Source of the DNA: Microcaldota archaeon
GTDB taxonomy: Archaea > Micrarchaeota > Micrarchaeia > Micrarchaeales > CABMGC01
Reading direction: 5' to 3'
NCBI GenBank assembly: GCA_021797745.1
Contig: JAJZZD010000003.1
Location: 1 to 64,000 of the forward strand
Length of the DNA: 64,000 nucleotides
Made by a program: the position numbers and the translations under genes. Below, one piece after another: positions 1 through 64,000 of this stretch. Positions within the stretch are counted from its first letter, which is position 1; every line of letters begins with the position of its first letter. The notes under the pieces were generated by a model, which did not search any database, was not told the DNA's origin, and was given only the letters and a program-made list of their open reading frames with translations.

Positions 1-252
1 TAGGGTTAGCGCAGATAATAGCCCATAATAGAAAGGTGCGTATGCGAAGCCAGATACCATATCATTCTTTTTAAAAGTGTATACTCCTTTTTTCAACGCA
101 TACAGGCGGTCATTACTTTTCATGTATGATAAAATCCTTGTAAGATTCGAGGGTTTTATTCCGCTATTACCGCTGAAGTATAGCCTAAGGTCCCTGTACG
201 TGAAAACCGGATAGCCTGAGAAATGATTCTTGATTTCATTGACTATTGTCAT
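1..252 (-). CDS. AbiEi-like antitoxin, 3' end outside window
   Basis: An open frame from the ATG at 252 runs to the window edge without a stop (84 codons visible). The start overlaps the last 17 bases of the AbiEii-like gene in another frame, which suggests translational coupling. The visible protein looks like an N-terminal winged-helix segment, with the motifs VFTYRDLRLYF and LKKGVYTF, as in AbiEi-type antitoxins and transcriptional regulators of type IV TA systems. In that family the antitoxin represses its own operon and counteracts the nucleotidyltransferase toxin. The family call rests on this short segment and on the neighbour. Gene order is toxin first, the reverse of the usual abiEi-abiEii order. 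Confidence 0.6.
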   Translation of the reverse strand, partial: MTIVNEIKNHFSGYPVFTYRDLRLYFSGNSGIKPSNLTRILSYMKSNDRLYALKKGVYTFKKNDMVSGFAYAPFYYGLLSALTL

Positions 253-937
253 TTGCCCACTCTTTAAGCCTCTTTATCATGAGTTCGAACGAAGGTGGCA
301 GACCAGTAATTATCATATGGTCCAGACTTGAGATATCTGGAGGGGGCTTATTCTTTATTTTGGCAATCAGCTCCCTCATTTTTTTAGCAGTTTTGGGATC
401 GGCCTTTTTTATTAGCGAGACCAGATACCACATGTCGTAAAGGTCGTGGGCCTCTGGGTGCTTGAAACCGCCCTCGTTGTTGAACTTGTCGCTATACGCT
501 ATTATCTTCTCGTCCAATAGCTCGGCTGGGCTTAGAGACAGCACTACGATTTTGCTCCCGTCAATCTTGGAATAATCGGCGTGGATGCCTTTCTTATACT
601 TAAAATTGATGTCAATCTTCATTTTTGTGCCAGCTAATTCCACAATAAAATGCATGGTGTCGTTTGACTTACTGTAGCCTTTTTCCTTTACTGTAAATCC
701 ATTGTCCTGTAGAAACTTTGAGACTGCCCGGTACTCTTGCATCTTTTCTGCAGATGTTTTTGCTTCCATGTAGAAATCAAGATCCCTTGAGAATCTATTT
801 CCCGAATAGCAACGCCATATTGCTGTGCCGCCATGGAACACGAGATTTGTATACCTGCCATATAGAACCTCTATTAGTGTGTCTTCAAGTTTTGCTTTGT
901 CAACCTGTGTTGGGTCTCTTAGTTCCATGATTATCAC
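236..937 (-). CDS. AbiEii/AbiGii-type nucleotidyltransferase toxin
   Basis: A 233-residue protein with the nucleotidyltransferase signature HGGTAIWR at residues 35-42 and RDLDF at 51-55, the GG...DxD arrangement of AbiEii/AbiGii toxins. These enzymes transfer nucleotides to a cellular target and arrest growth as part of a type IV toxin-antitoxin or abortive-infection system. The rest of the protein (SPAELLDEKIIAY, HDLYDMWYL) fits the alpha-helical half of this family. Met1 and Met4 are both possible starts. The gene overlaps the downstream AbiEi-like gene. About 300 bp away, on the other strand, lies a tRNA-Ala-like relic, so the pair may belong to an element inserted at a tRNA. Confidence 0.8.
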   Translation of the reverse strand: MIIMELRDPTQVDKAKLEDTLIEVLYGRYTNLVFHGGTAIWRCYSGNRFSRDLDFYMEAKTSAEKMQEYRAVSKFLQDNGFTVKEKGYSKSNDTMHFIVELAGTKMKIDINFKYKKGIHADYSKIDGSKIVVLSLSPAELLDEKIIAYSDKFNNEGGFKHPEAHDLYDMWYLVSLIKKADPKTAKKMRELIAKIKNKPPPDISSLDHMIITGLPPSFELMIKRLKEWANDNSQ

Positions 938-1027
938 AACTACACTTTATTACATATTTATGTAATAATATACATTTATATATTTATGCGCCATAGTGAA
1001 CCTTTTGCATATTATTCGGTTGCAAAA

Positions 1028-1104
1028 TCTTTTTACGAAAAGTTTTATCAAAAACTCTGGGTGCGTAACCTTTTTGGAAAGGTTAATCGAAAACACTGGG
1101 TGCG
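1028..1104 (+). repeat. imperfect tandem repeat, about 39-bp period
   Basis: Two copies of a 19-base core, ATCAAAAACTCTGGGTGCG at 1047-1065 and ATCGAAAACACTGGGTGCG at 1086-1104, differ at two positions. Each core is preceded by a similar (G)GAAAAGTT or GGAAAGGTT segment, which gives a period of 39 bp. A weaker match (CTGTGTGCGAAG) follows near 1157. The AbiEii gene starts at 937 on the other strand, so these may be promoter-proximal operators or remnants of element junctions. I see no convincing gene in 938-1450 apart from the tRNA-like sequence; the ORF at 996-1196 has no recognisable content. Confidence 0.55.
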
Positions 1105-1221
1105 AATACAGCCAGATTTGCACCGTAGCTCTTTATATCTCTAAACGCGTAATAATCTGTGTGCGAAGACACGGATGTTCGCGTATTCGGAAATAAAATT
1201 TACGGTGCTAAAATGGAACAA

Positions 1222-1294
1222 AAGCTAGACGAGAAAGCCACGACCGTTTCGCTTTGCAAGCGGGAGGTCGCAGGTGCGATCCCCGCCTAGTCCA
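1222..1294 (+). pseudogene. tRNA-Ala(TGC)-like relic, 3' half well formed
   Basis: The 73-base stretch has an anticodon arm with loop TTTGCAA (anticodon TGC), variable loop AGGTC, a T arm, and a 3' acceptor strand CTAGTCC plus A. The acceptor would give a G3-U70 pair, the alanine identity element, because GCTAG of the 5' strand pairs with it. Positions 1 and 2 (AA against CC) do not pair, the D arm (GAGAAAGCC...) cannot fold normally, and the T loop is TGCGATC instead of TTCGATC. I read this as the 3' half of a tRNA-Ala with a degraded 5' half, possibly an attachment-site remnant beside the AbiE pair. A functional but very unusual tRNA is less likely. Confidence 0.5.
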
Positions 1295-1450
1295 TAAACA
1301 TTTTTGAACAATGTTTTACCTAAAATATGCTTTTTTGAAATATAAAAATAAAAGTGCAGTATTTCCATAAACCATTTTCATAAATACATTAAATAAATTT
1401 TATATGAAATAATATCTAAGACATCTATAAATAAAACAGACGGATGAAAA

Positions 1451-2932
1451 ATGTTGGATAAAGAAAATACTGAGAAAAAGCAGGGTGCGGAAACTAAGGC
1501 AGCTGCACCTGAGAAAAACAGCGTAGAGGAAAAGAAGCAGAATGGCGGGGCAAAACCGGAGCTTAAGCCTTATACTGTTGAGGAAAAGAAGCCGGAGGAG
1601 AAAAAGGCCGAGGAGAAGAAAGAGGAAAAGAAGGAAGAAAGGAAAAAATACAAGTTCCTTGTTGTTTCCCAGTACGCGTCAGGGTCTGACATTGCATACC
1701 AGCTGAAAAAAGAAGGCAACAGCGTAAAGTTCTTCATACAGGACAACAGCGAGCGCGACGTGCTCGATGGCGTAGTGGAAAAAGTGGATGATTGGGAGAG
1801 CGAAAAAAGCTGGGCAGACATAATAGTGTTTGATTATCTCGGTTTCGGATTCAGACAGAACGAGCTGCGGCAGCAGGGCTATAAGGTGATAGGCGGAAGC
1901 TACTTGGGCGACCAGCTTGAATCTGACCGCAAGTTCGCCCTGCAGTACTTCCAAAAAATGAACGTCAAGATACCCGAAACTTTCGAGTTCAACAGTTTCG
2001 TTTCAGCGAAGAGGTTCCTGAAAGACCAGAAAAGGCGCTTCGTGATAAAGTTTCTGGGCGATGCCGGTGACATAAAGAGCCTCGTGTATGTTTCGCAGCT
2101 TGAAGGCAACTCTGACCTGATAAAGCTGATAGACCATTATGACAAGAAATGGAACACTGCATGGGGAGAGCCGAAGTTCATACTTCAGGAAGCGATAACC
2201 GGCGTTGAAGTCGCTGTAACCGCGTTCTTCGACGGGGAAAAGTTCATCATGCCGGTTTATATGAACTTCGAAAACAAGAGGATGCTTACTGGGGATTTGG
2301 GCGTAATGACAGGCGAGATGGGCACTCATGGATTTTTCACGTTCGATAAGCTCAAGCTTTTCAAGAATACGCTCAAAAAGATAGAGGACGACCTGAAAAA
2401 GGACGGCTATGTAGGGACAATAGACGTAAATTGCATAGTGAATCAGGAAGGCATATGGCCCCTGGAATTCACCAGCCGCTTCGGGTATCCTCTCGTAGAT
2501 TTGCTTCTTGAAGGTCTGAAAGACCACACAAGGCTGACAGACCTGCTTGCCGGGCTTGTGAACAAATCAGTAGATTTCATAGATGCAGACAATGGCTACC
2601 AGGTTGGCGTTGTAGTGTGCGTGCCAACATTTCCGTATGAAGAAGGCTACGATACGTACGGTAAGGAACTGCCTGTGATGATAATGGACGATTCTATAAA
2701 AGATAATTTTCATTTGGGAGACCTGAAGCTTGACAACGGCGACTGGGTGACAGCCGGTTCCTGGGGCTACGGCTTCATAATCACAGGCAACGGCGACACT
2801 ATGTTCGAAGCAAAAACGCAGGCTTACCGCATGCTCAAAAAAATAATAGTGCCCAATGCAATATATCGAATAGACATTTCGGACCGCTGGATCAACGACT
2901 ATCCAAAGCTTCACCGCTGGGGCTACGTCTGA
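1451..2932 (+). CDS. PurD-like ATP-grasp protein with K/E-rich N-terminus
   Basis: A 493-residue protein. Residues 1-65 are low-complexity Lys/Glu/Ala, probably disordered. The rest resembles phosphoribosylamine-glycine ligase (GARS): a Rossmann-like start (KYKFLVVSQYASG), an ATP-grasp core with FVIKFLGDAG, FENKRMLTGD, GEMGTHG, and the metal/ATP site segment PLEFTSRFGYPL. In true PurD the last motif reads EFNxRFGDPE, so N is replaced by T and D by Y. It may therefore be a PurD paralogue with another amine or acid substrate rather than the purine enzyme. No other purine genes are nearby. Its TATA-like sequence lies around 1395-1410 and the ATG follows a short leader. Confidence 0.7.
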   Translation: MLDKENTEKKQGAETKAAAPEKNSVEEKKQNGGAKPELKPYTVEEKKPEEKKAEEKKEEKKEERKKYKFLVVSQYASGSDIAYQLKKEGNSVKFFIQDNSERDVLDGVVEKVDDWESEKSWADIIVFDYLGFGFRQNELRQQGYKVIGGSYLGDQLESDRKFALQYFQKMNVKIPETFEFNSFVSAKRFLKDQKRRFVIKFLGDAGDIKSLVYVSQLEGNSDLIKLIDHYDKKWNTAWGEPKFILQEAITGVEVAVTAFFDGEKFIMPVYMNFENKRMLTGDLGVMTGEMGTHGFFTFDKLKLFKNTLKKIEDDLKKDGYVGTIDVNCIVNQEGIWPLEFTSRFGYPLVDLLLEGLKDHTRLTDLLAGLVNKSVDFIDADNGYQVGVVVCVPTFPYEEGYDTYGKELPVMIMDDSIKDNFHLGDLKLDNGDWVTAGSWGYGFIITGNGDTMFEAKTQAYRMLKKIIVPNAIYRIDISDRWINDYPKLHRWGYV

Positions 2933-3226
2933 TTCTGCTGGCATGCCGCATTGCTGTGGCCCATTTGCCTGCCTTTTTAGATCGCAGAAAGTTGCAGCCT
3001 GAGCGTAGAGAAAAAGAAAATAAAAATTAGAAATAAAAAGAAGAAAGCGCGCTGTTATGACATATCTTCAGTGATTATCAACGCAGTGTCTGCCATGCCT
3101 GGCAGAGCTGCGGTGTCTGAACGCCTACTTGAAAACAAACTTTTTATAAGCATGCTGCAACTATAGATTCCTGAATTAAGGCTGATTCTGCAAAATGCAG
3201 GAATGCCTGATGCATAAAATGATTTT

Positions 3227-3589
3227 ATGATGCCAAACATGGATCCGCGGGCGCTTAAGAGCATGATGTCTAGGCTGGGGATAAAGAGCAGCGAGATAGC
3301 TGCGGACAAGGTTACTATAGAATGCAAAGACAGGAATATAATTATAGACCAGCCTCAGGTGACGTTAATAGAGGCTCAAGGCACCAAGTCTTACCAGATA
3401 ACAGGCAGCATCAGAGAAGAAGCCAAAGCTGCAGAGCCAGATATGGCAGCAGAGATAAGCGAAGAAGATGTGAGAACTGTAGCAGAGCAGGCAGGTGCGA
3501 GCGAAGGTGCTGCAAGAAAAGCTCTGCAGGAATCTAACGGAGATATAGCTGCGGCCATAATTAAACTAAAGGCAGGAAAACAAGAATGA
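3227..3589 (+). CDS. nac: nascent polypeptide-associated complex protein (NAC alpha homologue)
   Basis: A 120-residue protein with the archaeal NAC layout: a short N-terminus (MMPNMDPRALKSMMSRLGIK), a NAC barrel (residues about 25-65, with DKVTIECKDRNIIIDQPQVT), and a C-terminal UBA domain (residues about 78-117, EEDVRTVAEQAGASEGAARKAL). Archaeal NAC forms homodimers at the ribosome exit tunnel and binds nascent chains. The length is typical. Either of the first two ATGs could be used. The 294-bp gap upstream holds an AT-rich TTTTTATAAG box at 3141-3150 and no gene I can support. Confidence 0.93.
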   Translation: MMPNMDPRALKSMMSRLGIKSSEIAADKVTIECKDRNIIIDQPQVTLIEAQGTKSYQITGSIREEAKAAEPDMAAEISEEDVRTVAEQAGASEGAARKALQESNGDIAAAIIKLKAGKQE

Positions 3590-3608
3590 AAAGCAGATGT
3601 TTCTTCTT

Positions 3609-3923
3609 TCACTGTTTTACCCTGTAAATCTGCGCATATGGCACGCTTCCTATCTTCATCACATTTTCCTTTTTAACGATGCCATTTTTGATGAAGATGA
3701 CCACAGACCTATTGCCTACAACATTCGCCGAATAAAAATCCATGTTTTCGCTAAGGATCTTTTCGGCGGTTTCCTCGTCTACTTTTTCGCCGCTGTAAAA
3801 ACCGGCGTATTTTTTGAGGTCTATTTCCTTTTCACCGCTCTTCACAATGGTGCCAAGCAGCTCTGAGTCGCACATGGCAAGTATTGTGCCTGACTCTGTC
3901 GTGTGCGTTTTTGCATATATCAT
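3609..3923 (-). CDS. DUF424 family protein
   Basis: A 104-residue protein beginning MIYAKTHTTESGTILAMCD, with ELLGTIVKSGEKEIDL and YAGFYSGEKVDEE, which matches the archaeal DUF424 family. The family is widespread in archaea; its function is unknown, though it is often suspected to act in translation. It ends convergently with the NAC gene, 20 bp apart. The length is normal for the family and the start ATG lacks an alternative upstream. Confidence 0.8.
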   Translation of the reverse strand: MIYAKTHTTESGTILAMCDSELLGTIVKSGEKEIDLKKYAGFYSGEKVDEETAEKILSENMDFYSANVVGNRSVVIFIKNGIVKKENVMKIGSVPYAQIYRVKQ

Positions 3924-3980
3924 ACAATTACTGCTACTACTTCATCTTATTTACAGAGTGCGCTGCGGTCAGTATGCTGT

Positions 3981-5549
3981 TCATCCGTATTTTACGAAGA
4001 AGAATAAGGTAGATGCATACAGAGCGCCGTACCATGCGAGCCACACGGCGCCTTCAAGATTCGAGCCCATGAGCGCCACCACGCTCGAAAATATCAGTAG
4101 TATAGAAAAGGCCATTTCAGTGCTGGAATTTCTGATGGACGGCAATATCCTGCTTGATATGTCGCTTCCCTTGCTTTTTGCCCACCCAAAGCTAGGGTTG
4201 CCGTTGAATATTGCCGCTATGGCTGCCTTGAAACGGCCGAACGCAAGAGCGAAATTAAGCACGAAAATCATAAGGCCCTTACGCGCCGATTTGAAGTATA
4301 TCTTAGTGAGAAGTATTGGTATTGCCACTGCCAACAGGAACGCCGTCATTCCGAGAAGCTCAAGGCTTATAGTACTCAGCTGGAACGAAGAAACGTAAAG
4401 TGTCTGTCTTATGCTCGTGGCAAGCAGTGGCGAGTTTGAAAACACAGTAAGCAGTGAAACTACAGTGAAGAGGACAAGCACAACTGATATGTAGTTAAGC
4501 CCCATCCCATGCGACAGATAATCAATTTTGGATATTGCTGAGAATGTATTCTTCTTCGCGTTGTCTCTCCTTAAAGAGTGAAGAAAATATGTGAGGAACT
4601 GGGTGTCGCCGTAATTGTACCTCCATTGCTGCCTCATAAGGTCAGTGAATTTTGTTATTGGCTTGCCTAGCGCGTAAACGTTCGGGATGTAAAGGCTCTT
4701 GTAGTTGTGAATGTCCGACTCGAAGCTGAAGAACGTATCCTCTATCACGTATTCTGGGAATCCGCCTACGCTGTCTAGTGCAGACCTTCTTATGATGCCG
4801 CACGAGCCGGCGAAAAGCGCGGTGTTGTGCAGGGCGCGTGCAGGCTGCACGAATTTGAAGAAGAATGCGTCGAACAGGTCAACGCAATCGGAAAAGAACG
4901 TGCCCTTGGCATAGCGCTTTTCAGTCTGTATGAAAGACAATTTCTCGTCCTGAAAATAAGGCAAAAGGTCGTTCATGAATTCAGGATCAGTGATATATTC
5001 ATCGGCGTCGAATACGGCTATGTATTCCTCTTTCGAATACCTGAGGAAGTTGTTAAGCGCACCTGCCTTGAAGCCCTTCCTGTTGTCCCTGTGTATGTAC
5101 ATTGCATTGTTCCTCTTGCTCGCACGCTCTATTCCCGCGCGCATCTGCATGTCAGTAGAGTCGTCAAGGACATAAAGCCTCATTTTGTTTTTTGGATAAT
5201 TGATTTTTCTCAACGTGGCAAGGTTACTGGCCACCATGCCTGGATCTTCGTTGTAGACAGGCACTACTACAGCGACGCTAGGCTTCTTTGTCATGGGCTT
5301 AAGCGTCTTGTTCAGTTTTTTCAGGAACTTGCCGTAAAAATATGACGTATAATACGTGTAGGCAGTCGTGACGTTGAAAAATCCGGATATCAGCGAAAGC
5401 ACGAGAAAGCATATTGCCAGAAGGAGCATGTAAAGCGTATTCGCCACGAGTATGAAGTATACTGAGAATATCACGCCGAGAATGGTGAGTATGGTGAACA
5501 AACTTACTATTATCAGTCTGTTGAACGGCCTTTTCCCAGAGTCACCCAT
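3981..5549 (-). CDS. membrane glycosyltransferase, GT2 (cellulose-synthase-like)
   Basis: A 522-residue membrane enzyme. Two N-terminal TM helices (residues about 10-60) precede a GT-A domain with VVVPVYNEDPG, LDDSTD, AVFDADEYI (the DxD site), the acid EDTFFS, and QQWRYNYGD, the QxxRW motif of processive GT2 enzymes. About five TM helices follow. Such enzymes transfer a sugar from a nucleotide-sugar to a lipid or growing polysaccharide at the cytoplasmic membrane. The product (glycolipid or cell-surface polymer) cannot be told from sequence. The gene is divergent from tRNA-Ser and stands alone. Confidence 0.87.
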   Translation of the reverse strand: MGDSGKRPFNRLIIVSLFTILTILGVIFSVYFILVANTLYMLLLAICFLVLSLISGFFNVTTAYTYYTSYFYGKFLKKLNKTLKPMTKKPSVAVVVPVYNEDPGMVASNLATLRKINYPKNKMRLYVLDDSTDMQMRAGIERASKRNNAMYIHRDNRKGFKAGALNNFLRYSKEEYIAVFDADEYITDPEFMNDLLPYFQDEKLSFIQTEKRYAKGTFFSDCVDLFDAFFFKFVQPARALHNTALFAGSCGIIRRSALDSVGGFPEYVIEDTFFSFESDIHNYKSLYIPNVYALGKPITKFTDLMRQQWRYNYGDTQFLTYFLHSLRRDNAKKNTFSAISKIDYLSHGMGLNYISVVLVLFTVVSLLTVFSNSPLLATSIRQTLYVSSFQLSTISLELLGMTAFLLAVAIPILLTKIYFKSARKGLMIFVLNFALAFGRFKAAIAAIFNGNPSFGWAKSKGSDISSRILPSIRNSSTEMAFSILLIFSSVVALMGSNLEGAVWLAWYGALYASTLFFFVKYG

Positions 5550-5626
5550 TTCATCAATCCGATTAAACCGCTTAAATCTAATGTTAGATAAGAATATAAA
5601 TTATCCGAACCAGATTCTAATGCCGT

Positions 5627-5754
5627 GCCGGGGTGGCAGAATCTGGTAACGCGCTGGTCTCGAGCTTGCTGGCTCAAGAGCTGATTAGTGATGCGAAAGC
5701 AACGTGCAAACCAGTGCCCTTCGGGGCTTTAGGGTTCAAATCCCTACCCCGGCG
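5627..5754 (+). tRNA. tRNA-Ser(CGA) with 44-base intron
   Basis: Acceptor GCCGGGG pairs with CCCCGGC, followed by discriminator G, as expected for serine. The anticodon stem CTGGT/ACCAG encloses CTCGAG, giving anticodon CGA at 5661-5663. A 44-base intron (5665-5708) lies at the canonical archaeal position after base 37. There is a class II variable arm, GCCC-TTC-GGGC. The T loop is TTCAAAT. No CCA is encoded. The boundaries are well supported; the exact splice points assume the 37/38 position and were not checked by folding a bulge-helix-bulge. Confidence 0.93.
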
Positions 5755-5786
5755 AATGTCTAAATGTGAATAAAGCAGGTAGAAAT

Positions 5787-5924
5787 ATGAAATGCAATTC
5801 AAATAAACTTGGCAAGCTTTCTACTGCTAGAGTCTATGCAACTGCCGCAAAATTAATACTCAAAAGAATTGCATCCGGAAAGAGAAATGTTGGCACGTTA
5901 TTTTCAAGATATGTAGAAAAATAA
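5787..5924 (+). CDS. small basic protein, 45 residues, hypothetical
   Basis: An ATG-to-TAA frame too short for the ORF track lies between tRNA-Ser and the convergent NIF3-like gene, ending 6 bp before that gene's stop. The product is rich in Lys and Arg (for example KLILKRIASGKRN) and could be a small nucleic-acid-binding protein. I do not recognise it. Support is the compact position, composition and full use of the gap; without homologues it stays tentative. Confidence 0.4.
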   Translation: MKCNSNKLGKLSTARVYATAAKLILKRIASGKRNVGTLFSRYVEK

Positions 5925-5930
5925 AACCAT

Positions 5931-6779
5931 CTACATGTCCTTCATGCCAGGCTTGTCAGTCACGAACTCTGCCTGTATGCCCAATTTCCTGAAATACGTG
6001 CACATTTTTATGCATGCGAATTTCTCTGTTGAATAATGGGTCCCTCCAAGTAAATTTATCCTGTTTTCCCTGGCAAAATCATGCGCCTTTCTAGAGAAAT
6101 CATTAAGTACAGTAATTCCCGTCACAAACGTATTTATCTTTCTTTTTGCAATTTCCTCCAGTATATCAATACTATTTCCTCCGCCACCAACCACCGCAAT
6201 CAAACCTTTTCTTATTTTGTCATTGTCGTAAATGTATTTTGAAGTCCTGTGACCTACTATTTTACTGAATTTCTTCGATAGCTCATTCACAGATTTAATT
6301 CTTGTTTTACCTATTACTCCGGCCAGACCGCCGTTGTAATGCGCAAAAGCCCTGAGATTTTTAAGATTGAGAGCCTCCGCCAGTGCTGTTCCGGTTGAAT
6401 ATGCGCTGAAATTGTCGAGCGGCGAGTGCAGGTTGTATATTGAATCCCGCCGCTTTTTCATCTTCTTCAAAAGCCCTTGGTTCATCTCTTGGAATACTGA
6501 CTTTCTGTTTGTTATGTCCCATTTCTCGGGATGGTGCACGAAAAGCAGCGCGTCCTTTTCCCTTGCGACTTTTTTCAATACAGCATCGCTTGGGAATACG
6601 GCAGTTAATACCTTCCTTATCTCCTTTGAGTTGTCGCACACGACGCCCATGCTCCTTTTCTTGAAGTTATCGCTGAGATATTTTGTTTTCTTCATGTATT
6701 TTATCCAGTCGTCGTTAAGCCCTTGCTTGATGAAATCCTTCTCCATTTTCGCGTAAAGTTTTGCTGCTTCCATAAACAA
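5931..6779 (-). CDS. NIF3-like dinuclear metal protein
   Basis: A 282-residue protein with the NIF3 signature residues: LFVHHPEKW near residue 97, YNLHSPLDN near 135, and the late GGTHYSTEKF near 250, the His/Asp/Glu ligands of the two-metal centre. NIF3 proteins are often called GTP cyclohydrolase I type 2 in databases, but their biochemical role is not settled. The N-terminal 60 residues are a helical extension. It lies 31 bp downstream of truD on the same strand and is probably co-transcribed. Confidence 0.8.
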   Translation of the reverse strand: MFMEAAKLYAKMEKDFIKQGLNDDWIKYMKKTKYLSDNFKKRSMGVVCDNSKEIRKVLTAVFPSDAVLKKVAREKDALLFVHHPEKWDITNRKSVFQEMNQGLLKKMKKRRDSIYNLHSPLDNFSAYSTGTALAEALNLKNLRAFAHYNGGLAGVIGKTRIKSVNELSKKFSKIVGHRTSKYIYDNDKIRKGLIAVVGGGGNSIDILEEIAKRKINTFVTGITVLNDFSRKAHDFARENRINLLGGTHYSTEKFACIKMCTYFRKLGIQAEFVTDKPGMKDM

Positions 6780-6810
6780 ATCCGCCTGCTACATTTCTTG
6801 AATCATAACT

Positions 6811-8022
6811 TTATACGCTTTTCATCATCTCATTCAAAAGAACAGTGGCATACGAACCCGAAGGCAGTGAGAAAGAAAGCTTCACAGTTTTCTGTTCGTT
6901 ATCAATTGAGTAGTTTAAGTCCTTTGCATTCACCAAAATCGGTCTGCAAGAGCCGCGCATACTGAGCTCTGGCATGCTTTTTATCTTGAACTCCTCAGGC
7001 TTCAGCTGAAGTTCCTCAATTATGTTTTTGCAGTAATCGTTCATATCTTCTTCTTTTGTGTCATAGCCCACTATGTCAGTAACTGCATACTTTCCTTCGC
7101 CTGACACTTTTTCAACGTCAGGGAAACCGTAAAAGTTTTCTGCGCAGTTTTTTTCAGAAGAGAAGTCTTTGCAGTGTATCCTCTCATCAACCTCTCTGTT
7201 AAAAATATCAGATTGCACTGCATGTATGAACATTATCAGTATTCCTCTTGGTAATTTTCTCAGTGCATTTGCAAAATCCTTTTCGTTTTTAGCAAGTTCG
7301 TTTATCACTGTCCGCTCTGCCTTCAAGTATCTTGGAAAATATTTTGCAGCTGCGGAGAAATCCCTTTCATCAGCGAGCTTTTTTCTTGCCTCAATCGCTT
7401 TTTCGCTTGTTTCGTTGCACGTGCTGGTCAGAAACTCCATCACAGCCAGTTCAAGCTCACCGCGCATTATGTGCATTCCTATTTCTGCATTATTGCCCCT
7501 TATGCCGAACCTCTGCTCGCCAAAGTAATTTGGCATTCTGCAATTCAATTCCTCTATTATTTTTCCAGCGTTTTCAGCGTTTTCAGCGTTTGTTATTCTT
7601 ACCTCGAATGCGTTGCCTAGGTTGCTTCCCAACTCCACTTGGTTGCCCTTCCATGCGCCGTTGATTTTTATGTCTTTTATACTGACAGACTGCAAGGCCT
7701 GCGGCGTTACGCCGAATATGCTCGCCAGTTGCACTGTTACAGCACGCCTGTCCTTTGTGCCTGCATAAGAGATGGATTTCCTGCCGCGGTTGCATCTTTT
7801 GGCTATCGTTACCAACGCGTTTATCGTTTCCCAGTCCCGTTTCTGCACTACTAGATTTACGAACTTGCCGTTGGGAATTTCCTGCTCGCCTATTTCCTGA
7901 GCAGTGTAATTGACGTCTGGGCTTAGAACGAAGCCATTGGCTGTTATCTCCTTTACCAAAAAGTCCTCCGGCGAAGATTTAATCATGCCCTTTGTGCCGC
8001 TCGTCCTGCTCAGGTAACGCAT
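6811..8022 (-). CDS. truD: tRNA pseudouridine synthase TruD
   Basis: A 403-residue protein with the TruD catalytic motif YAGTKDRRAV (Asp91 the nucleophile), the N-terminal segment SPEDFLVKEI, and PNYFGEQRFG. In archaea TruD/Pus7-type enzymes make pseudouridine-13 in tRNA and may act in place of other Psi synthases. The insertion domain (residues about 190-330) is present. It is divergent from the PRODH-like gene at 8107, with a short shared promoter region. Full length for the family. Confidence 0.93.
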   Translation of the reverse strand: MRYLSRTSGTKGMIKSSPEDFLVKEITANGFVLSPDVNYTAQEIGEQEIPNGKFVNLVVQKRDWETINALVTIAKRCNRGRKSISYAGTKDRRAVTVQLASIFGVTPQALQSVSIKDIKINGAWKGNQVELGSNLGNAFEVRITNAENAENAGKIIEELNCRMPNYFGEQRFGIRGNNAEIGMHIMRGELELAVMEFLTSTCNETSEKAIEARKKLADERDFSAAAKYFPRYLKAERTVINELAKNEKDFANALRKLPRGILIMFIHAVQSDIFNREVDERIHCKDFSSEKNCAENFYGFPDVEKVSGEGKYAVTDIVGYDTKEEDMNDYCKNIIEELQLKPEEFKIKSMPELSMRGSCRPILVNAKDLNYSIDNEQKTVKLSFSLPSGSYATVLLNEMMKSV

Positions 8023-8106
8023 TTTGACACCGTGTTAAAACAGCATAGAAACATGGCCTGCATAAAAATAAATAACAATAAATAGGTTGCTACTAAATGT
8101 ATCTGC

Positions 8107-8910
8107 ATGGCCAGCCTGCGGGAGTCGATAACAGAGAAACTGCTCTATAGGTTCGTAAAAAAGCGCATAGCTGGAATAACTATGAATGCGGCCATAGACC
8201 AGGTTAAAAGCATAAATGGCAGGAGCATTCTAGCCACTGCCAGTTTCCTGAGCGAAGATGCGATAGATCGCGCAAAGGCGAGATATGCGACCACCACATA
8301 CCTGGAGCTGGTGAGAAGAATAGGTCAACTTGGCTTAAAGGCAAGCGTGCAGATACCAGCTTCGCAGGTAGGCAGCCTGATAGACGAGCAGCTTGCAGCC
8401 GAAAATCTCAGAAATATAATCGACACTGCTAACCGCTACGGTGTTTTCGTTTGGCTGGAGCCCGCGGGCATAGACTCGTACCTTTATTCATTAAAAGCCA
8501 AGGGGATAGGGTATGTGACTGATCTAAACGGCGCGAAGAGCAGGATACTCGATTCAAACGTCAAAGCAATAAAGCTCATTTTTCCTGAAGATGAGTACAG
8601 GAACGAGACCGCTTTCAAGATAATAGAAGCTGTCGCGAAAAGGCACAAAAACACGGTTGTGCACTCGGCTCCGGATAAGCTTGTCGGCATGCTCCTGCGG
8701 GGCAGCAAATACAAAAAGTCTTTAATACTTGAATTCCCATTAGATTACAGCAGGAAGAAACTGGATTCGTTCAAGAAGAGAGGGTGTTCTGCAAGCGTGT
8801 ATGTACCTTTCGGCAAGGACTGGCTGCATTACGCGCTGAACAAGGTGCAAAGCAAATATATACGCCTTCTCGCAAAACGCCTGCTTGAAGAGCGAAACGG
8901 TGTAGTTTAG
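8107..8910 (+). CDS. proline dehydrogenase-like TIM-barrel protein, divergent
   Basis: A 267-residue protein that follows the PRODH barrel: ATASFLSEDAIDRAK, TYLELVRRIG, KASVQIPASQVG, VFVWLEPAGID, AIKLIFPEDEY, and the C-terminal VYVPFGKDWLHYALNKVQ. PRODH enzymes oxidise proline with FAD. Several usual active-site residues differ: the Lys of the SVKxSA strand is Gln here, and the C-terminal RR pair of YxxRRLxE is NK. It may bind flavin but use another substrate, or be inactive on proline. Its stop codon overlaps the GTG start of the next gene (TAGTG), so the two are surely one operon. Confidence 0.65.
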   Translation: MASLRESITEKLLYRFVKKRIAGITMNAAIDQVKSINGRSILATASFLSEDAIDRAKARYATTTYLELVRRIGQLGLKASVQIPASQVGSLIDEQLAAENLRNIIDTANRYGVFVWLEPAGIDSYLYSLKAKGIGYVTDLNGAKSRILDSNVKAIKLIFPEDEYRNETAFKIIEAVAKRHKNTVVHSAPDKLVGMLLRGSKYKKSLILEFPLDYSRKKLDSFKKRGCSASVYVPFGKDWLHYALNKVQSKYIRLLAKRLLEERNGVV

Positions 8911-9899
8911 TGGCTGGCAAGAGCACTGGCGGCAAAAGGAAAAAGATTTTTGTCACCGGAGGAACCGGCAGGCTCGGAACTATGCTTCTCGAGAGGCTGG
9001 TGAGCAAGGGATACGAGGTAAGAACATTAGTCGTGAACGCAGAAAAGATAAGGAACTTGCCGGGCGGCACAATACCATTCATTGGCAACCTGACTGACAT
9101 ACATACTCTTGAAGACGCATGCGAAGGAGTAGATACCGTTTTCCATCTTGCGTCAATAATTACGCACGACCACGAGAAATCAAGCGACATAATGCGCGTC
9201 AACGTCGAAGGCACGAGAAAGCTTCTTGACGTGTGCAAGCGTGCAGGCGTAAAGAAAATAATATACACAAGCACTGTCGACGTTTACGGAAAGATAAGGC
9301 GCGGCATCCTTACTGAGGAATCTGAGCCAAGGCCAAGCGACGTATACGGCTACAGTAAGATGCTTGCTGAAAAGGAGATAGCGTCCAGCGGCATCGATTA
9401 CACCATATTTCGCATAGCGGCCATATATGGGCCTAGCTTCGCGACTTCTTTTTTCAAGCTGTTCCGAATAGTCAAAGAAGGAAAAGCAGTGATAATAGGC
9501 GGCGGCAAAAATCATCTTAGCCTTATACATATTGATGACGTAGTTGACGCGCTGGCAAGCAGCATCGGCAATCCTGCATGCAGGAACAGGGTATACAATC
9601 TGAGCGACGGCGAGATTTACACGCAGGAATTCCTGCTGAATCTTGCTGCTGAGATGCTGCACGTCAAGAAAGTGGACAGGCATGTGAGCAGCATCATAGT
9701 CAACATGCTGGCCAGGAAAAGAAACCTTGATAGCGACGAACTGAGATTCCTCACTTCCGACAGGGTTCTGGACATAAGCAGGGTGAGAGAGGACCTCGAT
9801 TTTTCACCGAAAGTTGACATAAGGGTCGGCGGCGGGGAGCTCGTGGACATGTTCCTCAGGCATGAGCCGAGGCTCAAGGCCGTGCCCGCGAACATGTGA
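8910..9899 (+). CDS. NAD(P)-dependent epimerase/dehydratase (extended SDR)
   Basis: A 329-residue protein starting with GTG that shares one base with the preceding stop codon. It has the dinucleotide motif VTGGTGRLG near residue 16 and the catalytic pair YGYSKMLAEK (Tyr and Lys), with TSTVDVYG before it. The C-terminal half suits a sugar-nucleotide or sterol-type SDR. The substrate cannot be assigned; coupling to the PRODH-like gene gives no clear pathway. Confidence 0.85.
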   Translation: MAGKSTGGKRKKIFVTGGTGRLGTMLLERLVSKGYEVRTLVVNAEKIRNLPGGTIPFIGNLTDIHTLEDACEGVDTVFHLASIITHDHEKSSDIMRVNVEGTRKLLDVCKRAGVKKIIYTSTVDVYGKIRRGILTEESEPRPSDVYGYSKMLAEKEIASSGIDYTIFRIAAIYGPSFATSFFKLFRIVKEGKAVIIGGGKNHLSLIHIDDVVDALASSIGNPACRNRVYNLSDGEIYTQEFLLNLAAEMLHVKKVDRHVSSIIVNMLARKRNLDSDELRFLTSDRVLDISRVREDLDFSPKVDIRVGGGELVDMFLRHEPRLKAVPANM

Positions 9900-9991
9900 A
9901 GCCTGTAGTGCCGACTATGCTTTTTAAGCTTGCGATATCTTAACTATTTAGCCATTCAATCCCGTAGCCAGGGATTGCATGCGGTGACTTC

Positions 9992-10789
9992 ATGTCGATA
10001 AAACCAGGAAAAGTGGAAAAATACATCAACGAAAAGCTCGAGGACAAGGGAGCGCTGTTATTTATGGTAATAGACCCGCTTGACTACAAAAACAAAGACG
10101 ACGCTGTGAAGGCAGGAATAGGCTGCGCCAGTGGCGGAGCAGACGTGATACTTGTAGGAGGAAGCGTCGGGGTCCAGGGAGAGCTCCTAGATTACGTGGC
10201 AAAGGAGATAAAAAGCGGCATAAGCGACATACCGCTCGTTCTGTTTCCCGGCAACATAGCCACGATTTCGTCGCATGCAGACGCGATATACTTCATGTCA
10301 ATGCTAAACGCGAGAAATCCTTACTGGATCGTCCAGGCTCAGATGCTGTCAGCGCCCACAATAAGGCAGCTTGGCGTCGAGCCGCTGCCTGTAGGATACA
10401 TAGTAGTGAAGCCTGGAGGCACAGTGGGCTGGGTCGGCGACGCGAACCTAGTTCCTAGGGAAAAACCCAGGATAGCGGCAGGATTGGCACTTGCAGGAGA
10501 ATATCTTGGAAACCGGCTCATAGTCACAGACGTAGGCTCCAATCCTAAGCTTCAGGGCTTTGGGCCCGTGCCCACTGAAATGGTACGAGAAGTGAAGAAG
10601 GCGATAAGCGTCCCGTACATAGTCGCAGGCGGAATATCCGCGACAAAAGACGTGCATGAGATACTTGGCAGCGGAGCCGACATAGTGCAGATAGGGACTG
10701 CGATAGAGAACAAGGACAACGTAAAGAACATAGTTAGTTCTCTTTCAGAGGCGGTAAAAGAAGAAGGCGCGAAGAAGCTTAGGAAGTAA
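9992..10789 (+). CDS. geranylgeranylglyceryl phosphate synthase
   Basis: A 265-residue TIM barrel with GGSVGVQGELL, VLFPGNIATISSHADAI, FMSMLNARNPYW, and GYIVVKPGGTVGWV, the family's sn-glycerol-1-phosphate and prenyl-diphosphate sites. The enzyme joins geranylgeranyl diphosphate to glycerol-1-phosphate, the first committed step of archaeal ether lipids. YIVxxPGG usually reads YIVxEPGG, so Glu is Lys here. A Tes-like radical SAM protein lies 9 kb away. The leader carries a short GGTGACTTC box before the ATG. Confidence 0.9.
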   Translation: MSIKPGKVEKYINEKLEDKGALLFMVIDPLDYKNKDDAVKAGIGCASGGADVILVGGSVGVQGELLDYVAKEIKSGISDIPLVLFPGNIATISSHADAIYFMSMLNARNPYWIVQAQMLSAPTIRQLGVEPLPVGYIVVKPGGTVGWVGDANLVPREKPRIAAGLALAGEYLGNRLIVTDVGSNPKLQGFGPVPTEMVREVKKAISVPYIVAGGISATKDVHEILGSGADIVQIGTAIENKDNVKNIVSSLSEAVKEEGAKKLRK

Positions 10790-10824
10790 AACAGGAAAAC
10801 ATACTGAATCAAAAGGAAATTTAG

Positions 10825-11937
10825 ATGCGAAACATAAGTGCGCCGGAAATTTTTGTGCTGGTCAGCGAGCTTAAGGAAAAAGTAGTGGGAAAGCGCGTAA
10901 AGAATTTCTACGAGATCCAGAAAGATTCATTTGAAATGGTGCTCGAAGGCAGCGAGCACACCACCATATACATAAACCTGCTTAGAGCCATATGCGAAAC
11001 AAAGTTCAGGGAGAAGCAGGAAAAATCGAATTCAGCCACAAATTTCGCCCTGTCTATAAGGAAATTCGTAAACGGCGCAATGATAGTCCGCTTCGCGCAG
11101 CATAATGGCGACAGGATAGTGGAAATTGAAATGTCGAACGGGACAAAACTCATGATAGAAATGTTTCCTGAAGGAAACTTGATAGTTACAAATGAAAACT
11201 ACGTGATTCAGGATGCGTACAGAAAGGAGGAATTCAAGGACAGGAAGATAATACCGAACCAGATTTACAAGTTCCCGAAGAACAGCGCGCTGCCATTCGG
11301 CGAGATAGATGAAGAGCATGTAGACGCTGCCATGCGCGAAGTGGAGAAAAGCAGCACCAAGCTCATCGTAGCGCTTGCCAAATACTTCAATTTCGGTCCC
11401 ATGTATCTTGAGAACGTGATACTTCATGCTAATCTTAATCCAAATGCGCCGGCCAGCGAGATAAAAAATGATGAGCATGCATTGCATGCGCTTGAAAGCG
11501 GCATAGAGCATTTTTCAGGACTTCTGAAAAGCAAAGAATTCGTACTCTATCTGAAAGACGGCGTGCCATTCGATTTTTCCATAATGCCTATTAAAAAGTA
11601 CGCAGAGCTGGAATACCAGCATTTTGATTCGCTTGGCTCGCTTCTCGACAATGCATATGTTGAAGAAAGAAGCAAAACAATAGACAAGGCAAAAGAAAGG
11701 AAAATAAACGAGCTGAAGTCGAGCGTAGAAAAGCAGGTATTGCTGCAGAAGGAGATGCACGAAAAGTCCCTAAAATACAGGGAAGCAGGCAAGAAGATTT
11801 TCGAGCACATGCACGACGTAAACTTGATTATAGAAAGTATGAAAAAAGGGAAAGAGACAGTAAATGAATCGGGAAAGGTTAAGCTAAAAAGCATTGACAA
11901 AAAGAATAAAACGATAAAAATAGAGATTGAAGACTGA
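10825..11937 (+). CDS. Rqc2/RqcH-like NFACT-N protein without NFACT-R
   Basis: A 370-residue protein homologous to the N-terminal half of NEMF/Rqc2/RqcH: residues 1-215 are the NFACT-N domain (ELKEKVVGKRVKNFYEI; EMFPEGNLIVTNE), followed by a helical and coiled-coil part to about 345. The Asp-Arg pair needed for tRNA recruitment in RqcH is present (NGDRIVEI, Asp96-Arg97). Full archaeal homologues are nearly twice as long and end with an NFACT-R domain, which is absent here; the next sequence is a convergent gene. It likely acts on stalled 50S subunits, but the reduced form may lack some contacts. Confidence 0.8.
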   Translation: MRNISAPEIFVLVSELKEKVVGKRVKNFYEIQKDSFEMVLEGSEHTTIYINLLRAICETKFREKQEKSNSATNFALSIRKFVNGAMIVRFAQHNGDRIVEIEMSNGTKLMIEMFPEGNLIVTNENYVIQDAYRKEEFKDRKIIPNQIYKFPKNSALPFGEIDEEHVDAAMREVEKSSTKLIVALAKYFNFGPMYLENVILHANLNPNAPASEIKNDEHALHALESGIEHFSGLLKSKEFVLYLKDGVPFDFSIMPIKKYAELEYQHFDSLGSLLDNAYVEERSKTIDKAKERKINELKSSVEKQVLLQKEMHEKSLKYREAGKKIFEHMHDVNLIIESMKKGKETVNESGKVKLKSIDKKNKTIKIEIED

Positions 11938-11961
11938 GAATGCCGAGTGGCCATTGCCATC

Positions 11962-13185
11962 TTATTTGTTCCCTTCACGCAAGAAATACACTACTGCAGC
12001 GGCATAAAAAAGTGCCATCCCGCCACTCAGCCACATAACTGACGCAAAGCTTACTAGGATTGCCAAAGCCGCAGTGCCGTAAAGCCATTCCTTTTTAGGT
12101 ATTGGATTTTCGAGTTTGAGCCTTTTCGAAATCAGTTTTGTCCAAAACTTGGCGATAAGTACCGAGACGGCCACGAGGAAAATGGAGCTGAACACAACGT
12201 GCAGATATTCAGGCACAAATATGGTATTCGTGCCGGAAACGTACAGCAAGCTTCCATCACTGGCAAGATAGCTGAAATAGTTTGCGACGCCAATTCCTCC
12301 TACTGACTCAGGATATGGCGATGCGTAAAAGTTGTTGGAAGACAGCAAATAAACAACTCCTCCTGTCAATATATGCGTGCCATTGAACGTTACATATGAA
12401 GTTAACATGTTGTTGCCATAACTATCCATTGCGGTTATTCCGGCAAAAACTAAGGCGATCAATATGCTAGCTAATACTATGGAAACTACAGCGGGGTAAA
12501 GGAACGGTATGGGTATGCGTTTGCCGCTTCCGTTAACCAATTTTGCTACTGCCTTGGTTTGCGACTTGAAAGACTTGAAAATTTCATAGCCAATTGCAAA
12601 AACAAGTATTGTGAGTATGACTGTGAAAAAGTCCAGTGTTGCATTCGGTATTGCCTGCACGCCTCCATTGCTCAAGTCGGTAACTGCCGCACCGAGCTGC
12701 AGAAGCACGCCCTGCATGAAAAGGAATGCAAAGAATGCTATCATGAACAAATTTATTCCCGATATTATGCTGTTCTTGAGCGAGTAGTAATCCAGGAATA
12801 CAATCACACCACCAAAGATTGTCAGCTGGATTGCAACCAACGGCGCGTATGGAGCAAGAACAATAATCCGTGACGAAAAGGCCGCAGACACTGAAAGCAG
12901 AAACATGACAGCCAACACAGTCAGGTTTCTTTTGTCCCAAAAATGCAAGCTTTCCTTGCTCTGCTCTTTTCCTACATAACCTAAACCGTAGAAAAGCAGT
13001 GCAAACATGCTGACAATAAGAATGGCAGCGAAACCCTCCTCACCCAGCGAAAGCTGCAGGATGGGAAAAACTAAGCTTCCGAATGGAGCTACGACAAATA
13101 ACACGAATGCAGTTATGGTAACTGCTATCGCAATTATCATCTTCCTATCTGAAAGCACTTTGCTAAAATCAATGAAATCAGACAT
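11962..13185 (-). CDS. polytopic membrane protein, unknown function
   Basis: About ten hydrophobic segments, with an outward loop of roughly 85 residues (after LVFAGITAMDSYGNN) rich in Ser, Tyr and Gly. No family is recognised. The ORF track starts at 13311, but that overlaps the divergent tRNase Z gene. The start MSDFIDFSKV at 13185 leaves a normal intergenic region and puts the first TM helix near the N-terminus, so I prefer it. Its 3' end is convergent with the Rqc2-like gene. Confidence 0.6.
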   Translation of the reverse strand: MSDFIDFSKVLSDRKMIIAIAVTITAFVLFVVAPFGSLVFPILQLSLGEEGFAAILIVSMFALLFYGLGYVGKEQSKESLHFWDKRNLTVLAVMFLLSVSAAFSSRIIVLAPYAPLVAIQLTIFGGVIVFLDYYSLKNSIISGINLFMIAFFAFLFMQGVLLQLGAAVTDLSNGGVQAIPNATLDFFTVILTILVFAIGYEIFKSFKSQTKAVAKLVNGSGKRIPIPFLYPAVVSIVLASILIALVFAGITAMDSYGNNMLTSYVTFNGTHILTGGVVYLLSSNNFYASPYPESVGGIGVANYFSYLASDGSLLYVSGTNTIFVPEYLHVVFSSIFLVAVSVLIAKFWTKLISKRLKLENPIPKKEWLYGTAALAILVSFASVMWLSGGMALFYAAAVVYFLREGNK

Positions 13186-13302
13186 GTCAATTCCATATTT
13201 CCAATAGATTTGATTTGCATGCACAGTATTTAAAGGCTCCGCGGCGCGGCAAAACCTAATGATATATAAGCAGTATGCATAATAACGTATCGAAAGATTT
13301 TC

Positions 13303-14202
13303 ATGCCTCAAATTGTAAAAGTAATCGCACTGGGCACGAGCGGCTCCACGCCGACAAAGGAACGGCAGATGCCAAGCTTCGCTTTCATATACGACGGCGA
13401 CGTCCTTCTGTTTGACTGCGGCGAAGGCACGCAGATGCAGATGCTTAAATATGGAATAAATCTGTCAAAGGTCAAGGCCATATTTGTTAGTCATGCCCAC
13501 GGAGACCATACAATTGGCATAGCAGGTCTTGTGAGGTCGCTTGCCATGACGTCAAGAAAGGAGCCCTTGCAGATATTCGTGCCAAAGGGCTACGAGCGCG
13601 TAATAAAAAGCCTCCTCGTATTCGACAGGGCAATACTTAACTATCCTATTATCGTAACAGGAGTGAGTACAGGAACGATTTACAAGACAAAGTCATATAC
13701 AGTGAGAGCATTCAGACTCAATCACACCATACTTGACTACGGATACGTGTTCCAGGAAAACCCAAAGAGGAGGTTCATAGAAAAGAAGGCGAAGAAATCC
13801 GGAATAAGAAACGAAATGTTCTCGCTTCTGCAGAAAAAAGGAAAAATAAAGGTAAATGGGAAAACAATAACCCTAAACAGCGTCACTTTGCTACAAAATG
13901 GCAAGAAAATAGTCTACGCAACTGACACGCGGCCTGCAAAGATTACTGAGATTGAATCGAAGGGCGCCGACCTGCTGATACACGAATCGGCGTACACTGA
14001 AAACGAGAAAAAGCTTGCGATAGAAAGAAAACACAGCACAGCCAAAGAGGCTGCGCTTGTGGCAAGGCACGCAAAGGTAAAAATGCTTCTTCTTACGCAC
14101 ATCAGTGCAAGGCACAGGACAGATGAAAATATATTAAAAGAGGCAAGAAGCATATTCAAGGGAACGGTTGTGGCAAAGGACGGCTACACAATAACAGTAT
14201 GA
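13303..14202 (+). CDS. rnz: tRNase Z
   Basis: A 299-residue metallo-beta-lactamase-fold nuclease with the zinc motif SHAHGDHT (His64, His66, Asp68, His69), LLFDCGEGTQMQ, and later HTILDYGYVF, ATDTRPA and LLTHISARH. It cleaves pre-tRNAs after the discriminator to make the 3' end, which fits the lack of encoded CCA in the tRNAs here. A TATA-like ATATATAAG lies at 13262-13270. A tRNA-Val gene begins 11 bases after the stop and may be on the same transcript. Confidence 0.93.
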   Translation: MPQIVKVIALGTSGSTPTKERQMPSFAFIYDGDVLLFDCGEGTQMQMLKYGINLSKVKAIFVSHAHGDHTIGIAGLVRSLAMTSRKEPLQIFVPKGYERVIKSLLVFDRAILNYPIIVTGVSTGTIYKTKSYTVRAFRLNHTILDYGYVFQENPKRRFIEKKAKKSGIRNEMFSLLQKKGKIKVNGKTITLNSVTLLQNGKKIVYATDTRPAKITEIESKGADLLIHESAYTENEKKLAIERKHSTAKEAALVARHAKVKMLLLTHISARHRTDENILKEARSIFKGTVVAKDGYTITV

Positions 14203-14213
14203 GCGCGCTTTGC

Positions 14214-14284
14214 GGAGGCATCGTCTAATGGTAGGACGGCAGATTGACATTCTGCAAGCCGGAGTCCGATTCTCCGTGCCTCCA
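14214..14284 (+). tRNA. tRNA-Val(GAC)
   Basis: A 71-base cloverleaf: acceptor GGAGGCA/TGCCTCC, discriminator A, anticodon stem GCAGA/TCTGC with loop TTGACAT (anticodon GAC). The T stem is CGGAG/CTCCG but the T loop is TCCGATT, with C instead of T at position 55, the base normally made into pseudouridine. The gene has no intron and no encoded CCA. It directly follows the tRNase Z gene. Confidence 0.9.
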
Positions 14285-14350
14285 TCTAAACTTCTTCATT
14301 GACTGCATGCAAAACGATTTATAGCTGTTCTGGCATATTTACTGGATATT

Positions 14351-14932
14351 ATGCAAGACATTAAACTTAATCCCGAGAAGACCGCGCTCGTCGTAATAGA
14401 CATGCAGAAAGGCATTGCGAATCTAGGAAGAAAGCTTGAACCTTATGCTGCCGATACTGTGATAAAAAACGTAAAGCTGCTTGTCGACAAATTCCGCGAC
14501 ACCGGTGCTAAGGTATTTTTGGTTCATGTTACTGGGACTGACGGAAAGGACATGCTTAAGCCTATCGTCGACGAGCAAGCTGCATGGGCCTCGGCTCCAC
14601 GGGCCGCTGACTGGTCTGATTTTGTTGAAGATATTAAGCCTACAGATAACGATATCATAATCACAAAGCGGCAATGGGGTGCTTTCTACGGAACCGAGCT
14701 AGACCTCCAGCTCAGGAGGAGGGAAATAAACACAATAGTGCTGTGCGGCATATCAACGAATATAGGTGTGGAGACAACAGCAAGGGAGGCTTACCAACTT
14801 GGCTACAACCAGATATTCGCTGAAGATGCGATGTCGGCGATGACCGCCGAAGAGCACGAGAACACTAAGAAATACATATTTGTCCGGATAGGTTTGATAC
14901 GCTCGACAGAACAGATACTGAACATATTCTGA
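14351..14932 (+). CDS. isochorismatase-fold hydrolase lacking the usual Cys
   Basis: A 193-residue protein with the fold's first Asp (ALVVIDMQKGI), the Lys segment (ITKRQWGAFYGT), and ISTNIGVETTAREAY. In cysteine hydrolases such as nicotinamidases the last motif carries the nucleophile in TNxCVxxTAR; here that position is Gly, as in isochorismatase proper and many uncharacterised relatives. A nicotinamidase activity is therefore unlikely. A TATA-like sequence precedes the ATG by about 30 bases. Confidence 0.8.
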   Translation: MQDIKLNPEKTALVVIDMQKGIANLGRKLEPYAADTVIKNVKLLVDKFRDTGAKVFLVHVTGTDGKDMLKPIVDEQAAWASAPRAADWSDFVEDIKPTDNDIIITKRQWGAFYGTELDLQLRRREINTIVLCGISTNIGVETTAREAYQLGYNQIFAEDAMSAMTAEEHENTKKYIFVRIGLIRSTEQILNIF

Positions 14933-14956
14933 ATCCGTGGCTATCGGGGTTAACTT

Positions 14957-16045
14957 ATGGAAAGCACTGAAATGATGAAGCGCAAATTCATAGTTTACGC
15001 TTCAGCAGTGATTTTTCTTGCGCTCATAGCGCTTGTCGCCAACATTTTGACATCTTACTCGTCGCAATTGCAACGCTGCCAAAGCAATTCAGTGGCTGCC
15101 GATAGATATTCCTGCCTTTCGACGCTTGCGTTGCAGACCCGGAACACGAGCATCTGCGGCACTTTACCAGGTTCGAACGCGTCAAACTGCTATTTGAACA
15201 TCGCAGAATCTTCCCTGAATGCACATATTTGCAACAGCGTTAATAATTCTGCCAAGAGGTCATCGTGCATAGCGTATGTCGCCACGAATACAGGCTCCTA
15301 TGCAGAATGCTCAGGCATACAGGAACCGTACTTGTCAGATTGCGCATTCGCAGCGGCCACAAAATCCGATAATGCCTCTCTGTGCGGCAGCCTATCTTCA
15401 CCTATCAACAGCAGCGAATGCTATTCTATTGCCTACACGAGAACTGCGCTGGCTAAAAACATCTCAAGCTACTGTGCCTATGTTTCGACTGTTAACACGT
15501 CCCAAAACTCGATCGAGGTGAACTATGTAATGCAGAATGCCGGCAATGGGCCTGATTCCAGCAACGCACTAACGCTCCTTTACTTTTCAGCACCTGGGCT
15601 AAGGGCATCTTACAGCGCAAGAGACTACTGTTACCTTAATTTGGCGCTATCCAAGGAAAACTCGTCGCTTTGCAGCGACATCAGCAATGTGAATTTCCAG
15701 AACCTATGTTCTCAGCGCGTGTCCTCGCTTTCGGCTGGTCGCAACGTTACTGGCTTGACCAATCAGACGCTCAATTATACGCAGATGCTGCAAGCGTGTT
15801 CAGGGGTGAGTCAGTACCAGACGCTGTGCACCAACTCTGTGCTTCTGCTCGAAGCGACTAAAACGCTGAATGCAAGCATATGTGCGCAACTTTCGCAGAA
15901 TGTAAGCAACACTTGCTATTCCGACATAGCCGATACTGAAAAGAACGTCTCGCTTTGCTCGCGCATAAGCAATTCCACAGCTCAGCAAATATGCGCGTTC
16001 GGTGCCGCCAAGCAGTTAAATTCCAGCTCCGGATCTTCGAGTTGA
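14957..16045 (+). CDS. membrane-anchored extracellular Cys-repeat protein
   Basis: A 362-residue protein. One TM or signal anchor (residues 11-30) is followed by an extracellular part with many pairs of Cys in a repeating pattern: N-x-S-x-C, 8-15 residues, then C-Y-x-x-I-A. About ten such units cover residues 38-350, with many N-x-S/T sites. It may form a disulphide-stabilised surface solenoid. I know of no named family with certainty. The Ser/Asn-rich composition differs from its neighbours. The DHH gene follows 4 bp downstream, so co-transcription is likely. Confidence 0.6.
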   Translation: MESTEMMKRKFIVYASAVIFLALIALVANILTSYSSQLQRCQSNSVAADRYSCLSTLALQTRNTSICGTLPGSNASNCYLNIAESSLNAHICNSVNNSAKRSSCIAYVATNTGSYAECSGIQEPYLSDCAFAAATKSDNASLCGSLSSPINSSECYSIAYTRTALAKNISSYCAYVSTVNTSQNSIEVNYVMQNAGNGPDSSNALTLLYFSAPGLRASYSARDYCYLNLALSKENSSLCSDISNVNFQNLCSQRVSSLSAGRNVTGLTNQTLNYTQMLQACSGVSQYQTLCTNSVLLLEATKTLNASICAQLSQNVSNTCYSDIADTEKNVSLCSRISNSTAQQICAFGAAKQLNSSSGSSS

Positions 16046-16049
16046 TTGA

Positions 16050-17471
16050 ATGTCATCCGTCGTCTCATGCATAAAACATACGCTTACGCCCAAATATTTT
16101 CTGATCACATCCGCTGGCGAAAACGCTGATCACGGCATAATATCAGAGGAATCAAACTACGACGCTATTTTCTCCCTCGGCGAAGTTTTTTCAATGCACG
16201 ATAAGAAAATCGTTTCAGGCAAGAACCAGAAAGAGCTGAAAAATTTTGATTTGGCAGCCGAAAAGCTTGCGCAGTCGCTTGTATCTAAAAAAATTTACAG
16301 GACGGGCGTGCAGGAATTAGACGCTGTGACTGAAAAGATGCACGCACTGCTGCAGAGCGCGGCGGCTCTGCTCATAAAAAAAATCATTTACTCTGCTCCT
16401 GTGCTTATACGGTTTCACAACGACATAGACGGTTCAAGCGGTGCCTATGCTGTTTATGGCGCGATAAACGCTCTGGTTAAAGGAAGTGGCGCGATGAATC
16501 ACGAACCAGAAATATCTTGGAGAATGCACCACAGCGTAGCGTATGCCAAAGAAGATGCGGAGAACGACATCCTGTTCGCCAGCACGTACGAATCGTTGGA
16601 GAAGCCCCTTTTGCTTGTGATCGACTTCGGCACGTCTGTCGAGAGCAATCCCGGAATAAGCGCCGCAAATGGCAAGTTCGACATAATCTGGCTGGATCAT
16701 CATCCGGTAATGAAGGAATTCGACAGGGGAGAGATTGGTATTTACATAAACCCGTGGCTGCACGGCGGTGACTCGAACTACACTGCAGGTTTTCTTGCAA
16801 GCGTGTTCTCGCATTACCTTGCAGACTCAGACACCAAGGACCTTGAGCAGGCTTCTTTCATCGGAGACTACAGCATATATTCAAATCCTACAGAAAGGAG
16901 CAAAGAACTTGCAGCTATTCTCGACCTGCTGACAAGCGACGTTAGGACTGCAGTCAGCACTAGCAGGGACCTTACGCCAGATATAATCGAGCGCGTGCTC
17001 ACAAACACCGAAAAAACAAGAGAACTGATAACTTACGCTAAGAACAGAGATGCCGAGCTTCTCGACCTTGGGATAAAAAGCGTAAAGAAATATGCAGCAG
17101 GCAGGGAAAACATATTCGTTGCCGATTTCGAGAAGATAAGAGGCGAAAAGCACGAGAGATACCCGCTGCCAGGCAGGTATGCATCGAAGCTACTTACAAA
17201 GATAGAGGAGCTAAACAGCGAGCCGTGCGTTCTTGTGATGCATTTTGGTCCATATATCTCCATAAGAACAAGCAAGAAAATGCCGATAAAGCTGGATGTG
17301 CTGAAGCTCATAGAAAGTATGAAGGCCGCCCATCCTGAGCGTATAGAAGCCGGCGGCGGCCACGCTAACGCGGCTAGCATAAAGTTCAGGAGCGAAGAGA
17401 ACAAAAATGCAGCGCTGAAGCTTCTTGTAGAAGAAATAAAAAAAAGTCTTAGCGCAAGTGCACAAGAATGA
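16050..17471 (+). CDS. DHH/DHHA1 phosphoesterase, RecJ-like
   Basis: A 473-residue protein with DHH superfamily motifs: RFHNDIDGSSGAYA (motif I), VIDFGTS (motif II), WLDHHPVM (the DHH motif), and the C-terminal DHHA1 signature EAGGGHANAASIKF. Archaeal relatives include RecJ-like nucleases and GAN, which associates with the CMG helicase. An N-terminal region of about 110 residues, ahead of the DHH core, is unassigned. Whether it is the replisome nuclease or an oligonucleotide phosphodiesterase cannot be told from sequence. It ends convergently with htpX. Confidence 0.8.
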   Translation: MSSVVSCIKHTLTPKYFLITSAGENADHGIISEESNYDAIFSLGEVFSMHDKKIVSGKNQKELKNFDLAAEKLAQSLVSKKIYRTGVQELDAVTEKMHALLQSAAALLIKKIIYSAPVLIRFHNDIDGSSGAYAVYGAINALVKGSGAMNHEPEISWRMHHSVAYAKEDAENDILFASTYESLEKPLLLVIDFGTSVESNPGISAANGKFDIIWLDHHPVMKEFDRGEIGIYINPWLHGGDSNYTAGFLASVFSHYLADSDTKDLEQASFIGDYSIYSNPTERSKELAAILDLLTSDVRTAVSTSRDLTPDIIERVLTNTEKTRELITYAKNRDAELLDLGIKSVKKYAAGRENIFVADFEKIRGEKHERYPLPGRYASKLLTKIEELNSEPCVLVMHFGPYISIRTSKKMPIKLDVLKLIESMKAAHPERIEAGGGHANAASIKFRSEENKNAALKLLVEEIKKSLSASAQE

Positions 17472-17474
17472 TAT

Positions 17475-18377
17475 TCAGTACATCTGCTTAAGCCTTTTTA
17501 TCCTCTCGTCTATCGGAGGGTGCGTGGAAAACAGGTTTACAACAGCAGCCTTCGCATTCAGCGGATTTGAGAAGTACATCGAAGCGGTCATCTCGTTCGC
17601 CTTAGCAACAGGCTGTGCCTGCGGCTGCTTTGTGTAGTTTTTGATCTGCGTGAGCGCATTTGCAAGTGCTTCCGGGTCCCTTATCATCCTTGCCCCGTTT
17701 GCGTCAGCCATGTATTCCCTCTTCCTGGATATTGCGAGCCTGAGAAGCAGCGCAAAGAGAGGTGCGAGTAGCCCAAGTATTAGCGCAACCAGCACCAAAA
17801 TGCCACCGTTGTTTCTGTTGTTTCCAACTCCGCCAAAGAAGAATATGCTTCTTGCAAATGCTGCAATCAGTCCTATCACGCCCGCGAACACAACTGCTAT
17901 AAGCATGAACTTTATGTCGTTGTCATACACATGCGACATTTCGTGGGCGAGAACGCCCTGTAATTCGCGTTTGTCCATCGTCTGTAGAAGGCCGCTCGTT
18001 ACGGCTATAGACGCGTGCTTTTTGTTCCTACCTGTGGCGAACGCATTTGGATTAGGACTGTCTATGATGTAAATTTTTGGCGTGGGAACCTGCGCCGCAA
18101 GCGCAAGCCCGTTTACTTCCTCGTAAAGATAGTGATACTGTTTTTCATCAGCAGGTTTGGCTCCTGACATCTTTAGCACAAGCTTGTCACCGCCGAAGTA
18201 TACGAAAGCCGCGTACAAAGCCACCATTACTGCAACAATCGCCAGGCCTATGTAAGTGCTTCCAACGAAATACCATATGAAAAAGTAAATTATGCCAGTG
18301 AAAAACGCGAAGAAAACAAGCATAAGCAGCGTCGACTTAATCCTGTTTTTGTTTATCTCGTCAAAGAAGCTTGTCAT
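17475..18377 (-). CDS. htpX: HtpX-like M48 metalloprotease
   Basis: A 300-residue membrane protease with two N-terminal TM helices, the zinc motif LAHEMSHVYDND (HEMSH at 145-149), two further TM helices after it, and the downstream Glu site REYMADANGA. It cleaves misfolded membrane proteins. It lies 28 bp downstream of lemA on the same strand, the common htpX-lemA pairing seen in bacteria and archaea. Confidence 0.92.
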   Translation of the reverse strand: MTSFFDEINKNRIKSTLLMLVFFAFFTGIIYFFIWYFVGSTYIGLAIVAVMVALYAAFVYFGGDKLVLKMSGAKPADEKQYHYLYEEVNGLALAAQVPTPKIYIIDSPNPNAFATGRNKKHASIAVTSGLLQTMDKRELQGVLAHEMSHVYDNDIKFMLIAVVFAGVIGLIAAFARSIFFFGGVGNNRNNGGILVLVALILGLLAPLFALLLRLAISRKREYMADANGARMIRDPEALANALTQIKNYTKQPQAQPVAKANEMTASMYFSNPLNAKAAVVNLFSTHPPIDERIKRLKQMY

Positions 18378-18405
18378 GCTTTATCGCCATAATTTCGTGG
18401 TTTAT

Positions 18406-19050
18406 TTACTTGCCTGATGGTTTATTCGGTTTTGCCTGTGTGCTATTTTGCTTGCCAGATGAGCTGTCATCCGACAAATCGCCGAAATCAACCTTGACCG
18501 GTTCCTGAGCAGCTGCCGGAGCTTCAAACCAATCATCCTGTTTGAATCCGAATATGCCTGCGAACACGTTTCCAGGGAAAGTCTGCACTGTGTTGTTGTA
18601 ATCCAATACGTAATCGTTGTACGATGTTCTAACAAAAGCTATCTTATCTTCTGTTTCTTCAAGCTGGTCCTGGAGGTCTTTGAAGTTTGCAGAAGCCTTC
18701 AGGTCGGGATAGTTCTCTGCAACTGCGAATATGCTCTTAAGAGCGTTGCTCAGCTGGTCGTTTGCCTTGAGCTTTGCCTGCGGCGACCCTGTCATTATCG
18801 AGCTCCTGAGCTTCGTGACGTTGAGCATGACGCTTTTTTCATATCTTGCGTAACCCTTCACAGTCTCGATGAGGTTGGGAATGAGGTCGTATCTCCTCTT
18901 GAGCTGAACGTCAATCTGCGCCCATGCGTTCTTCACCCTGTTCCTCTTCGAAACCAGGTTGTTGAACATGAAAATTACGAAAAGAAGTATAATCACTACG
19001 ACCGCTATTGCCGACCAACCAAAAAGACCCAAAAGAAGCAACTCTATCAT
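18406..19050 (-). CDS. lemA: LemA family protein
   Basis: A 214-residue protein with one N-terminal TM helix (residues 5-30) and the long helical LemA domain: NRVKNAWAQIDVQLKRR, DLIPNLIETVKGYA, YNDYVLDYNNTVQTFPGN, and FGFKQDDWF. The C-terminal 30 residues are Ser/Gln/Pro-rich. The function of LemA is unclear; it is often co-transcribed with M48 proteases, as here. Confidence 0.92.
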   Translation of the reverse strand: MIELLLLGLFGWSAIAVVVIILLFVIFMFNNLVSKRNRVKNAWAQIDVQLKRRYDLIPNLIETVKGYARYEKSVMLNVTKLRSSIMTGSPQAKLKANDQLSNALKSIFAVAENYPDLKASANFKDLQDQLEETEDKIAFVRTSYNDYVLDYNNTVQTFPGNVFAGIFGFKQDDWFEAPAAAQEPVKVDFGDLSDDSSSGKQNSTQAKPNKPSGK

Positions 19051-19119
19051 ATATACACCAATAAAAATAACACGTAATTATGCTGCTGCAGAAATTTAAA
19101 CCTTTGCAGCTTGCAAGGC

Positions 19120-19818
19120 TCACATCCCGTGGAACCAGAATCCTTTTTCCTTGCTTTCCTCTCCAAACAGCTTTTCCTTTAGCCCCTTTTTCTTCTGTTT
19201 TATTTCTATCCCAAGCTCCTTCGCGAGCTCAGGATGCGCTTCCAAATAGTCTTCCTGGAATTTTCTGAAATTCTCAGCTTTCTTGGCTTCGCCCAGCGCC
19301 TTGTTTTTCTCATATTCCGGCTTCATTTTCTGCCATTCTTCCATAGTGTAGCCGTACGGTGGGTGCTCCCTTATGACTTTTGGGTCGTATTGGTATTCGT
19401 AAATTTCCTTTACATAATCCACGTCATTCTCCTGCATATTGCTTTTGTCGACGTGCACGCCCTCCTTGGCAAGCATGTCTATCAGGCCCTGCAGGCTTAT
19501 TTTTTCCTTTCTGTTGTCCGCACCTTCGGGATTGTACTTTATGTTAATGGTTCCTTTTACAAATTCAACCTTTGCGAAAAGTATAGAGTCGTGAAGAAGG
19601 AGCCTGTACTGCAATCTTGCCGCGTGCTCTAGGTCTATAAAATCGGCTTTATTTATGCCGCTGAATGTTACCTCCTTTATTGTGGAATAAGGAATGCGGA
19701 ACTTGTTTCCCTGCTTGTCAGTTATTATGTTTTCCTTGTATTTTCCCGCATTTTCGTTTTTCTCTTCTTCAAGCTCTTTCTGATATTCGTTGCCTTCCTG
19801 TATGTCTCTTTTGTCCAT
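19120..19818 (-). CDS. hypothetical protein, charged, possible HMA-like core
   Basis: A 232-residue soluble protein. The middle (residues about 50-125) has the sequence pattern of a ferredoxin-like or HMA fold (FSGINKADFIDLEHAARL; VKGTINIKYNPEG; LIDMLAKEGV) but lacks the CxxC metal site, so that reading is weak. The C-terminal third is Lys/Glu-rich and helical. It lies 66 bp downstream of the Tes-like radical SAM gene on the same strand and could be co-transcribed. No function is proposed. Confidence 0.55.
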   Translation of the reverse strand: MDKRDIQEGNEYQKELEEEKNENAGKYKENIITDKQGNKFRIPYSTIKEVTFSGINKADFIDLEHAARLQYRLLLHDSILFAKVEFVKGTINIKYNPEGADNRKEKISLQGLIDMLAKEGVHVDKSNMQENDVDYVKEIYEYQYDPKVIREHPPYGYTMEEWQKMKPEYEKNKALGEAKKAENFRKFQEDYLEAHPELAKELGIEIKQKKKGLKEKLFGEESKEKGFWFHGM

Positions 19819-19884
19819 TATATTGCCCTAATTATTTCATGTGTCCTGCTATGCACTTATGCACTGATTTGCCTATGCTAAATT

Positions 19885-21816
19885 TCAGCAGTTTCCGCAA
19901 CCGCAGCTGCCATGGCCAGATTCTTCCTCGGCTCCGCATCCGCAGCTTCCTGCGCCGCTGTTTCTTCCGCATGCGCATGAATCTTCTGAGCCTGCGCTCT
20001 TCTGCGAAACCTGTATTGTCTGCGCAATAGGCTGAACTACGGGCCTTTCAACGCGCTTTGCGTTGACTGCATTGACTGGCAGAGAGAAGTAATCGACTGC
20101 CTTTGCGTATGCCTTTTGGTAAAGTTCGCTGGCTTCCAATGCCTTTATGTCCCTCCTGTACTTGTCTGCAGCGTAATTCCAGTTGGCGTGCGTAGCTTCC
20201 CATTCCTTGCTAGGTATCGCGTACTGCCTCTGCACTTTGTCCCTGTATATTTCAGGAAATACGTTGAATGTGCAGAAAGGAAGCACACGGCCGTCCGGAA
20301 GAGAGTAGTGTATGTCGCACTTCTCCACCCTCTTTATGTCGTAAGTATATTCATCCTGGAAGTGCATCATGCCAAGGAACAGGCTCTTCATCTGCAATGT
20401 GCCCATTGAGCCAAAGTCCCTCTTCATAAGTATTGACATGAGAAGCTTTGTGAAGTTTACTGATTTCGGCTGCTTGTCCTTGTCTATGAACTTCCTCAGG
20501 TTCAATAGCGCCTTCGTCGCCATAAGCTTTCTCTGCAGCTTGCTCTTGCCAGGCATCTCGTTCACGACATCCTGCAGGTATTCGAGCAATCCGGCAGCGT
20601 CTACGAATCTTGTCAAAGGAACTATCTTGTTGTCGCTGTCAAGGAATACATAGCAGCCCGCTCCGCATGCGAAGTGTATTGAGAGGTCGTATTTGTATTC
20701 GCCGCTTAGCGCTTCTATGAAACGGTTTATTCCGCCGACATAAGGAACTGAGAACCAGTCCTCCTTCGTTATTACGCCGTTTGTCTGCTGCTCTATTTGC
20801 TTGATTGCGCCTGGGATTGTTATCCTCTGTTTTTCCCTCATCCTTGCTGGCATCCTTCCCACAAGCGATACCGGCTGGAAGTTGACTGCTCTTATTATGT
20901 CTATATTGTTAAGCGCGAAATTGGTTATTGCGCCAAGCTCGCTGTCGTTTATCGTCCTTATTACAGTAGGAACTAACACTATTCCCATGTTTGCCTTTCT
21001 CGCCGCGTCCAAAACCATCGGGACTTCCCAGTGGTTCTTAGGATTAGCCCTTTTGCTTACGCCGTCGAAGCTCATGTAAAGCGTGCTTACACCACTGTGC
21101 CTTAGCCTCGCCATCATTTCAGGGTGCAGGCCTAAGTTTATGCCTGTTGTATTTAATTGTATCTGGTCGAACCCTGCTTTTTTGGCCCTTTCTATTATCT
21201 CAGGCAGGTCCTTCCTCATTGTGGGCTCTCCTCCAGTGATTTGTATCGCGTTTGCAGGAATTGGCTTCTGGTTCCTGAGCTTTTTGAACATCTTGTCCAA
21301 TTCTTCTATGCTGGGCTCGTAAACAGGCTCGCCCTCTTTTGCGTAGAAGAAGCAGTACCAGCACGACAGGTGGCAGCGGTTTGTTATTACTATGTTAACA
21401 AGCCCGCTGTGCGACTTGTGCCTTTCGCACATCCCGCAGTCGAACGGGCAGTTCTCTCCCTTGTTAAGTATGTCTGGATTGTCGAAACCCCTTCCATAAT
21501 AATTGTAATCCCTCATCTTCATGTACATGTCATAGTCTTCCCAATATTTCTCCACAGTCCAGCCGCATTCCCCACAGAACTTCCTTATCATCACGAAGTC
21601 CCCGTCGCGGTATATGGTTCCGTCTATTATGAGCTTGCAGTTAGGGCACACCGTTTTTGTCTTGTCAATCACAGGCATCTTTTCTATTTCTTCCTGGGTC
21701 CTGTGATAACAGCCAAGCAGCTTTTCCTCTGGATTGGATACCTGTATTTGTACCGTGCTTGCGATTTTGCCTGCGTTTAACTGATTATTTGCAGCCCGTC
21801 CATCTTCTATGCTCAC
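19885..21816 (-). CDS. radical SAM protein, Tes (tetraether synthase)-like
   Basis: A 643-residue protein. The core radical SAM motif is CHLSCWYC (Cys148, 152, 155). It is preceded by CPNC (57, 60), CGEC (81, 84) and CPFDCGMCERH (123, 127, 130). This arrangement is typical of the COG1964/MJ0619 group that includes tetraether synthase Tes, which joins archaeol chains into GDGT. The C-terminal 40 residues form a Cys-Gly tail (CGCGAEE, SCGCGNC) that I do not know from that family. A role in membrane lipid cross-linking is an inference supported by family only. Confidence 0.72.
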   Translation of the reverse strand: MSIEDGRAANNQLNAGKIASTVQIQVSNPEEKLLGCYHRTQEEIEKMPVIDKTKTVCPNCKLIIDGTIYRDGDFVMIRKFCGECGWTVEKYWEDYDMYMKMRDYNYYGRGFDNPDILNKGENCPFDCGMCERHKSHSGLVNIVITNRCHLSCWYCFFYAKEGEPVYEPSIEELDKMFKKLRNQKPIPANAIQITGGEPTMRKDLPEIIERAKKAGFDQIQLNTTGINLGLHPEMMARLRHSGVSTLYMSFDGVSKRANPKNHWEVPMVLDAARKANMGIVLVPTVIRTINDSELGAITNFALNNIDIIRAVNFQPVSLVGRMPARMREKQRITIPGAIKQIEQQTNGVITKEDWFSVPYVGGINRFIEALSGEYKYDLSIHFACGAGCYVFLDSDNKIVPLTRFVDAAGLLEYLQDVVNEMPGKSKLQRKLMATKALLNLRKFIDKDKQPKSVNFTKLLMSILMKRDFGSMGTLQMKSLFLGMMHFQDEYTYDIKRVEKCDIHYSLPDGRVLPFCTFNVFPEIYRDKVQRQYAIPSKEWEATHANWNYAADKYRRDIKALEASELYQKAYAKAVDYFSLPVNAVNAKRVERPVVQPIAQTIQVSQKSAGSEDSCACGRNSGAGSCGCGAEEESGHGSCGCGNC

Positions 21817-21956
21817 ATCTACACCTATTACTCAGTTATAAAACATCGGTATTTAAATATCTTTTTAAAATTACGGTTTACTTATTTTTTGTTTTTAAAC
21901 GTTTGCCTCGTGGGTCATCGTTCTTTGCCGAACTGCGACCGATTTAACATGCATAT

Positions 21957-22865
21957 TTACGGATGCCTTCTTCTGTCGGTTGCCTGGCCTTTCCTTGGCC
22001 TGTTCTTCCAGTTGTTGTCTCTTCCGGGCTCCTGAACGTGCACTTTTTCCTTTCCAATTGCTCTTCTGCCGCGTATCTCTTCAAGCCCTTTCATCAGTGA
22101 TTCCTTGAGCTCGTTGCCTATGAACCTCTTCGAAAATGCATCAGCGCGCGCAGCGATGCTTATTTTTGTAGCATAAATGCGTGCTATCTTCCCTCTTTCC
22201 GAGCGGTCTGCAACAGCTATTTCCTTGAGCTTGAAAAGCACGCCGTATTTCGGGGATTTGCTTCCGAATTTCATGTGCCTGAACAAGGCCTTTTCTGCAC
22301 CCAGCAGCTGGATTGTGCTGGCGGGCATGTAGCCCAGCTTGTTCAACGAGCCTGCCTTGGCCAGAAGCTCGGCAGCTATTTTGTAATCCACCAGGTATGC
22401 TATGTTTGGCATGACCTTTGGAACCGCGTCCTTCAAGTATCCATCAAGTTCCGATTCTATGTTGATGAGCGCAAGCTCTGAATCAGCGACTCTTTTTATG
22501 TTTTCGTACTCCTTTGTCTCGGGGCTCCTGCCTCCGCTCATAAGCGCGCCCTTTGCCTTTTCTATTTCTTGCTTGTTGCTTCCAAATATCTCTGCAAGCG
22601 CCGAGTCGCTGACGTTCTTTGTGTCTTTCCCCGCAAGGCTGACTATCTTTGCATATACTGCAGGGTTCTCAAGCCGCAGCTCAGGAGCATATATGCTGTA
22701 CCATTCCTGGAGCCTCTCGCTAATCAGGTTCCTTGCCTTGCCCACATCGTTGTACATGTTTATTGCCTGCACGACAGGACGCTCGCCGGTTGCGTATGCC
22801 TCGCTGACTGCTTCTTTTGCCTGCTTCATGAATCGTGCTCTCTTCTGCTCAAGTGTTTCCTTCAA
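21957..22865 (-). CDS. Nop5 (Nop56/58-like), short N-terminus
   Basis: A 302-residue protein with the Nop domain: AAELLAKAGSLNKLGYMP, ASTIQLLGAEKALFRHMK, KYGVLFKLKEIAVA, and RGKIARIYATKISIAAR. It is the scaffold of the box C/D sRNP, joining L7Ae-bound RNA to fibrillarin, which methylates rRNA and tRNA. Usual archaeal Nop5 is near 400 residues; the N-terminal fibrillarin-binding domain is largely shortened here. A basic tail ends the protein. A TATA-like GTTTTATATACT lies about 35 bases upstream. Confidence 0.88.
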   Translation of the reverse strand: MKETLEQKRARFMKQAKEAVSEAYATGERPVVQAINMYNDVGKARNLISERLQEWYSIYAPELRLENPAVYAKIVSLAGKDTKNVSDSALAEIFGSNKQEIEKAKGALMSGGRSPETKEYENIKRVADSELALINIESELDGYLKDAVPKVMPNIAYLVDYKIAAELLAKAGSLNKLGYMPASTIQLLGAEKALFRHMKFGSKSPKYGVLFKLKEIAVADRSERGKIARIYATKISIAARADAFSKRFIGNELKESLMKGLEEIRGRRAIGKEKVHVQEPGRDNNWKNRPRKGQATDRRRHP

Positions 22866-23395
22866 AGAACCACATCACGTTACGTGTTTGAAATTAAAAG
22901 TATATAAAACAGTAATAAAAATTGCCAAACAAAAGGAATTCAACTCTTTGGTGTATCGCTCCATGATTTTTACAATGAGTTCAGTGCATTCTGTAGCGTT
23001 TTTTCGGCTACTTTATCTCATCTTCTGCGTTTAATTCTCGAATGTAAAAATTCCGCGATTGCAAATAAAATCCACGCACATTACGCTGCGATACGTTTAC
23101 GTTTGCTTGTACCTGCACTAACAAACATATACTTCTTTTTATGTGCTTCATATATTTGTTTTGTTCTTGGGTCAGTAACAATTACCTCATTCAACTTTAT
23201 TCTTCATAACATGCTCCTTTTCTGCAGTCTTGTGCGTGTCTCTTAATTTCAGATATATGCCGATTATGCGCCTGCGCTTTTTTCGCTCAAATCCCCACTG
23301 TTTATATGCAGCTATGGCCCCTGCTTAGCATCATTTTCGCTTCTTCATCAAGCTTCTAATGCCCTTTTTACTGTTCCGAAACTGCAGTGAAACTT
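22866..23395 (+). other. 530-bp intergenic region
   Basis: The region between Nop5 and the TFE-like gene, both on the minus strand. It holds the Nop5 promoter near 22900. Elsewhere it is AT-rich with no long frame; the only candidate is a 37-codon frame on the minus strand, listed separately. No tRNA, repeat or clear hairpin was found by eye. Confidence 0.5.
23081..23194 (-). CDS. possible small protein or gene remnant, 37 residues
   Basis: A TTG-started frame reads IVTDPRTKQIYEAHKKK and ends SKRKRIAA before TAA. Composition looks protein-like (basic, no rare runs), but there is no clear ribosome binding site and no recognised family. It could be the end of a decayed gene. Confidence 0.25.
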   Translation of the reverse strand: MNEVIVTDPRTKQIYEAHKKKYMFVSAGTSKRKRIAA

Positions 23396-25303
23396 TTACA
23401 TTATTTTTTTAACGCTTTTCGTGCTTTTGTAAAAATTCGGCAATCTTTTTCTATCTTCCAAAGCTTCGCCAGCAGGTGCGGCATTTGCTTTATCAGCAGG
23501 TGAGGCATTTAAACTTTCTAAGGGGGTTAATGACGCATTGCATATGCTACATCTAAACTTCTGGTTCAATGCAGAATCAAAAGGCAGCCTGCCTGCTTGA
23601 GGATGCGCTTCGCAAATGAAATAGTCATTGCATTCATCTGTGTTTTTATCAGCAAAATTAAGCTTGTTATGCAGTATGTCTATATTTTCTTCATTTGCGT
23701 ACCATAAGAATAACGTCCACTCTTTTCTGGGCTCCTGCGTGTCTTCTGACTTGAACGTAGGTTCGTATTTTGCCATACTGCTCTCTTTTATTCCAACGTA
23801 GTTGACTAAGCCATAGCTTTGTAGTAGGTTCACTATTCTCTGCATTATGCGGGTGTCTGCATTAAGCATGTGCGCCAACTCCGTCCCTTCTACTGCGTAT
23901 TTGATGTGCGAATTATTGCCTTTAATTTCGCTGTTCTTTTGTCCGCGCGCCTGCTGCAAATCCGTCTTTTTCTCTAGAAGCAGTTTAAGCACCATTAACG
24001 CATAGTCTCCTTCTTTTTCATTTATCTGCACTTGCTTTCCATTAACATCCACTTTTCTTCCCACGCCTATTATTGTATATTTTACGAAATTTGCGAAACG
24101 GTCATCAGCCAGAGCCCTTATTGCGTTTATTCCATTTTCCTTTTGCGGCTGTGCGGCCGTTGTGTCAATTACATAATCGTCGTGCGGTGCGTTTTCAGCG
24201 GTTTTTTCAACAGCTTTATACGTTGGTGGTTTTTGCTGTGGTTCTGCATTTGAAATGGCCACATTTGATTTTCTACTGAGTTGTTTCAGCTCTGCGCCAG
24301 TTTCGGTTTTTCCTGTATTAAGCCCCTCTTTTCTTACTGCGCTTTTTTCTATTCTTCTGTCAAAATTTGGCATTTGTTTGTCCGATTTGGAGTTGCGCAC
24401 AGGTTTTGGCATGCTATGCCGCTTTCCAAAATTATCGTATTTTTTTGGTTCCTCGTTTGGTTGTTTTGCCGGTTTGACTATTTGCTTTTTCGGCGCCGGA
24501 TTTCTCTCATTGGCTTGTTTTATGCTTTTTGCAGGCTTGCGCACTTTTGACGTTTCCTTCGATGCTTTAGTCTTGCGCACTTTTACCACAACAAGCAAAC
24601 CCGGCCTTACTCTTTCGATTTCTCTGCGAATTACATTTTCAGCATGATTGAATTCTTTCATGGTTTTTTCCATGTTTCCATTTGTTCTCGCATAGAATTC
24701 TGCCATATCGTTTGCTTCTTCGTCACTCAGAATTTTTGGCTTGCTTCCGTGTTTGATTTTGAAATTGAGCTCAGGATGCAAATCTAGAAAATTTTTGATC
24801 ATTGTGAAGCTGGTTTTGTCCCCATACCGCAACCTTAGTGCTTCTTTTATGCCCTTTATGTACTTCAGCCTATTTTCGTGGCTTGCATCTTCCAGCAGTT
24901 GAATCAGGTGCATTTCAGTTGTTTTAGTTCTTTTCTCAGTTACCCCTTTTTGGCCGTACGGATTATGCGTTCTTTTGCCGCCCCACACTTTTTGCAGATA
25001 TCCTATAGAAACATGCATGCCCGATGCTTCTAAATTTGCCCGAGCAGTTTCGTATGAACTGCCTTTCCTTAATTCCTCCAAAGCAGCTTTTCTCGTTGCC
25101 TCATCGTGCCTGTTTCCACTTTTATAATGCAGGTCAAAGCCCATGCTTTTCCAGATTCTGCTTACCCTTTTTCTTCCATTTTGGCCCAGTCCTAGGTTTT
25201 TGGCAGCCTGTGATGCGGTCATTGGCGCGCCATTTTCCATAATAAGGCCGTACTGCTTTATCACTGCTTCCCTAAACCCTTCTGCGCTTGATGCCCTTCC
25301 CAT
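23396..25303 (-). CDS. large TFE-like protein with N-terminal HTH segments
   Basis: A 635-residue protein. The C-terminal third matches transcription factor E (TFIIE alpha): a winged helix (about 420-510, with GTELAHMLNADTRIMQRIVNLL), the Trp-rich strand WTLFLWYANEENIDIL, and a zinc ribbon YFICEAH...RLPFDSALNQKFRC-SIC (CxxH plus CxxC). Archaeal TFE is about 180 residues and helps open promoters with TBP/TFB and RNAP. Here some 240 N-terminal residues hold several HTH-like segments (MTASQAAKNLGLG; SSYETARANLEA; DMAEFYARTNGNMEK), followed by a basic Pro/Lys-rich linker (240-390). It may be a DNA-binding TFE variant. Confidence 0.75.
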   Translation of the reverse strand: MGRASSAEGFREAVIKQYGLIMENGAPMTASQAAKNLGLGQNGRKRVSRIWKSMGFDLHYKSGNRHDEATRKAALEELRKGSSYETARANLEASGMHVSIGYLQKVWGGKRTHNPYGQKGVTEKRTKTTEMHLIQLLEDASHENRLKYIKGIKEALRLRYGDKTSFTMIKNFLDLHPELNFKIKHGSKPKILSDEEANDMAEFYARTNGNMEKTMKEFNHAENVIRREIERVRPGLLVVVKVRKTKASKETSKVRKPAKSIKQANERNPAPKKQIVKPAKQPNEEPKKYDNFGKRHSMPKPVRNSKSDKQMPNFDRRIEKSAVRKEGLNTGKTETGAELKQLSRKSNVAISNAEPQQKPPTYKAVEKTAENAPHDDYVIDTTAAQPQKENGINAIRALADDRFANFVKYTIIGVGRKVDVNGKQVQINEKEGDYALMVLKLLLEKKTDLQQARGQKNSEIKGNNSHIKYAVEGTELAHMLNADTRIMQRIVNLLQSYGLVNYVGIKESSMAKYEPTFKSEDTQEPRKEWTLFLWYANEENIDILHNKLNFADKNTDECNDYFICEAHPQAGRLPFDSALNQKFRCSICNASLTPLESLNASPADKANAAPAGEALEDRKRLPNFYKSTKSVKKIM

Positions 25304-25447
25304 TTAATCTGCTATTGAAGGTGGCTTTTTTCCATATTTATAGGTTATTTTTGTTTTGTCTGCACTGGTTTCAACGTAACTTAGGCAGGTATGTACGCAA
25401 AAGCCAAAAACATTATTAATTTTTACTAGTAATTGATATGTGATTAA

Positions 25448-25963
25448 ATGGCTTCTTTATTGAAAAACATTTTGAATTTCGCCGAAAGATTTTCTCCCGC
25501 AGAAATTGCGTATGCGCATTGCGACATTCCCTGCGGCATTTACGACCCGCACGAAGCGCAGATGTCTGCCCATACTGTAATTCGCATGGACGAGCTCATA
25601 TCGCAGCTTAAGGAGAAAGAAAGCACAATGTCAAAAGAGGAATATGTGATAATGCTGTCGAGATACGCGAGCGTGAAGGAAGAGCACGCGGAGAACTGCA
25701 AACACCAAGCCAGAATTCTGTGGGGAGACTATTTCAAGCCTGAGCATGCGCAGAAATATCCGCAGCTGCAGCAGCTGGTCTGGGACATAATGAAGCAGGG
25801 CAGCGAATGCAAGCAGAAAGTCGATGTGAAGGCGGCAGAGAGCCTGCTAGAGAGCGTGAACAAGCTTGCGGAGATATTCTGGGACAGCAAGGGCATAAAG
25901 ACGCAGCGCGTCAAGGTCACGTACTGGCCCACTAACAGGGAAATAGCGCTTCCTAAGTTTTGA
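25448..25963 (+). CDS. sodN: nickel superoxide dismutase
   Basis: A 171-residue protein with the nickel hook HCDIPCGIYDP beginning at residue 24, preceded by a 23-residue leader (MASLLKNILNFAERF...). Mature NiSOD starts with this His, which with Cys2 and Cys6 binds nickel; the leader must be cut by SodX, encoded 6 bp downstream. The remaining four-helix bundle fits (TVIRMDELISQL; EYVIMLSRYASVKEEH; LVWDIMKQGSECK). NiSOD removes superoxide in the cytoplasm. The family is best known from actinobacteria and cyanobacteria, so acquisition by transfer is plausible. Confidence 0.93.
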   Translation: MASLLKNILNFAERFSPAEIAYAHCDIPCGIYDPHEAQMSAHTVIRMDELISQLKEKESTMSKEEYVIMLSRYASVKEEHAENCKHQARILWGDYFKPEHAQKYPQLQQLVWDIMKQGSECKQKVDVKAAESLLESVNKLAEIFWDSKGIKTQRVKVTYWPTNREIALPKF

Positions 25964-25969
25964 TAATCC

Positions 25970-26266
25970 ATGAAATTCCCTATAGCTAAATTCAGGGTTA
26001 GCGGACCAAGCATGTCGCCAACGATAAACAGCGGGGACTTCGTGGTCGTGAACAGGTGGGCCTATCTTTTTTCTAAGCCTAAAATCGGCGACATTGTTGT
26101 AATAAGACATCCGACAAAAAGAATTACTATGGTCAAACGAATAAAGAAGATAAAACTAGGTGCTGTTTTTGTTGTAGGCGACGACAAGCAGCTAAGCACA
26201 GACAGCAGGAACTTCGGATACGTACCAACAAGCAAAATCATAGGCAAAGTAATATTCCGCACGTGA
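25970..26266 (+). CDS. sodX: NiSOD maturation protease SodX (S26 family)
   Basis: A 98-residue signal-peptidase-like protein with the catalytic Ser motif VSGPSMSPTI (Ser14), GDIVVIRHP, the Lys segment ITMVKRI, and the box VVGDD...DSRNFGYV. It has no TM anchor, as expected for the soluble SodX type. It removes the NiSOD leader to expose the nickel-binding His. It lies 6 bp after sodN, an operon known in bacteria. Confidence 0.9.
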   Translation: MKFPIAKFRVSGPSMSPTINSGDFVVVNRWAYLFSKPKIGDIVVIRHPTKRITMVKRIKKIKLGAVFVVGDDKQLSTDSRNFGYVPTSKIIGKVIFRT

Positions 26267-26292
26267 AATTACGTTTAGGCAAACCTGCGATG

Positions 26293-26814
26293 TCACTCTT
26301 TAGATTTCTCCGGAGAAAGCATTTTCCTGAAATTGGCTAATTTGTCTGAGAATTCCTCGCCTTCCATTTTTTTAAACTCCTCGTCTATTTTACCTCCACG
26401 TAATCTACCATTGTCATATTTTTCTATATAGTCAACGATATCTGCGTTTCCTGACGAAACTATCTGCACCAAAAGCATGAAGGAAGGCACGTTAATGACC
26501 TTGTCTTCGGTAGCCAGCGGCCCAAGTCTTTTTTTGACTATGCCATCATTCTCGTCGTCAACTCTTTTTATAAGCTTTGGGTACCTCTTTAATCTTTCAA
26601 GCATTTCATTTGAAAAATCCGGATTTTTATCGTCTAAATCCTTTTGTGCATAAAGATACAAAGCAAGTATTGCACTGTCGTCGCCTAGCCCAAATTGTCC
26701 TAATAAATTCCTATCTGATGCTGCTTCGATATCTTCAAGAGCTGTTTTATCCCTGCTTGCAAGTTTATCAAAAGCTGCAGAGCTTTTATTTTGATCATTT
26801 CCCATAACGCTCAC
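26293..26814 (-). CDS. hypothetical protein, acidic, helical
   Basis: A 173-residue protein with no TM segment, rich in Asp, Glu, Lys and Leu (ALEDIEAASDRNLLGQFG; EFKKMEGEEFSDKLANFRKML). No domain is recognised. It is convergent with sodX (27 bp gap) and has its own 5' region near 26830. Met1 or Met4 may be the start. Confidence 0.6.
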   Translation of the reverse strand: MSVMGNDQNKSSAAFDKLASRDKTALEDIEAASDRNLLGQFGLGDDSAILALYLYAQKDLDDKNPDFSNEMLERLKRYPKLIKRVDDENDGIVKKRLGPLATEDKVINVPSFMLLVQIVSSGNADIVDYIEKYDNGRLRGGKIDEEFKKMEGEEFSDKLANFRKMLSPEKSKE

Positions 26815-27042
26815 TAATTATATTATGCATTTGACACTATTTACACATTTCTAAAGTTTCGACTTTTTCGAATTAATCTGTTATTATAACATACAACATA
26901 CCCAATTTTCTCAAGTTGCATTTCCGCTTATTTTTATCTGTTGTCAGTAATGTGCGTCATATTATAATTTTTGCCATTTTATATGTCGTAGGAAACGATG
27001 TAACGTTCTTACCGATATGCGCTACGGGCATAAGGTGTAAAC

Positions 27043-28653
27043 ATGAGTTCAAATAATGAAAATAAATATGATGAAATAATCAACCTGTCAAAAAACAGGG
27101 GCATACTTGAACCCACTAGCGAAGTCTATGAAGGTTTCGCCGGTTTCTTCGACTACGGCCCTGTCGGCGTAGAACTCAAAAAGAACATAGAAAAAGCATG
27201 GTGGCGCTTCTTTGTACAAATGCGCGATGACGTAGTGGGAATGGATGGGGCAATAATACTGCATCCAACTGTGTGGAAGGCATCCGGGCACGTTGACAGG
27301 TTCAAGGACCAGATTGTCGCGTGCACAAAGACGCCTAGCCACAAGTTCAGGGCAGACCACGTGATAGAAGAAGAGCTTGGCATAGCCACCGAGGGCATGT
27401 CTAATGACGAGCTGCAGAAGCTCATAACTGAAAATAAGATAAAATGCCCCGTCTGCGGGAGCCTGCTAGGTGAAGTCTCTGATTTTCGCACCATGTTCGA
27501 GACAAGCGTAGGCGCAGAAAGCAGTTTGATTGCTTACCTGAGGCCAGAAACGGCGCAGGCGATATTCGCGGATTTCCGCTGGGTGAAGCGCACCTCAAGA
27601 AAGTCATTGCCATTTGGCATAGCGCAGATAGGCAAGGCATTCAGGAACGAGATATCACCAAGAAACTTCGTTTTCCGTTCAAGGGAATTCAACCAGATGG
27701 AATTGGAATACTTCATACATCCTGACCAGAAATTCGAATGCAAATATCTCGGAGACAAGGAACTGGGCAAGAGCGCAAGGTTTCTGGACATGCGCACGCA
27801 GCTGAAAAACATGGAGCAGAAAGAAAAGAAAACGGGCGATGAAGGAATAAGTATGACATTCGGGGAGGCTTTGGAAAAGAAGGTAGTGGCCTGGAGGGAA
27901 TTCGATGCAAGCCGTAAAATACTTTCAGAGCAGTCATCTCCGTGGCATGCCTACTGGCTGTGCAAGACATTGGAATTCTACACTTCAATCGGCATAAATG
28001 AAAACAACCTGAGATTCAGGGAGCACGTGCCCGATGAACTTTCCCATTACTCGAAAGCGACATGGGATTTGGAATACAGGTTCCCGTTCGGCTGGAAAGA
28101 GATAGTGGGGATTGCCAACAGGTCCGACTATGACTTAAAGCAGCATTCGAAGTTCAGCAACAAGGACATGTCTGTTTACGACGAGGCAAAGAAGCAGAAC
28201 GTGATGCCTGTCGTAATAGAGCCGTCTTTCGGATTGGAAAGGGCGATAATGGCCGTGCTGATTGAATCCTATGACAGAAGGGAAGGCGCGGGCAAGGATG
28301 CTGGCAAGTCAGCAGGCGATGAAAAAGTAGTTCTGCATCTTGCGAATTCCATAGCTCCGGTAAAGGTCATTGTTCTTCCGCTGGAGAAGAAGCCAGAACC
28401 TGTAAAAATCGCCCACGACCTTTTCGAGAAGCTGAAGGGCATGTACATGTGCGATTTTGATGAATCTGGCAGCATAGGCAAAAGGTATGCGCGCGCTGAC
28501 GAGATTGGCGTTCCTGTTGCTATAACTATAGACAACGAATCTCTGACAGACCACGCAGCTACGATAAGATACAGGGATACGACAAAGCAGGAGAGAGTCC
28601 CGATATCAGATATACCTGACAAAATCTCTCAAATAATAAACTCCAGTTTGTAA
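27043..28653 (+). CDS. glyS: glycyl-tRNA synthetase (dimeric, class II)
   Basis: A 536-residue class II synthetase. It begins with IINLSKNRGILEPTSEVYEGFAG-type sequence, has a Cys-pair insert (CPVCGSLLG), the YLRPETAQ segment, motif 2 (AFRNEISPRNFVFRSREF), motif 3 (EPSFGLERAIMAVL), and a C-terminal anticodon-binding domain (about 425-536). It charges tRNA-Gly. Slightly shorter than most archaeal forms. A GGTG box lies 7 bases before the ATG and a TATA-like TTTTATATG near 26976. Confidence 0.95.
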   Translation: MSSNNENKYDEIINLSKNRGILEPTSEVYEGFAGFFDYGPVGVELKKNIEKAWWRFFVQMRDDVVGMDGAIILHPTVWKASGHVDRFKDQIVACTKTPSHKFRADHVIEEELGIATEGMSNDELQKLITENKIKCPVCGSLLGEVSDFRTMFETSVGAESSLIAYLRPETAQAIFADFRWVKRTSRKSLPFGIAQIGKAFRNEISPRNFVFRSREFNQMELEYFIHPDQKFECKYLGDKELGKSARFLDMRTQLKNMEQKEKKTGDEGISMTFGEALEKKVVAWREFDASRKILSEQSSPWHAYWLCKTLEFYTSIGINENNLRFREHVPDELSHYSKATWDLEYRFPFGWKEIVGIANRSDYDLKQHSKFSNKDMSVYDEAKKQNVMPVVIEPSFGLERAIMAVLIESYDRREGAGKDAGKSAGDEKVVLHLANSIAPVKVIVLPLEKKPEPVKIAHDLFEKLKGMYMCDFDESGSIGKRYARADEIGVPVAITIDNESLTDHAATIRYRDTTKQERVPISDIPDKISQIINSSL

Positions 28654-28726
28654 AAATAAATTAAGCAGATTAAGGGGGCTAAAACTCAGAATGTAAATTA
28701 ATGAAACCTTGGCGTTTACCTAGTTT

Positions 28727-29926
28727 TTACCTAGTTATTTGTATGCTTTGCATGTCTTCCAAATACTTTTTTCCTGCTCCTTCAAGGAAATATTTACGCG
28801 CAGGTCCAAGTATCTCGATTAAATAATTGGACACGCTATCCTTCAGGTCAACAGGGTGAATTAAGTTATTCACATATGCTTCTTCAAGCTCTTTTTGATT
28901 CTTATATGAAGAAGATACTTTAGTCTTGGCATTAAATATTTCATAATCTCTGTTTTTTCTTATGAGGTATGGCCAAATTATGTATCTTTCAATATCTATG
29001 ATTGAATTCACTTCTAATTCTGCAGCAGGGCAGAAAGCACCCATTATCTTCGCTTTTATTTGCTCTTCAGTATCGTGTATGTATACTGCGCTGTTTGGCT
29101 TTGACTTTGACATTTTTACATCAATAATTTCATCTATGAGTGCGTCTCTATTTCCCGACGCCTTTGCGGCTAGTATCTTGCTGCGCTGGTCTGCTGTTAC
29201 GTGCACGCCCATCAAAAGATGGTGGTGTACTGCTACCGGTTTGTAACCTAAAGAGTTTGCAACATCTAATGCAACTACGTGAGCTTTTCTTTGATCCATC
29301 CCTGCATGCGGCAAGTTTATTTTCATGCTGAATAAATCAGCTACCTGCATTGGCACATACATGAGCTGTGCAAGACTTACTGCATCGCCTTCTCTTCTGC
29401 CTAATATTGTAATGCTACGTTTTGCACGATTTAGCGTTATTTGTTTAGCAATCTTGATCACGTCTTCCCAGTAATTTAAGTTTAGTTTTTCGTAAAGTTC
29501 TGAGCCAAGAATAAACTCGACTTTATCGGTATTGCCGCCAACGCATTCTAATGACAAACGAAGTGCTTCTTTGAAATACGTGCCTGCAACCCTTCTTATT
29601 GTATCGAGGTCGCCGCCAAGCTTATTGTTTATCATGGTGTGATAATCTGCTAAAAATATGCGAGTTTTGACCCCGGCTGCCTGGAAATCTGCAATTTTAG
29701 TTGAACCAACTAGTCCTGTTCCCAAATGTATAAAACCTGAAACTTCAAATCCTATATAATGATTAAGAGCTTCGTTATCCGCTATTTTTTTAATCAAAGT
29801 TAAATCTGTCAATACCTCTTCTGTGGGATTTCTGGTAATTAACCTAAACATTTTTTGCTGCTGTTCTGATAAATTCTCCAGAGTAATATCGTCTGTGGAA
29901 TTGTCCTTCTTAACGTTGTCATTCAT
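28727..29926 (-). CDS. tyrS: tyrosyl-tRNA synthetase, archaeal type
   Basis: A 399-residue class I synthetase with GFIHLGTG (HIGH box), GMDQRKAHVVALD, and KMSKSKPNSAVYIHD (KMSKS box), which fit archaeal/eukaryotic TyrRS. The 50-residue N-terminal extension (MNDNVKKDNS...) is charged. Archaeal TyrRS is usually 310-360 residues, so this one is a bit long. TrpRS is the main alternative, but the KMSKS-to-C-terminus layout and the GMDQRK segment favour Tyr. It is convergent with glyS. Confidence 0.87.
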   Translation of the reverse strand: MNDNVKKDNSTDDITLENLSEQQQKMFRLITRNPTEEVLTDLTLIKKIADNEALNHYIGFEVSGFIHLGTGLVGSTKIADFQAAGVKTRIFLADYHTMINNKLGGDLDTIRRVAGTYFKEALRLSLECVGGNTDKVEFILGSELYEKLNLNYWEDVIKIAKQITLNRAKRSITILGRREGDAVSLAQLMYVPMQVADLFSMKINLPHAGMDQRKAHVVALDVANSLGYKPVAVHHHLLMGVHVTADQRSKILAAKASGNRDALIDEIIDVKMSKSKPNSAVYIHDTEEQIKAKIMGAFCPAAELEVNSIIDIERYIIWPYLIRKNRDYEIFNAKTKVSSSYKNQKELEEAYVNNLIHPVDLKDSVSNYLIEILGPARKYFLEGAGKKYLEDMQSIQITR

Positions 29927-30074
29927 AAAGTCAACTTTTTGTCAGCGCCAGTTGGTCTTTCTAATAAACCCATTTGATCTGCACTGCTATTTGAATTTTT
30001 GGTATTTATGGCTTTCTATGTTTTGTACGAACATGAATGATTTATTCCGACCTGACCTCTTTTCCAGCACCCCG

Positions 30075-31544
30075 TCATTTTTTGCCGGCTAGTTTCGCAT
30101 CCCTGTGCGCATCAGTAATTGACCTTCTATCTTCCTTTCCACGTGTCAGAGACATGATCGCTGCCAGAGCTATCACGATTATCGACGCATATAATGAGTA
30201 GTCCAATCCTTGCAGGAACGAGACGCCCTGTGTCTGCGGCAGCACGATGTTGCTGCCGCTGAAAATCGCAAGTGCCGTGGAACGCGGTATTGTTGACGAG
30301 ATAACCGTGAGCGCAATCACGAAGCTGAGCACCATGCCAACGTTACCAAGCATCCTGTTCAATCCTGAAGCCATTGCATATTTGTCTTTCGGAGCGTTTG
30401 CCATTATCGCACTGGTGTTTGCCGGGAAGAATGAACCAGTGCCAAGGCCCGTGAGTATTGTTATGAGCGATATGATGTAAAGCGGCGTGTTCACTCCAAG
30501 CAAAGTCGCATACGCAAAGTATCCAAAACCAAGCGCAGCGAGACCTAGCGTAGCTGGCACGCGCGCGCCTATTTTGTCTGAAAGCCTGCCCATCAACGGG
30601 CCGACGATGCCGCCTATCAGGTAGCCCGGAATTAAATATATGCTTGCGTCAAACGCATTAAGCCCGCGCACTCCCTGCAGATACAAAATGAGCAGAAACA
30701 AAACCGCGAACGATGCTGTAGACTGGAGCATTGATGCGATTACTGAGAAAGTGAAGATCCTGTTGCTGAACATGGAAAAATTAATAGTAGGATACTTTAT
30801 CCTGCGCTCCCTGAGCACAAATGCAAGCAAAATCAGCAAAGAAACGAAGAAAAGCGCTATTTCCAACGATGTTATTCCCTCAAACATAGAAAAAACGGCA
30901 GTAAGCGTCAGGGTCAAAAGCCCTATCCCCAAGAGCACTCCGCCAAGAAGGTCCAAAGGCTCTTTCATAGGCTTTACCACATCGCGAAGCTTGTAAATGG
31001 CAATTGGTATAAGTGCCAATCCTATGGGCACGTTTATGTAGAATATGAGGCGCCAGTTTATCACAGACAGGAAGCCGCCCAGGAATATCCCCAATATCGC
31101 CCCAAAGCTCCATCCTATCGACAGATACCCGAACGCCTTTCCGCGTTCGTGCGGCTCGAAATGGTCCGAGAGCACAGCAGCGCTCGTAGTTCCAAGCAGC
31201 GCCCCGCCTATTGCCTGTATAATCCTAGAAGAATTCAGAAAGCTGATGTTCGGGGCAAGCCCGCATAGCGCCGAGCCGAGCACAAACACTCCAAGCCCGT
31301 ATTTGTAAAGCCTTGCCCTGCCGTACCTGTCGCCGAGCCTTCCTACTTGCGAAGAAAGAATGGTGAGCACAAGTATGTACGACAATATTATCCAGATTGA
31401 ATTAAGCGGCGATGTGCTGAGCGATACGTCTATTGTGGGAAGAGCGAGCACCACTATCGTGGTGTCTACAGCAGCCATCAAAACTCCAATCACTATGACT
31501 GCCAGCACCATCGATTTTGCATTCATGTGAAATCCATTTTTCAT
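30075..31544 (-). CDS. MFS exporter, DHA2 (EmrB/QacA) family
   Basis: A 489-residue protein with about 14 TM helices. It has motif A (GRLGDRYGRARLY), motif C-like GWSFGAILGIFLGG, and an N-terminal acidic VDTTIVVLALPTID, all typical of drug:H+ antiporters of the DHA2 type. Substrates cannot be told. It is divergent from the OGG-type gene, with 56 bp between the starts. Confidence 0.88.
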   Translation of the reverse strand: MKNGFHMNAKSMVLAVIVIGVLMAAVDTTIVVLALPTIDVSLSTSPLNSIWIILSYILVLTILSSQVGRLGDRYGRARLYKYGLGVFVLGSALCGLAPNISFLNSSRIIQAIGGALLGTTSAAVLSDHFEPHERGKAFGYLSIGWSFGAILGIFLGGFLSVINWRLIFYINVPIGLALIPIAIYKLRDVVKPMKEPLDLLGGVLLGIGLLTLTLTAVFSMFEGITSLEIALFFVSLLILLAFVLRERRIKYPTINFSMFSNRIFTFSVIASMLQSTASFAVLFLLILYLQGVRGLNAFDASIYLIPGYLIGGIVGPLMGRLSDKIGARVPATLGLAALGFGYFAYATLLGVNTPLYIISLITILTGLGTGSFFPANTSAIMANAPKDKYAMASGLNRMLGNVGMVLSFVIALTVISSTIPRSTALAIFSGSNIVLPQTQGVSFLQGLDYSLYASIIVIALAAIMSLTRGKEDRRSITDAHRDAKLAGKK

Positions 31545-31600
31545 AAAAGCCAGGTCCTTTTCTGCACTTCTTTATTAATTCATATTTTTAAAACCCCTAT

Positions 31601-32467
31601 ATGATTAAAGTCGAGAATTTTTCGCTAGGGTTAACTGTTGAAAGCGGCCAGCCGCTGACATTCTACGGCGAATACCGGAAAGAAGAGCGCGCTGAGTTTC
31701 TCAGATATGCAACGGCAAAAGGAATTTTCGGGGTAATATGCAGACATGAAGGAGTTCATGCGCACATCGATTACACGTTCGAAGGAAATTACACGAATAA
31801 AGAGGCAAACGCTGAGATCACGAAGCGGCTCGGTCTGGAATATGACATGGAAAAAATATACGAAAAAATAGCAACAGACAGTTACATGAAAGCTGCAGTA
31901 AAAACGCTGCGCGGAATGCGCATAACGCAGAACGACCCGTGGGAGACTACGCTCTGCTTTGTAATCTCCCAGTTCAACAACATAAAGAGGATAAGGCTAA
32001 TAGTCAGGAGCTTGATTAAAAAATTCGGTGAAGAGTACAGAGACCACAAGACCGAAACTATGCATATGTTTCCGACCCCCGAGTCTCTGGCTTCAGCAAG
32101 CATTTCCGAGATAAGGAACTGTGGCACAGGATTCCGGGACAGGTACGTGAAGCAAGTTGCCGAGCAGTTTGCATACGGCTTTGATGCAGGCAAACTTTAC
32201 AAAATGAATTACTCGAAAGCAAAGGAAAAGCTGATGGAGCTCGACGGCGTAGGCGACAAGGTCGCTGACTGCATACTCCTTTTCGGATACAAAAAACTAG
32301 AGGCGTTTCCAATAGATGTTTGGATAAAAAGGAGCATGGAAAAAATATATTTCTCTGGAAAGAAGGAAAAAGAAAAAACAATACACGATTTTGCCGAAAA
32401 AAGGTGGGGCAGATACGCAGGCTATGCGCAGCAATACATTTTTCATTATGCACGCACAGCTCCATAA
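31601..32467 (+). CDS. 8-oxoguanine DNA glycosylase/AP lyase (OGG1 type)
   Basis: A 288-residue HhH-GPD protein: N-terminal TBP-like domain, then ISQFNNIKRIR, and the helix-hairpin-helix LDGVGDKVADCILLFGYKK with the catalytic Lys, followed by FPIDVWIKR with the catalytic Asp. This is the eukaryote-like OGG1 family found in some archaea. It removes oxidised guanine and nicks the abasic site. No iron-sulphur Cys cluster is present, which fits OGG1. Confidence 0.92.
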   Translation: MIKVENFSLGLTVESGQPLTFYGEYRKEERAEFLRYATAKGIFGVICRHEGVHAHIDYTFEGNYTNKEANAEITKRLGLEYDMEKIYEKIATDSYMKAAVKTLRGMRITQNDPWETTLCFVISQFNNIKRIRLIVRSLIKKFGEEYRDHKTETMHMFPTPESLASASISEIRNCGTGFRDRYVKQVAEQFAYGFDAGKLYKMNYSKAKEKLMELDGVGDKVADCILLFGYKKLEAFPIDVWIKRSMEKIYFSGKKEKEKTIHDFAEKRWGRYAGYAQQYIFHYARTAP

Positions 32468-32517
32468 ACCACAACAATGTTTATAAAATATCCAAATCAA
32501 AGGCTCTGAGTGTAAAA

Positions 32518-32952
32518 ATGCAGATGCAGAAAACAGCCGATTCTGGATTATTTCCCAGCCTAAAGAAAATTCCGCAAAGCCAATTGAGTCCGATAGTGAA
32601 CGCCATCGAGAAAGCGGTCAGCGAATATGACTTTGAGTCAAAGAAATTTTTCGATAATAATTTCAAATCAGTACTTAGCGCACTGCTTGACGACAAATTA
32701 TACACTAATAGCCTTGATGGCCTAGACAAATTAGAAACACCATCAGATAAGTTGAAGCAGTCTCTTGAAAAAATAAATCCAGAATACAGAAAACTGGTGG
32801 CAATATATGCCTATGGATTGAGTTTCAGGCGAAGATACAAATTCAGCGGAGATTCCCTCAGGTACGACGTATCTGCAAACCTGCAATTAACCGACCCGGA
32901 AAAAAATCTGCCAAATATATTGCAAAGGCGCTTATCAGAAAGGAAAAACTGA
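32518..32952 (+). CDS. hypothetical protein, 144 residues
   Basis: The ORF track opens at 32320, overlapping the glycosylase gene, but a TATA-like TTTATAAAATAT at 32478-32490 sits about 30 bases before the ATG at 32518, which I take as a near-leaderless start. The product is soluble and helical (AIEKAVSEYDFESKKFF; KLVAIYAYGLSFRRRY) with no recognised domain. Confidence 0.6.
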   Translation: MQMQKTADSGLFPSLKKIPQSQLSPIVNAIEKAVSEYDFESKKFFDNNFKSVLSALLDDKLYTNSLDGLDKLETPSDKLKQSLEKINPEYRKLVAIYAYGLSFRRRYKFSGDSLRYDVSANLQLTDPEKNLPNILQRRLSERKN

Positions 32953-33020
32953 ATTCATTGTCGCTTTCATTCAGAAAATTAATGCAATTTTTAAAGCATT
33001 CAGACGAACAAATATGATCG

Positions 33021-33632
33021 GTGCTTTACTGCATACTATTTATGCATAAATGTGCAACAATAAGCTGTGATAAATTGACAATTAAAGATTTTGAAAAGGT
33101 CGAAGGGTCTCTGATTAAACTTCAGAAGCAGAAAGATGCAGTAATGGATACTTCGCGTAACATAATCAGGATGACAGGCAAGGCGATAACGCTGATGCAT
33201 GCGGGAGATCTGGGAACCGCGGGAAAAATGATCGCCGATATTTCAAAGCACGTAAAAAAGCTTAATGAGATAGAGAAAGGATTCGAGTACAATTCGCTTC
33301 AGGCCCATCAGGAATATGTCGAGGCATACGCTTTTTTTCATATTCTCAAAAACAAGGACATTATTTCACTTGACAGTATAAAAGAATCGGAGATTGCATA
33401 CCTTCTTGGCATAATGGACCTTGTAGGCGAGCTGAAGCGCGAGGCAGTGGAATCGCTGAGGAAAAATGACAGAAACAGCGCAGAGCTTTACTACAAATTC
33501 ATGATAGAAATATACGATTCGTCAAGGCACATGCGGTTCGCCGAATCCATTGCGCCGGATTTCAGGAAAAAACAGGACGTCGCAAGGATACAGATAGAGA
33601 CGACTGCTAGCGAACTACTGAGGAACAGGTAA
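33021..33632 (+). CDS. translin-family protein
   Basis: An all-helical protein of 203 residues (196 if started at the ATG 33042) with translin hallmarks: LQAHQEYVEAYAFFHIL, YLLGIMDLVGELKREAVESL, and EIYDSSRHMRF. Translin and TRAX form nucleic-acid-binding octamers; archaeal members may have RNase activity. The ORF track start is GTG; the ATG seven codons later is equally good. An ATG at 33014 leads into a different, short frame. Confidence 0.85.
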   Translation: MLYCILFMHKCATISCDKLTIKDFEKVEGSLIKLQKQKDAVMDTSRNIIRMTGKAITLMHAGDLGTAGKMIADISKHVKKLNEIEKGFEYNSLQAHQEYVEAYAFFHILKNKDIISLDSIKESEIAYLLGIMDLVGELKREAVESLRKNDRNSAELYYKFMIEIYDSSRHMRFAESIAPDFRKKQDVARIQIETTASELLRNR

Positions 33633-33687
33633 ATTCATCTATTAATTTTTCCGTCCGAATAATACCTGAGCGCAGAGGCGGGATCGA

Positions 33688-34980
33688 ATGGCGGATCAAA
33701 TTGAACAGACAGAACAGACGGAACATACAAGACAAGCAGAGCGTGCAGGCAAGGCGGCACAGACCGCAGGCTTGCTGGATGTTGAGCGAACAAGGGAAGT
33801 TTACTCTAACATGAAAAATCCTTATCTTTTGAAATACTATTACAAGTTCAAGACTCTGAACCTGCTAAACACCACCGACATATATGGCTCTTCGCCGCCT
33901 GACATTTTCATAGGAAGGGCAGGCTACCCGAATGTGTACATGGGTCCTCTTGTCCCGCCCCAAAGTGGGGATACCTCGATAATGGGAGAGCCTGAGATGT
34001 GGACCAACAAGAGCATACCTGAAATAGTCGAGTACAGGTCTATGCTCGTGCGCGGGATGTACAAGGCAAACGTCAATGACGTTGGGTTCGGAAAACTCAC
34101 AGACATGCTTCAGGAGCTCGCAATCGCAGACAAATACACCGGCGTTGACATAGAGCTAAAGCGTAAACCGTCGCTCAACGTAAGCTTCGACGAGAACAGC
34201 CAGCCTTTCGGGCCCAGCGCCCCTCTCAAGGAGATGACGCTGGAAAACACAACGGCCAACGTGAAGATTGAAAAAGCATATTCCGATACTGACATGACAG
34301 CTACGCAGGCGATACTCGAACTGTATTCGAAAGGATTGCCGGTATCGCGCATACAAAAGGCGCTCTCGGCGGGCACGTTGGGAATAGGTGACAAAAGGAA
34401 GTTCGTGCCAACGCGCTGGAGCATAACAGCAGTTGATGACACCATATCAAAGGACAAGTTGAAAATAGTCAAGGATTACACTACACTAGATTCAATCAGA
34501 ATCTACGAGACCGTTGCGCTTGACAACCGCTGGGTCATTTTGATGATTCCTGGGGAATGGAGCTACGAGCTCATAGAGGCATGGTATCCTGGCACAACGT
34601 GGAACGAAAGCAAGAACAAGATAGACATATTCTCTTCAAGCGAATTCTTCTACGGAAGGAAGGGCTATGCTGAAATAGGCGGCTGTTATTATGCCGCAAG
34701 GCTTGCAGTGTCTGAGCTTTTGGAAAAACAGGGAGCGCAGGCAAAAGTAATCATAATGCGTGAAACGCACCCTGGCTACATAATGCCCGTAGGTGTTTGG
34801 AACGTAAGAGAGCACGTACGCGAGGCTCTCAGGAACAAGCCTCTTTATTTTGCAACTTTAAACGACGCCTTTGCGCATATTTCAAAGAAAATGGCCATAC
34901 CTATTAACATTTGGATAAAGAACAGCGAAGTTCTGCAGAACATAAAGTATCAGAAAAGACTTTCCGGCACAGTGCTCTGA
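33688..34980 (+). CDS. nreA: DNA repair protein NreA
   Basis: A 430-residue protein with the Nre family start GSSPPDIFIGRAGYPNV and GPLVPPQSGDTSIM, plus later NRWVILMIPGEWSYE and HPGYIMPVGVWNVRE. NreA acts in repair of DNA damage in archaea and in some species binds PCNA through a C-terminal PIP box; here the end reads QKRLSGTVL, so a classical PIP box (QxxLxxFF) is not evident. A Gln/Thr-rich N-terminus (IEQTEQTEHT) precedes the core, without the Cys4 zinc finger seen in some homologues. Its last codons overlap the 3' end of a tRNA-Glu-like sequence on the other strand. Confidence 0.88.
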   Translation: MADQIEQTEQTEHTRQAERAGKAAQTAGLLDVERTREVYSNMKNPYLLKYYYKFKTLNLLNTTDIYGSSPPDIFIGRAGYPNVYMGPLVPPQSGDTSIMGEPEMWTNKSIPEIVEYRSMLVRGMYKANVNDVGFGKLTDMLQELAIADKYTGVDIELKRKPSLNVSFDENSQPFGPSAPLKEMTLENTTANVKIEKAYSDTDMTATQAILELYSKGLPVSRIQKALSAGTLGIGDKRKFVPTRWSITAVDDTISKDKLKIVKDYTTLDSIRIYETVALDNRWVILMIPGEWSYELIEAWYPGTTWNESKNKIDIFSSSEFFYGRKGYAEIGGCYYAARLAVSELLEKQGAQAKVIIMRETHPGYIMPVGVWNVREHVREALRNKPLYFATLNDAFAHISKKMAIPINIWIKNSEVLQNIKYQKRLSGTVL

Positions 34981-35018
34981 TCGGGATTTGAACCCAAGTT
35001 CCGGCCTTGAGAGGGCCG
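34973..35018 (-). pseudogene. tRNA-Glu(CTC)-like 3' half
   Basis: On the minus strand the anticodon arm CGGCC-CTCTCAA-GGCCG (anticodon CTC), the T arm with loop TTCAAAT, and the acceptor 3' strand TCAGAGC plus A are well formed. Upstream of the anticodon stem no D arm with GG and no matching GCTCTGA acceptor strand directly follow. The 3' end coincides with the nreA stop codon. I read it as an attachment-site-like remnant or a tRNA pseudogene. A tRNA split at the D arm or with an unusual intron is possible but unproven. Confidence 0.55.
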
Positions 35019-35152
35019 TGTCCTTAACTGAATCAGCAGTCGTAAAACAAGCCCTGAATTTTAATTTTAAGGTGCGCTGACTCAGTTTTCAATTATCAAT
35101 TATCAATATAAAAGGACCCCAAGTAAAACTTTTAATTCTTTACCAGCAATAT

Positions 35153-35347
35153 ATGCTAGACTTGTACATGTCAAAACGCTCAGAACCTATGCTGGCAATG
35201 TTGATGGGTATAATCATCCTACTAGCTGACGCCTACTGGATATACACGAGTGGTGCATACGCTCTGTGGATAGAACTCGGCATAGTGATATTTGTAGCTA
35301 CGCTGGTCTGGCTCTACCTTGACTGGGACATGTCGAGAAAGCAATAA
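35153..35347 (+). CDS. small membrane protein, two TM helices
   Basis: A 64-residue protein with two TM segments (LAMLMGIIILLADAYWIY and LWIELGIVIFVATLVWLYL) and a short charged tail, DWDMSRKQ. Start may be ATG 35153 or the ATG at 35168 (MSKRSEP). No family recognised. It lies 8 bp before the secreted-repeat protein and may be co-transcribed; a TATA-like AATATAAAAGG is at 35105-35115. Confidence 0.6.
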   Translation: MLDLYMSKRSEPMLAMLMGIIILLADAYWIYTSGAYALWIELGIVIFVATLVWLYLDWDMSRKQ

Positions 35348-35355
35348 GTGATTGA

Positions 35356-35856
35356 ATGAACAAAACAAGCACAATAGTTGCGGTAATTGCTGCACTCATA
35401 ATAATAGCAGGCGTAGTTTACGTGATAAGCAGAGGTAATGCAGGGTCATATGCAGCATCAACCACAACCATAGTGACCGCGAGTCCCACTACCACATCTC
35501 CAACAACCAACTTTACATCAACAGCTTATACCGTTAAGCTCGAGAACAGCACCACTTTCGGCACCTACCTCGCAAATGCGAGTGGGTTCACTCTCTACAC
35601 ATACAGCGGCGACACCCAGAACAGCGGCACGAGCTCATGCACTGGAGAATGTGCCAGTATATGGCCTCCGTTCTACACATCAAGTCTAGTACTGCCTCCT
35701 GGTCTCAACGCGTCAAGCTTCACAACTATAACGAGAAGCGACGGATCCAAGCAACTGGCTTACAATGGATGGCCGCTCTATCTATACACCGGAGACTCGT
35801 ATCCGGGCCAGGTAAACGGCAACAACGTCGCAGGTTTCAAGGTAGCGATTAAGTAA
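35356..35856 (+). CDS. membrane-anchored protein with secreted-repeat (COG4315-like) domain
   Basis: A 166-residue protein: an N-terminal TM anchor (residues 6-26), a Thr/Ser-rich linker (about 33-58), then two motifs of the lipoprotein/secreted repeat family, ASGFTLYTYSGDTQNSG and YNGWPLYLYTGDSYPGQV, with CTGECASIWPPF between. The family is extracellular and of unknown function; some members are linked to redox or metal stress. It lacks a lipobox Cys, so it is anchored by the TM helix. Confidence 0.8.
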   Translation: MNKTSTIVAVIAALIIIAGVVYVISRGNAGSYAASTTTIVTASPTTTSPTTNFTSTAYTVKLENSTTFGTYLANASGFTLYTYSGDTQNSGTSSCTGECASIWPPFYTSSLVLPPGLNASSFTTITRSDGSKQLAYNGWPLYLYTGDSYPGQVNGNNVAGFKVAIK

Positions 35857-35894
35857 CTGCCTATGCTGGATGACTGCCATCTGAGACTACAAAA

Positions 35895-35971
35895 GTCTAG
35901 AAGCTAGACATTCAGAATCCTGATTCTGATAAAGATCCTCTGACTTTAGCCAGAAGAGTGCCACGGCTAAA
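35895..35971 (+). other. three adjacent inverted repeats
   Basis: The gap 35857-36157 holds GTCTAG-AAG-CTAGAC (35895-35909), then TCAGAATC-CT-GATTCTGA (35912-35929, eight perfect pairs), then TTTAGCC...GGCTAAA (35945-35971). The last is followed by a run of A. They lie just after the secreted-repeat gene and could be an RNA 3' structure or protein-binding palindromes. No gene is seen in the rest of this gap. Confidence 0.5.
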
Positions 35972-36157
35972 AAAAGCTGTCGGTATTGCAAAAAATGGTT
36001 TGTTGGTATAAATAATGCCGCAACGCATGTTCCTGCTTGCATCTTTGCATATCGATAAAATGCGTGTCTGATATATTTTCATATTTGGCGAAGTGACGAA
36101 ATGTAAATATCAAGTGCGCATATTGCCAGTTTTTTCTTGTTTTTTGCCACGTACTAG

Positions 36158-36583
36158 CTATAGGAACGGATTTCTTATTTTGATTCCAGAAATTTTATTG
36201 AAATCTCTTTCGTTTTCTGTAACAATTTCAGTTATTCCATTTTCTTTCATTGTTTCAGATATCAATACGTCTAAAAAAGGAGCGTTAAATAGGTCAGCGT
36301 GTTCAAGCGCCCTGTCTACTGTATTTGAATTATAATCTATTTTGTGCCATTGCCTTGACAGAATTAACGATTGCGTTATGATTTTGGCAGTTTCTACTGC
36401 GACATCTAATCGCCGGGTTAGCGCGTTAAATAATTCAGCAAGTACCTGATTGGATATAACTCCAGTTATTTCGCCCTTGAACGCTTGTTCTACTAGCTTT
36501 TCGCATATTTTCCTTTTCAACGGCTCTCCGGAGTCATACGCATAACACAAAATATTAGTATCGAAAAATAGTTCATCTTTCAT
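36158..36583 (-). CDS. vapC: PIN-domain toxin VapC
   Basis: A 141-residue PIN protein with the acid residues in FFDTNILCYAYD, LAELFNALTRR, and the late FLDVLI and ENERDF. VapC toxins are Mg-dependent RNases that cut tRNA or rRNA. It overlaps its antitoxin gene (36573-36836) by 11 bp, the usual VapBC arrangement. Confidence 0.85.
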   Translation of the reverse strand: MKDELFFDTNILCYAYDSGEPLKRKICEKLVEQAFKGEITGVISNQVLAELFNALTRRLDVAVETAKIITQSLILSRQWHKIDYNSNTVDRALEHADLFNAPFLDVLISETMKENGITEIVTENERDFNKISGIKIRNPFL

Positions 36584-36836
36584 ACAATTCTTCCCTATTA
36601 AATTTCCATTTTTTCATTTTTATTCCTTCTTTCAATAGCGTCAACGATTTTGCTACTACGTCAGCATTTTTCTTCTTTGTCCATTCTTTCATTGCTTCTG
36701 TAAGAGCTCTCCCAAGATATCCTTTTCTTTTGCCGTATCTCTTGCTTGCCTCTATTCTAAATTCGCTTTCTGCCTCCTCATCAACATTAACCGTGATTGT
36801 TTTTGATCTGCTGTATTTTGCCATATCATCAATCAT
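36573..36836 (-). CDS. vapB: VapB-like antitoxin
   Basis: An up to 87-residue protein; MAKYSRSK (start at 36824) is the more natural N-terminus. SKTITVNVDEEAESEFRIEA begins as a beta strand followed by helices, like RHH antitoxins, and the Lys-rich C-terminus would wrap the toxin. It should bind DNA and repress the pair. A decayed copy of its N-terminus lies directly upstream. Confidence 0.7.
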   Translation of the reverse strand: MIDDMAKYSRSKTITVNVDEEAESEFRIEASKRYGKRKGYLGRALTEAMKEWTKKKNADVVAKSLTLLKEGIKMKKWKFNREELYER

Positions 36837-36855
36837 ATTTAGATAATTTAATTAT

Positions 36856-36987
36856 TTAAATGTTTCTTTTTTGTAAATATATTGTATTCCCTGCATCGGG
36901 CGATGCGATCCATGTTTGGCGGTACATGTATGCGGCCTCAATCCTAAATTCACTTTCAACGTATTCGTCCACATTTACTGCAAACAT
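36856..36987 (-). pseudogene. decayed second copy of the VapB N-terminus
   Basis: A 43-codon frame on the minus strand reads FAVNVDEYVESEFRIEA, closely matching TVNVDEEAESEFRIEA of the intact antitoxin next to it, then loses similarity (AYMYRQTWIASPD). It sits between the two VapBC pairs and is too short for the ORF track. This shows a past tandem duplication or recombination at this TA cluster. Confidence 0.6.
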
Positions 36988-37000
36988 TTTTGTCGCAATA

Positions 37001-37423
37001 TCACCCTAATTCAACTGTGTTTATGCCAGTACTATTGGCTGCACTAATCAACCGTTTATCAAAACTGAGTAACTTTGCGAAATTTAGCTTGCATTGGGCC
37101 AAATATATCGAATCGTATACGCTAATTTTATTTTCCAGCGCCATCTCCATGGCGAGTCTAGATCCTAGATATGAATTTATTACGTGAATTTTGGACCAGA
37201 TCGAATAAAGATAATCTATTGCAGCTTCTAGCTCTTTTTTTTCAATACTTTTTAATATCGCGTGCTGCTTCCATATTGCATTAAGCGATTCGATTAAGCA
37301 AATTTCAGGTGCAGCAACAGTTTCGCCTTCCTTGAGCGCGGTAACTAATTTATTTAGAACGTCTTGGGACTCTGATTCGTGCAGGGCCAGCTTTGCCACC
37401 GCGCTCGCGTCTATAATTATCAT
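37001..37423 (-). CDS. vapC: PIN-domain toxin VapC, second pair
   Basis: A 140-residue PIN protein: MIIIDASAVAKLAL (first Asp), ICLIESLNAIWK (Glu), VYDSIYLAQC (Asp) and SFDKRLI (last Asp). It overlaps the next gene's stop by 4 bp (ATGA). It is only distantly similar to the other VapC here, so the two pairs are different families rather than a recent duplication. Confidence 0.87.
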   Translation of the reverse strand: MIIIDASAVAKLALHESESQDVLNKLVTALKEGETVAAPEICLIESLNAIWKQHAILKSIEKKELEAAIDYLYSIWSKIHVINSYLGSRLAMEMALENKISVYDSIYLAQCKLNFAKLLSFDKRLISAANSTGINTVELG

Positions 37424-37641
37424 CTAGAATCCCTGTCTTCTCTAATTAATTGTGTGCTATTTGGTGTAATTCTTCTGTGTTTATTGGCCTTTCCTATTTT
37501 GGCAAGTACCTCCTCAAGCTCTCTCGCCTTTATTCTTGACTCTATGTAATCCCTTACTTCCTGGCTCCAATTGCCTTTATATTTTTTCATTTTAGCCTGC
37601 ACCTCTTTCGAAATTCTTATAGTCATCACAGAATTTTCCAT
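37420..37641 (-). CDS. vapB: VapB-like antitoxin, second pair
   Basis: A 73-residue protein, MENSVMTIRISKEVQAKMKKY, with a likely RHH strand-helix and a charged helix (IESRIKARELEEVL). It precedes vapC with a 4-bp overlap. The 5' region is very AT-rich (TATACTTATGTAATATATTTAAA), probably promoter and operator. Confidence 0.8.
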   Translation of the reverse strand: MENSVMTIRISKEVQAKMKKYKGNWSQEVRDYIESRIKARELEEVLAKIGKANKHRRITPNSTQLIREDRDSR

Positions 37642-37694
37642 AATTATCTATTGTATATACTTATGTAATATATTTAAACATTACTATTGTAATG

Positions 37695-39902
37695 TCATAG
37701 TAGTGATATTTTATTTCTTTCACCTCCAATGACGTCAAATTTCCGCATGTCTTTCTTTCTATCACCCAGCACAAAAAGAATGTACCTTTTTCCCCTTATC
37801 GTATTTTCTACAGCTGCGTTTCCAAAGCTGTCGGTTGTTCCAGAATAGATTTTCTCACCAACGTAATGAAGCTCTATCCTATTATTCGCTTTCGGCTTGC
37901 CATTTTCAGAAATGTTCAAGTAAGTCGTGTATTTCTGCAAAGGCGTATCTGCTGCTTCAATATTTTCGTAATTCGACATTGCTTCGTGCCTTTCGATTTC
38001 AGGGACTTTTATGAAAACAGAGCCCGCAGGGCTTTTTCCTTTGCCTGAGCTGCAAACGTAGTTTGCGGCGCAAATCCTATGCCCTAACGATTTTAGCATG
38101 TCAGTTACCTTTTCTTTTTCACTCTCATTGAACGTCAGGTCATCCGCGGCGTACTTTGCGACATCCGAGCTCTGCCTGAAATAGAGCTTTGTCTGGCATA
38201 GCCTGCGTATACTCCTATCTATGTCTGTGACGTTGTGCGTGACAAGCAAAAGACCAACCCCCTTTTTCCTGAAATCCTGAATCCTCTGCTTCAAGTCCTC
38301 ATTTACTGCAAATTCGCTGCTGTCGCGCAGCGCAAGCTGCGCTTCTTCGATACAAATGAGCAGCCTGAGTTCTGAATCGCCGTTTGTGTCAAAAGAATCG
38401 ACAAAACCATATACTTTATTGAGTATCAGCGCATAGAAGAATGGTTTCATCTTGTTGCTCACACTTGACAGGTCGAATACGGCCCCTTTTTCCAAAAGCT
38501 CTTTGAAGTTTATGCCTTCGGTTGCTGCAAACTCGGGACGCATGAGCATTAGCCGCATGCTCTCCAGCGCAGCCTTTATGTTCTCCCCGTGTTTCGTGTA
38601 TTCTATGCTTACGTTTGTTTTCTTGGCATGCTGTGCAACTATCGCATTCTCTATTTCATAATATGCCTCTACTGGGTCAGGTGAACGCGTGTTTGCGTAT
38701 AGTTTTTGGAAAGCAGACAGCAGCACTTTTTCAAGGGACTTGGTGTAAGGGCCTGCATCGCACGCGACAGACAGCATTGCGGCGAGGTTCTCGTAGAAAC
38801 GGTCTGTGCTAATCCCTGAATCGCACGAGAAGAAATTGATAGGTATTTTGGATTTGTACAAGCTTATCACGTTTATGCCGTGCTTATGCGCGAGCATATT
38901 CCATTCATCCGTAGGAGACACGACTGCAATTTTGCTTCCGCGTTCGATGGCCTGCGAAACGATGTTCATTGCGGCGAACGTCTTGCCAGCTCCAGGCAGG
39001 CCCGTTATCAGGCAGCCCAGATTAAGCGTGTCCGCATCTACGTTCACTGCATCGCGTTCCTTAACGCCAGATTCCAGATATGTCCCTAAAACCACGTCTC
39101 CGCCGCGCTGCACAACTGAATTCCCAACGAGAGATATTCTTTTGACTGATTCTGGAAAAGAAATAAGCAGAGACATGTTGTGCAAGTCCAGCGGCAATGC
39201 GTCTTTTATGCCTAGGTTCCTGAACAGCGTTTCGACATCAGAAGCATCTACGCTGTTTTCCTCCAGCACAAGAGACTTCGATTTTATGTAAGTGTATACT
39301 AATTGTGAGTCCCTGCCGCACACCACTACGCTTGTCCTGTATGCCGCCCCATTTTCCATTAGCGACCTGTTCATGGAGTCAAGAAGCAGAGTCAGCGCCT
39401 TCTTCTCATCAGAATCGTTGTATATGTCGTGCTGCACTGAGCTCAGAGACCCGAACAGGCTGTCTTTCAGGCTTTTTGTTACCCTTACCTGCTTGCCGCT
39501 TATCCGCGATTCTATCCTGTTCTTCGTCCTCTCAACATATGCCTTGTCGGCAGGTACAAACGAAAGGAAAATATAGCAATCCTTGCCTGCGAATAACTTA
39601 TACACATTGTCGAAAATCCTTTCCCGGTTTGCATTGAAAACTACGCAATACTTTGGTTTTACTGAATCGGAGCCTAAATCAGCATCTGAAGCTTTGACTA
39701 GTGCTGCATTTATGTCCAGCTCAAACCCCACTACCGAATCAGCAACAGTATTCAGCTGCTCGCCGGTTTCAGTGGCCAGAAACAGCTCTCCTGACTTTAA
39801 TGACATCATCAGCATAAACTGGCGGTTGAGCATCGATTCTATCAAAAGCCCATAGTCGAGATCGTCCGGAATCGCGATTATCTTGGCAAAATTCATTCCC
39901 AA
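37695..39902 (-). CDS. HerA/VirD4-like P-loop ATPase with C-terminal Ig-like domain
   Basis: A 735-residue protein. Residues 1-280 are an unrecognised N-terminal half. The ATPase follows: Walker A ITGLPGAGKTFAAM (near 290), VVSPTDEWN, Walker B LLICIEEAQLAL, and LLVTHNVTDIDRS, as in HerA and conjugation-type coupling ATPases. The last 75 residues (YTTYLNISENGKPKANNRIE...) look like a carboxypeptidase-regulatory or Ig-like strand domain. It may move DNA or protein across a membrane or process DNA ends. The 5' region has palindromic AT tracts (ATACTTTAGTATAAG). Confidence 0.72.
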   Translation of the reverse strand: MGMNFAKIIAIPDDLDYGLLIESMLNRQFMLMMSLKSGELFLATETGEQLNTVADSVVGFELDINAALVKASDADLGSDSVKPKYCVVFNANRERIFDNVYKLFAGKDCYIFLSFVPADKAYVERTKNRIESRISGKQVRVTKSLKDSLFGSLSSVQHDIYNDSDEKKALTLLLDSMNRSLMENGAAYRTSVVVCGRDSQLVYTYIKSKSLVLEENSVDASDVETLFRNLGIKDALPLDLHNMSLLISFPESVKRISLVGNSVVQRGGDVVLGTYLESGVKERDAVNVDADTLNLGCLITGLPGAGKTFAAMNIVSQAIERGSKIAVVSPTDEWNMLAHKHGINVISLYKSKIPINFFSCDSGISTDRFYENLAAMLSVACDAGPYTKSLEKVLLSAFQKLYANTRSPDPVEAYYEIENAIVAQHAKKTNVSIEYTKHGENIKAALESMRLMLMRPEFAATEGINFKELLEKGAVFDLSSVSNKMKPFFYALILNKVYGFVDSFDTNGDSELRLLICIEEAQLALRDSSEFAVNEDLKQRIQDFRKKGVGLLLVTHNVTDIDRSIRRLCQTKLYFRQSSDVAKYAADDLTFNESEKEKVTDMLKSLGHRICAANYVCSSGKGKSPAGSVFIKVPEIERHEAMSNYENIEAADTPLQKYTTYLNISENGKPKANNRIELHYVGEKIYSGTTDSFGNAAVENTIRGKRYILFVLGDRKKDMRKFDVIGGERNKISLL

Positions 39903-40038
39903 GCTAACACTTTACTTCAGTATATATCTTATACTAAAGTATAATATTATATACTTTATCTCATTATAGAGTTTGCCTCGCTATGCCTTCTTATTTTCAC
40001 AACTGGCCAATTTGTGCGAGAAAGGAAAAGCCTGAAAA

Positions 40039-40105
40039 GTGCGCGGCGTCGAGAGTGGGGATAAAAATACGGCCGCGCACCATCAGCATAATGCCGTAAT
40101 GTATT
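40039..40105. ncRNA. conserved hairpin element, copy 1
   Basis: GTGCGCGGC (40039-40047) pairs with GCCGCGCAC (40072-40080), followed inside by a bulged G and a GT/AC step, closing a loop with GTGGGGATAAAAAT. A second copy at 53251 has the same loop core and bulge but a different outer stem that still pairs. CATCAGCAT and a GTAATG segment follow both copies. It lies between the divergent HerA-like and Lrp-like genes; strand is unknown. The rest of this 435-bp gap is AT-rich promoter sequence without a gene. Confidence 0.55.
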
Positions 40106-40303
40106 ACTTGTGTGAAATTTCCCAATTCTGTGTCACAAATATAACTCGTTCCTTTAATATATAGATTTCTGTAGTGCATGATTATTATTTAGTGCGCCGA
40201 AGAGAATTTTTCGTATTTTTATGCGATATTTCATTAATTCCTATTATATTTTCCTTATTTTTACGTCTATTATGATTATATTAATAAATTAAATTAACAA
40301 GCA

Positions 40304-40315
40304 TATATTTAAATA
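40304..40315 (+). promoter_or_regulatory. TATA box of the first large Lrp-like gene
   Basis: TATATTTAAATA is centred 28 bases before the ATG at 40338, the spacing expected for a leaderless archaeal transcript. This supports that start codon and implies that the hairpin element at 40039 is not in its 5' leader. Confidence 0.6.
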
Positions 40316-40337
40316 TGAATATTAATAAATTGCTGCT

Positions 40338-41675
40338 ATGAGAGGCACAAGGCTGGTTTTGCCGCCAGAAGTTGAGAAAACACTAAATGCCATCAGAAAG
40401 GCGCACAAGCATGGCATATCAGTCAACTTAATCCGCGGAAATTACTACGTAGCTGAAACCACCACTAAATACGTCAAAGAAACTGGCCGCACTAAATCAT
40501 TTTACCTGTATTTAGGCAAAATAGAGAGAGATGGGAAGTTTGTGCCTGCAAGGCACAGGAAGCCGGAGACAAGCATAGGGTCAGTGGAAGGGCTCGTCAA
40601 GAACAAGATAGGAAAGGACCCTTTGGAACAGCTCATACATCCTGGTGCTGCCGAGCTTAAGATACTGGAAGCCGTAAGCACAGATGCGCGAATGCCAATC
40701 CGCGAGATAGCGAAGCGTGCAGGCGTAACGCCGCAGGTGGCGAAGTACAAGCTCAGGAAGCTGGAAAAACAGTACGGCATAAGGTACACCATAGAAATGG
40801 CGTCAAGGCCCCTTGGCTTCTTCAGGTACGCTATTTTCATTAAATTCCTTAGAGATATGCCTAACATAAAGGATGTCAAAGAGCTTTTAGAAAAAGAGCC
40901 AACTATTCAACTTGCCGCCGTAATGAAAGGCGATTATGACTTATTCATCTACTTATTTGCTGAGAACACCCAGACATTGGAAGACAAGATATATGCTCTG
41001 AGGTCGGACAGGGTCTTTGCGCCCTTCAATGCATACTGGTACGCGAGCTACATAACCGACGCTTACGGGTATATACCGCTCCGCGAGCAGTTCTTTGACC
41101 TATTGAAAGATAAAATTTGGGTAAAGAGCCGTGAACGGCTTAGGAAAACGCCAGAGCAGATTCTGCAGAGAGACTACTTCGTCCTTAAAGAGCTAAATGA
41201 AAACGGGAAGGCTGATTTTGCCGAACTTGACAGAAAACTTGGCTACGCGTCAGGCGCTTCGGATTACACTTACCATAAACTGCTTGAGCAGAAAATAATA
41301 AGGCGCGTAACTATAGTCATGCAGTCCCTTCCAATAAAATATTTGTTGCTTGCTCTAGGCAGACAGGTAAACATGCAGCTTTTCAACATACGGCGCAAAG
41401 AAGAATTGATTTACATAATAGAAGAAACCGGCTTGCCTACAAACAGGTTTGTCTTGAGCGCAGACATAGGCGCGCCGTACGGCATGATGTCCGTGGCTCC
41501 GCTTTTCGATGAAAATGTCACTGACTTTGAAAACGACTACCGCAACACGTTCAGAGGCACAGAAATACAGACTTTTGTATTGACTGACGTATTCCTTGGC
41601 TCTTTCGGATTCAGAAAAATAAGCAGAGTTTACACTCCGCAATACAAAATAATCACAGAGGAATTAAAGGGCTGA
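40338..41675 (+). CDS. large Lrp/AsnC-like regulator, paralogue 1
   Basis: A 445-residue protein. Residues 1-80 contain GNYYVAETT...YLYLGKIERDGKFV, a strand-rich module like that at the N-terminus of some transposases. Residues about 105-160 hold an AsnC-type HTH (EAVSTDARMPIREIAKRAGV), then a RAM-like ligand domain (about 165-225) and a second HTH-plus-domain half ending SFGFRKISRVYTPQY. It is a paralogue of the gene at 53624: the modules and order match. Lrp-type proteins regulate amino-acid or central metabolism; the ligand is unknown. Confidence 0.72.
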   Translation: MRGTRLVLPPEVEKTLNAIRKAHKHGISVNLIRGNYYVAETTTKYVKETGRTKSFYLYLGKIERDGKFVPARHRKPETSIGSVEGLVKNKIGKDPLEQLIHPGAAELKILEAVSTDARMPIREIAKRAGVTPQVAKYKLRKLEKQYGIRYTIEMASRPLGFFRYAIFIKFLRDMPNIKDVKELLEKEPTIQLAAVMKGDYDLFIYLFAENTQTLEDKIYALRSDRVFAPFNAYWYASYITDAYGYIPLREQFFDLLKDKIWVKSRERLRKTPEQILQRDYFVLKELNENGKADFAELDRKLGYASGASDYTYHKLLEQKIIRRVTIVMQSLPIKYLLLALGRQVNMQLFNIRRKEELIYIIEETGLPTNRFVLSADIGAPYGMMSVAPLFDENVTDFENDYRNTFRGTEIQTFVLTDVFLGSFGFRKISRVYTPQYKIITEELKG

Positions 41676-42095
41676 CTAAGCTAGCGAAAAAGTTTACTGG
41701 TCTACTGTCCTCCCATGCCGCCTTCCATCGTTGTCACTTCATTTACCTATTGAAATATTATATTTAAAAACCTTTTCAAGGTTAACCTTGCATTACGCTG
41801 CATATTGCACTCTATGGAGCTACGCCTGTTCGCGGTAAATTCGTTGCCAAAACTTGCAGATCTTTAAATTTACCGTAGACACATTATTACTGTTTTGTTC
41901 CAGCATAATGCGAACTGGCTACAGTTTCCTATAAATCCGACCTTTCCAGTTCTATCGTTCCGGCCAGTTAGGTAGATTGTGTTCTGAGTTATTATCTACT
42001 TATAAATCAGTTTTCAGTAAGGTATTTATACCTTTTTTATCAATTAATCGTGCTGATTTTCCCGTAAACACTGCAGCTCTGCAGGAGGGGTTAAG
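41676..42095 (+). other. intergenic region with the L1 operon leader
   Basis: No gene is seen in this 420-bp gap. AACCTTTTCAAGGTT (41779-41793) is an inverted repeat. A TATA-like TATTTATACC lies near 42023-42032, so the rplA leader is about 40 bases and carries CTGCAG twice (42071-42084) directly before the strong ribosome binding site GGAGGGG. Such a leader could serve L1 autoregulation, but no L1-site mimic was established. Confidence 0.45.
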
Positions 42096-42728
42096 ATGCT
42101 TGATGACAAATATTCTGAATTCGAGAAGTTCATTGCCGATAACAAGGGCAAGAGGAAGTTCAAACAAACAGTAGAAGTAGCCATGAACTTCACAGGCGTT
42201 GACTTTGCAAAGCAGGACAACAGGCTCAATGTAGAAGTTCTGCTGCCGTACAACAAGGGCAGCAGCGTCAAGATAGCTGTTTTTGCAACAGACAAAGCGG
42301 TAATAGAGGAGGCAAACAGGAACGGTGCAGAGGTAATAGACGGCAATAGCCTTACTGCTCTTGCCACTGACAGGCAGAAACTTCAGAGCCTTCTGGCATA
42401 CACGCTCCTGGCACAGCCAAGCCTGATGCCCAACATAGCCCGCAGCCTGGGTCAGTTCCTGGGTCCGAGGAACAAGATGCCTAAGCCTCTTGTCCCTGGA
42501 AGCATGCAGAAGGCAGTCACAGAAAGCGCAAGGGCGATAACAATAAAGAACAGGGGTAAGTTTCTGCCCACTGTGCAGTGCGTAGTGGGAAGCGAGGACA
42601 TGGCGCCTAAGGAAATATTCGCAAACATAAAGGAAGTCATCAGCGGTGTGTCGGGGAAAGTCGGACAGGGGCACATGAAGTCAGTTTACGTCAAGCTCAC
42701 TATGAGCCCTCCACTGAAGCTTATGTAA
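42096..42728 (+). CDS. rpl1: ribosomal protein L1
   Basis: A 210-residue L1 protein with KFKQTVEVAMNFTGVDF, MPNIARSLGQFLGPRNKMP, the signature GPRNKMPKPLVPGS, and GHMKSVYVKLTMSPPLKL at the end. It binds the L1 stalk of 23S rRNA and in archaea also represses its own operon. First gene of the L1-L10-L12 cluster. Confidence 0.96.
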   Translation: MLDDKYSEFEKFIADNKGKRKFKQTVEVAMNFTGVDFAKQDNRLNVEVLLPYNKGSSVKIAVFATDKAVIEEANRNGAEVIDGNSLTALATDRQKLQSLLAYTLLAQPSLMPNIARSLGQFLGPRNKMPKPLVPGSMQKAVTESARAITIKNRGKFLPTVQCVVGSEDMAPKEIFANIKEVISGVSGKVGQGHMKSVYVKLTMSPPLKLM

Positions 42729-42784
42729 AATGTAATAAATATACAATCAAGACGCAATAAAAACGCAATCAACGTGATATAAAC

Positions 42785-43618
42785 ATGAAAATGAACAAAA
42801 GCGAAAAGGTAGCGCTTGTGAAGTCGCTTGCAAAGGAAATGGGCAATTACAAGACAATTGCAATAATGCCAACAAGCGGAGTTCCGGACCGCCTTTTCCA
42901 GAAAGCTAGGAACAAGGTCAACAAGGTAGGAAAAGTGGTAGTTGCAAGACACACGCTCGTCAACCGAGTTCTTCAGCAGCAGAAGCTCGAAGTTCTTGCT
43001 CCATACATCACCGGAAACGTTGCTTTGATAATGACTAACAAGGAGCCTGGCGAGTTATATGAATTGGTCAGCGAAAACAAGCTCAAGCTTGCCGCAAAGC
43101 CCAGGCAGGTTGCGCCTGCCGACATAAGCATAGTGGCAGGTGAGACAAGCGTAGCACCTGGCCAGGCAGTCACCGACCTCAAGAACGCAGGTGTTGACGT
43201 TAAGATAGACAGAGGCAAGGTAGTCATTTCAAAAGGCAAAGTTCTTGTGGCAAAAGGGCAGAAGGTAACCGCGGCAGCGGCAAACGCTCTGAAGATGCTT
43301 GACATAATGCCTTTCAGCGTTTCAACAGTATTGAGTGCGGCATACTCTGAGAAGCTTCTTTACAAGAAAGAAGCGCTGGAGATGACTCCGGAATTCATAA
43401 AAGAGGAAATCGCAAAAACGTTCAACGGCGCAAACAACCTTGCGCTGGAGATAGGGTATGTGACCAAGTACAACGTACCTATTATGCTCGCGAGGGCGTA
43501 CGCAGCAGCAGAGGCGCTTGAAAAGCAGACGGCGCCAAAGGAAGCCGCGAAAGAGGAAAAGAAGGAAGAGAGCAAGGAGGCAAATGATGCGAATAAACCT
43601 GAGGAAAAGCAAGCATGA
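42785..43618 (+). CDS. rpl10: ribosomal protein L10 (P0)
   Basis: A 277-residue protein with the L10 domain (ARHTLVNRVLQQQKL; NVALIMTNKEPGELYELV), the archaeal insertion (about 105-180), helical L12-binding segments (EMTPEFIKEEIAKTFNGANNLALEIGY), and a Lys/Glu-rich tail. It ends EEKQA, without the GLGxLF terminal motif shared by most P0 and L12 proteins. It builds the stalk base that carries L12 dimers. Confidence 0.95.
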   Translation: MKMNKSEKVALVKSLAKEMGNYKTIAIMPTSGVPDRLFQKARNKVNKVGKVVVARHTLVNRVLQQQKLEVLAPYITGNVALIMTNKEPGELYELVSENKLKLAAKPRQVAPADISIVAGETSVAPGQAVTDLKNAGVDVKIDRGKVVISKGKVLVAKGQKVTAAAANALKMLDIMPFSVSTVLSAAYSEKLLYKKEALEMTPEFIKEEIAKTFNGANNLALEIGYVTKYNVPIMLARAYAAAEALEKQTAPKEAAKEEKKEESKEANDANKPEEKQA

Positions 43619-43684
43619 GAAAAAGTTAATAATGAAGCAGGAAAATGAATATAAAACAAAATCGTGTTAAAAATAGGTGAAAAA

Positions 43685-43978
43685 ATGGAATACATATACG
43701 CGGCGCTATTGCTTAACGATCTCGGGAAGGAGATCAACGAAGGCAGCCTGAATGCGGTCGTAAAGGCAGCAGGAAAGGAGCCTGATGAGGCAATGGCCAA
43801 GTCTGTGGCGGGTTCGCTCAAGGGAGTGAACATAAAAGAAGTGATTGAAAAGGCGCAGGCAGCGCAGGCTGCCGCACCGGCAGCTGCTGCAGAGCAGAAG
43901 AAGCCTGAGGCAAAGCCTGAAGAAGAGAAGAAAACAGAGGAGGAAGCTGCAGGAGGCCTTGCCGGCCTGTTTGGCTAA
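43685..43978 (+). CDS. rpl12: ribosomal protein L12 (P1)
   Basis: A 97-residue stalk protein: [20 protein letters not shown], an Ala-rich hinge, an acidic K/E tail and the terminal GLAGLFG that binds translation GTPases. The ATG at 43685 follows AGGTGA by five bases and matches the family N-terminus, so the upstream GTG at 43664 in the ORF track is not used. Last gene of the L1-L10-L12 operon. Confidence 0.96.
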
Positions 43979-44113
43979 TCAATTAGCCAAACGCAGCGCG
44001 CAGCCAGAGCAAAGAGGGCGTATGCTTCGTTTAACGGTATATGCTTTCGCTCGCTGACGTGCGTTTGGAAATTTATTTAAAACTTCTTTGCAAAATTGGT
44101 TTGGTCTGATTAA

Positions 44114-44470
44114 ATGGACGTTTGGGTTGAAAAAGAGAAATGCACCGGTTGCCAGCACTGCAAGGACGTTTGTCCAGTTGCGGTATTTGAGATGAAAGAG
44201 AGAAGCGGTGCAGATGCCAATGCAGACAACGCCCCTGAAGAGCACAAGTGGAAAGGCACAACAAATGCCGACGTCGTAGCCAAGTGGAAAGACGTGAACG
44301 ACGGCCACAAGCACTTTGCGGACCAGAACGACGGTACGAGCGGAGGCCTGTCAGTCGCCACTGCAGGAAGTGCGTGCATCCTGTGCCAGGCATGCCTGAT
44401 AGAGTGCGAAGGAGAGTGCATAGTGATACACGACGATGCGGGGACCGAGTACAGATCTATTTATAAGTAA
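44114..44470 (+). CDS. 2[4Fe-4S] ferredoxin-like protein
   Basis: A 118-residue protein with KCTGCQHCKDVCPV (CxxCxxCxxxCP) near the start and CILCQACLIECEGECI near the end, enough ligands for two 4Fe-4S clusters. Between the motifs lies a 60-residue insert with many Lys, Asp and Gly, longer than in classical 8Fe ferredoxins. Likely an electron carrier; its partner is not shown by the neighbours. A TATA-like TTATTTAAAAC sits about 35 bases before the ATG. Confidence 0.8.
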   Translation: MDVWVEKEKCTGCQHCKDVCPVAVFEMKERSGADANADNAPEEHKWKGTTNADVVAKWKDVNDGHKHFADQNDGTSGGLSVATAGSACILCQACLIECEGECIVIHDDAGTEYRSIYK

Positions 44471-44507
44471 TGTGCGCAAGCCGCATCCAGGTTGTGCTGA
44501 TGGTTCA

Positions 44508-45575
44508 ATGAAAATCTGCCTTCTAAGTCTTAAAAATAATTTCAACAAGGACATAGGACAGGGCGTGCAGCGTTACATGTACGAGCTGTGGAAAGGCCTT
44601 GACGGGATCATGCGCGAACCAGACGTGCTTGACAAGACGGAACTTGGCTTCGGAAATAATAACTTTGTCAGGAAGGCTTCTTTTACACTGTCTTCGCTTT
44701 TTCATGATTTTCGCGGATATGACATAGTTCACACGCCTGCGCCAATCATGTACAATCCAAAACGTTTGGGAAAAGCGCAGATGGTAACTACAGTGCACGA
44801 GCTGGTGCTTGTTGATGACAATAGTGCTTATGCGAAAGCCATCGCAAAGACAAAGAAGGGTTTTAGCATGGCCGACCGTTTTGGCGGTCTGGTGTACAAA
44901 AAAGCGATAAAGCAGATATTAAACTCGGATCACGTGATAACGACTTCAACGCTGGTCAGGGATGAGGTAGTGAAGCTGGGATTCGACAGGGACCGGATAA
45001 GCATAGTAAATGTCGGCATAGACAATCGATTCATCATCGAACCGAAAAGCAGGAAAACGGGCAAATTTACCGTTGGCTATTTGGGCGGGCATATTCCAAG
45101 GAAGAACGTGGGTTTTGCGATAAATGCGTTCAGGAAGATAAAAGACCCTGATTTAGAGTTTAAGATTTACGGGAAGGGTAGCGAGCATGACAATCTGGTT
45201 AAGCTGGCAGACGGCGACAAAAGAATCAAGTTCATGGGATTCGCACCAGAGAATAAAATAGTCAAAGTCTATGACAGCTTTGACGTGCTAGTGCACCCAA
45301 CACTTTACGCCGGCTTCGAACTGGAGATAATAGAGGCACAGAGCAGGGGCATACCAGTGATCATCTGCAAATTTGGCATCATACCAAAAGAAGTCAGAAA
45401 GTACTGCTTCGAAGCAGAGGACGAAGCACATGCCGCCAGCATAATCGAAGATCTGAAGGAGAACGGCTACGACAAAAAAAAGATGAATGAAGCCAAGGAG
45501 TACGCAAAGCGATTCACATGGAGCAGGTGCGCAAAAGAAACCTTAGGCGTGTACGACAACATATTAAACAATTAA
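44508..45575 (+). CDS. glycosyltransferase, GT4-like
   Basis: A protein of about 355 residues starting MKICLLSLKNN, chosen because the ORF-track start at 44436 lies within the ferredoxin gene. It has the GT-B fold signs: N-terminal QGVQRYMYELWKGL, LGGHIPRKNVGFAI (linker), IYGKGSEHDNLV, and HPTLYAGFELEIIEAQSRG with the E-x7-E retaining motif. It probably adds a sugar from a nucleotide donor to a lipid or surface glycan. Confidence 0.85.
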   Translation: MKICLLSLKNNFNKDIGQGVQRYMYELWKGLDGIMREPDVLDKTELGFGNNNFVRKASFTLSSLFHDFRGYDIVHTPAPIMYNPKRLGKAQMVTTVHELVLVDDNSAYAKAIAKTKKGFSMADRFGGLVYKKAIKQILNSDHVITTSTLVRDEVVKLGFDRDRISIVNVGIDNRFIIEPKSRKTGKFTVGYLGGHIPRKNVGFAINAFRKIKDPDLEFKIYGKGSEHDNLVKLADGDKRIKFMGFAPENKIVKVYDSFDVLVHPTLYAGFELEIIEAQSRGIPVIICKFGIIPKEVRKYCFEAEDEAHAASIIEDLKENGYDKKKMNEAKEYAKRFTWSRCAKETLGVYDNILNN

Positions 45576-45612
45576 TATTTGTTGAAGAAATTTACAGTAT
45601 TTAAACCGCAGT

Positions 45613-46099
45613 CTAAATCTTATTCTTTATGCTAGCTCCCAATTCCGCAAAGCATTTGTTTCCGTAGCCATTAGGCGTGGATACTGAATCAAATCCAAAT
45701 CCATAATCCCCTTTTTGCTCATGAATTACCTTTCCGTATATTTTACCAAGAAACGATTTCAGTGTTTTGCAACTACCACTTTTCTATCATTTACCCCTTT
45801 CATAAGCTTCAGTAATCCCTCCCTGCCTATTGTCTGCAGGGTTTGTGCCGTGTACACACCTGGAACCCATTCAACCGGTCAACAAATAATCCCGAGTCAT
45901 CGACTATCAATGGTTGTTTTATCTTCCCAAATGCTTCGACAGCACTGAAGCGCGAAACTTCCGTAACTGTATCTGCCTGTATCTTGAATTTGCCAAGTCC
46001 CTTGCCTGGCATTTTGAGCACAACGCCATATCTTTTTGCTATTTCATTTGCCTCTGAAAACTTGCCTTTATTGTGCGTTACTAAAATCAGACTTTTCAT
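45613..46099 (-). pseudogene. RdgB/HAM1 (XTP/dITP diphosphatase), two frameshifts
   Basis: The frame starts MKSLILVTHNKGKFSEANEI with the family motif VDDSGLFVDRLNGF, then shifts near 45862 (one C missing; the expected PGVYTAQTLQTIG continues in another frame). It shifts again after VVVAKH near 45775, and ends with GDYGFGFDSVSTPNGYG and CFAELGASIKN before TAG. The enzyme removes dITP/XTP. It is a recent pseudogene, or a base-calling error in two places. Confidence 0.75.
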
Positions 46100-46182
46100 G
46101 AAATCACCGCACGATACCGAAAATATTAACTCCACAAAACGCTTTATATTTATGTCATAGAATTATATGCGCAATTGATGAC

Positions 46183-47268
46183 ATGGATAAGCAGCTAAGG
46201 ATAAAGCTTAATGAAATATTTAGGCACGCAAAAGGCGTTGGCAAGATAGTCTTGGTGAACACAGATAGGCAAGACCCTAACTTCACATACCTTACGCAGT
46301 TCACGAGCGGCCTGTTCGAAAACGACATACTTGTTCTTGAGAGCGCAGGCGCAAGGCAGTACACGAGCGAGCTCGAATACGAGACTGCGATGCTGCAGAG
46401 GGCCCCTGGAATAAAGATAACTAAGTTGACAGAGGGAAATTACAAGAAGCTGCTAAGCAGCGAGCTCAAGGGCAAAAGAATAGGCATAAACGGCGGATTC
46501 CTGCCTTATGCCACATACATGGGCCTGAAAAAGTACAAGCCAAATAAGATAATCGACGTTTCAGGCAGCTTGGAGCAGGCAAGAATAGTTAAGACGAATG
46601 CTGAAATAGAAAACATAAAAAAGGCAGTGCGTGTGACAAAGTCGGCAATGCGAACAATACAGAAATATTTCAAGGCCGGCATGAAAGAAACCGATTTGGC
46701 AAAGAAATTTGATGAGATATCGAGCGGTCTGGGCTCAGAGGGGCCGTCCTTTCCCACTATAGTATGCTTTGGCAAGAATGCGGCACTGCCGCATCATTTT
46801 CCTGACGGAACAAAACTTAAGAAAGGAGATTTCATATTGATAGACGCAGGTTCAAGGAATAAGAATTACTGCAGCGACATAACCCGGACGTTTCTGTTCG
46901 GAATCAAAAGCAGAGAAGACTATGAAAAGAAGATGGCAATTTACAATGCCGTAAAGCAGGCGCAGCAGCTTGCGATATCAAAAATAAAACAGGGAGTAAA
47001 AGGAGGCGCCGTAGACAATGCAGCAAGGGATTACATAAACTCTGTTGAAAATGGTAAATATAAAAACACATTCATACACAGTCTCGGGCATTCGATAGGA
47101 ATAGAAGTACACGACGGCTCAGGCCGCATGCTGGGTCCTGGGTCGCTGCAAGTCCTCAAGGAAGGCATGATAACAAGCGTAGAGCCAGGCATATACATAA
47201 ACGGATTCGGAGGGGTAAGAATTGAAGATGATGTACTGGTAACCACGAAGGGCGGAAAGGTTCTCTGA
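46183..47268 (+). CDS. pepQ: Xaa-Pro dipeptidase-like M24 metallopeptidase
   Basis: A 361-residue protein with a creatinase-like N-terminal domain and an M24 domain. Metal ligands are seen in LIDAGSRNKNYCSDITRTF (two Asp), HSLGHSIGIEVHD (His), TSVEPGIYI (Glu) and VRIEDDVLV (Glu). It cleaves X-Pro dipeptides or N-terminal residues before Pro in the cytoplasm. A TATA-like TTTATATTTATG precedes by 30-40 bases. Confidence 0.9.
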   Translation: MDKQLRIKLNEIFRHAKGVGKIVLVNTDRQDPNFTYLTQFTSGLFENDILVLESAGARQYTSELEYETAMLQRAPGIKITKLTEGNYKKLLSSELKGKRIGINGGFLPYATYMGLKKYKPNKIIDVSGSLEQARIVKTNAEIENIKKAVRVTKSAMRTIQKYFKAGMKETDLAKKFDEISSGLGSEGPSFPTIVCFGKNAALPHHFPDGTKLKKGDFILIDAGSRNKNYCSDITRTFLFGIKSREDYEKKMAIYNAVKQAQQLAISKIKQGVKGGAVDNAARDYINSVENGKYKNTFIHSLGHSIGIEVHDGSGRMLGPGSLQVLKEGMITSVEPGIYINGFGGVRIEDDVLVTTKGGKVL

Positions 47269-47382
47269 GAAAGTAACGGCAATTAAGCTCAGGACAGCAC
47301 TCAAATAATAACTAAATAATCAATAATCAATGAATAACTAATGCCTGAATAACAAATAACCGCAGTCAATGAAGTATGCCAA

Positions 47383-47455
47383 GGGGAGTTCTGCTAGCTT
47401 GGTAGGCTACCACCTTCGGGAGGTGGTGACCCGAGTTCAAATCTCGGACTCCCCG
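47383..47455 (+). tRNA. tRNA-Pro(CGG)
   Basis: Acceptor GGGGAGT/ACTCCCC, anticodon stem CCACC/GGTGG with loop TTCGGGA (anticodon CGG), T arm CCGAG-TTCAAAT-CTCGG. The base at position 73 is G rather than the A usual for archaeal tRNA-Pro. No intron, no CCA. Its last 30 bases plus three downstream are repeated exactly at 48175-48207. Confidence 0.92.
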
Positions 47456-47582
47456 AATTTCGACGGCAAATCTGTGATTAAAAAACAAAAATGCGAGACA
47501 TCATCACAGAACATCATGTATTGAAACAGTACACAAACAGAACATATTTAAATCATGAGTTGCATAATATTACCGTGATAAA

Positions 47583-47825
47583 ATGAATGTTACTCTAAGG
47601 GGTAGAGTAAGGCAAATCCTTGATGTCATGGTTGAGGAAGGGTATGCCAATACTAAATCAGAAGCAATACGGCTAGCCATAATTAATTTTGGCGAAAAGC
47701 AAGTCGGCGAAGAGATCAGGGTAAAGGAAAAGCTCGATAAGATCGACAATAGTATAAGAGAAGGCAAGAGGAAGGTGTTAGGCACAAAGGAGGCTTTAGG
47801 CATTTATGCAAAACATGTCAAGTGA
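47583..47825 (+). CDS. RHH antitoxin
   Basis: An 80-residue protein, MNVTLRGRVRQILDVMVEEGYANTK-type RHH start (SEAIRLAIINFG helix), then a charged C-terminus (DKIDNSIREGKRKV) for toxin binding. It begins an operon with the RelE-like toxin, overlapping its GTG start (GTGA). TTTAAATCATGAG some 40 bases upstream may be the promoter. It lies inside the repeat-bounded cassette. Confidence 0.8.
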   Translation: MNVTLRGRVRQILDVMVEEGYANTKSEAIRLAIINFGEKQVGEEIRVKEKLDKIDNSIREGKRKVLGTKEALGIYAKHVK

Positions 47826-48091
47826 TAGACCTGTACGATGCAGAGTTTGACCAAGAGTGGACTGCATACTTCCAGTCATTAGACAAAGGCATTAAAGAGA
47901 AAATTGCAAAGAAAATCGGGAAAATTCTGGCATATCCGGCTAAAAAGCATTTGAAGAAAAGTTTATTTTTTGTGGATGAAGTAGGACAGTATAGAATTCT
48001 CTACCGGATTTTTGAAGAAAACAAACGGGTAAGATTCTATTTTGTAGGTACTCATAAAGAGTATGAAAAATGGTATAAACAGGACATCTGA
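47822..48091 (+). CDS. RelE/ParE-type toxin
   Basis: An 89-residue protein with GTG start. VDEVGQYRILYRIFEENKRVRFYFVGTHKEYEKWY carries the RelE-fold central strands and the C-terminal basic/His/Tyr residues used for ribosome-dependent mRNA cleavage. It overlaps the antitoxin by 3 bases. Quotations here are from residues about 51-86. Confidence 0.78.
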   Translation: MIDLYDAEFDQEWTAYFQSLDKGIKEKIAKKIGKILAYPAKKHLKKSLFFVDEVGQYRILYRIFEENKRVRFYFVGTHKEYEKWYKQDI

Positions 48092-48174
48092 TTGTAAGCC
48101 TAAGCAATATCTGATGTTATTGAATGCCATGTTTTTTACATTTAACTTAACTTATCGCCTATCGCACAGATGCA

Positions 48175-48207
48175 GTGACCCGAGTTCAAATCTCGGACTC
48201 CCCGAAT
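48175..48207 (+). repeat. copy of the tRNA-Pro 3' end (33 bp)
   Basis: Identical to 47426-47458, covering the tRNA variable loop, T arm and acceptor 3' strand plus AAT. There is no tRNA 5' half before it. It marks the distal end of the TA cassette. Confidence 0.9.
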
Positions 48208-48248
48208 CTCATAAGGGGTTATATATAGAACGCACATTTTGCACCCCT

Positions 48249-48279
48249 ATTTTGTCGTCGAAGCCAAATTTTGTCGTCG
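48249..48279 (+). repeat. 12-bp direct repeat ATTTTGTCGTCG
   Basis: ATTTTGTCGTCG at 48249-48260 and again at 48268-48279, 19 bp apart, follows a TATA-like GGTTATATATAG at 48217-48228. It may be an operator for a transcript leading to the small gene at 48424. Nothing else is seen in the gap 48208-48423. Confidence 0.35.
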
Positions 48280-48423
48280 GTAAATTCAGTGTTTCTTAGA
48301 GATAATATCGTCACTGAATGATAAACCAGTACCTGATTCCAGGCAATTGAGCGTAGATTCTTCATTTGCAGCGTTTTTCATGCAAACATCTTCTTTGCTA
48401 TACCATAAGTATCTGAACGTTCC

Positions 48424-48639
48424 ATGCATATCATACGTGAATGCATGACTATTGAGACTGAACACGGCGATTATGTCTTTCTCATGAACAACTCGAACAA
48501 CATTGAGTTGGACGCAAAGCTTATGAGGAAAATGGAGAAGAGCAAACTGGGCTACAGGCTTAGCAAGGATTATCTGATGACAAGAAGAGAGTATCTGAAG
48601 CGGGCGATAAAGGAATTGAAGGCATGGCACTATATCTGA
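48424..48639 (+). CDS. small hypothetical protein
   Basis: A 71-residue frame; the ATG at 48445 (MTIETEHGDYVFLMNN) is a likely alternative start. The product is charged, with a helix DAKLMRKMEKSKLGYRLSKD and a basic C-terminus ending AWHYI. No family recognised. The codon pattern looks genuine and the competing minus-strand frame has a Cys/Leu-rich shadow composition. Confidence 0.5.
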   Translation: MHIIRECMTIETEHGDYVFLMNNSNNIELDAKLMRKMEKSKLGYRLSKDYLMTRREYLKRAIKELKAWHYI

Positions 48640-48721
48640 AATGAATAGATTGAAGCTAATCTGCCGATTTCTTTACCTGTGTGTTTATTAGATTTGTAGC
48701 GCGCTATCCTTATCCTGCGCA

Positions 48722-49411
48722 TCAGCTGTCGCTTCCTGCAGCCGCGGCAGCAGACAACGCCATGCGCTTGATCTCTTTGTGTTCCTTTAGTCTGCTTGCC
48801 AGCCTGCTGAGCCTTTCGCCCCGTTTGGCAGCTTTCCTTTTTATTATCTGAATCCTTCCTTTCTTGAAAAGCCGCGAGAACCAGCCAGACTGGTACGCGT
48901 TCAGCCTGTTTAGCAGCTGCTCTTGTCCGGCGCGCACCCTGCTGCTTTTGTTCACCAGCATGAGCTCCTTCTTGTCCATCATGAGCATGCAGCTGTTCAG
49001 GTATCTTTTCATGGCTTTTGTGTTCTTCGCCACCTGCGTAAGGCCAACTAGTATTACATTCAGCATCTCGTTGTTCCCAAGAACGTAGCCATAGGCGATC
49101 GCAAGTGCCTCTATGCTCTTGAGGTATTGGCCGAGCTCTACTGCTGTCATTCCCTTTGAATTTATCGTTATGTTCTGCATGCACAAACCTTCGTAGCCTA
49201 AGCCAAGGGTGCCGTGCATGGCCTTCGCGTGCTCTTCGAGCATGCGCTCCTTGCTGTCCTTTTCCTCCTTATCTGATTTCTCGTGCGACGCTGTCATCTG
49301 CCTCTTCCAGTTTTCCCTTATCACTTTCTTTATTGCTTCGTATTCAAGGCTCCCTGGCCTTGAGTTCACGATTTGGCTTTCAAAAGAGATTTCATGTTCT
49401 GGCAAGCGCAC
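48722..49411 (-). CDS. hypothetical helical protein
   Basis: A 229-residue protein with no recognised domain. The N-terminal half is highly charged (KRQMTASHEKSDKEEKDSKE); the middle (AVELGQYLKSIEALAIAYGYVLG) is helical; the C-terminus is basic (RIQIIKRKAAKRGERLSRLA). A frame overlapping it on the same strand (48630-49184) is Gln/Arg/His-rich and looks like a shadow. It may bind RNA, but that is only from charge. Confidence 0.55.
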   Translation of the reverse strand: MRLPEHEISFESQIVNSRPGSLEYEAIKKVIRENWKRQMTASHEKSDKEEKDSKERMLEEHAKAMHGTLGLGYEGLCMQNITINSKGMTAVELGQYLKSIEALAIAYGYVLGNNEMLNVILVGLTQVAKNTKAMKRYLNSCMLMMDKKELMLVNKSSRVRAGQEQLLNRLNAYQSGWFSRLFKKGRIQIIKRKAAKRGERLSRLASRLKEHKEIKRMALSAAAAAGSDS

Positions 49412-49570
49412 ACCTTTCAGATGAATGGCGGCACTGCAGCTAACAGTTCATTTTCAATGCATATTACTGTCATACTGGCGCCTATTTCCAGGCACACGCC
49501 TGAAAGATGTTTAAACAGAAGAACGTTATTGCTTTTAAGCATTATGGTGATATTGCCGCGAGCCCGCGAT

Positions 49571-51301
49571 TCACAGACTGAAGAAAATCCTCTCCTGCTT
49601 GCTGTCGAGCTTGTAGAATCCCATTCGCTCGAGGTTCACAGTTTCTCCGTCTTTGAGTTTGTCGACATATTTCTCAATGTATCCGGGTACGTCTTTCATG
49701 CTATCTGGATTCAGCTCGTTGTTCTTGAGAAGCGGCTCGATCTGCTTTATAGTGCCCTGCGCATAATTGCCTTCGTTGACCCACTGTATGACAGGCACGT
49801 TCTCGCTTGAGTTTACGATTTCTCCTTTAATCACGTTGCCGGCTTTCGTTATCCTGACCCTGTAAAGGTCCTTAAGCAAAACTACGCTGCTGTTTTCTAT
49901 TGCATTTGCGTCCTCCCCGCTTATGTAAAAAATATTGCTTAGCGTGTATTCCTTATATCCAAGGTCTTCTGTCGGGTGCAGCCTGAGCTTCACCATTTTC
50001 TGTTCTTCTGTCATGCTGCCTATTTCAAGCCTGACTGGCTCTTTGACGAAGAAAAGTCTTTTAGATGTTCTGTCTATTATCTTCCTGTTCTCAGATAGCA
50101 GCATTCCTATGTCTATCTTCCTCTCGCTTTTTCCTGTGCCGAACCTCAGCACGAAATTCCTTATTGCCTCTGCGCTCACTCCCCTGTTCCTTAATCCAGA
50201 TAGGGTTACCAATCTTGGGTCGTCAAATCCCTTAAGTATGTGCTCATTTATCAGAGGAACTATCTGTCTTTTTGAAGTCATGTTGTCCTTTATCGCAAGC
50301 CTTGCATACGGATGTATCCTGGGTATTCTCAGGTCGAGCGCTTCGAGTATCGCAGAGTAGAGGTAGTCCCTTAATTCGTATTCCTTGCTCCTGAAGGCAT
50401 CTGTGACGCCATGTATAGAATCCTGTATCGGCGTGTTGAAGTCATATGTAGGCCACGCCCTGTACTTGTTTCCCTGGCGGTAATGCTCCGATTCCTTTAT
50501 TCGGAATATGGTGGGGTCGCGCATTGTGGTGTTTGACGCCTTCATGTCACCTTTGAACCTTATTGCTACCTCCTTTTCTCCGTACTTCCCTCTTATCATG
50601 TCTTCGAATATTTTTAAGTTGTCATCTGCTGGCGTTTCCCTATGTCCGCATGCAATCCCGTGCAGCCTGTTTTCCTTCCTTGTTGCATCGTCACACATGC
50701 ATGCATACGCTCCTCCTTTCGCAATCAGCTTTCGCGCATAATCATATACCTTCTCTATGCTGTCGCTTGCATAGTATTCCTGGTCGAACTTTGCGCCAAG
50801 CCACTCCAGGTCTTTCTTGATGGCGTCTACATAATCCTGCTTTTCCTTTTCTGGATTCGTGTCGTCAAAATAAAGGAATGCCTTTCCCTTGTACATCTTT
50901 GCGAACTCCTGCCCAAGGAATATGTTCATAGCATGGCCTATGTGCAGGTAACCGTTCGGTTCAGGTGCATACCTTGTGGCGAAATTGCCTTCCTGCACGC
51001 CTTCTAGAATCATCCTTGGTTTTGAGGTTTCCTCTGCCCTTTTAATTTCCCTTTCTTCGAATTCCTTTCTGAAAGGCGCGTACGCCTTTTCAAGGTCATT
51101 CTTGCCAAGGCCATTTACTTCCTTGACTATCGCGCCAACTTCCTTTGAAACGTCCTTCATGTTTTCCTTAAGCTCAGGATAAATCCCCAGAAGCTTGCTT
51201 ATCACAGCTCCCGGCTGTGCCTTTCCGTAGTCTATGGCGTTCTTTACAGCGAACTTCCTTGCCGCCTTTTCGGCTTCTTCATTTAATTGCATTAAACTCA
51301 T
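49571..51301 (-). CDS. gltX: glutamyl-tRNA synthetase, archaeal type
   Basis: A 576-residue class I synthetase of the GlnRS-like archaeal GluRS family: RYAPEPNGYLHIGHAMN carries HIGH, and MTSKRQ is the KMSKS-type loop. It has the C-terminal beta-barrel anticodon domain (about 360-576) and a 90-residue N-terminal helical extension. It probably charges tRNA-Glu and tRNA-Gln, with Glu-tRNA-Gln then amidated. Confidence 0.93.
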   Translation of the reverse strand: MSLMQLNEEAEKAARKFAVKNAIDYGKAQPGAVISKLLGIYPELKENMKDVSKEVGAIVKEVNGLGKNDLEKAYAPFRKEFEEREIKRAEETSKPRMILEGVQEGNFATRYAPEPNGYLHIGHAMNIFLGQEFAKMYKGKAFLYFDDTNPEKEKQDYVDAIKKDLEWLGAKFDQEYYASDSIEKVYDYARKLIAKGGAYACMCDDATRKENRLHGIACGHRETPADDNLKIFEDMIRGKYGEKEVAIRFKGDMKASNTTMRDPTIFRIKESEHYRQGNKYRAWPTYDFNTPIQDSIHGVTDAFRSKEYELRDYLYSAILEALDLRIPRIHPYARLAIKDNMTSKRQIVPLINEHILKGFDDPRLVTLSGLRNRGVSAEAIRNFVLRFGTGKSERKIDIGMLLSENRKIIDRTSKRLFFVKEPVRLEIGSMTEEQKMVKLRLHPTEDLGYKEYTLSNIFYISGEDANAIENSSVVLLKDLYRVRITKAGNVIKGEIVNSSENVPVIQWVNEGNYAQGTIKQIEPLLKNNELNPDSMKDVPGYIEKYVDKLKDGETVNLERMGFYKLDSKQERIFFSL

Positions 51302-51316
51302 CCGCTCCGAATGTTC

Positions 51317-51937
51317 CTATCTCGTGATGCTCAGATTGCCGTTTATTGTCCCGTTTGCATATATCAGCGCTGCAACAGTCACATTCACCGACACTACCGC
51401 GTTTGCCGAAAGCGTTTCAGGGATTGAATAGACACGCTTGCTGCTGGGTATATTCACGGTGATGCTCTGGTTTGCAGATAATATGTTGAATTTGATTGTG
51501 GCTGGCAGGCCGATCAGCGCGCTCGTGGAGTACGAGACGCAGTCTGGCCTGTTTATATGCGCATTTACGAATGCGTATATCTGGTAGCTGCTCATGTTTC
51601 CTGACTCCACGAAAAGCTTTGAATTTGATTCGGTAATGAAGGTGGCCACTGAATTATTGTTTTCTAGATTCTGCAGCACGTTCGATGCTTCAGCAATTGT
51701 TTTGTTGGTGTCATTGCCGCAGTTCACGCTTATGGAAAGGGTTTTTGCATATCCTGTGACATTCGCTCTCAGGAACGCTTTTGCATAGACCTGCGCTCCG
51801 CCTGCATTTGTCTTATTGCCACTCTGGGACGACTGGCCTAAGTTCGAGTTTGGCGCGCTGAAGTTCAAATATCCTGAAACGAAAGTGACGGCTACTGCAA
51901 TAGTTCCAAGCAACATGTACAATTGTTTCCTGTTCAA
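51317..51937 (-). CDS. secreted or anchored protein, unknown function
   Basis: The ORF track starts at 52027, but a TATA-like sequence on this strand (51999-52014) would start transcription near 51975, so a later start is needed; TTG at 51937 (LNRKQLYMLLG) follows a GGTG box. One TM anchor (LLGTIAVAVTFVSGYLNF) is followed by an extracellular part rich in Asn, Ser and Thr with many N-x-S/T sites and two Cys. No family recognised. Confidence 0.55.
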   Translation of the reverse strand: MNRKQLYMLLGTIAVAVTFVSGYLNFSAPNSNLGQSSQSGNKTNAGGAQVYAKAFLRANVTGYAKTLSISVNCGNDTNKTIAEASNVLQNLENNNSVATFITESNSKLFVESGNMSSYQIYAFVNAHINRPDCVSYSTSALIGLPATIKFNILSANQSITVNIPSSKRVYSIPETLSANAVVSVNVTVAALIYANGTINGNLSITR

Positions 51938-52057
51938 AAACACACCGGTGCGCCCGTGTCTGCAGGGGCAATAGATTTGATAGATGCAGTTCTTAATGAT
52001 AGGTATAAAATAATAAAAGGTTAACATAATGTCACAAAATCAAAAATAGGTGTAAAG

Positions 52058-52768
52058 ATGGCTTTTGAAAACGGAGACTTCGTAAAAATAGACTACGATG
52101 AATGGCGCGCAGCCGACAATGCGCTCGTGTTTACCACTGACAGGAAAACCGCAGAAGCGAACGGCGTGTTAGACAAGGATGCAACTTACAGGCCGGCTCT
52201 TGTGATAGTGGGCAAGGGCAGCATAATCAAAGGCGTTGACAAAGCAGTCAGCGGTATGAACGTAAACGAGGAAAAGAATATAGAACTCGCACCCGCTGAT
52301 GCGTACGGCGAGAGAAACCCGCAGCTTGTGAGAATTATGCCTGCTGCCGAATTCAAGAAACGTGACATAGACCCGATGCCGGGAATGAGGATAAACCTTG
52401 ACGGCATAGCGGCAACAGTCAAAACAGTGAACTCAGGAAGGGTGGTTATTGATGCGAACCATCCGCTTGCAGGCGAAAAGCTTAGATGCAGGATAAAGAT
52501 TGTCGCGAAGGTCGACTCTGACAAGGACAAGATATCTGCGCTTTCAGAGATGCTTAACCTAAGTCCTAAATCTGTTGAGGTAAACGACGGTTCCGCAAAA
52601 ATAGTTTTTGATGAAAAGACAAAGAAGGATGCCGACTTCATGGTGAGCAAGTCAGCGCTTGTCGATGCAGTGTTCAAGTATCTTGACAAGATAAACCACG
52701 TTTCTGTGGATGAGCTTTATTCAAAAGAGGCGGAGAAGCAGCCGGAAAAGGAAACAGAGAAGCAGTAA
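52058..52768 (+). CDS. FKBP-type peptidyl-prolyl isomerase (SlyD-like)
   Basis: A 236-residue protein. The FKBP core is split by an insert-in-flap (IF) domain: GKGSIIKGVDKAVSGMNVNEEK, APADAYGERNPQ, then the IF and DANHPLAGEKLRC. A C-terminal domain (about 150-225) of the archaeal long form follows, ending in a K/E tail. It assists folding and proline isomerisation in the cytoplasm. GGTG precedes the ATG; a TATA-like TATAAAATAA is at 52003-52012. Confidence 0.92.
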   Translation: MAFENGDFVKIDYDEWRAADNALVFTTDRKTAEANGVLDKDATYRPALVIVGKGSIIKGVDKAVSGMNVNEEKNIELAPADAYGERNPQLVRIMPAAEFKKRDIDPMPGMRINLDGIAATVKTVNSGRVVIDANHPLAGEKLRCRIKIVAKVDSDKDKISALSEMLNLSPKSVEVNDGSAKIVFDEKTKKDADFMVSKSALVDAVFKYLDKINHVSVDELYSKEAEKQPEKETEKQ

Positions 52769-52786
52769 TTTATTACTGCTTTCTAA

Positions 52787-52930
52787 TCAATCGTTTCCGT
52801 TTTTGCCGTCAGCATATACTATGCGCCAGACGTTCGGCCTTTCCTCAATTATTTTTACAGGCCGCAGCTCGTTTCTTTTGCGCTCTTCATCTAATTTCTT
52901 TCTGCTGCTTTTTGCAAATATATCAAACAA
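52787..52930 (-). CDS. small protein following the RAM-like gene, 47 residues
   Basis: A frame too short for the ORF track, started by TTG at 52930 (ATT at 52939 is another option). It reads FDIFAKSSRKKLDEERKRNE and ends NVWRIVYADGKNGND. It is in the same frame as the gene upstream, separated only by that gene's TGA and a few codons (DGKITD) without another stop. It is a separate small gene, a read-through extension, or the cut-off end of a longer gene. Confidence 0.5.
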   Translation of the reverse strand: MFDIFAKSSRKKLDEERKRNELRPVKIIEERPNVWRIVYADGKNGND

Positions 52931-52948
52931 GTCAGTAATTTTACCATC

Positions 52949-53245
52949 TCAGAATCGTTTCCTGTAAGTGTAATGGCTTTCGCCAAGAGAGTATTCATCT
53001 GCGTATCTGTCGAGAATTGATTTGCTGATCTCGGGATTTACTGCATTCTTTCCAGACTTCGTTATCACTACAAATCCAAAATCGCCGCTTGTTATCCTGA
53101 CTTCTTTGACGTTTTCCGCGCTTATGAGCTGCTGCGCGAATTCCTTCGCGTTAACGTTGTTTTTCGGCTTAAGAAAATAGAACAGACACGCATGCCCTGC
53201 GCGCTTTGTTTTATCCGTTTTTCTCATTTTCACACTCTTCAGCAT
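52949..53245 (-). CDS. stand-alone RAM/ACT-like small protein
   Basis: A 98-residue protein. HACLFYFLKPKNNVNAKEFAQ and VKEVRITSGDFGFVVITKSG follow the beta-alpha-beta pattern of the Lrp/AsnC ligand domain without any HTH; the C-terminus is YTYRKRF. ATG 53245 or 53227 may be the start. Six bases upstream of 53245 begins the second conserved hairpin element. A regulator partner or small-molecule sensor role would be an inference. Confidence 0.5.
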   Translation of the reverse strand: MLKSVKMRKTDKTKRAGHACLFYFLKPKNNVNAKEFAQQLISAENVKEVRITSGDFGFVVITKSGKNAVNPEISKSILDRYADEYSLGESHYTYRKRF

Positions 53246-53250
53246 AAACT

Positions 53251-53298
53251 GATGGCGCGCAGCGTTTGGTGGGGAACAAAATACGGCCGCGCGTCATC
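53251..53298. ncRNA. conserved hairpin element, copy 2
   Basis: GATGGCGCGC (53251-53260) pairs with GCGCGTCATC (53289-53298) over ten positions including one G-U. Inside follow a GC/GC step, a bulged G on the 3' side and GT/AC, closing a loop with GTGGGGAACAAAAT. It shares with copy 1 (40039) the loop core, the bulge and the trailing CATCAGCAT and GTAATG, while the outer stem differs but still pairs. The rest of 53299-53595 shows no gene. Confidence 0.55.
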
Positions 53299-53595
53299 AG
53301 CATGAATCAGGTAATGCAAGTAATAGGCGAGCATTGCGGCGGGACAGAGTGGTTGAGTGTTGGGTGTTGGTAATCTTATGGATGTTTGCACTGGATGGTA
53401 GGGAAAAATATAATGCAAACTTATCCCACTCAATTTCATATTCCCGCCCGTAACTATATTATGAAGTTTGTTTTATTTATAAGCTAGCCAAAAAAACATA
53501 TGAAATAGGTGTTAGTTTATTCTAATTTGGAATTTTGAATGCAAAAAATACACAAGTTTGATTATATGCTATAGCTTATTCATCAGCGCCAAGAG

Positions 53596-53603
53596 TTATA
53601 TAA
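53596..53603 (+). promoter_or_regulatory. TATA box of the second large Lrp-like gene
   Basis: TTATATAA is centred 24-25 bases before the ATG at 53624, a leaderless spacing. This argues against the ORF-track start at 53558, which lies upstream of the box. Confidence 0.6.
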
Positions 53604-53623
53604 CTATTTGGCATAGTATAATT

Positions 53624-55030
53624 ATGAGTTATGAAATGCCAGAAGGCGTTAGAGAGGTCGCGGAACGTATAAAGAAGGAGTATCCGTTCAAGGTAAGCAT
53701 AAAGCGGATAAACGGCAAATATTACATATATCACATCTACGCGCTCAAGGGCAAAGAAGATAAGGCAAAAAAGGTTACCGAATACTTAGGTAGAATAACT
53801 GAAGAAGGACAGTTCGTTAAGAAACTGGGCGAGAAGGTAACCGACAACAAGCTCAAGCTTGCAGAGGAAATCATACGTGCATACGGCGGCAAGGTCATAA
53901 TGCCACACGAACCAGTACCAAAGGAACTTATGCCGCAGCAAAATAACCAGCAACAGCTTATTGATGAAAAAGACAAGATAATACTGACTGCGCTGAGCAT
54001 GAACGCGAGAATCAAATATTCAAAAATAGGCGCGATGACTGGTTTGCCGGTGCAAACTGTGGCATACAGAATAAAAAGACTGGAAAAAGAATTCAGAATA
54101 AAGTATACTGAAGAGTTGGATTTGAACAAACTAGGTTTTTCCAACTATCTGATTTTAGGGAAATTTCTTGGAGAGAAGCCAAGTGCAGAAGCGATAAAGA
54201 AGGCTGCGGAGAGTGAACCACGTGTGCAATTAGCAATGACAACAAAGGGAAAATACGATGTTGTTATGTTCTGCGTGGGGGAAAGCACTGATGCAATAAG
54301 CTGGGCATTTACAGGTTTACGAGAAAAGGAAGGGCTCGGCAAATACGAATCGGAATGGTATATAAGCCCGTTAAGAGACGTATATAATTTTGTCCCATTA
54401 AGAAGCGCCTTCTTTGATTTGTTAGAAAAGAGAGTTTGGCATAGAACAAGAGGAAATTCAAAGGCAGGGAAAAATGATTTGAAATATAGGGAATTTGTCT
54501 TGTTGAAAGAGCTCAACAAAAATAGCATTGAAAGTTTCAGCACGATAGATGCGGCATACGGCTTACCAAAGGGAAGCGCGAAGAACGCCTATGAAAGCTT
54601 GAGAAGCGAAGAAAGAGAGATTTTGATACGGCCGACTATAGGAATAGAAGACGACATGATTAAATTCGATGCTATTCTATTGCTTAGCGTATTAAATAGG
54701 GATTTGTTTGGCACGACGAGAAATTTACTTAGGCTGCATATAATAAACGAAAAAGTTGACCGGATAACTAATAAATTTACATACATTGCAGATATGGAAA
54801 CTCCTGATGGCATATTGTTTATTTCTTCACTGCTGAAGGAAGGAGATCTTGAAAGGGAGGAAATAGAAATAAACGACCATATTAAAGGCATATCATTTCA
54901 CTCCCTTATAGTCAGCAGTATTTTAGTTGGCAAATTCTGTAAGAGGAGATTTGATAATTCATACTCTAAACAATATTTAAATCTGGTAAAAAATAAGCAA
55001 GTAGAAAGAAAGGAAGCACTTGAATACTGA
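53624..55030 (+). CDS. large Lrp/AsnC-like regulator, paralogue 2
   Basis: A 468-residue protein from the leaderless ATG. It has the N-terminal module (INGKYYIYHIYALKG, EYLGRITEEGQFV), an AsnC-type HTH (LTALSMNARIKYSKIGAMTG), a RAM-like domain (LAMTTKGKYDVVMFCVG), then a second half with LLKELNKNS...AYGLPKGS and the C-terminal ISFHSLIVSSILVGKFCKRR. The layout equals the paralogue at 40338. Two diverged copies of its C-terminal coding segment follow downstream. Confidence 0.72.
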   Translation: MSYEMPEGVREVAERIKKEYPFKVSIKRINGKYYIYHIYALKGKEDKAKKVTEYLGRITEEGQFVKKLGEKVTDNKLKLAEEIIRAYGGKVIMPHEPVPKELMPQQNNQQQLIDEKDKIILTALSMNARIKYSKIGAMTGLPVQTVAYRIKRLEKEFRIKYTEELDLNKLGFSNYLILGKFLGEKPSAEAIKKAAESEPRVQLAMTTKGKYDVVMFCVGESTDAISWAFTGLREKEGLGKYESEWYISPLRDVYNFVPLRSAFFDLLEKRVWHRTRGNSKAGKNDLKYREFVLLKELNKNSIESFSTIDAAYGLPKGSAKNAYESLRSEEREILIRPTIGIEDDMIKFDAILLLSVLNRDLFGTTRNLLRLHIINEKVDRITNKFTYIADMETPDGILFISSLLKEGDLEREEIEINDHIKGISFHSLIVSSILVGKFCKRRFDNSYSKQYLNLVKNKQVERKEALEY

Positions 55031-55060
55031 TACTAATATCGATTACTAATTAAAAAGAAG

Positions 55061-55098
55061 ATTAGCGCAATGCGCTACCACTAAGTCACTCAGTCTCC
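55061..55098 (-). pseudogene. tRNA 5'-half-like remnant (D arm)
   Basis: On the minus strand the sequence GGAGACTGAG is followed by TGACTTAGTGGTAGCGC, close to the universal D-arm pattern TAGCTCAGTGGTAGAGC. No anticodon loop or 3' half follows. It is probably a relic; the match is short and two D-stem pairs are broken. Confidence 0.3.
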
Positions 55099-55107
55099 GT
55101 TTCCAGG

Positions 55108-55190
55108 GTCATCCATAAGATTACCTAATAATACTGAAAATACAAAGCTTTTAAACCTTGCCTGAATGCGAGTTACCTATTATACACGCA
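55108..55190 (+). repeat. array repeat, copy 1
   Basis: Core GATTACCTAATAATACTGA followed by a TTTTAAACC box and GTTACCT-TATAC. Copies 2 and 3 are at 55463 and 55863; this copy is the most diverged after GTTACCT. It directly follows the Lrp-like paralogue 2 and contains the TTG start of C-terminal copy 2. Confidence 0.75.
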
Positions 55191-55391
55191 TCGTTTTTTG
55201 TCTCATATTTAGAAAAAGAAAAGTTAGATTTAACTAATGAAATTAAAGGTATTTCTTTATACTTGTTGATAGTAAGTGACATATTAGTAGGAAATTTATG
55301 CAACAGACGATTCGACAACATGTATGCAATGCAATATATAAGTCTCGTTAAAGAAAAAGAACTAGAAAGAAAAGAATCCGCCGAATACTAA
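55158..55391 (+). pseudogene. partial gene copy: Lrp-like C-terminus, copy 2
   Basis: A TTG-started 77-codon frame. The part EIKGISLYLLIVSDILVGNLCNRRFDN matches HIKGISFHSLIVSSILVGKFCKRRFDN at the end of the 53624 gene, as do VKEKELERKESAEY and VKNKQVERKEALEY. There is no HTH or RAM part. The frame stayed open despite divergence, so it could be a functional mini-protein or a silent cassette rather than plain decay. Quoted motifs are fragments of that alignment. Confidence 0.65.
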
Positions 55392-55462
55392 TAAAAAGAA
55401 AAAAAATAAGATAACTAAGATAGCAAAATATACACGATAAGAATTAATCACTTAGTGTTACC

Positions 55463-55565
55463 GTCATCCATAAGATTACCTAATAATACTGAAAATACGA
55501 GGTTTTTAAACCCTGCTGTGCTGCGCGTTACCTGCTATACCGCGCCTGATTTGTGCCTAAATAAT
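55463..55565 (+). repeat. array repeat, copy 2
   Basis: GATTACCTAATAATACTGA, then GGTTTTTAAACCCTGC (itself a small palindrome, GGTTTTTAAACC), then GTTACCTGCTATAC and TGATTTGTGCCTAAATAAT. It is close to copy 3 along its whole length. It separates C-terminal copies 2 and 3. Confidence 0.8.
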
Positions 55566-55611
55566 TGCCAGTTTTCGAAGACGAAGATCTAGAAAAAAAT
55601 CAGAATCTGAA

Positions 55612-55770
55612 ATGGAGACTTACATAAAATGGATAACATTAGATTCCCTGATAGTAAGCCAAACATTATTAGGAAACCTCTGCCGCAGACTATTCGATAA
55701 TGCATATACTTTGCAGTACAGGAACCTTTTGAAAGAAAAACAGATAGAAGAAAAAGAAATCAGATACTAA
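55612..55770 (+). pseudogene. partial gene copy: Lrp-like C-terminus, copy 3
   Basis: A 52-codon frame from ATG (open from 55561 after a TAA): ITLDSLIVSQTLLGNLCRRL and FDNAYTLQYRNLLKEKQIEE match the C-termini of the full gene and copy 2. Too short for the ORF track. The DNA has diverged strongly, yet the helical LIVS...GNLC pattern is kept. Confidence 0.6.
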
Positions 55771-55862
55771 GAAATATAACTAAAATGAACTATTATTGCC
55801 CGTAGTTATTTCCAACACTGCAAACTTCAGCCGCTTTTTTATCCGGTTCCATATCCGCCTCC

Positions 55863-55966
55863 ATCATTCATACGATTACCTAATAATACTGAGAATACGA
55901 GATTTTTAAACCCTGCTGTGCAAGCGCGTTACCTGTTATACAGCGCCTGATTTGTGCCTAAATAAT
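55863..55966 (+). repeat. array repeat, copy 3
   Basis: GATTACCTAATAATACTGA, GATTTTTAAACCC, GTTACCTGTTATAC and TGATTTGTGCCTAAATAAT, about 90 percent like copy 2 by eye. No coding copy follows; the rpoE2 gene ends convergently at 56044. Confidence 0.8.
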
Positions 55967-56043
55967 ACTTACCGCGCACATAAAAATAACTCCTAGAAAT
56001 GGTGCTTAGCCTGTGCCTGCACTTGCCGTATTCTGTTCCAAAT

Positions 56044-56241
56044 TCACTTCTGGTCCCGTATGTTCAATGCATATGTGCCATTCGCCTTTATGCCCATCTT
56101 CTTCGCTATCTCGGACTTCTCTGCGTTCATTATTATGACATATCCGTTCCATTTGTGGGTCAGGTCGCTCTTCCCGCACAACGGGCACACGTCTCCCTGC
56201 GTAATAATGAGCCTGCAGTTCCTGCACGCTTTTTCAACCAT
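56044..56241 (-). CDS. rpoE2: RNA polymerase subunit E'' / Spt4
   Basis: A 65-residue zinc protein: KACRNCRLI and DVCPLCGKSDLT supply the four Cys, then HKWNGYVIIMN and the end GTYALNIRDQK. Spt4 pairs with Spt5 as an elongation factor on RNAP. It follows rpoE1 by 40 bp in the usual archaeal order. Confidence 0.94.
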   Translation of the reverse strand: MVEKACRNCRLIITQGDVCPLCGKSDLTHKWNGYVIIMNAEKSEIAKKMGIKANGTYALNIRDQK

Positions 56242-56281
56242 TCGACCACTTCTTTGTTTCTTTTTTACCTATTCTGACCTT

Positions 56282-56851
56282 CTATCTCCTTTTACCTTTT
56301 GCAGCCCTCAGCCCTTTTATTCTCTCTTCCTTTATCCAGTCCAGTTTCCCGAGCCCCTCCGGGCGCATGGTGAGCGCGACCTTTGTGCCGTTGCCCCTGG
56401 TGCTTACCGTAGATACCTTTGCGTATACTGTGTCGCCTTTCTTGAGGCTCCTCTTAAGACTCTTTGAAACGAGCATGCCAGATTTCCTGTCAAAGCTCAC
56501 GAAGTCGTTAGTGACCTGCGACAAATGCACAAGTCCGTCAAGCGGGCCTATTCTTACATACACTCCGAAATCGGCGAATTCAGAAGCCTCTCCGACCACG
56601 ACCTCGTCAACGTCAAGTTTGAACGAAAGCACGTCGAATGTTACGTCGTGATGCGCATTCGGGTCTTCAGGCAGTATGAAGCCCTCGCTTATGTCCCTTA
56701 TGTTGTAAACTACCAGCATTATGCCAAGGTCCTTGTCAACCGTCCTCTCGTACTTGTTCCTGAGCATATCTGCCGCTGCCTTTGTCGCATCCTCGCCTAT
56801 GTATTTTGGCGGTATGCTTACAGAATCTTTTATTGTAGTAACGTAATACAA
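56282..56851 (-). CDS. rpoE1: RNA polymerase subunit E' (Rpo7)
   Basis: A protein of about 189 residues with the N-terminal tip domain (YYVTTIKDSVSIPPKYIGE) and an S1 domain (VGEASEFADFGVYVRIGPLDG; KKGDTVYAKV). With Rpo4 it forms the RNAP stalk. I choose the TTG at 56851, preceded by GGTGATC, because the protein then begins L/M-YYVTTI as in the family; the ORF-track start is five codons earlier. Confidence 0.93.
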   Translation of the reverse strand: MYYVTTIKDSVSIPPKYIGEDATKAAADMLRNKYERTVDKDLGIMLVVYNIRDISEGFILPEDPNAHHDVTFDVLSFKLDVDEVVVGEASEFADFGVYVRIGPLDGLVHLSQVTNDFVSFDRKSGMLVSKSLKRSLKKGDTVYAKVSTVSTRGNGTKVALTMRPEGLGKLDWIKEERIKGLRAAKGKRR

Positions 56852-56906
56852 TAGATCACCAAACAAGCGTCATATATGAAAAATGAAAGCTATAATTACC
56901 TTAGCT

Positions 56907-57281
56907 TTATCTCAGCGTCCCGCTTCGCGTGGCGCTAAACACCTTTATGCCGTGCATTCTTACTTTTTTCTTAAGGTTTATATCGTTTGTGCATACTACG
57001 CATTCCCTGCCGCCCGCATCTTTTGCCGCGTTTTCTATCCAACGGTCCACATTTAGCTCATTTTCCTCTATCTTGAGCGCAGTGGAACCTATCTCCATCA
57101 ATGCGGTTCTTGCGAGTTTAGCCCTGTTGCCTTTTTCCTTTGCCAGTCTTTCAAGCTCGTTGACTACGCCTTTAGAGATCACCATCTCCTGCTTCGGGAA
57201 TCTGTCGGAAATTATCTGGAACACGTTCTTCATGTTGCTCAGCGCAAACAGTATCGAGCTCGTGTCGATCAGGATTCGCAT
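56907..57281 (-). CDS. Fcf1/VapC9-like PIN-domain protein
   Basis: A 124-residue PIN protein, MRILIDTSSILFALSN, with VNELERLAKEKG, VDRWIENAAKDAGG and CTNDINLKKKVRMHGIKVF, the arrangement of the Fcf1/Utp24-like archaeal PIN family often found next to rpoE1 and rpoE2, as here. It may process rRNA. The ORF-track start at 57419 is too far upstream and would cross the divergent promoter. Confidence 0.82.
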   Translation of the reverse strand: MRILIDTSSILFALSNMKNVFQIISDRFPKQEMVISKGVVNELERLAKEKGNRAKLARTALMEIGSTALKIEENELNVDRWIENAAKDAGGRECVVCTNDINLKKKVRMHGIKVFSATRSGTLR

Positions 57282-57325
57282 GCACTTATTATATAAATAT
57301 GAAATTATAACATTTGCTGTATTTA

Positions 57326-57931
57326 ATGCTGGTTTTCGACGTAATAGGTCAGCTGAACACCGCAGCATTCCATGTCGCTGACTCAGTGGCGAGTCCTGCG
57401 CTGAACAGCGTAATGGCAATCCTCGCAGAGAGCTTCTTTGTGGTTCTGCCGCTGCTTGTGATATACATGTTCCTCAAGAAGGACAGGAACGTTGTGCCAT
57501 TCATGATCATGGCTGTAGCCGCGTACATAATCGCCGACATAATAAAGATCATCGTGCGAGAGCCGAGACCTTGCACAGTTCCGCAGCTAAGCTGGATAAA
57601 CGCAGTAGGCTGCGAAAGCTCTACTTTTTCATTCCCTTCTGGACACGCAACAGTTTTAACCGGTTTGTCATTTTTCCTGGGAAATTACAAATACATACGA
57701 GCCCTTTACATATTTTATGTCATTTTGATACTCTTTGGCAGGGTATATCTCGGCCAGCACTATTTCACAGATGTGATCGCAGGCATAGCGCTGAGCATAG
57801 TAGTCGCGTCTGCAGTTTACTGGAAAAGGAACTGGATAAACAAGGCTGCTGAGCCAGTGTACAGATTTGCGGATTCGGTTGTTGAAAAACTTACAAACAT
57901 GATATACGGCAAAACGCCTAAAAATGTATAA
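57326..57931 (+). CDS. PAP2-family membrane phosphatase
   Basis: A 201-residue protein from ATG 57326 with about five TM helices and the three PAP2 motifs: KIIVREPRP, FPSGHATVL, and GRVYLGQHYFTDVIAG. Enzymes of this group hydrolyse lipid phosphates such as polyprenyl diphosphate, recycling the glycan carrier; the exact substrate is unknown. It is divergent from the PIN gene. Confidence 0.88.
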   Translation: MLVFDVIGQLNTAAFHVADSVASPALNSVMAILAESFFVVLPLLVIYMFLKKDRNVVPFMIMAVAAYIIADIIKIIVREPRPCTVPQLSWINAVGCESSTFSFPSGHATVLTGLSFFLGNYKYIRALYIFYVILILFGRVYLGQHYFTDVIAGIALSIVVASAVYWKRNWINKAAEPVYRFADSVVEKLTNMIYGKTPKNV

Positions 57932-57962
57932 ATAGCTTAACAATCTCATAAACCTGTTTCTT

Positions 57963-58370
57963 ATGGCAATCGAAGACATATATGCTGAGGAATTGATATA
58001 CAACTACGAGAATCCGAGCGCAAAAGGCAAGCTTGCTAACAGCACCGTAAGCATGCACGAGGAGAATGTGTCGTGCGGAGATGTAATAACAGTATATCTC
58101 GTCATAAAAGACGGCAAGATAGCAAATGCGAAGTTCGAGGGTACTGGCTGCGTGATATCTATGGGAACTGCCAACATGCTCATAGAGCATGTCAAGGGGG
58201 TTGGCCTGGAGCAGCTTGAGAAGATGACACAAGGAGATTTGCTGAAGCTAATCACAATAGACCCGGGACCTGTGCGCATGCACTGCGCGACCCTGTCATT
58301 GAGGGCCGTCAAGAAAGCGGTTCTTGGGTATGAGAAAAAGCCAATAGACACTGCGACAAAAGAGTTGTAG
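57963..58370 (+). CDS. iscU: IscU/NifU-like Fe-S scaffold
   Basis: A 135-residue protein with the three cluster-binding Cys: VSCGDVITVYL (with the stabilising Asp), GTGCVISMGTANML and RMHCATLSLRAVKKA. It builds 2Fe-2S or 4Fe-4S clusters for transfer to targets. No IscS or Suf genes lie next to it in this window. Confidence 0.92.
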   Translation: MAIEDIYAEELIYNYENPSAKGKLANSTVSMHEENVSCGDVITVYLVIKDGKIANAKFEGTGCVISMGTANMLIEHVKGVGLEQLEKMTQGDLLKLITIDPGPVRMHCATLSLRAVKKAVLGYEKKPIDTATKEL

Positions 58371-58432
58371 CATAATAAAGCGCGAGCTTATTCTACAATC
58401 TTATTTAAATTGAAGGTTCGTAATATTTTTGC

Positions 58433-58505
58433 AGTCCCGTCGTCTAGCGGCCAAGGACGCAGGGCTTTGGACCCTGCTACATCGGTTCGAATCCGGTCGG
58501 GACTA
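58433..58505 (+). tRNA. tRNA-Gln(TTG)
   Basis: Acceptor AGTCCCG/CGGGACT, discriminator A, anticodon stem CAGGG/CCCTG with loop CTTTGGA (anticodon TTG), D-loop AGCGGCCAAGG, T arm ATCGG-TTCGAAT-CCGGT. No intron. Its 3' part is repeated at 59152-59187. Confidence 0.94.
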
Positions 58506-58566
58506 ATTTATTTTTATGTATGCCGCATGAGAGTGTTACGAAATGCGACAGTAATATTTATATATC

Positions 58567-58595
58567 TATTAATGTCATATTAATACGGTATTAAT
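58567..58595 (+). promoter_or_regulatory. three TATTAAT boxes spaced 11 bp
   Basis: TATTAAT occurs at 58567, 58578 and 58589, each 11 bp apart, ending at the antitoxin start codon (58596). One-turn spacing suits cooperative binding of the antitoxin to its own promoter. The TATA box may be TTTATATATC just upstream. Confidence 0.55.
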
Positions 58596-58844
58596 ATGGT
58601 TAAGGCGCTGGTAGACATAAGCGATAATGCAAACACAATACTTAATATAATTAAAGCAGAGTACGGCCTTAAAGATAAATCTCAGGCGATAGACCGTATG
58701 GCGGAAGACTATAAAACATTAGTTTTCGAACCTAAAGTTAAGGCGTCTTACCTAAAAAAACTTGAATCGATAAAGAAAGAACGCCTAATAAAAATAGGGG
58801 GAATCACAGATTTCGACAAGAAGTACGGTTTAACCAAGAAGTGA
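58596..58844 (+). CDS. DUF2683-type antitoxin
   Basis: An 82-residue protein, MVKALVDISDNANTILNIIK, AEYGLKDKSQAIDRMAEDY and a C-terminal GGITDFDKKYGL, as in the archaeal DUF2683 family that commonly precedes RelE-type toxins. Probably autoregulates through the TATTAAT boxes. The toxin starts 4 bases after its stop. Confidence 0.82.
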   Translation: MVKALVDISDNANTILNIIKAEYGLKDKSQAIDRMAEDYKTLVFEPKVKASYLKKLESIKKERLIKIGGITDFDKKYGLTKK

Positions 58845-58848
58845 GCTA

Positions 58849-59124
58849 ATGCCGCAATCCTTGCCGTATGACATTGAATTACGCGAGCATGTAGCTAAGA
58901 TATTCGAAAAATTGGAGAAGCGAGATAGGACGCAGCTGATTGCCATACGGAAGAAATTGGCTGAAATTGTAGAGGATCCGCAGAAGTTCAAGCCGCTTCA
59001 TCCTCCGATGCAAAGCATCCGAAGGGTGCATATATTGAAAAGCTTCGTTTTGACTTATTCAGTCGTTGAAGAAAAGCACACTATAATAATCGAAGATTAT
59101 GCGCATCACAATGAAGTATACTGA
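58849..59124 (+). CDS. RelE/YafQ-type toxin
   Basis: A 91-residue protein: an N-terminal helical hairpin (KIFEKLEKRDRTQLIAIRKK), then the RelE strands RRVHILKSFVLTYSVVEE and IIEDYAHHNEVY with a C-terminal His pair and Tyr. It should act as a ribosome-dependent mRNA endonuclease. Second gene of the tRNA-Gln cassette. Confidence 0.8.
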   Translation: MPQSLPYDIELREHVAKIFEKLEKRDRTQLIAIRKKLAEIVEDPQKFKPLHPPMQSIRRVHILKSFVLTYSVVEEKHTIIIEDYAHHNEVY

Positions 59125-59151
59125 TGAGTGGCAAACAAAAAGCAGTTTTGG

Positions 59152-59187
59152 CCCTGCTACATCTGTTCGAATCCGGTCGGGACTAAT
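59152..59187 (+). repeat. copy of the tRNA-Gln 3' end (36 bp)
   Basis: CCCTGCTACATC, one mismatch, then GTTCGAATCCGGTCGGGACT and AAT. It covers the 3' anticodon stem, variable loop, T arm and acceptor strand of tRNA-Gln. It marks the distal end of the TA cassette. Confidence 0.9.
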
Positions 59188-59232
59188 ACTAAGCTGCTTT
59201 TTAAACCTGATTTTCTAATTCAAATAGGTTGA

Positions 59233-60090
59233 ATGCTGCCTCTGTATATTCTTGTTGCAGCCGCTTCGGGGTTCTGGGGCGTATCTGCGGTTCTCGAAAA
59301 AAAGGCGCTCGGAAAAGAATATGCGTCTGCATATCTATCCAGTTTCGCGCTCATAACTGCGGTATTTTCGATAGTTTTGCTGCCATTTTCTAACTTCTCG
59401 ATGTCAGTACAGAGCCTGTCGCTTATTTACATATACAGTGTGATTACTACTTTTGCATACCTTCTTGTCGCGAGAATTTTCAGGCACAGCAACATATCTG
59501 CTTCATCGCCTTTGTTCAGCACCCTGCCGCAGGTCCTTATTGTCATATTTGCGTTTTTGATCCTGGGCGAATCCCTTTCTTACTTTCAGTACTTGGCGCT
59601 CGCAATTCTCCTGCTCGCCGCCTATTTCATGCTTTTCGGAAGCAGGTCGAGGGCGTATTTCCAAAGCAACAAATACCGGATCATGACTGTGATTTATTCG
59701 CTGGTTTTTGGCGCAAGTGCCATATTGCTAAAATACGTATTGTTCAGCGTAAACATCTTCGCATTCCTTGTTTTGTCGCAGATATTCATGCTGATTAACA
59801 TGGGCGTTTACATGCAGCTTAAATACGGCGGCATAAAAGAGACAGCGTCAAATCTGAGGAAGCACAGCGGCATAATCATACCCATTTCAGTGCTAACAAT
59901 TGGTTACAGAGCCTTTTACTATGCGGCAGTATCTCTTGTCGCAGTAAGCATCGCCGCGCCTCTTGTGAACACTTTGTACGTGGCCATAACGCTGCTTGCC
60001 GGAATATTCCTTTTCAAAGAAAAAGATGCACTGAGAAAAGGAGTCTTGGCGATTGTCATAATTGCGGCCGCGTATGCGCTCGTATCTTAG
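59233..60090 (+). CDS. EamA/DMT-family transporter
   Basis: A 285-residue protein with about ten TM helices in two EamA halves, each ending in a charged loop; LGESLSYFQYLALAILLLAA and AGIFLFKEKDALRKGVLAI are the repeated family endings. It exports or imports a metabolite not identifiable from sequence. Confidence 0.87.
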   Translation: MLPLYILVAAASGFWGVSAVLEKKALGKEYASAYLSSFALITAVFSIVLLPFSNFSMSVQSLSLIYIYSVITTFAYLLVARIFRHSNISASSPLFSTLPQVLIVIFAFLILGESLSYFQYLALAILLLAAYFMLFGSRSRAYFQSNKYRIMTVIYSLVFGASAILLKYVLFSVNIFAFLVLSQIFMLINMGVYMQLKYGGIKETASNLRKHSGIIIPISVLTIGYRAFYYAAVSLVAVSIAAPLVNTLYVAITLLAGIFLFKEKDALRKGVLAIVIIAAAYALVS

Positions 60091-60203
60091 AATCGGTATT
60101 GCGCAGCTATCAGAAATATAAATTAGCCGTGCTATTATTAGCCGAATGATGATACGAGGTATTTCTGATTTGTGATGAAAAGTTACCCCACTGACAAAAC
60201 CAT

Positions 60204-60815
60204 TTAGGCGTGAACTCCAAGTTTGTCAAAGTCTTTTTCCAGCTGCCTGTTATTCTTAAATCTTATTGCCTTTATGCCTGCTTTCCTTGCGCTTTCTACG
60301 TTTTTCTTCAGGTCATCGATGAACAGCGTTTCATTCCCTTTCATTCCCAGTCGTTTCAGCACTATTTCAAAGGTCCTTTCATTTTCTTTCCTAATGCCCA
60401 AATAACAGGATGCAAAGTGCTTGTAGAAAAGCTTTTCATAGCCATTCAGAAATTTCTTGAGGTATGGATAGCGTGACTTGTCTACGTCGGTAAGGTAAGC
60501 TACTTTGTATTTTTTTCGCAGTTTCTTTATCCGCTTTATCAGTTCCAAATTTAACCTGCCGTTTTCGGCAAACTCCTCTTTGTACCTTACTTCGCTTACC
60601 TTTATTCCCAGCTTTTTTGCCACTATCCCCGAGAATTCCTTCAGCGTCATATTGCCCTTTTCAAATTCTGGCAGAGGGCCGTCGTCTATTATCTTTTTGA
60701 TTTTCTGCTGGCTGATATTGCTGATTTTAGACAGATACGGGTAGTAGTGCCGGTCGTTGCGCGCATTTGTTATCAACACTTCGCCCACATCAAATATTAT
60801 TGCTTTTATTGCCAT
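60204..60815 (-). CDS. HAD-superfamily hydrolase
   Basis: A 203-residue protein of the subfamily IA type: motif I is IIFDVGEVLIT, in which the usual DxD is DVG, so the second catalytic Asp is lost. Motif II is VAYLTDVDKS and motif IV FIDDLKKNVE. The helical cap (about 15-90) is present. Loss of the acid/base Asp suggests it may not be a normal phosphatase. It is 34 bp downstream of the NUDIX gene. Confidence 0.8.
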   Translation of the reverse strand: MAIKAIIFDVGEVLITNARNDRHYYPYLSKISNISQQKIKKIIDDGPLPEFEKGNMTLKEFSGIVAKKLGIKVSEVRYKEEFAENGRLNLELIKRIKKLRKKYKVAYLTDVDKSRYPYLKKFLNGYEKLFYKHFASCYLGIRKENERTFEIVLKRLGMKGNETLFIDDLKKNVESARKAGIKAIRFKNNRQLEKDFDKLGVHA

Positions 60816-60849
60816 TCAGTCACACTCACGTATCTCTTGCGCAAGGCAG

Positions 60850-61362
60850 TCATTTTCCCATTAAGTAATTTTTGTAATATAGAAACGACACCATTGTCTT
60901 GTGGTCATGCAGTCTGCCTGCGCGTATCATTTTTTCAACCTGCTCAGGAGCCATTAGTATCGGTTTTATTATTTCTGATTCGTCAAGGCGCACTTTCCCC
61001 CTTGAAAGGTCGGTTGCCAGGAAATAGTAAAACGTCCTGTTGCTAAACGCAGGATTGTAGAATTCCTTGAACATTGGCCTTATCTTCCCCGCCACGTATC
61101 CCGTTTCTTCCTCGAGCTCTCTTTTCGCTGCCTCTATCGGCTTTTCTCCCTTTTCAATCAGACCTGCAGGGACTTCGATCATATGCTTCCTGATTCCGTG
61201 CCGGTATTGATTCTCCAGAACTATCCTGCCGTCGTCCATTACTGGCAATACTATCGCTGCATCGATTTCCTTGTATGTGTGCCAGGCAATCTTCTTTCCC
61301 CTGACATTTATGTCACTGACCGTTACTGTGAGAAATTTGTCACGATAAAGCGTCTTAGCCAT
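60850..61362 (-). CDS. NUDIX hydrolase, ADP-ribose pyrophosphatase-like
   Basis: A 170-residue protein with the complete Nudix box beginning GLIEKGEKPIEAAKRELEEE and ending TGY. LENQYRHGIRKHMIEVPAG before it is typical of ADP-ribose/GDP-mannose hydrolases. It is likely co-transcribed with the HAD gene and may clean up nucleotide derivatives. Confidence 0.9.
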   Translation of the reverse strand: MAKTLYRDKFLTVTVSDINVRGKKIAWHTYKEIDAAIVLPVMDDGRIVLENQYRHGIRKHMIEVPAGLIEKGEKPIEAAKRELEEETGYVAGKIRPMFKEFYNPAFSNRTFYYFLATDLSRGKVRLDESEIIKPILMAPEQVEKMIRAGRLHDHKTMVSFLYYKNYLMGK

Positions 61363-61425
61363 GTGCTCTCTACTAACAACATAAGCTAAAATAAATATCT
61401 TGTTATTGATATCTTGTCAACGCGC

Positions 61426-61567
61426 GGGGTTGTTGCGTAATCAGGCAGCGCGGCTGGCTCCAGATGTTTATAATTGTTTGAGCTAAATGCGATGATGAGG
61501 ATCTGGAATGGCAAAAATTGAAATATGAAGTCACCAGCAAGTTTGGGTTCAAATCCCAGCAACCCCA
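61426..61567 (+). tRNA. tRNA-Trp(CCA) with 69-base intron
   Basis: Acceptor GGGGTTG/CAACCCC, discriminator A, D arm GCGTAATCAGGCAGCGC, anticodon stem GCTGG/CCAGC with CT-CCA-G (anticodon 61460-61462), T loop TTCAAAT. The intron 61464-61532 lies after base 37. It contains a C-box-like ATGATGA (61492-61498) followed by ATCTGGA, complementary to TCCAGAT around the anticodon. In euryarchaea the tRNA-Trp intron acts as a box C/D guide for its own methylation; a clear D box (CTGA) was not found here. Confidence 0.92.
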
Positions 61568-61609
61568 AGCCATATTACTCATAATTTGTTCAAACGGTTG
61601 TCGTTATAG

Positions 61610-61783
61610 AATGAGTTAGAAATCGCTTACAAATTATTCTTGGGGAGCGAAAAAGACTTTGCCGATGCAAGCCACCTGTTTATAACATTCAGCGATGTGC
61701 TTGACATGAAAAAGCTTAAGGATTTTATCGGAGAATTAGCAATAAAGAAATCCGTCATAAAACGTGTGTTGGGAGATTTATGA
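61610..61783 (+). pseudogene. 5'-truncated nucleotidyltransferase-type toxin remnant
   Basis: A 57-codon frame without a start codon reads ELEIAYKLFLGSEKDFADAS and LKDFIGELAIKKSVIKRVLG before TGA. This is the C-terminal pattern of nucleotidyltransferase TA or AbiEii-like proteins (KxxLGSxKDxxDAxxL). The N-terminal catalytic part is missing. It lies 43 bp after tRNA-Trp, as if cut by an event at the tRNA. The stop overlaps the next ATG (ATGA). Confidence 0.55.
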
Positions 61784-61977
61784 AAGACGTTCAAAACTTG
61801 CTGCACATAAAAAATCGTAAAAAGTTCTTAAACGAACTTACTTTAGCAAAAAAACAAAATTTAACGAGCAACTTGGAATTTGTTAAACAATATGCAGAGT
61901 GGCTAAAACATACAAAAAACAAGGAGTGGAGCAAAAGACAGAAACTTCTGATTGACGAAGTTTACAAAGGACATTAA
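61780..61977 (+). CDS. small protein after the toxin remnant
   Basis: A 65-residue charged protein, VQNLLHIKNRKKFLNELTLA, with HTKNKEWSKRQKLLIDEVYK at the end. The ATG overlaps the remnant's TGA, so they were once an operon, and this could be the partner of the lost toxin. No family recognised. Confidence 0.5.
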   Translation: MKDVQNLLHIKNRKKFLNELTLAKKQNLTSNLEFVKQYAEWLKHTKNKEWSKRQKLLIDEVYKGH

Positions 61978-62260
61978 AGACACGAAGCCTATTTTCTCTG
62001 ACCAAATAAGATTGGCGCTTAGAGTCAATGCGATAAAAAATGAGAAGGGTTCGGTCGAAAAGGAAGGGCACATAATGCTTATCTTCATGGACGGGATGAA
62101 AAATCAGGTTCTGGGAGAATTTGTGCTGACTAAGAACACTGCAAAATCGCTAGTTACTATTTTGACTGAAAATATAACGAATTTGGAAAAGCAGCGTTCA
62201 GATAAGTCAATGCCCAAGCCGTCTGTCACTAAAACTACTGGAAACATTGGCTACAGGTAG
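61952..62260 (+). CDS. DUF3467-like small protein
   Basis: A 102-residue frame with TTG start overlapping the gene before. FSDQIRLALRVNAIK, HIMLIFMDG and LTKNTAKSLVTILTENITN follow the DUF3467 pattern (strands then AKxLxxxLxxNI helix). Function unknown. The C-terminal 20 residues are Lys/Pro/Thr-rich. Confidence 0.5.
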   Translation: MTKFTKDIKDTKPIFSDQIRLALRVNAIKNEKGSVEKEGHIMLIFMDGMKNQVLGEFVLTKNTAKSLVTILTENITNLEKQRSDKSMPKPSVTKTTGNIGYR

Positions 62261-62282
62261 TCAAAATCAGCATCAAATTGCA

Positions 62283-62300
62283 GGTTACCTAAAGATAACC
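62283..62300 (+). promoter_or_regulatory. inverted repeat GGTTA-N8-TAACC before the HTH gene
   Basis: GGTTA (62283-62287) and TAACC (62296-62300) form a perfect 5-bp inverted repeat, 80 bp before the GTG start and just upstream of the TATA-like ACTATATATTTATA (62326-62339). It could be the operator of the regulator it precedes; this is inference. Confidence 0.35.
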
Positions 62301-62379
62301 ATAGGGAAACCGAAACTTTTACTTAACTATATATTTATACCGAAACAATACCTAATTACTTATTATCAGGTAGATTTAC

Positions 62380-64000
62380 GTGAGCAAAACATCTGAAACA
62401 AAGCAAAAGATACTAAAAATTCTCGAAAGCGGCCCAAAAAGACTTGTAGACATATATCCTGCATTGGGTTTGTCTGCAGCGACAGTCTCGCAGCACATGA
62501 AAGAGCTTCGTGAAATGAATTTGATAAAGGAAACCGAAGATCGCCACTTCAAGAACATGAAATATTATATTTTGAACGAGAAAAATGACTATGCTGCAAA
62601 CGCACGCAAGCTGATGGGATCGCATCTTCTGAAGACCGGCCTTGGTGTAATACTTGTTGCTGTTTTGGTTTCTAGCATTGCGCTTTTAAGCCACAATTCA
62701 TTCAGCACAGGCAATTCTATTCAGTCTAGCACTCTGAACATATCGCTTACAGATCCTCCGCATGTTCCTCTTGGAACGGAAAGACTGAACATAACTTATT
62801 CATCGATAAAGATACATGTAACTAAAAGCAGCATAAATTCCTCTTGGATTACTGTCAACACTACCGGAACGATAGACCTTATGTCGCTGATAAACGTCAG
62901 CAAGCTAATAGGATCTGCAAAGGTTCCTTTCAATTCCGTAATTAATGCGGCTTCATTCAATATTTCCAAGGCAAGCATAACAATAAACAACGTAACTTAT
63001 CCTGTTTCTCTCTTAGAGAATCAAGTCACTGCAAATATATCTAGCAGCAGGCTTAACGGAACTTCTGAACTGCTTCTAGATTTGTCTCCGACAATACTTA
63101 CAATATACACATCAAACTCTACTTTGTTCGAGATGGTTCCTTCACTAACTGCTGTTGTTGTAGCGCGCGGTGATTATGGTGTTAAATTGAATCATTCCGG
63201 CGTTGCGATTCCACAGCAATACGCGCCGAACAAAAACCTGGTTGAAAGGCTTAATTCAATGAACGGTGCCATAGTGATATCTGATGCTGGCATAACGCAA
63301 ACCGGAAATATCACTTCAATTTCAATTTCTGTAAAGGATAACTCAAGCAAAAGAGTCGAGCTCGACAGCATCCTGATTTTCGGCAACGAATCCATGTATG
63401 TAAATGTAAATTCGATCAGGAGATATCCTGTGCCTGTATCTTCTGTAAGCCCTGCACCATTCCATGTAGTGCCATTTGGCATTTCAGCAGCGCTGGCATT
63501 CCCTGCGGTTCCCTCCGGAGCTCAAACAATGCAGCAGGTAGCTATCAGCAGGCACTTGAAAAATTCAATGGCAAACTTAAATAGCATTGGCCAGTTTAAC
63601 AAAGGCACCATCAACGTTCAATATTTGCACAACGAGTCTTTTTACGATTTCAATGCAACTAACTCGAGTTACTGGCAAACAGCATACAACTGGTCTACCG
63701 GCGCAATAAATAGGTCTTGGCAAGTCGTTGCTGTCAATCGCAGCAAGTTTGCTCAAAACATGCAAAATGTGCAAAGTGTGCAAAGCAATCAAAACGGACA
63801 ACAATGGGTTTCAATAAATCCATACTTCAACATACCGCGACAGATAGGCCTGAACGGATCTCCGAAGCAGATTTCTGTCGGAATGAAGAATGCTTATGCC
63901 ATAGGCTCCGCAAAAGAAAGCCTTGGAGTGATAACGCTTTTAGTAAATGAAAACGGGTCGCTGAGCCAGCCCTCTTTCAGCATGCGTTCGAACTTTTCGC
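62380..64000 (+). CDS. membrane-bound HTH regulator with extracellular DUF4382, 3' end outside window
   Basis: A GTG-started frame, open to the window end (540 codons), missing from the ORF track for lack of a stop. Residues 1-68 are an ArsR-like winged helix (ALGLSAATVSQHMKELREMN). Residues about 84-102 are a TM helix (TGLGVILVAVLVSSIALL). The outside part starts with LNISLTDPPHVPLG, VTKSSINSSWITVNTTG and IDLMSLINVSKLIG, the DUF4382 pattern, and is rich in N-x-S/T sites. It resembles a one-protein signal transducer. An AGGT box precedes the GTG. Confidence 0.75.
   Translation, partial: MSKTSETKQKILKILESGPKRLVDIYPALGLSAATVSQHMKELREMNLIKETEDRHFKNMKYYILNEKNDYAANARKLMGSHLLKTGLGVILVAVLVSSIALLSHNSFSTGNSIQSSTLNISLTDPPHVPLGTERLNITYSSIKIHVTKSSINSSWITVNTTGTIDLMSLINVSKLIGSAKVPFNSVINAASFNISKASITINNVTYPVSLLENQVTANISSSRLNGTSELLLDLSPTILTIYTSNSTLFEMVPSLTAVVVARGDYGVKLNHSGVAIPQQYAPNKNLVERLNSMNGAIVISDAGITQTGNITSISISVKDNSSKRVELDSILIFGNESMYVNVNSIRRYPVPVSSVSPAPFHVVPFGISAALAFPAVPSGAQTMQQVAISRHLKNSMANLNSIGQFNKGTINVQYLHNESFYDFNATNSSYWQTAYNWSTGAINRSWQVVAVNRSKFAQNMQNVQSVQSNQNGQQWVSINPYFNIPRQIGLNGSPKQISVGMKNAYAIGSAKESLGVITLLVNENGSLSQPSFSMRSNFS

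Follow-up and report, generated by a model that had tools for sequence, protein, structure and literature searches.

A toxin–antitoxin pair between tRNA-Gln and a copy of its 3′ part in a Micrarchaeota genome, a probable minimal integrase-less cassette

In this study, we analysed a window of 64,000 nt (positions 1 to 64,000 of contig JAJZZD010000003.1) in which a pair of small genes lies between an intact tRNA-Gln(TTG) and a partial copy of its 3′ part (Table 1). The 36-nt core of the repeat (58472-58507 and 59152-59187) is identical at 35 of 36 positions and widens to 42 nt with 39 matches. The two copies are 680 nt apart, leaving ~0.65 kb between the tRNA and the copy, and the only plausible genes there are ORFs of 82 and 91 aa separated by 4 nt. 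The placement of a toxin–antitoxin (TA) pair between tRNA-Gln and a 35/36 copy, claimed in the first-pass annotation, was thus confirmed by tRNA calls, repeat alignment and ORF content. The insert is bounded as expected of a tRNA-targeted element, by an intact tRNA and a partial 3′ copy in direct orientation; it does not qualify as an autonomous form, which would carry its own site-specific integrase, since only the two TA ORFs are inside. No third att copy was found past the EamA gene that follows. Upstream of the antitoxin gene are a TATA-box-like element and a 17-nt palindrome broken only at its central base, both of inferred function.

Table 1. Features of the tRNA-Gln and tRNA-Pro loci (window coordinates)
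Feature	Position	Strand	Remarks
tRNA-Gln(TTG), intact	58433..58505	+	insertion target; restored at proximal junction
Proximal att-like repeat	58466..58507	+	from anticodon arm 3′ side to 2 nt beyond tRNA end; 39/42 vs distal copy
Distal att-like copy of tRNA-Gln 3′ part	59146..59187	+	repeat comparison
TATA-box-like promoter element of Gln cassette, ATTTATATA	58556..58564	+	function inferred
17-nt palindrome ATTAATACGGTATTAAT, probable antitoxin operator	58579..58595	+	function inferred
Antitoxin, 82 aa, DUF2683-like (below Pfam cut-off)	58596..58844	+	
Toxin, 91 aa, RelE fold (modelled)	58849..59124	+	
NifU-like gene	57963..58370	+	conserved upstream neighbour of tRNA-Gln; flank, outside element
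C/D-box sRNA, sR2/sR3-like, below gathering score	60142..60196	+	flank
tRNA-Pro(CGG)	47383..47455	+	target of companion cassette
Proximal att-like repeat at tRNA-Pro	47426..47461	+	35/36 vs distal copy
Pro-cassette antitoxin, 80 aa	47583..47825	+	no Pfam match
ParE/HigB-like toxin of Pro cassette, 89 aa	47822..48091	+	
Distal att-like copy of tRNA-Pro 3′ part	48175..48210	+	
M24-type peptidase-like gene	46183..47268	+	upstream neighbour of tRNA-Pro in 30/30 loci examined; flank

Both proteins of the Gln pair match Pfam families only below the cut-off (toxin to ParE_toxin, E 0.0014; antitoxin to DUF2683, E 0.015). An AlphaFold2 model of the toxin (mean pLDDT 80) is matched by RelE, RelBE and YoeB structures at TM ~0.7 (Foldseek), and a profile built from 12 relatives of the toxin finds HP0892-type toxins in the PDB. 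On the strength of the model, we conclude that the toxin has a RelE fold despite the sub-cut-off match; of the earlier name, DUF2683/RelE, the second half is therefore upheld and the first rests on a weak match only. The layout is that of a type II TA system of the RelBE/ParDE superfamily, with a small RelE-fold toxin and a small antitoxin upstream in one operon, while addiction function, including growth inhibition and its neutralization, is inferred. A locus of the same layout lies at tRNA-Pro in the same window; its toxin passes the Pfam ParE_toxin cut-off. A search with the Gln toxin fails to retrieve the Pro locus, in line with the earlier statement that the two sets of TA proteins are not close, but 'unrelated' overstates the difference between the pairs, as matches to the ParE/RelE Pfam family are seen for both toxins. 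The two pairs differ, and their toxins come from one superfamily.

The window belongs to a Micrarchaeota MAG of 806 kb (9 contigs, 90.6% complete) with 41 tRNAs above the Rfam cut-off, and we surveyed the DNA stretches around all of them. A downstream copy of the tRNA's own 3′ end was present at 5 of the 41 (Gln, Pro, Leu, Val and Thr), with offsets of 1503 for Leu, 807 for Val and 5024 for Thr. When the last 24 nt of each tRNA were compared with the 2 kb downstream, four of the 41 gave best matches of 24, 23, 23 and 19 nt; the best match in the 2-kb upstream flanks of the 41 was 16/24, and 0 of 1025 dinucleotide shuffles scored at least 18/24. The Gln and Pro repeats are far above chance, and the Gln repeat is not a chance match. 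Of the four ParE/RelE loci in the genome, the three that are intact are each found no more than ~2.1 kb 3′ of a tRNA; the remaining one, at C3:208345, is a pseudogene with no tRNA 3′ match nearby. No match to the tyrosine integrase family PF00589 was found in this 90.6%-complete genome, so any mobility here would be past or reliant on an outside supply.

The three other intervals have diverse contents. At tRNA-Val (L051:4026-6184; C3:233025-235183, minus strand) the 54-nt repeat extends beyond the tRNA by 42 nt, the interval holds an ORF of 195 aa whose family is unknown, and HicBA and an AbrB-like/RelE pair stand just past the copy; this locus is a small TA island. At tRNA-Leu (L043:8790-11157; C8:16789-19156) a 78-nt copy lies 1.5 kb downstream, with an AAA_14/DUF4143 ATPase inside and AbiEii outside, close to the contig end. 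The 21-nt repeat 5 kb downstream of tRNA-Thr (L041:5165-10312; C1:82164-87311) encloses several uncharacterized ORFs and a 55-aa DUF2683-like ORF, probably a larger element without a recognized integrase. Isolated tRNA fragments were also seen. An AbiEii gene at the start of the window (1-1294), whose possible partner is truncated at the contig boundary, lies beside a partial tRNA-Ala-like sequence (1227-1294); the intact tRNA-Ala(TGC) is found close to the end of contig C7, and the two contigs may therefore adjoin. A PIN-like/antitoxin-like pair (36158-36836, minus strand) has a degenerate tRNA-Glu-like fragment (34973-35037, minus strand) at a distance of ~1.1 kb, with no intact tRNA near this stretch (34973-36836), and copies of the 3′ parts of tRNA-Cys (L049:9894; C3:146893) and tRNA-Leu (L044:11108-11180; C3:176107-176179) lie far from the intact genes with no obvious element.

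Taking the relatives into account, RelE-type TA units that are bounded by repeats and measure 612-752 nt are found at tRNA-Gln, -Pro, -Asp, -Arg and others. Pro-type cassettes at tRNA-Pro, -Arg and -Ser share 70-78% DNA identity from the leader/promoter through the toxin stop, and the TATA leader of the Gln cassette has a similar counterpart in its homologues at tRNA-Asp and tRNA-Val. Each of the two cassette types, Gln and Pro, retains a TATA-like leader of its own. Only a few nt separate the toxin stop from the att copy at loci L149 and L143. Cassettes can stand in series: L143 reads tRNA-Pro, PIN-type TA, att, RelE-type TA, att, and L323 reads tRNA-Asp, DUF2683-like/RelE pair, att, 103-aa protein, att, 175-aa protein, att. 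In contigs of genomes G040 and G039, repeated CGGCCAGGGCGTC sites, which equal the tRNA-Asp 3′ end of G039, lie among TA and other genes, and longer arrays with several CGGCCAGGGCGTC-like sites amid TA, nucleotidyltransferase-like, transporter and resolvase-like genes were observed at L088:284-4818 and L089:538-6604. The distal copy was undetectable at several tRNA-adjacent cassettes (L068, L139, L140 and L144), and no att copy was found behind a 271-aa gene at tRNA-Gln in L228. One Pro-type cassette (genome G014, L140:817-1767) has ~250 nt inserted between its antitoxin and toxin genes and lies at the same M24/tRNA-Pro place, where it could be vertically inherited.

These units could be deletion remnants, that is, TA pairs left from a larger virus or plasmid after loss of the integrase and cargo, kept since their loss is harmful and never mobile as cassettes. 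Such decay gives rise to CIMEs (PMC5704250), archaeal elements can lose their integrase after integration (PMC8371274), and larger elements do exist, namely the 5 kb element at tRNA-Thr in this genome and a 3.5 kb element at L103, in which tRNA-Glu and a 59-nt att copy enclose an integrase, a TA pair and other genes. Nevertheless, independent RelE-type cassettes are near-equal in size, the toxin stop can lie almost at the att copy (L149, L143), DNA homology across different tRNAs spans the TA unit together with its leader, and clean arrays of one-operon cassettes exist. Repeated deletion to the same limits is made less likely by this recurrence of size and limits, the leader homology and the clean arrays, and we regard the remnant explanation as unlikely, though not to be dismissed.

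The sites without a cassette are also informative. In all 30 loci, tRNA-Pro is immediately preceded by the end of an M24-type peptidase gene, usually at a distance of 0-8 nt, and 28 of these loci lack this cassette; on the 3′ side, any gene is common to just three pairs of genomes, and in G006 an integrase comes after the same M24-linked tRNA-Pro (L124, L374). In 15 of 30 loci, including that of the window, NifU precedes tRNA-Gln on the same strand. In four relatives (L233, L244, L240 and L250) a C/D sRNA follows tRNA-Gln after 13-50 nt and thus marks the site without insertion; in the window the sRNA is 1.65 kb away, with the cassette and the EamA gene intervening, so the Gln site differs by more than the cassette. 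Insert-free target sites with conserved flanks, as expected of an insertion, are therefore present in relatives for both tRNA-Gln (C/D sRNA) and tRNA-Pro (M24 gene). Pro toxins are more alike than NifU (12 of 12 comparisons) and the M24 peptidase (10 of 10) between the same genomes, a sequence similarity that suggests transfer; the Gln toxins show no such excess, and neither toxin has relatives in viral contigs that would point to a viral carrier.

To place these loci in the family, we examined 79 Micrarchaeota genomes, with 30 Gln-toxin and 30 Pro-toxin loci, 30 loci each of GNAT, PIN and EF1A as controls (90 in total) and a tRNA distance limit of 1.5 kb. A tRNA faced the toxin by its 3′ end in 10 of 30 Gln-toxin and 10 of 30 Pro-toxin loci (20/60), compared with 2/30 for EF1A, 6/30 for PIN, 7/30 for GNAT and 26/30 for integrases; about two thirds of the toxin homologues had no tRNA within this distance. 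Both toxin sets together had 23 tRNAs facing by the 3′ end vs 2 by the 5′ end. In a sample from all prokaryotes the counts were 12 vs 1 within 1.5 kb and 1 vs 0 beyond for Micrarchaeota loci and 0 vs 1 for other lineages, so that tRNA-3′ placement is mainly a Micrarchaeota trait. GNAT was rejected as a neutral control because it is itself 3′-biased, and EF1A was taken instead, with the caveat that its 30 loci are orthologues and hence not independent.

The same counts bear on the view that tRNA 3′ ends are general hot spots where any accessory DNA gathers, TA genes being merely common accessory genes. The GNAT and PIN loci had no 5′-facing tRNA at all, proximity alone fails to separate RelE from GNAT (p 0.23), and the 3′ neighbours of tRNA-Pro are diverse. 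Against this, the repeat-bounded intervals are enriched in RelE: the gene lay inside a tRNA-to-copy interval in 9 of 60 RelE toxin loci vs 1 of 90 GNAT, PIN and EF1A loci (Fisher p 0.001). We find a general hot spot rather improbable as an account; it bears on which cargo is taken up, and in terms of mechanism it can stand together with the explanation that we favour below. The first-pass annotation had inferred a shared mechanism that puts TA modules at tRNA 3′ ends, to be checked by surveying tRNA neighbourhoods, and the claim survived the version of that survey run here, given the three of four ParE/RelE loci and the 9/60 vs 1/90 contrast. A shared mechanism is further supported by the homologous cassettes at different tRNAs, but the targeting is not TA-specific, as integrases, GNAT and other genes also gather at tRNA 3′ ends.

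Tyrosine integrases of the family facing a tRNA 3′ end were found at 13 isotypes, and the L103 element, with an integrase and a TA pair together, likewise speaks for integrase involvement. Their catalytic domains mostly lie ~450-490 nt from the facing tRNA 3′ end (L107-L134), and in one case the integrase ORF overlaps the tRNA end (L103:6534-7433). The outer limit of most repeats coincides with the tRNA 3′ end to within a few nt, while the inner limit varies, which fits att sites obliged to rebuild the tRNA, as in tyrosine recombination. Some repeats extend well past the tRNA (by 42 nt at Val and 112 nt at L063) and their lengths vary from ~20 to 132 nt, as might follow from tandem duplication or homologous recombination without a site-specific recombinase; the common outer limit and the abundance of tRNA-adjacent integrases leave this origin very improbable. 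A target-site duplication of casposon or transposon type was rejected, as the repeats are of variable length and their outer limit is in most cases set by the tRNA end; the locus also lacks the features of a casposon, with no cas1-sized ORF beside the TA pair and no inverted repeats found in 58300-59400.

We consider it reasonably likely, though far from settled, that the locus is a minimal, CIME-like element without integrase, placed by a tRNA-specific tyrosine recombinase acting in trans. The element would consist of one self-contained TA operon (its own promoter, an antitoxin and a RelE-type toxin) and one att site that reproduces the 3′ part of its target tRNA. The recombinase may come from larger elements of the same lineage that bear an integrase, and it would join the att site of the cassette with the tRNA gene; the cassette's copy would then rebuild the tRNA 3′ end, the displaced host copy would stay at the far end, and further cassettes docking at the same tRNA would give arrays. 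The TA pair would make loss costly, which would explain the over-representation of TA among the shortest elements. The recombination chemistry, trans-mobilization, a circular intermediate and the addiction function are all inferred, as is the identity of the recombinase, none having been found in this genome, and the case for mobility over remnants is built on size, arrays and homology and not on any excision event seen. Against this explanation stand the absence of an integrase match in this genome, the toxin homologues with no tRNA nearby, the tRNA-adjacent cassettes without a detectable distal copy, the lack of a viral carrier, the possibly vertical G014 cassette and the lack of an explanation for the switch of a cassette from one tRNA to another.

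Integron cassettes, including the TA cassettes of chromosomal integrons, are single operons with one recombination site each, in arrays behind a fixed platform. Here a tRNA gene serves as the platform, copies of tRNA ends serve as the sites and there is no integron integrase, so that the similarity is one of resemblance only: an integron would require an IntI-type tyrosine integrase and attI/attC sites, and the genome has no tyrosine integrase and its sites are tRNA 3′ ends (attC-type folding was left out). It is conceivable, and we offer it only tentatively, that the Micrarchaeota tRNA gene set forms a distributed integron-like docking platform, with TA operons as promoter-bearing sub-kb cassettes with tRNA-derived att sites, inserted and stacked by integrases in trans and movable between isotypes.

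Other known systems share parts of this organization. CIMEs still have both att sites but no genes for integration or transfer, and can stand in tandem at a tRNA 3′ end (PMC5704250). The Gln cassette likewise keeps attL and attR without integration or transfer genes; however, it is a ~0.65 kb unit with one TA operon that recurs similarly at many tRNA types, in archaea without a known conjugative partner. In Dehalococcoides, serial islands behind ssrA are split by 20-bp copies of the ssrA end and 15 lack an integration module (PMC3146451), which resembles the present arrays in that islands behind one RNA gene are parted by copies of its end, but a serine recombinase and the single target ssrA are involved, and the word 'toxin' is absent from the main text of that paper. 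PYG1 of Pyrococcus yayanosii is likewise bounded by a direct repeat of the tRNA-Gln 3′ part (44 bp, with a 1-bp difference; PMC9897764), but it is 21.4 kb in size, whereas the insert here is a TA pair without integrase. In the literature searched, which covered few subscription journals, we found no description of TA-only cassettes at archaeal tRNA ends, of a form reduced to the TA genes alone, of the recurrence of such a form across many tRNAs or of its concentration in Micrarchaeota.

In summary, the wide yet patchy distribution of TA pairs is a standing question, and the cassettes described here point to a possible route by which they may spread in archaea with reduced genomes, namely as minimal passengers on tRNA-specific integration and not only as cargo of large elements. 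The repeat pairs, arrays, insert-free sites and matching integrases offer a testable system for the change of att specificity between tRNAs. They also serve as a warning that, in these genomes, tRNA 3′ fragments and small tRNA-adjacent TA operons mark integration sites.
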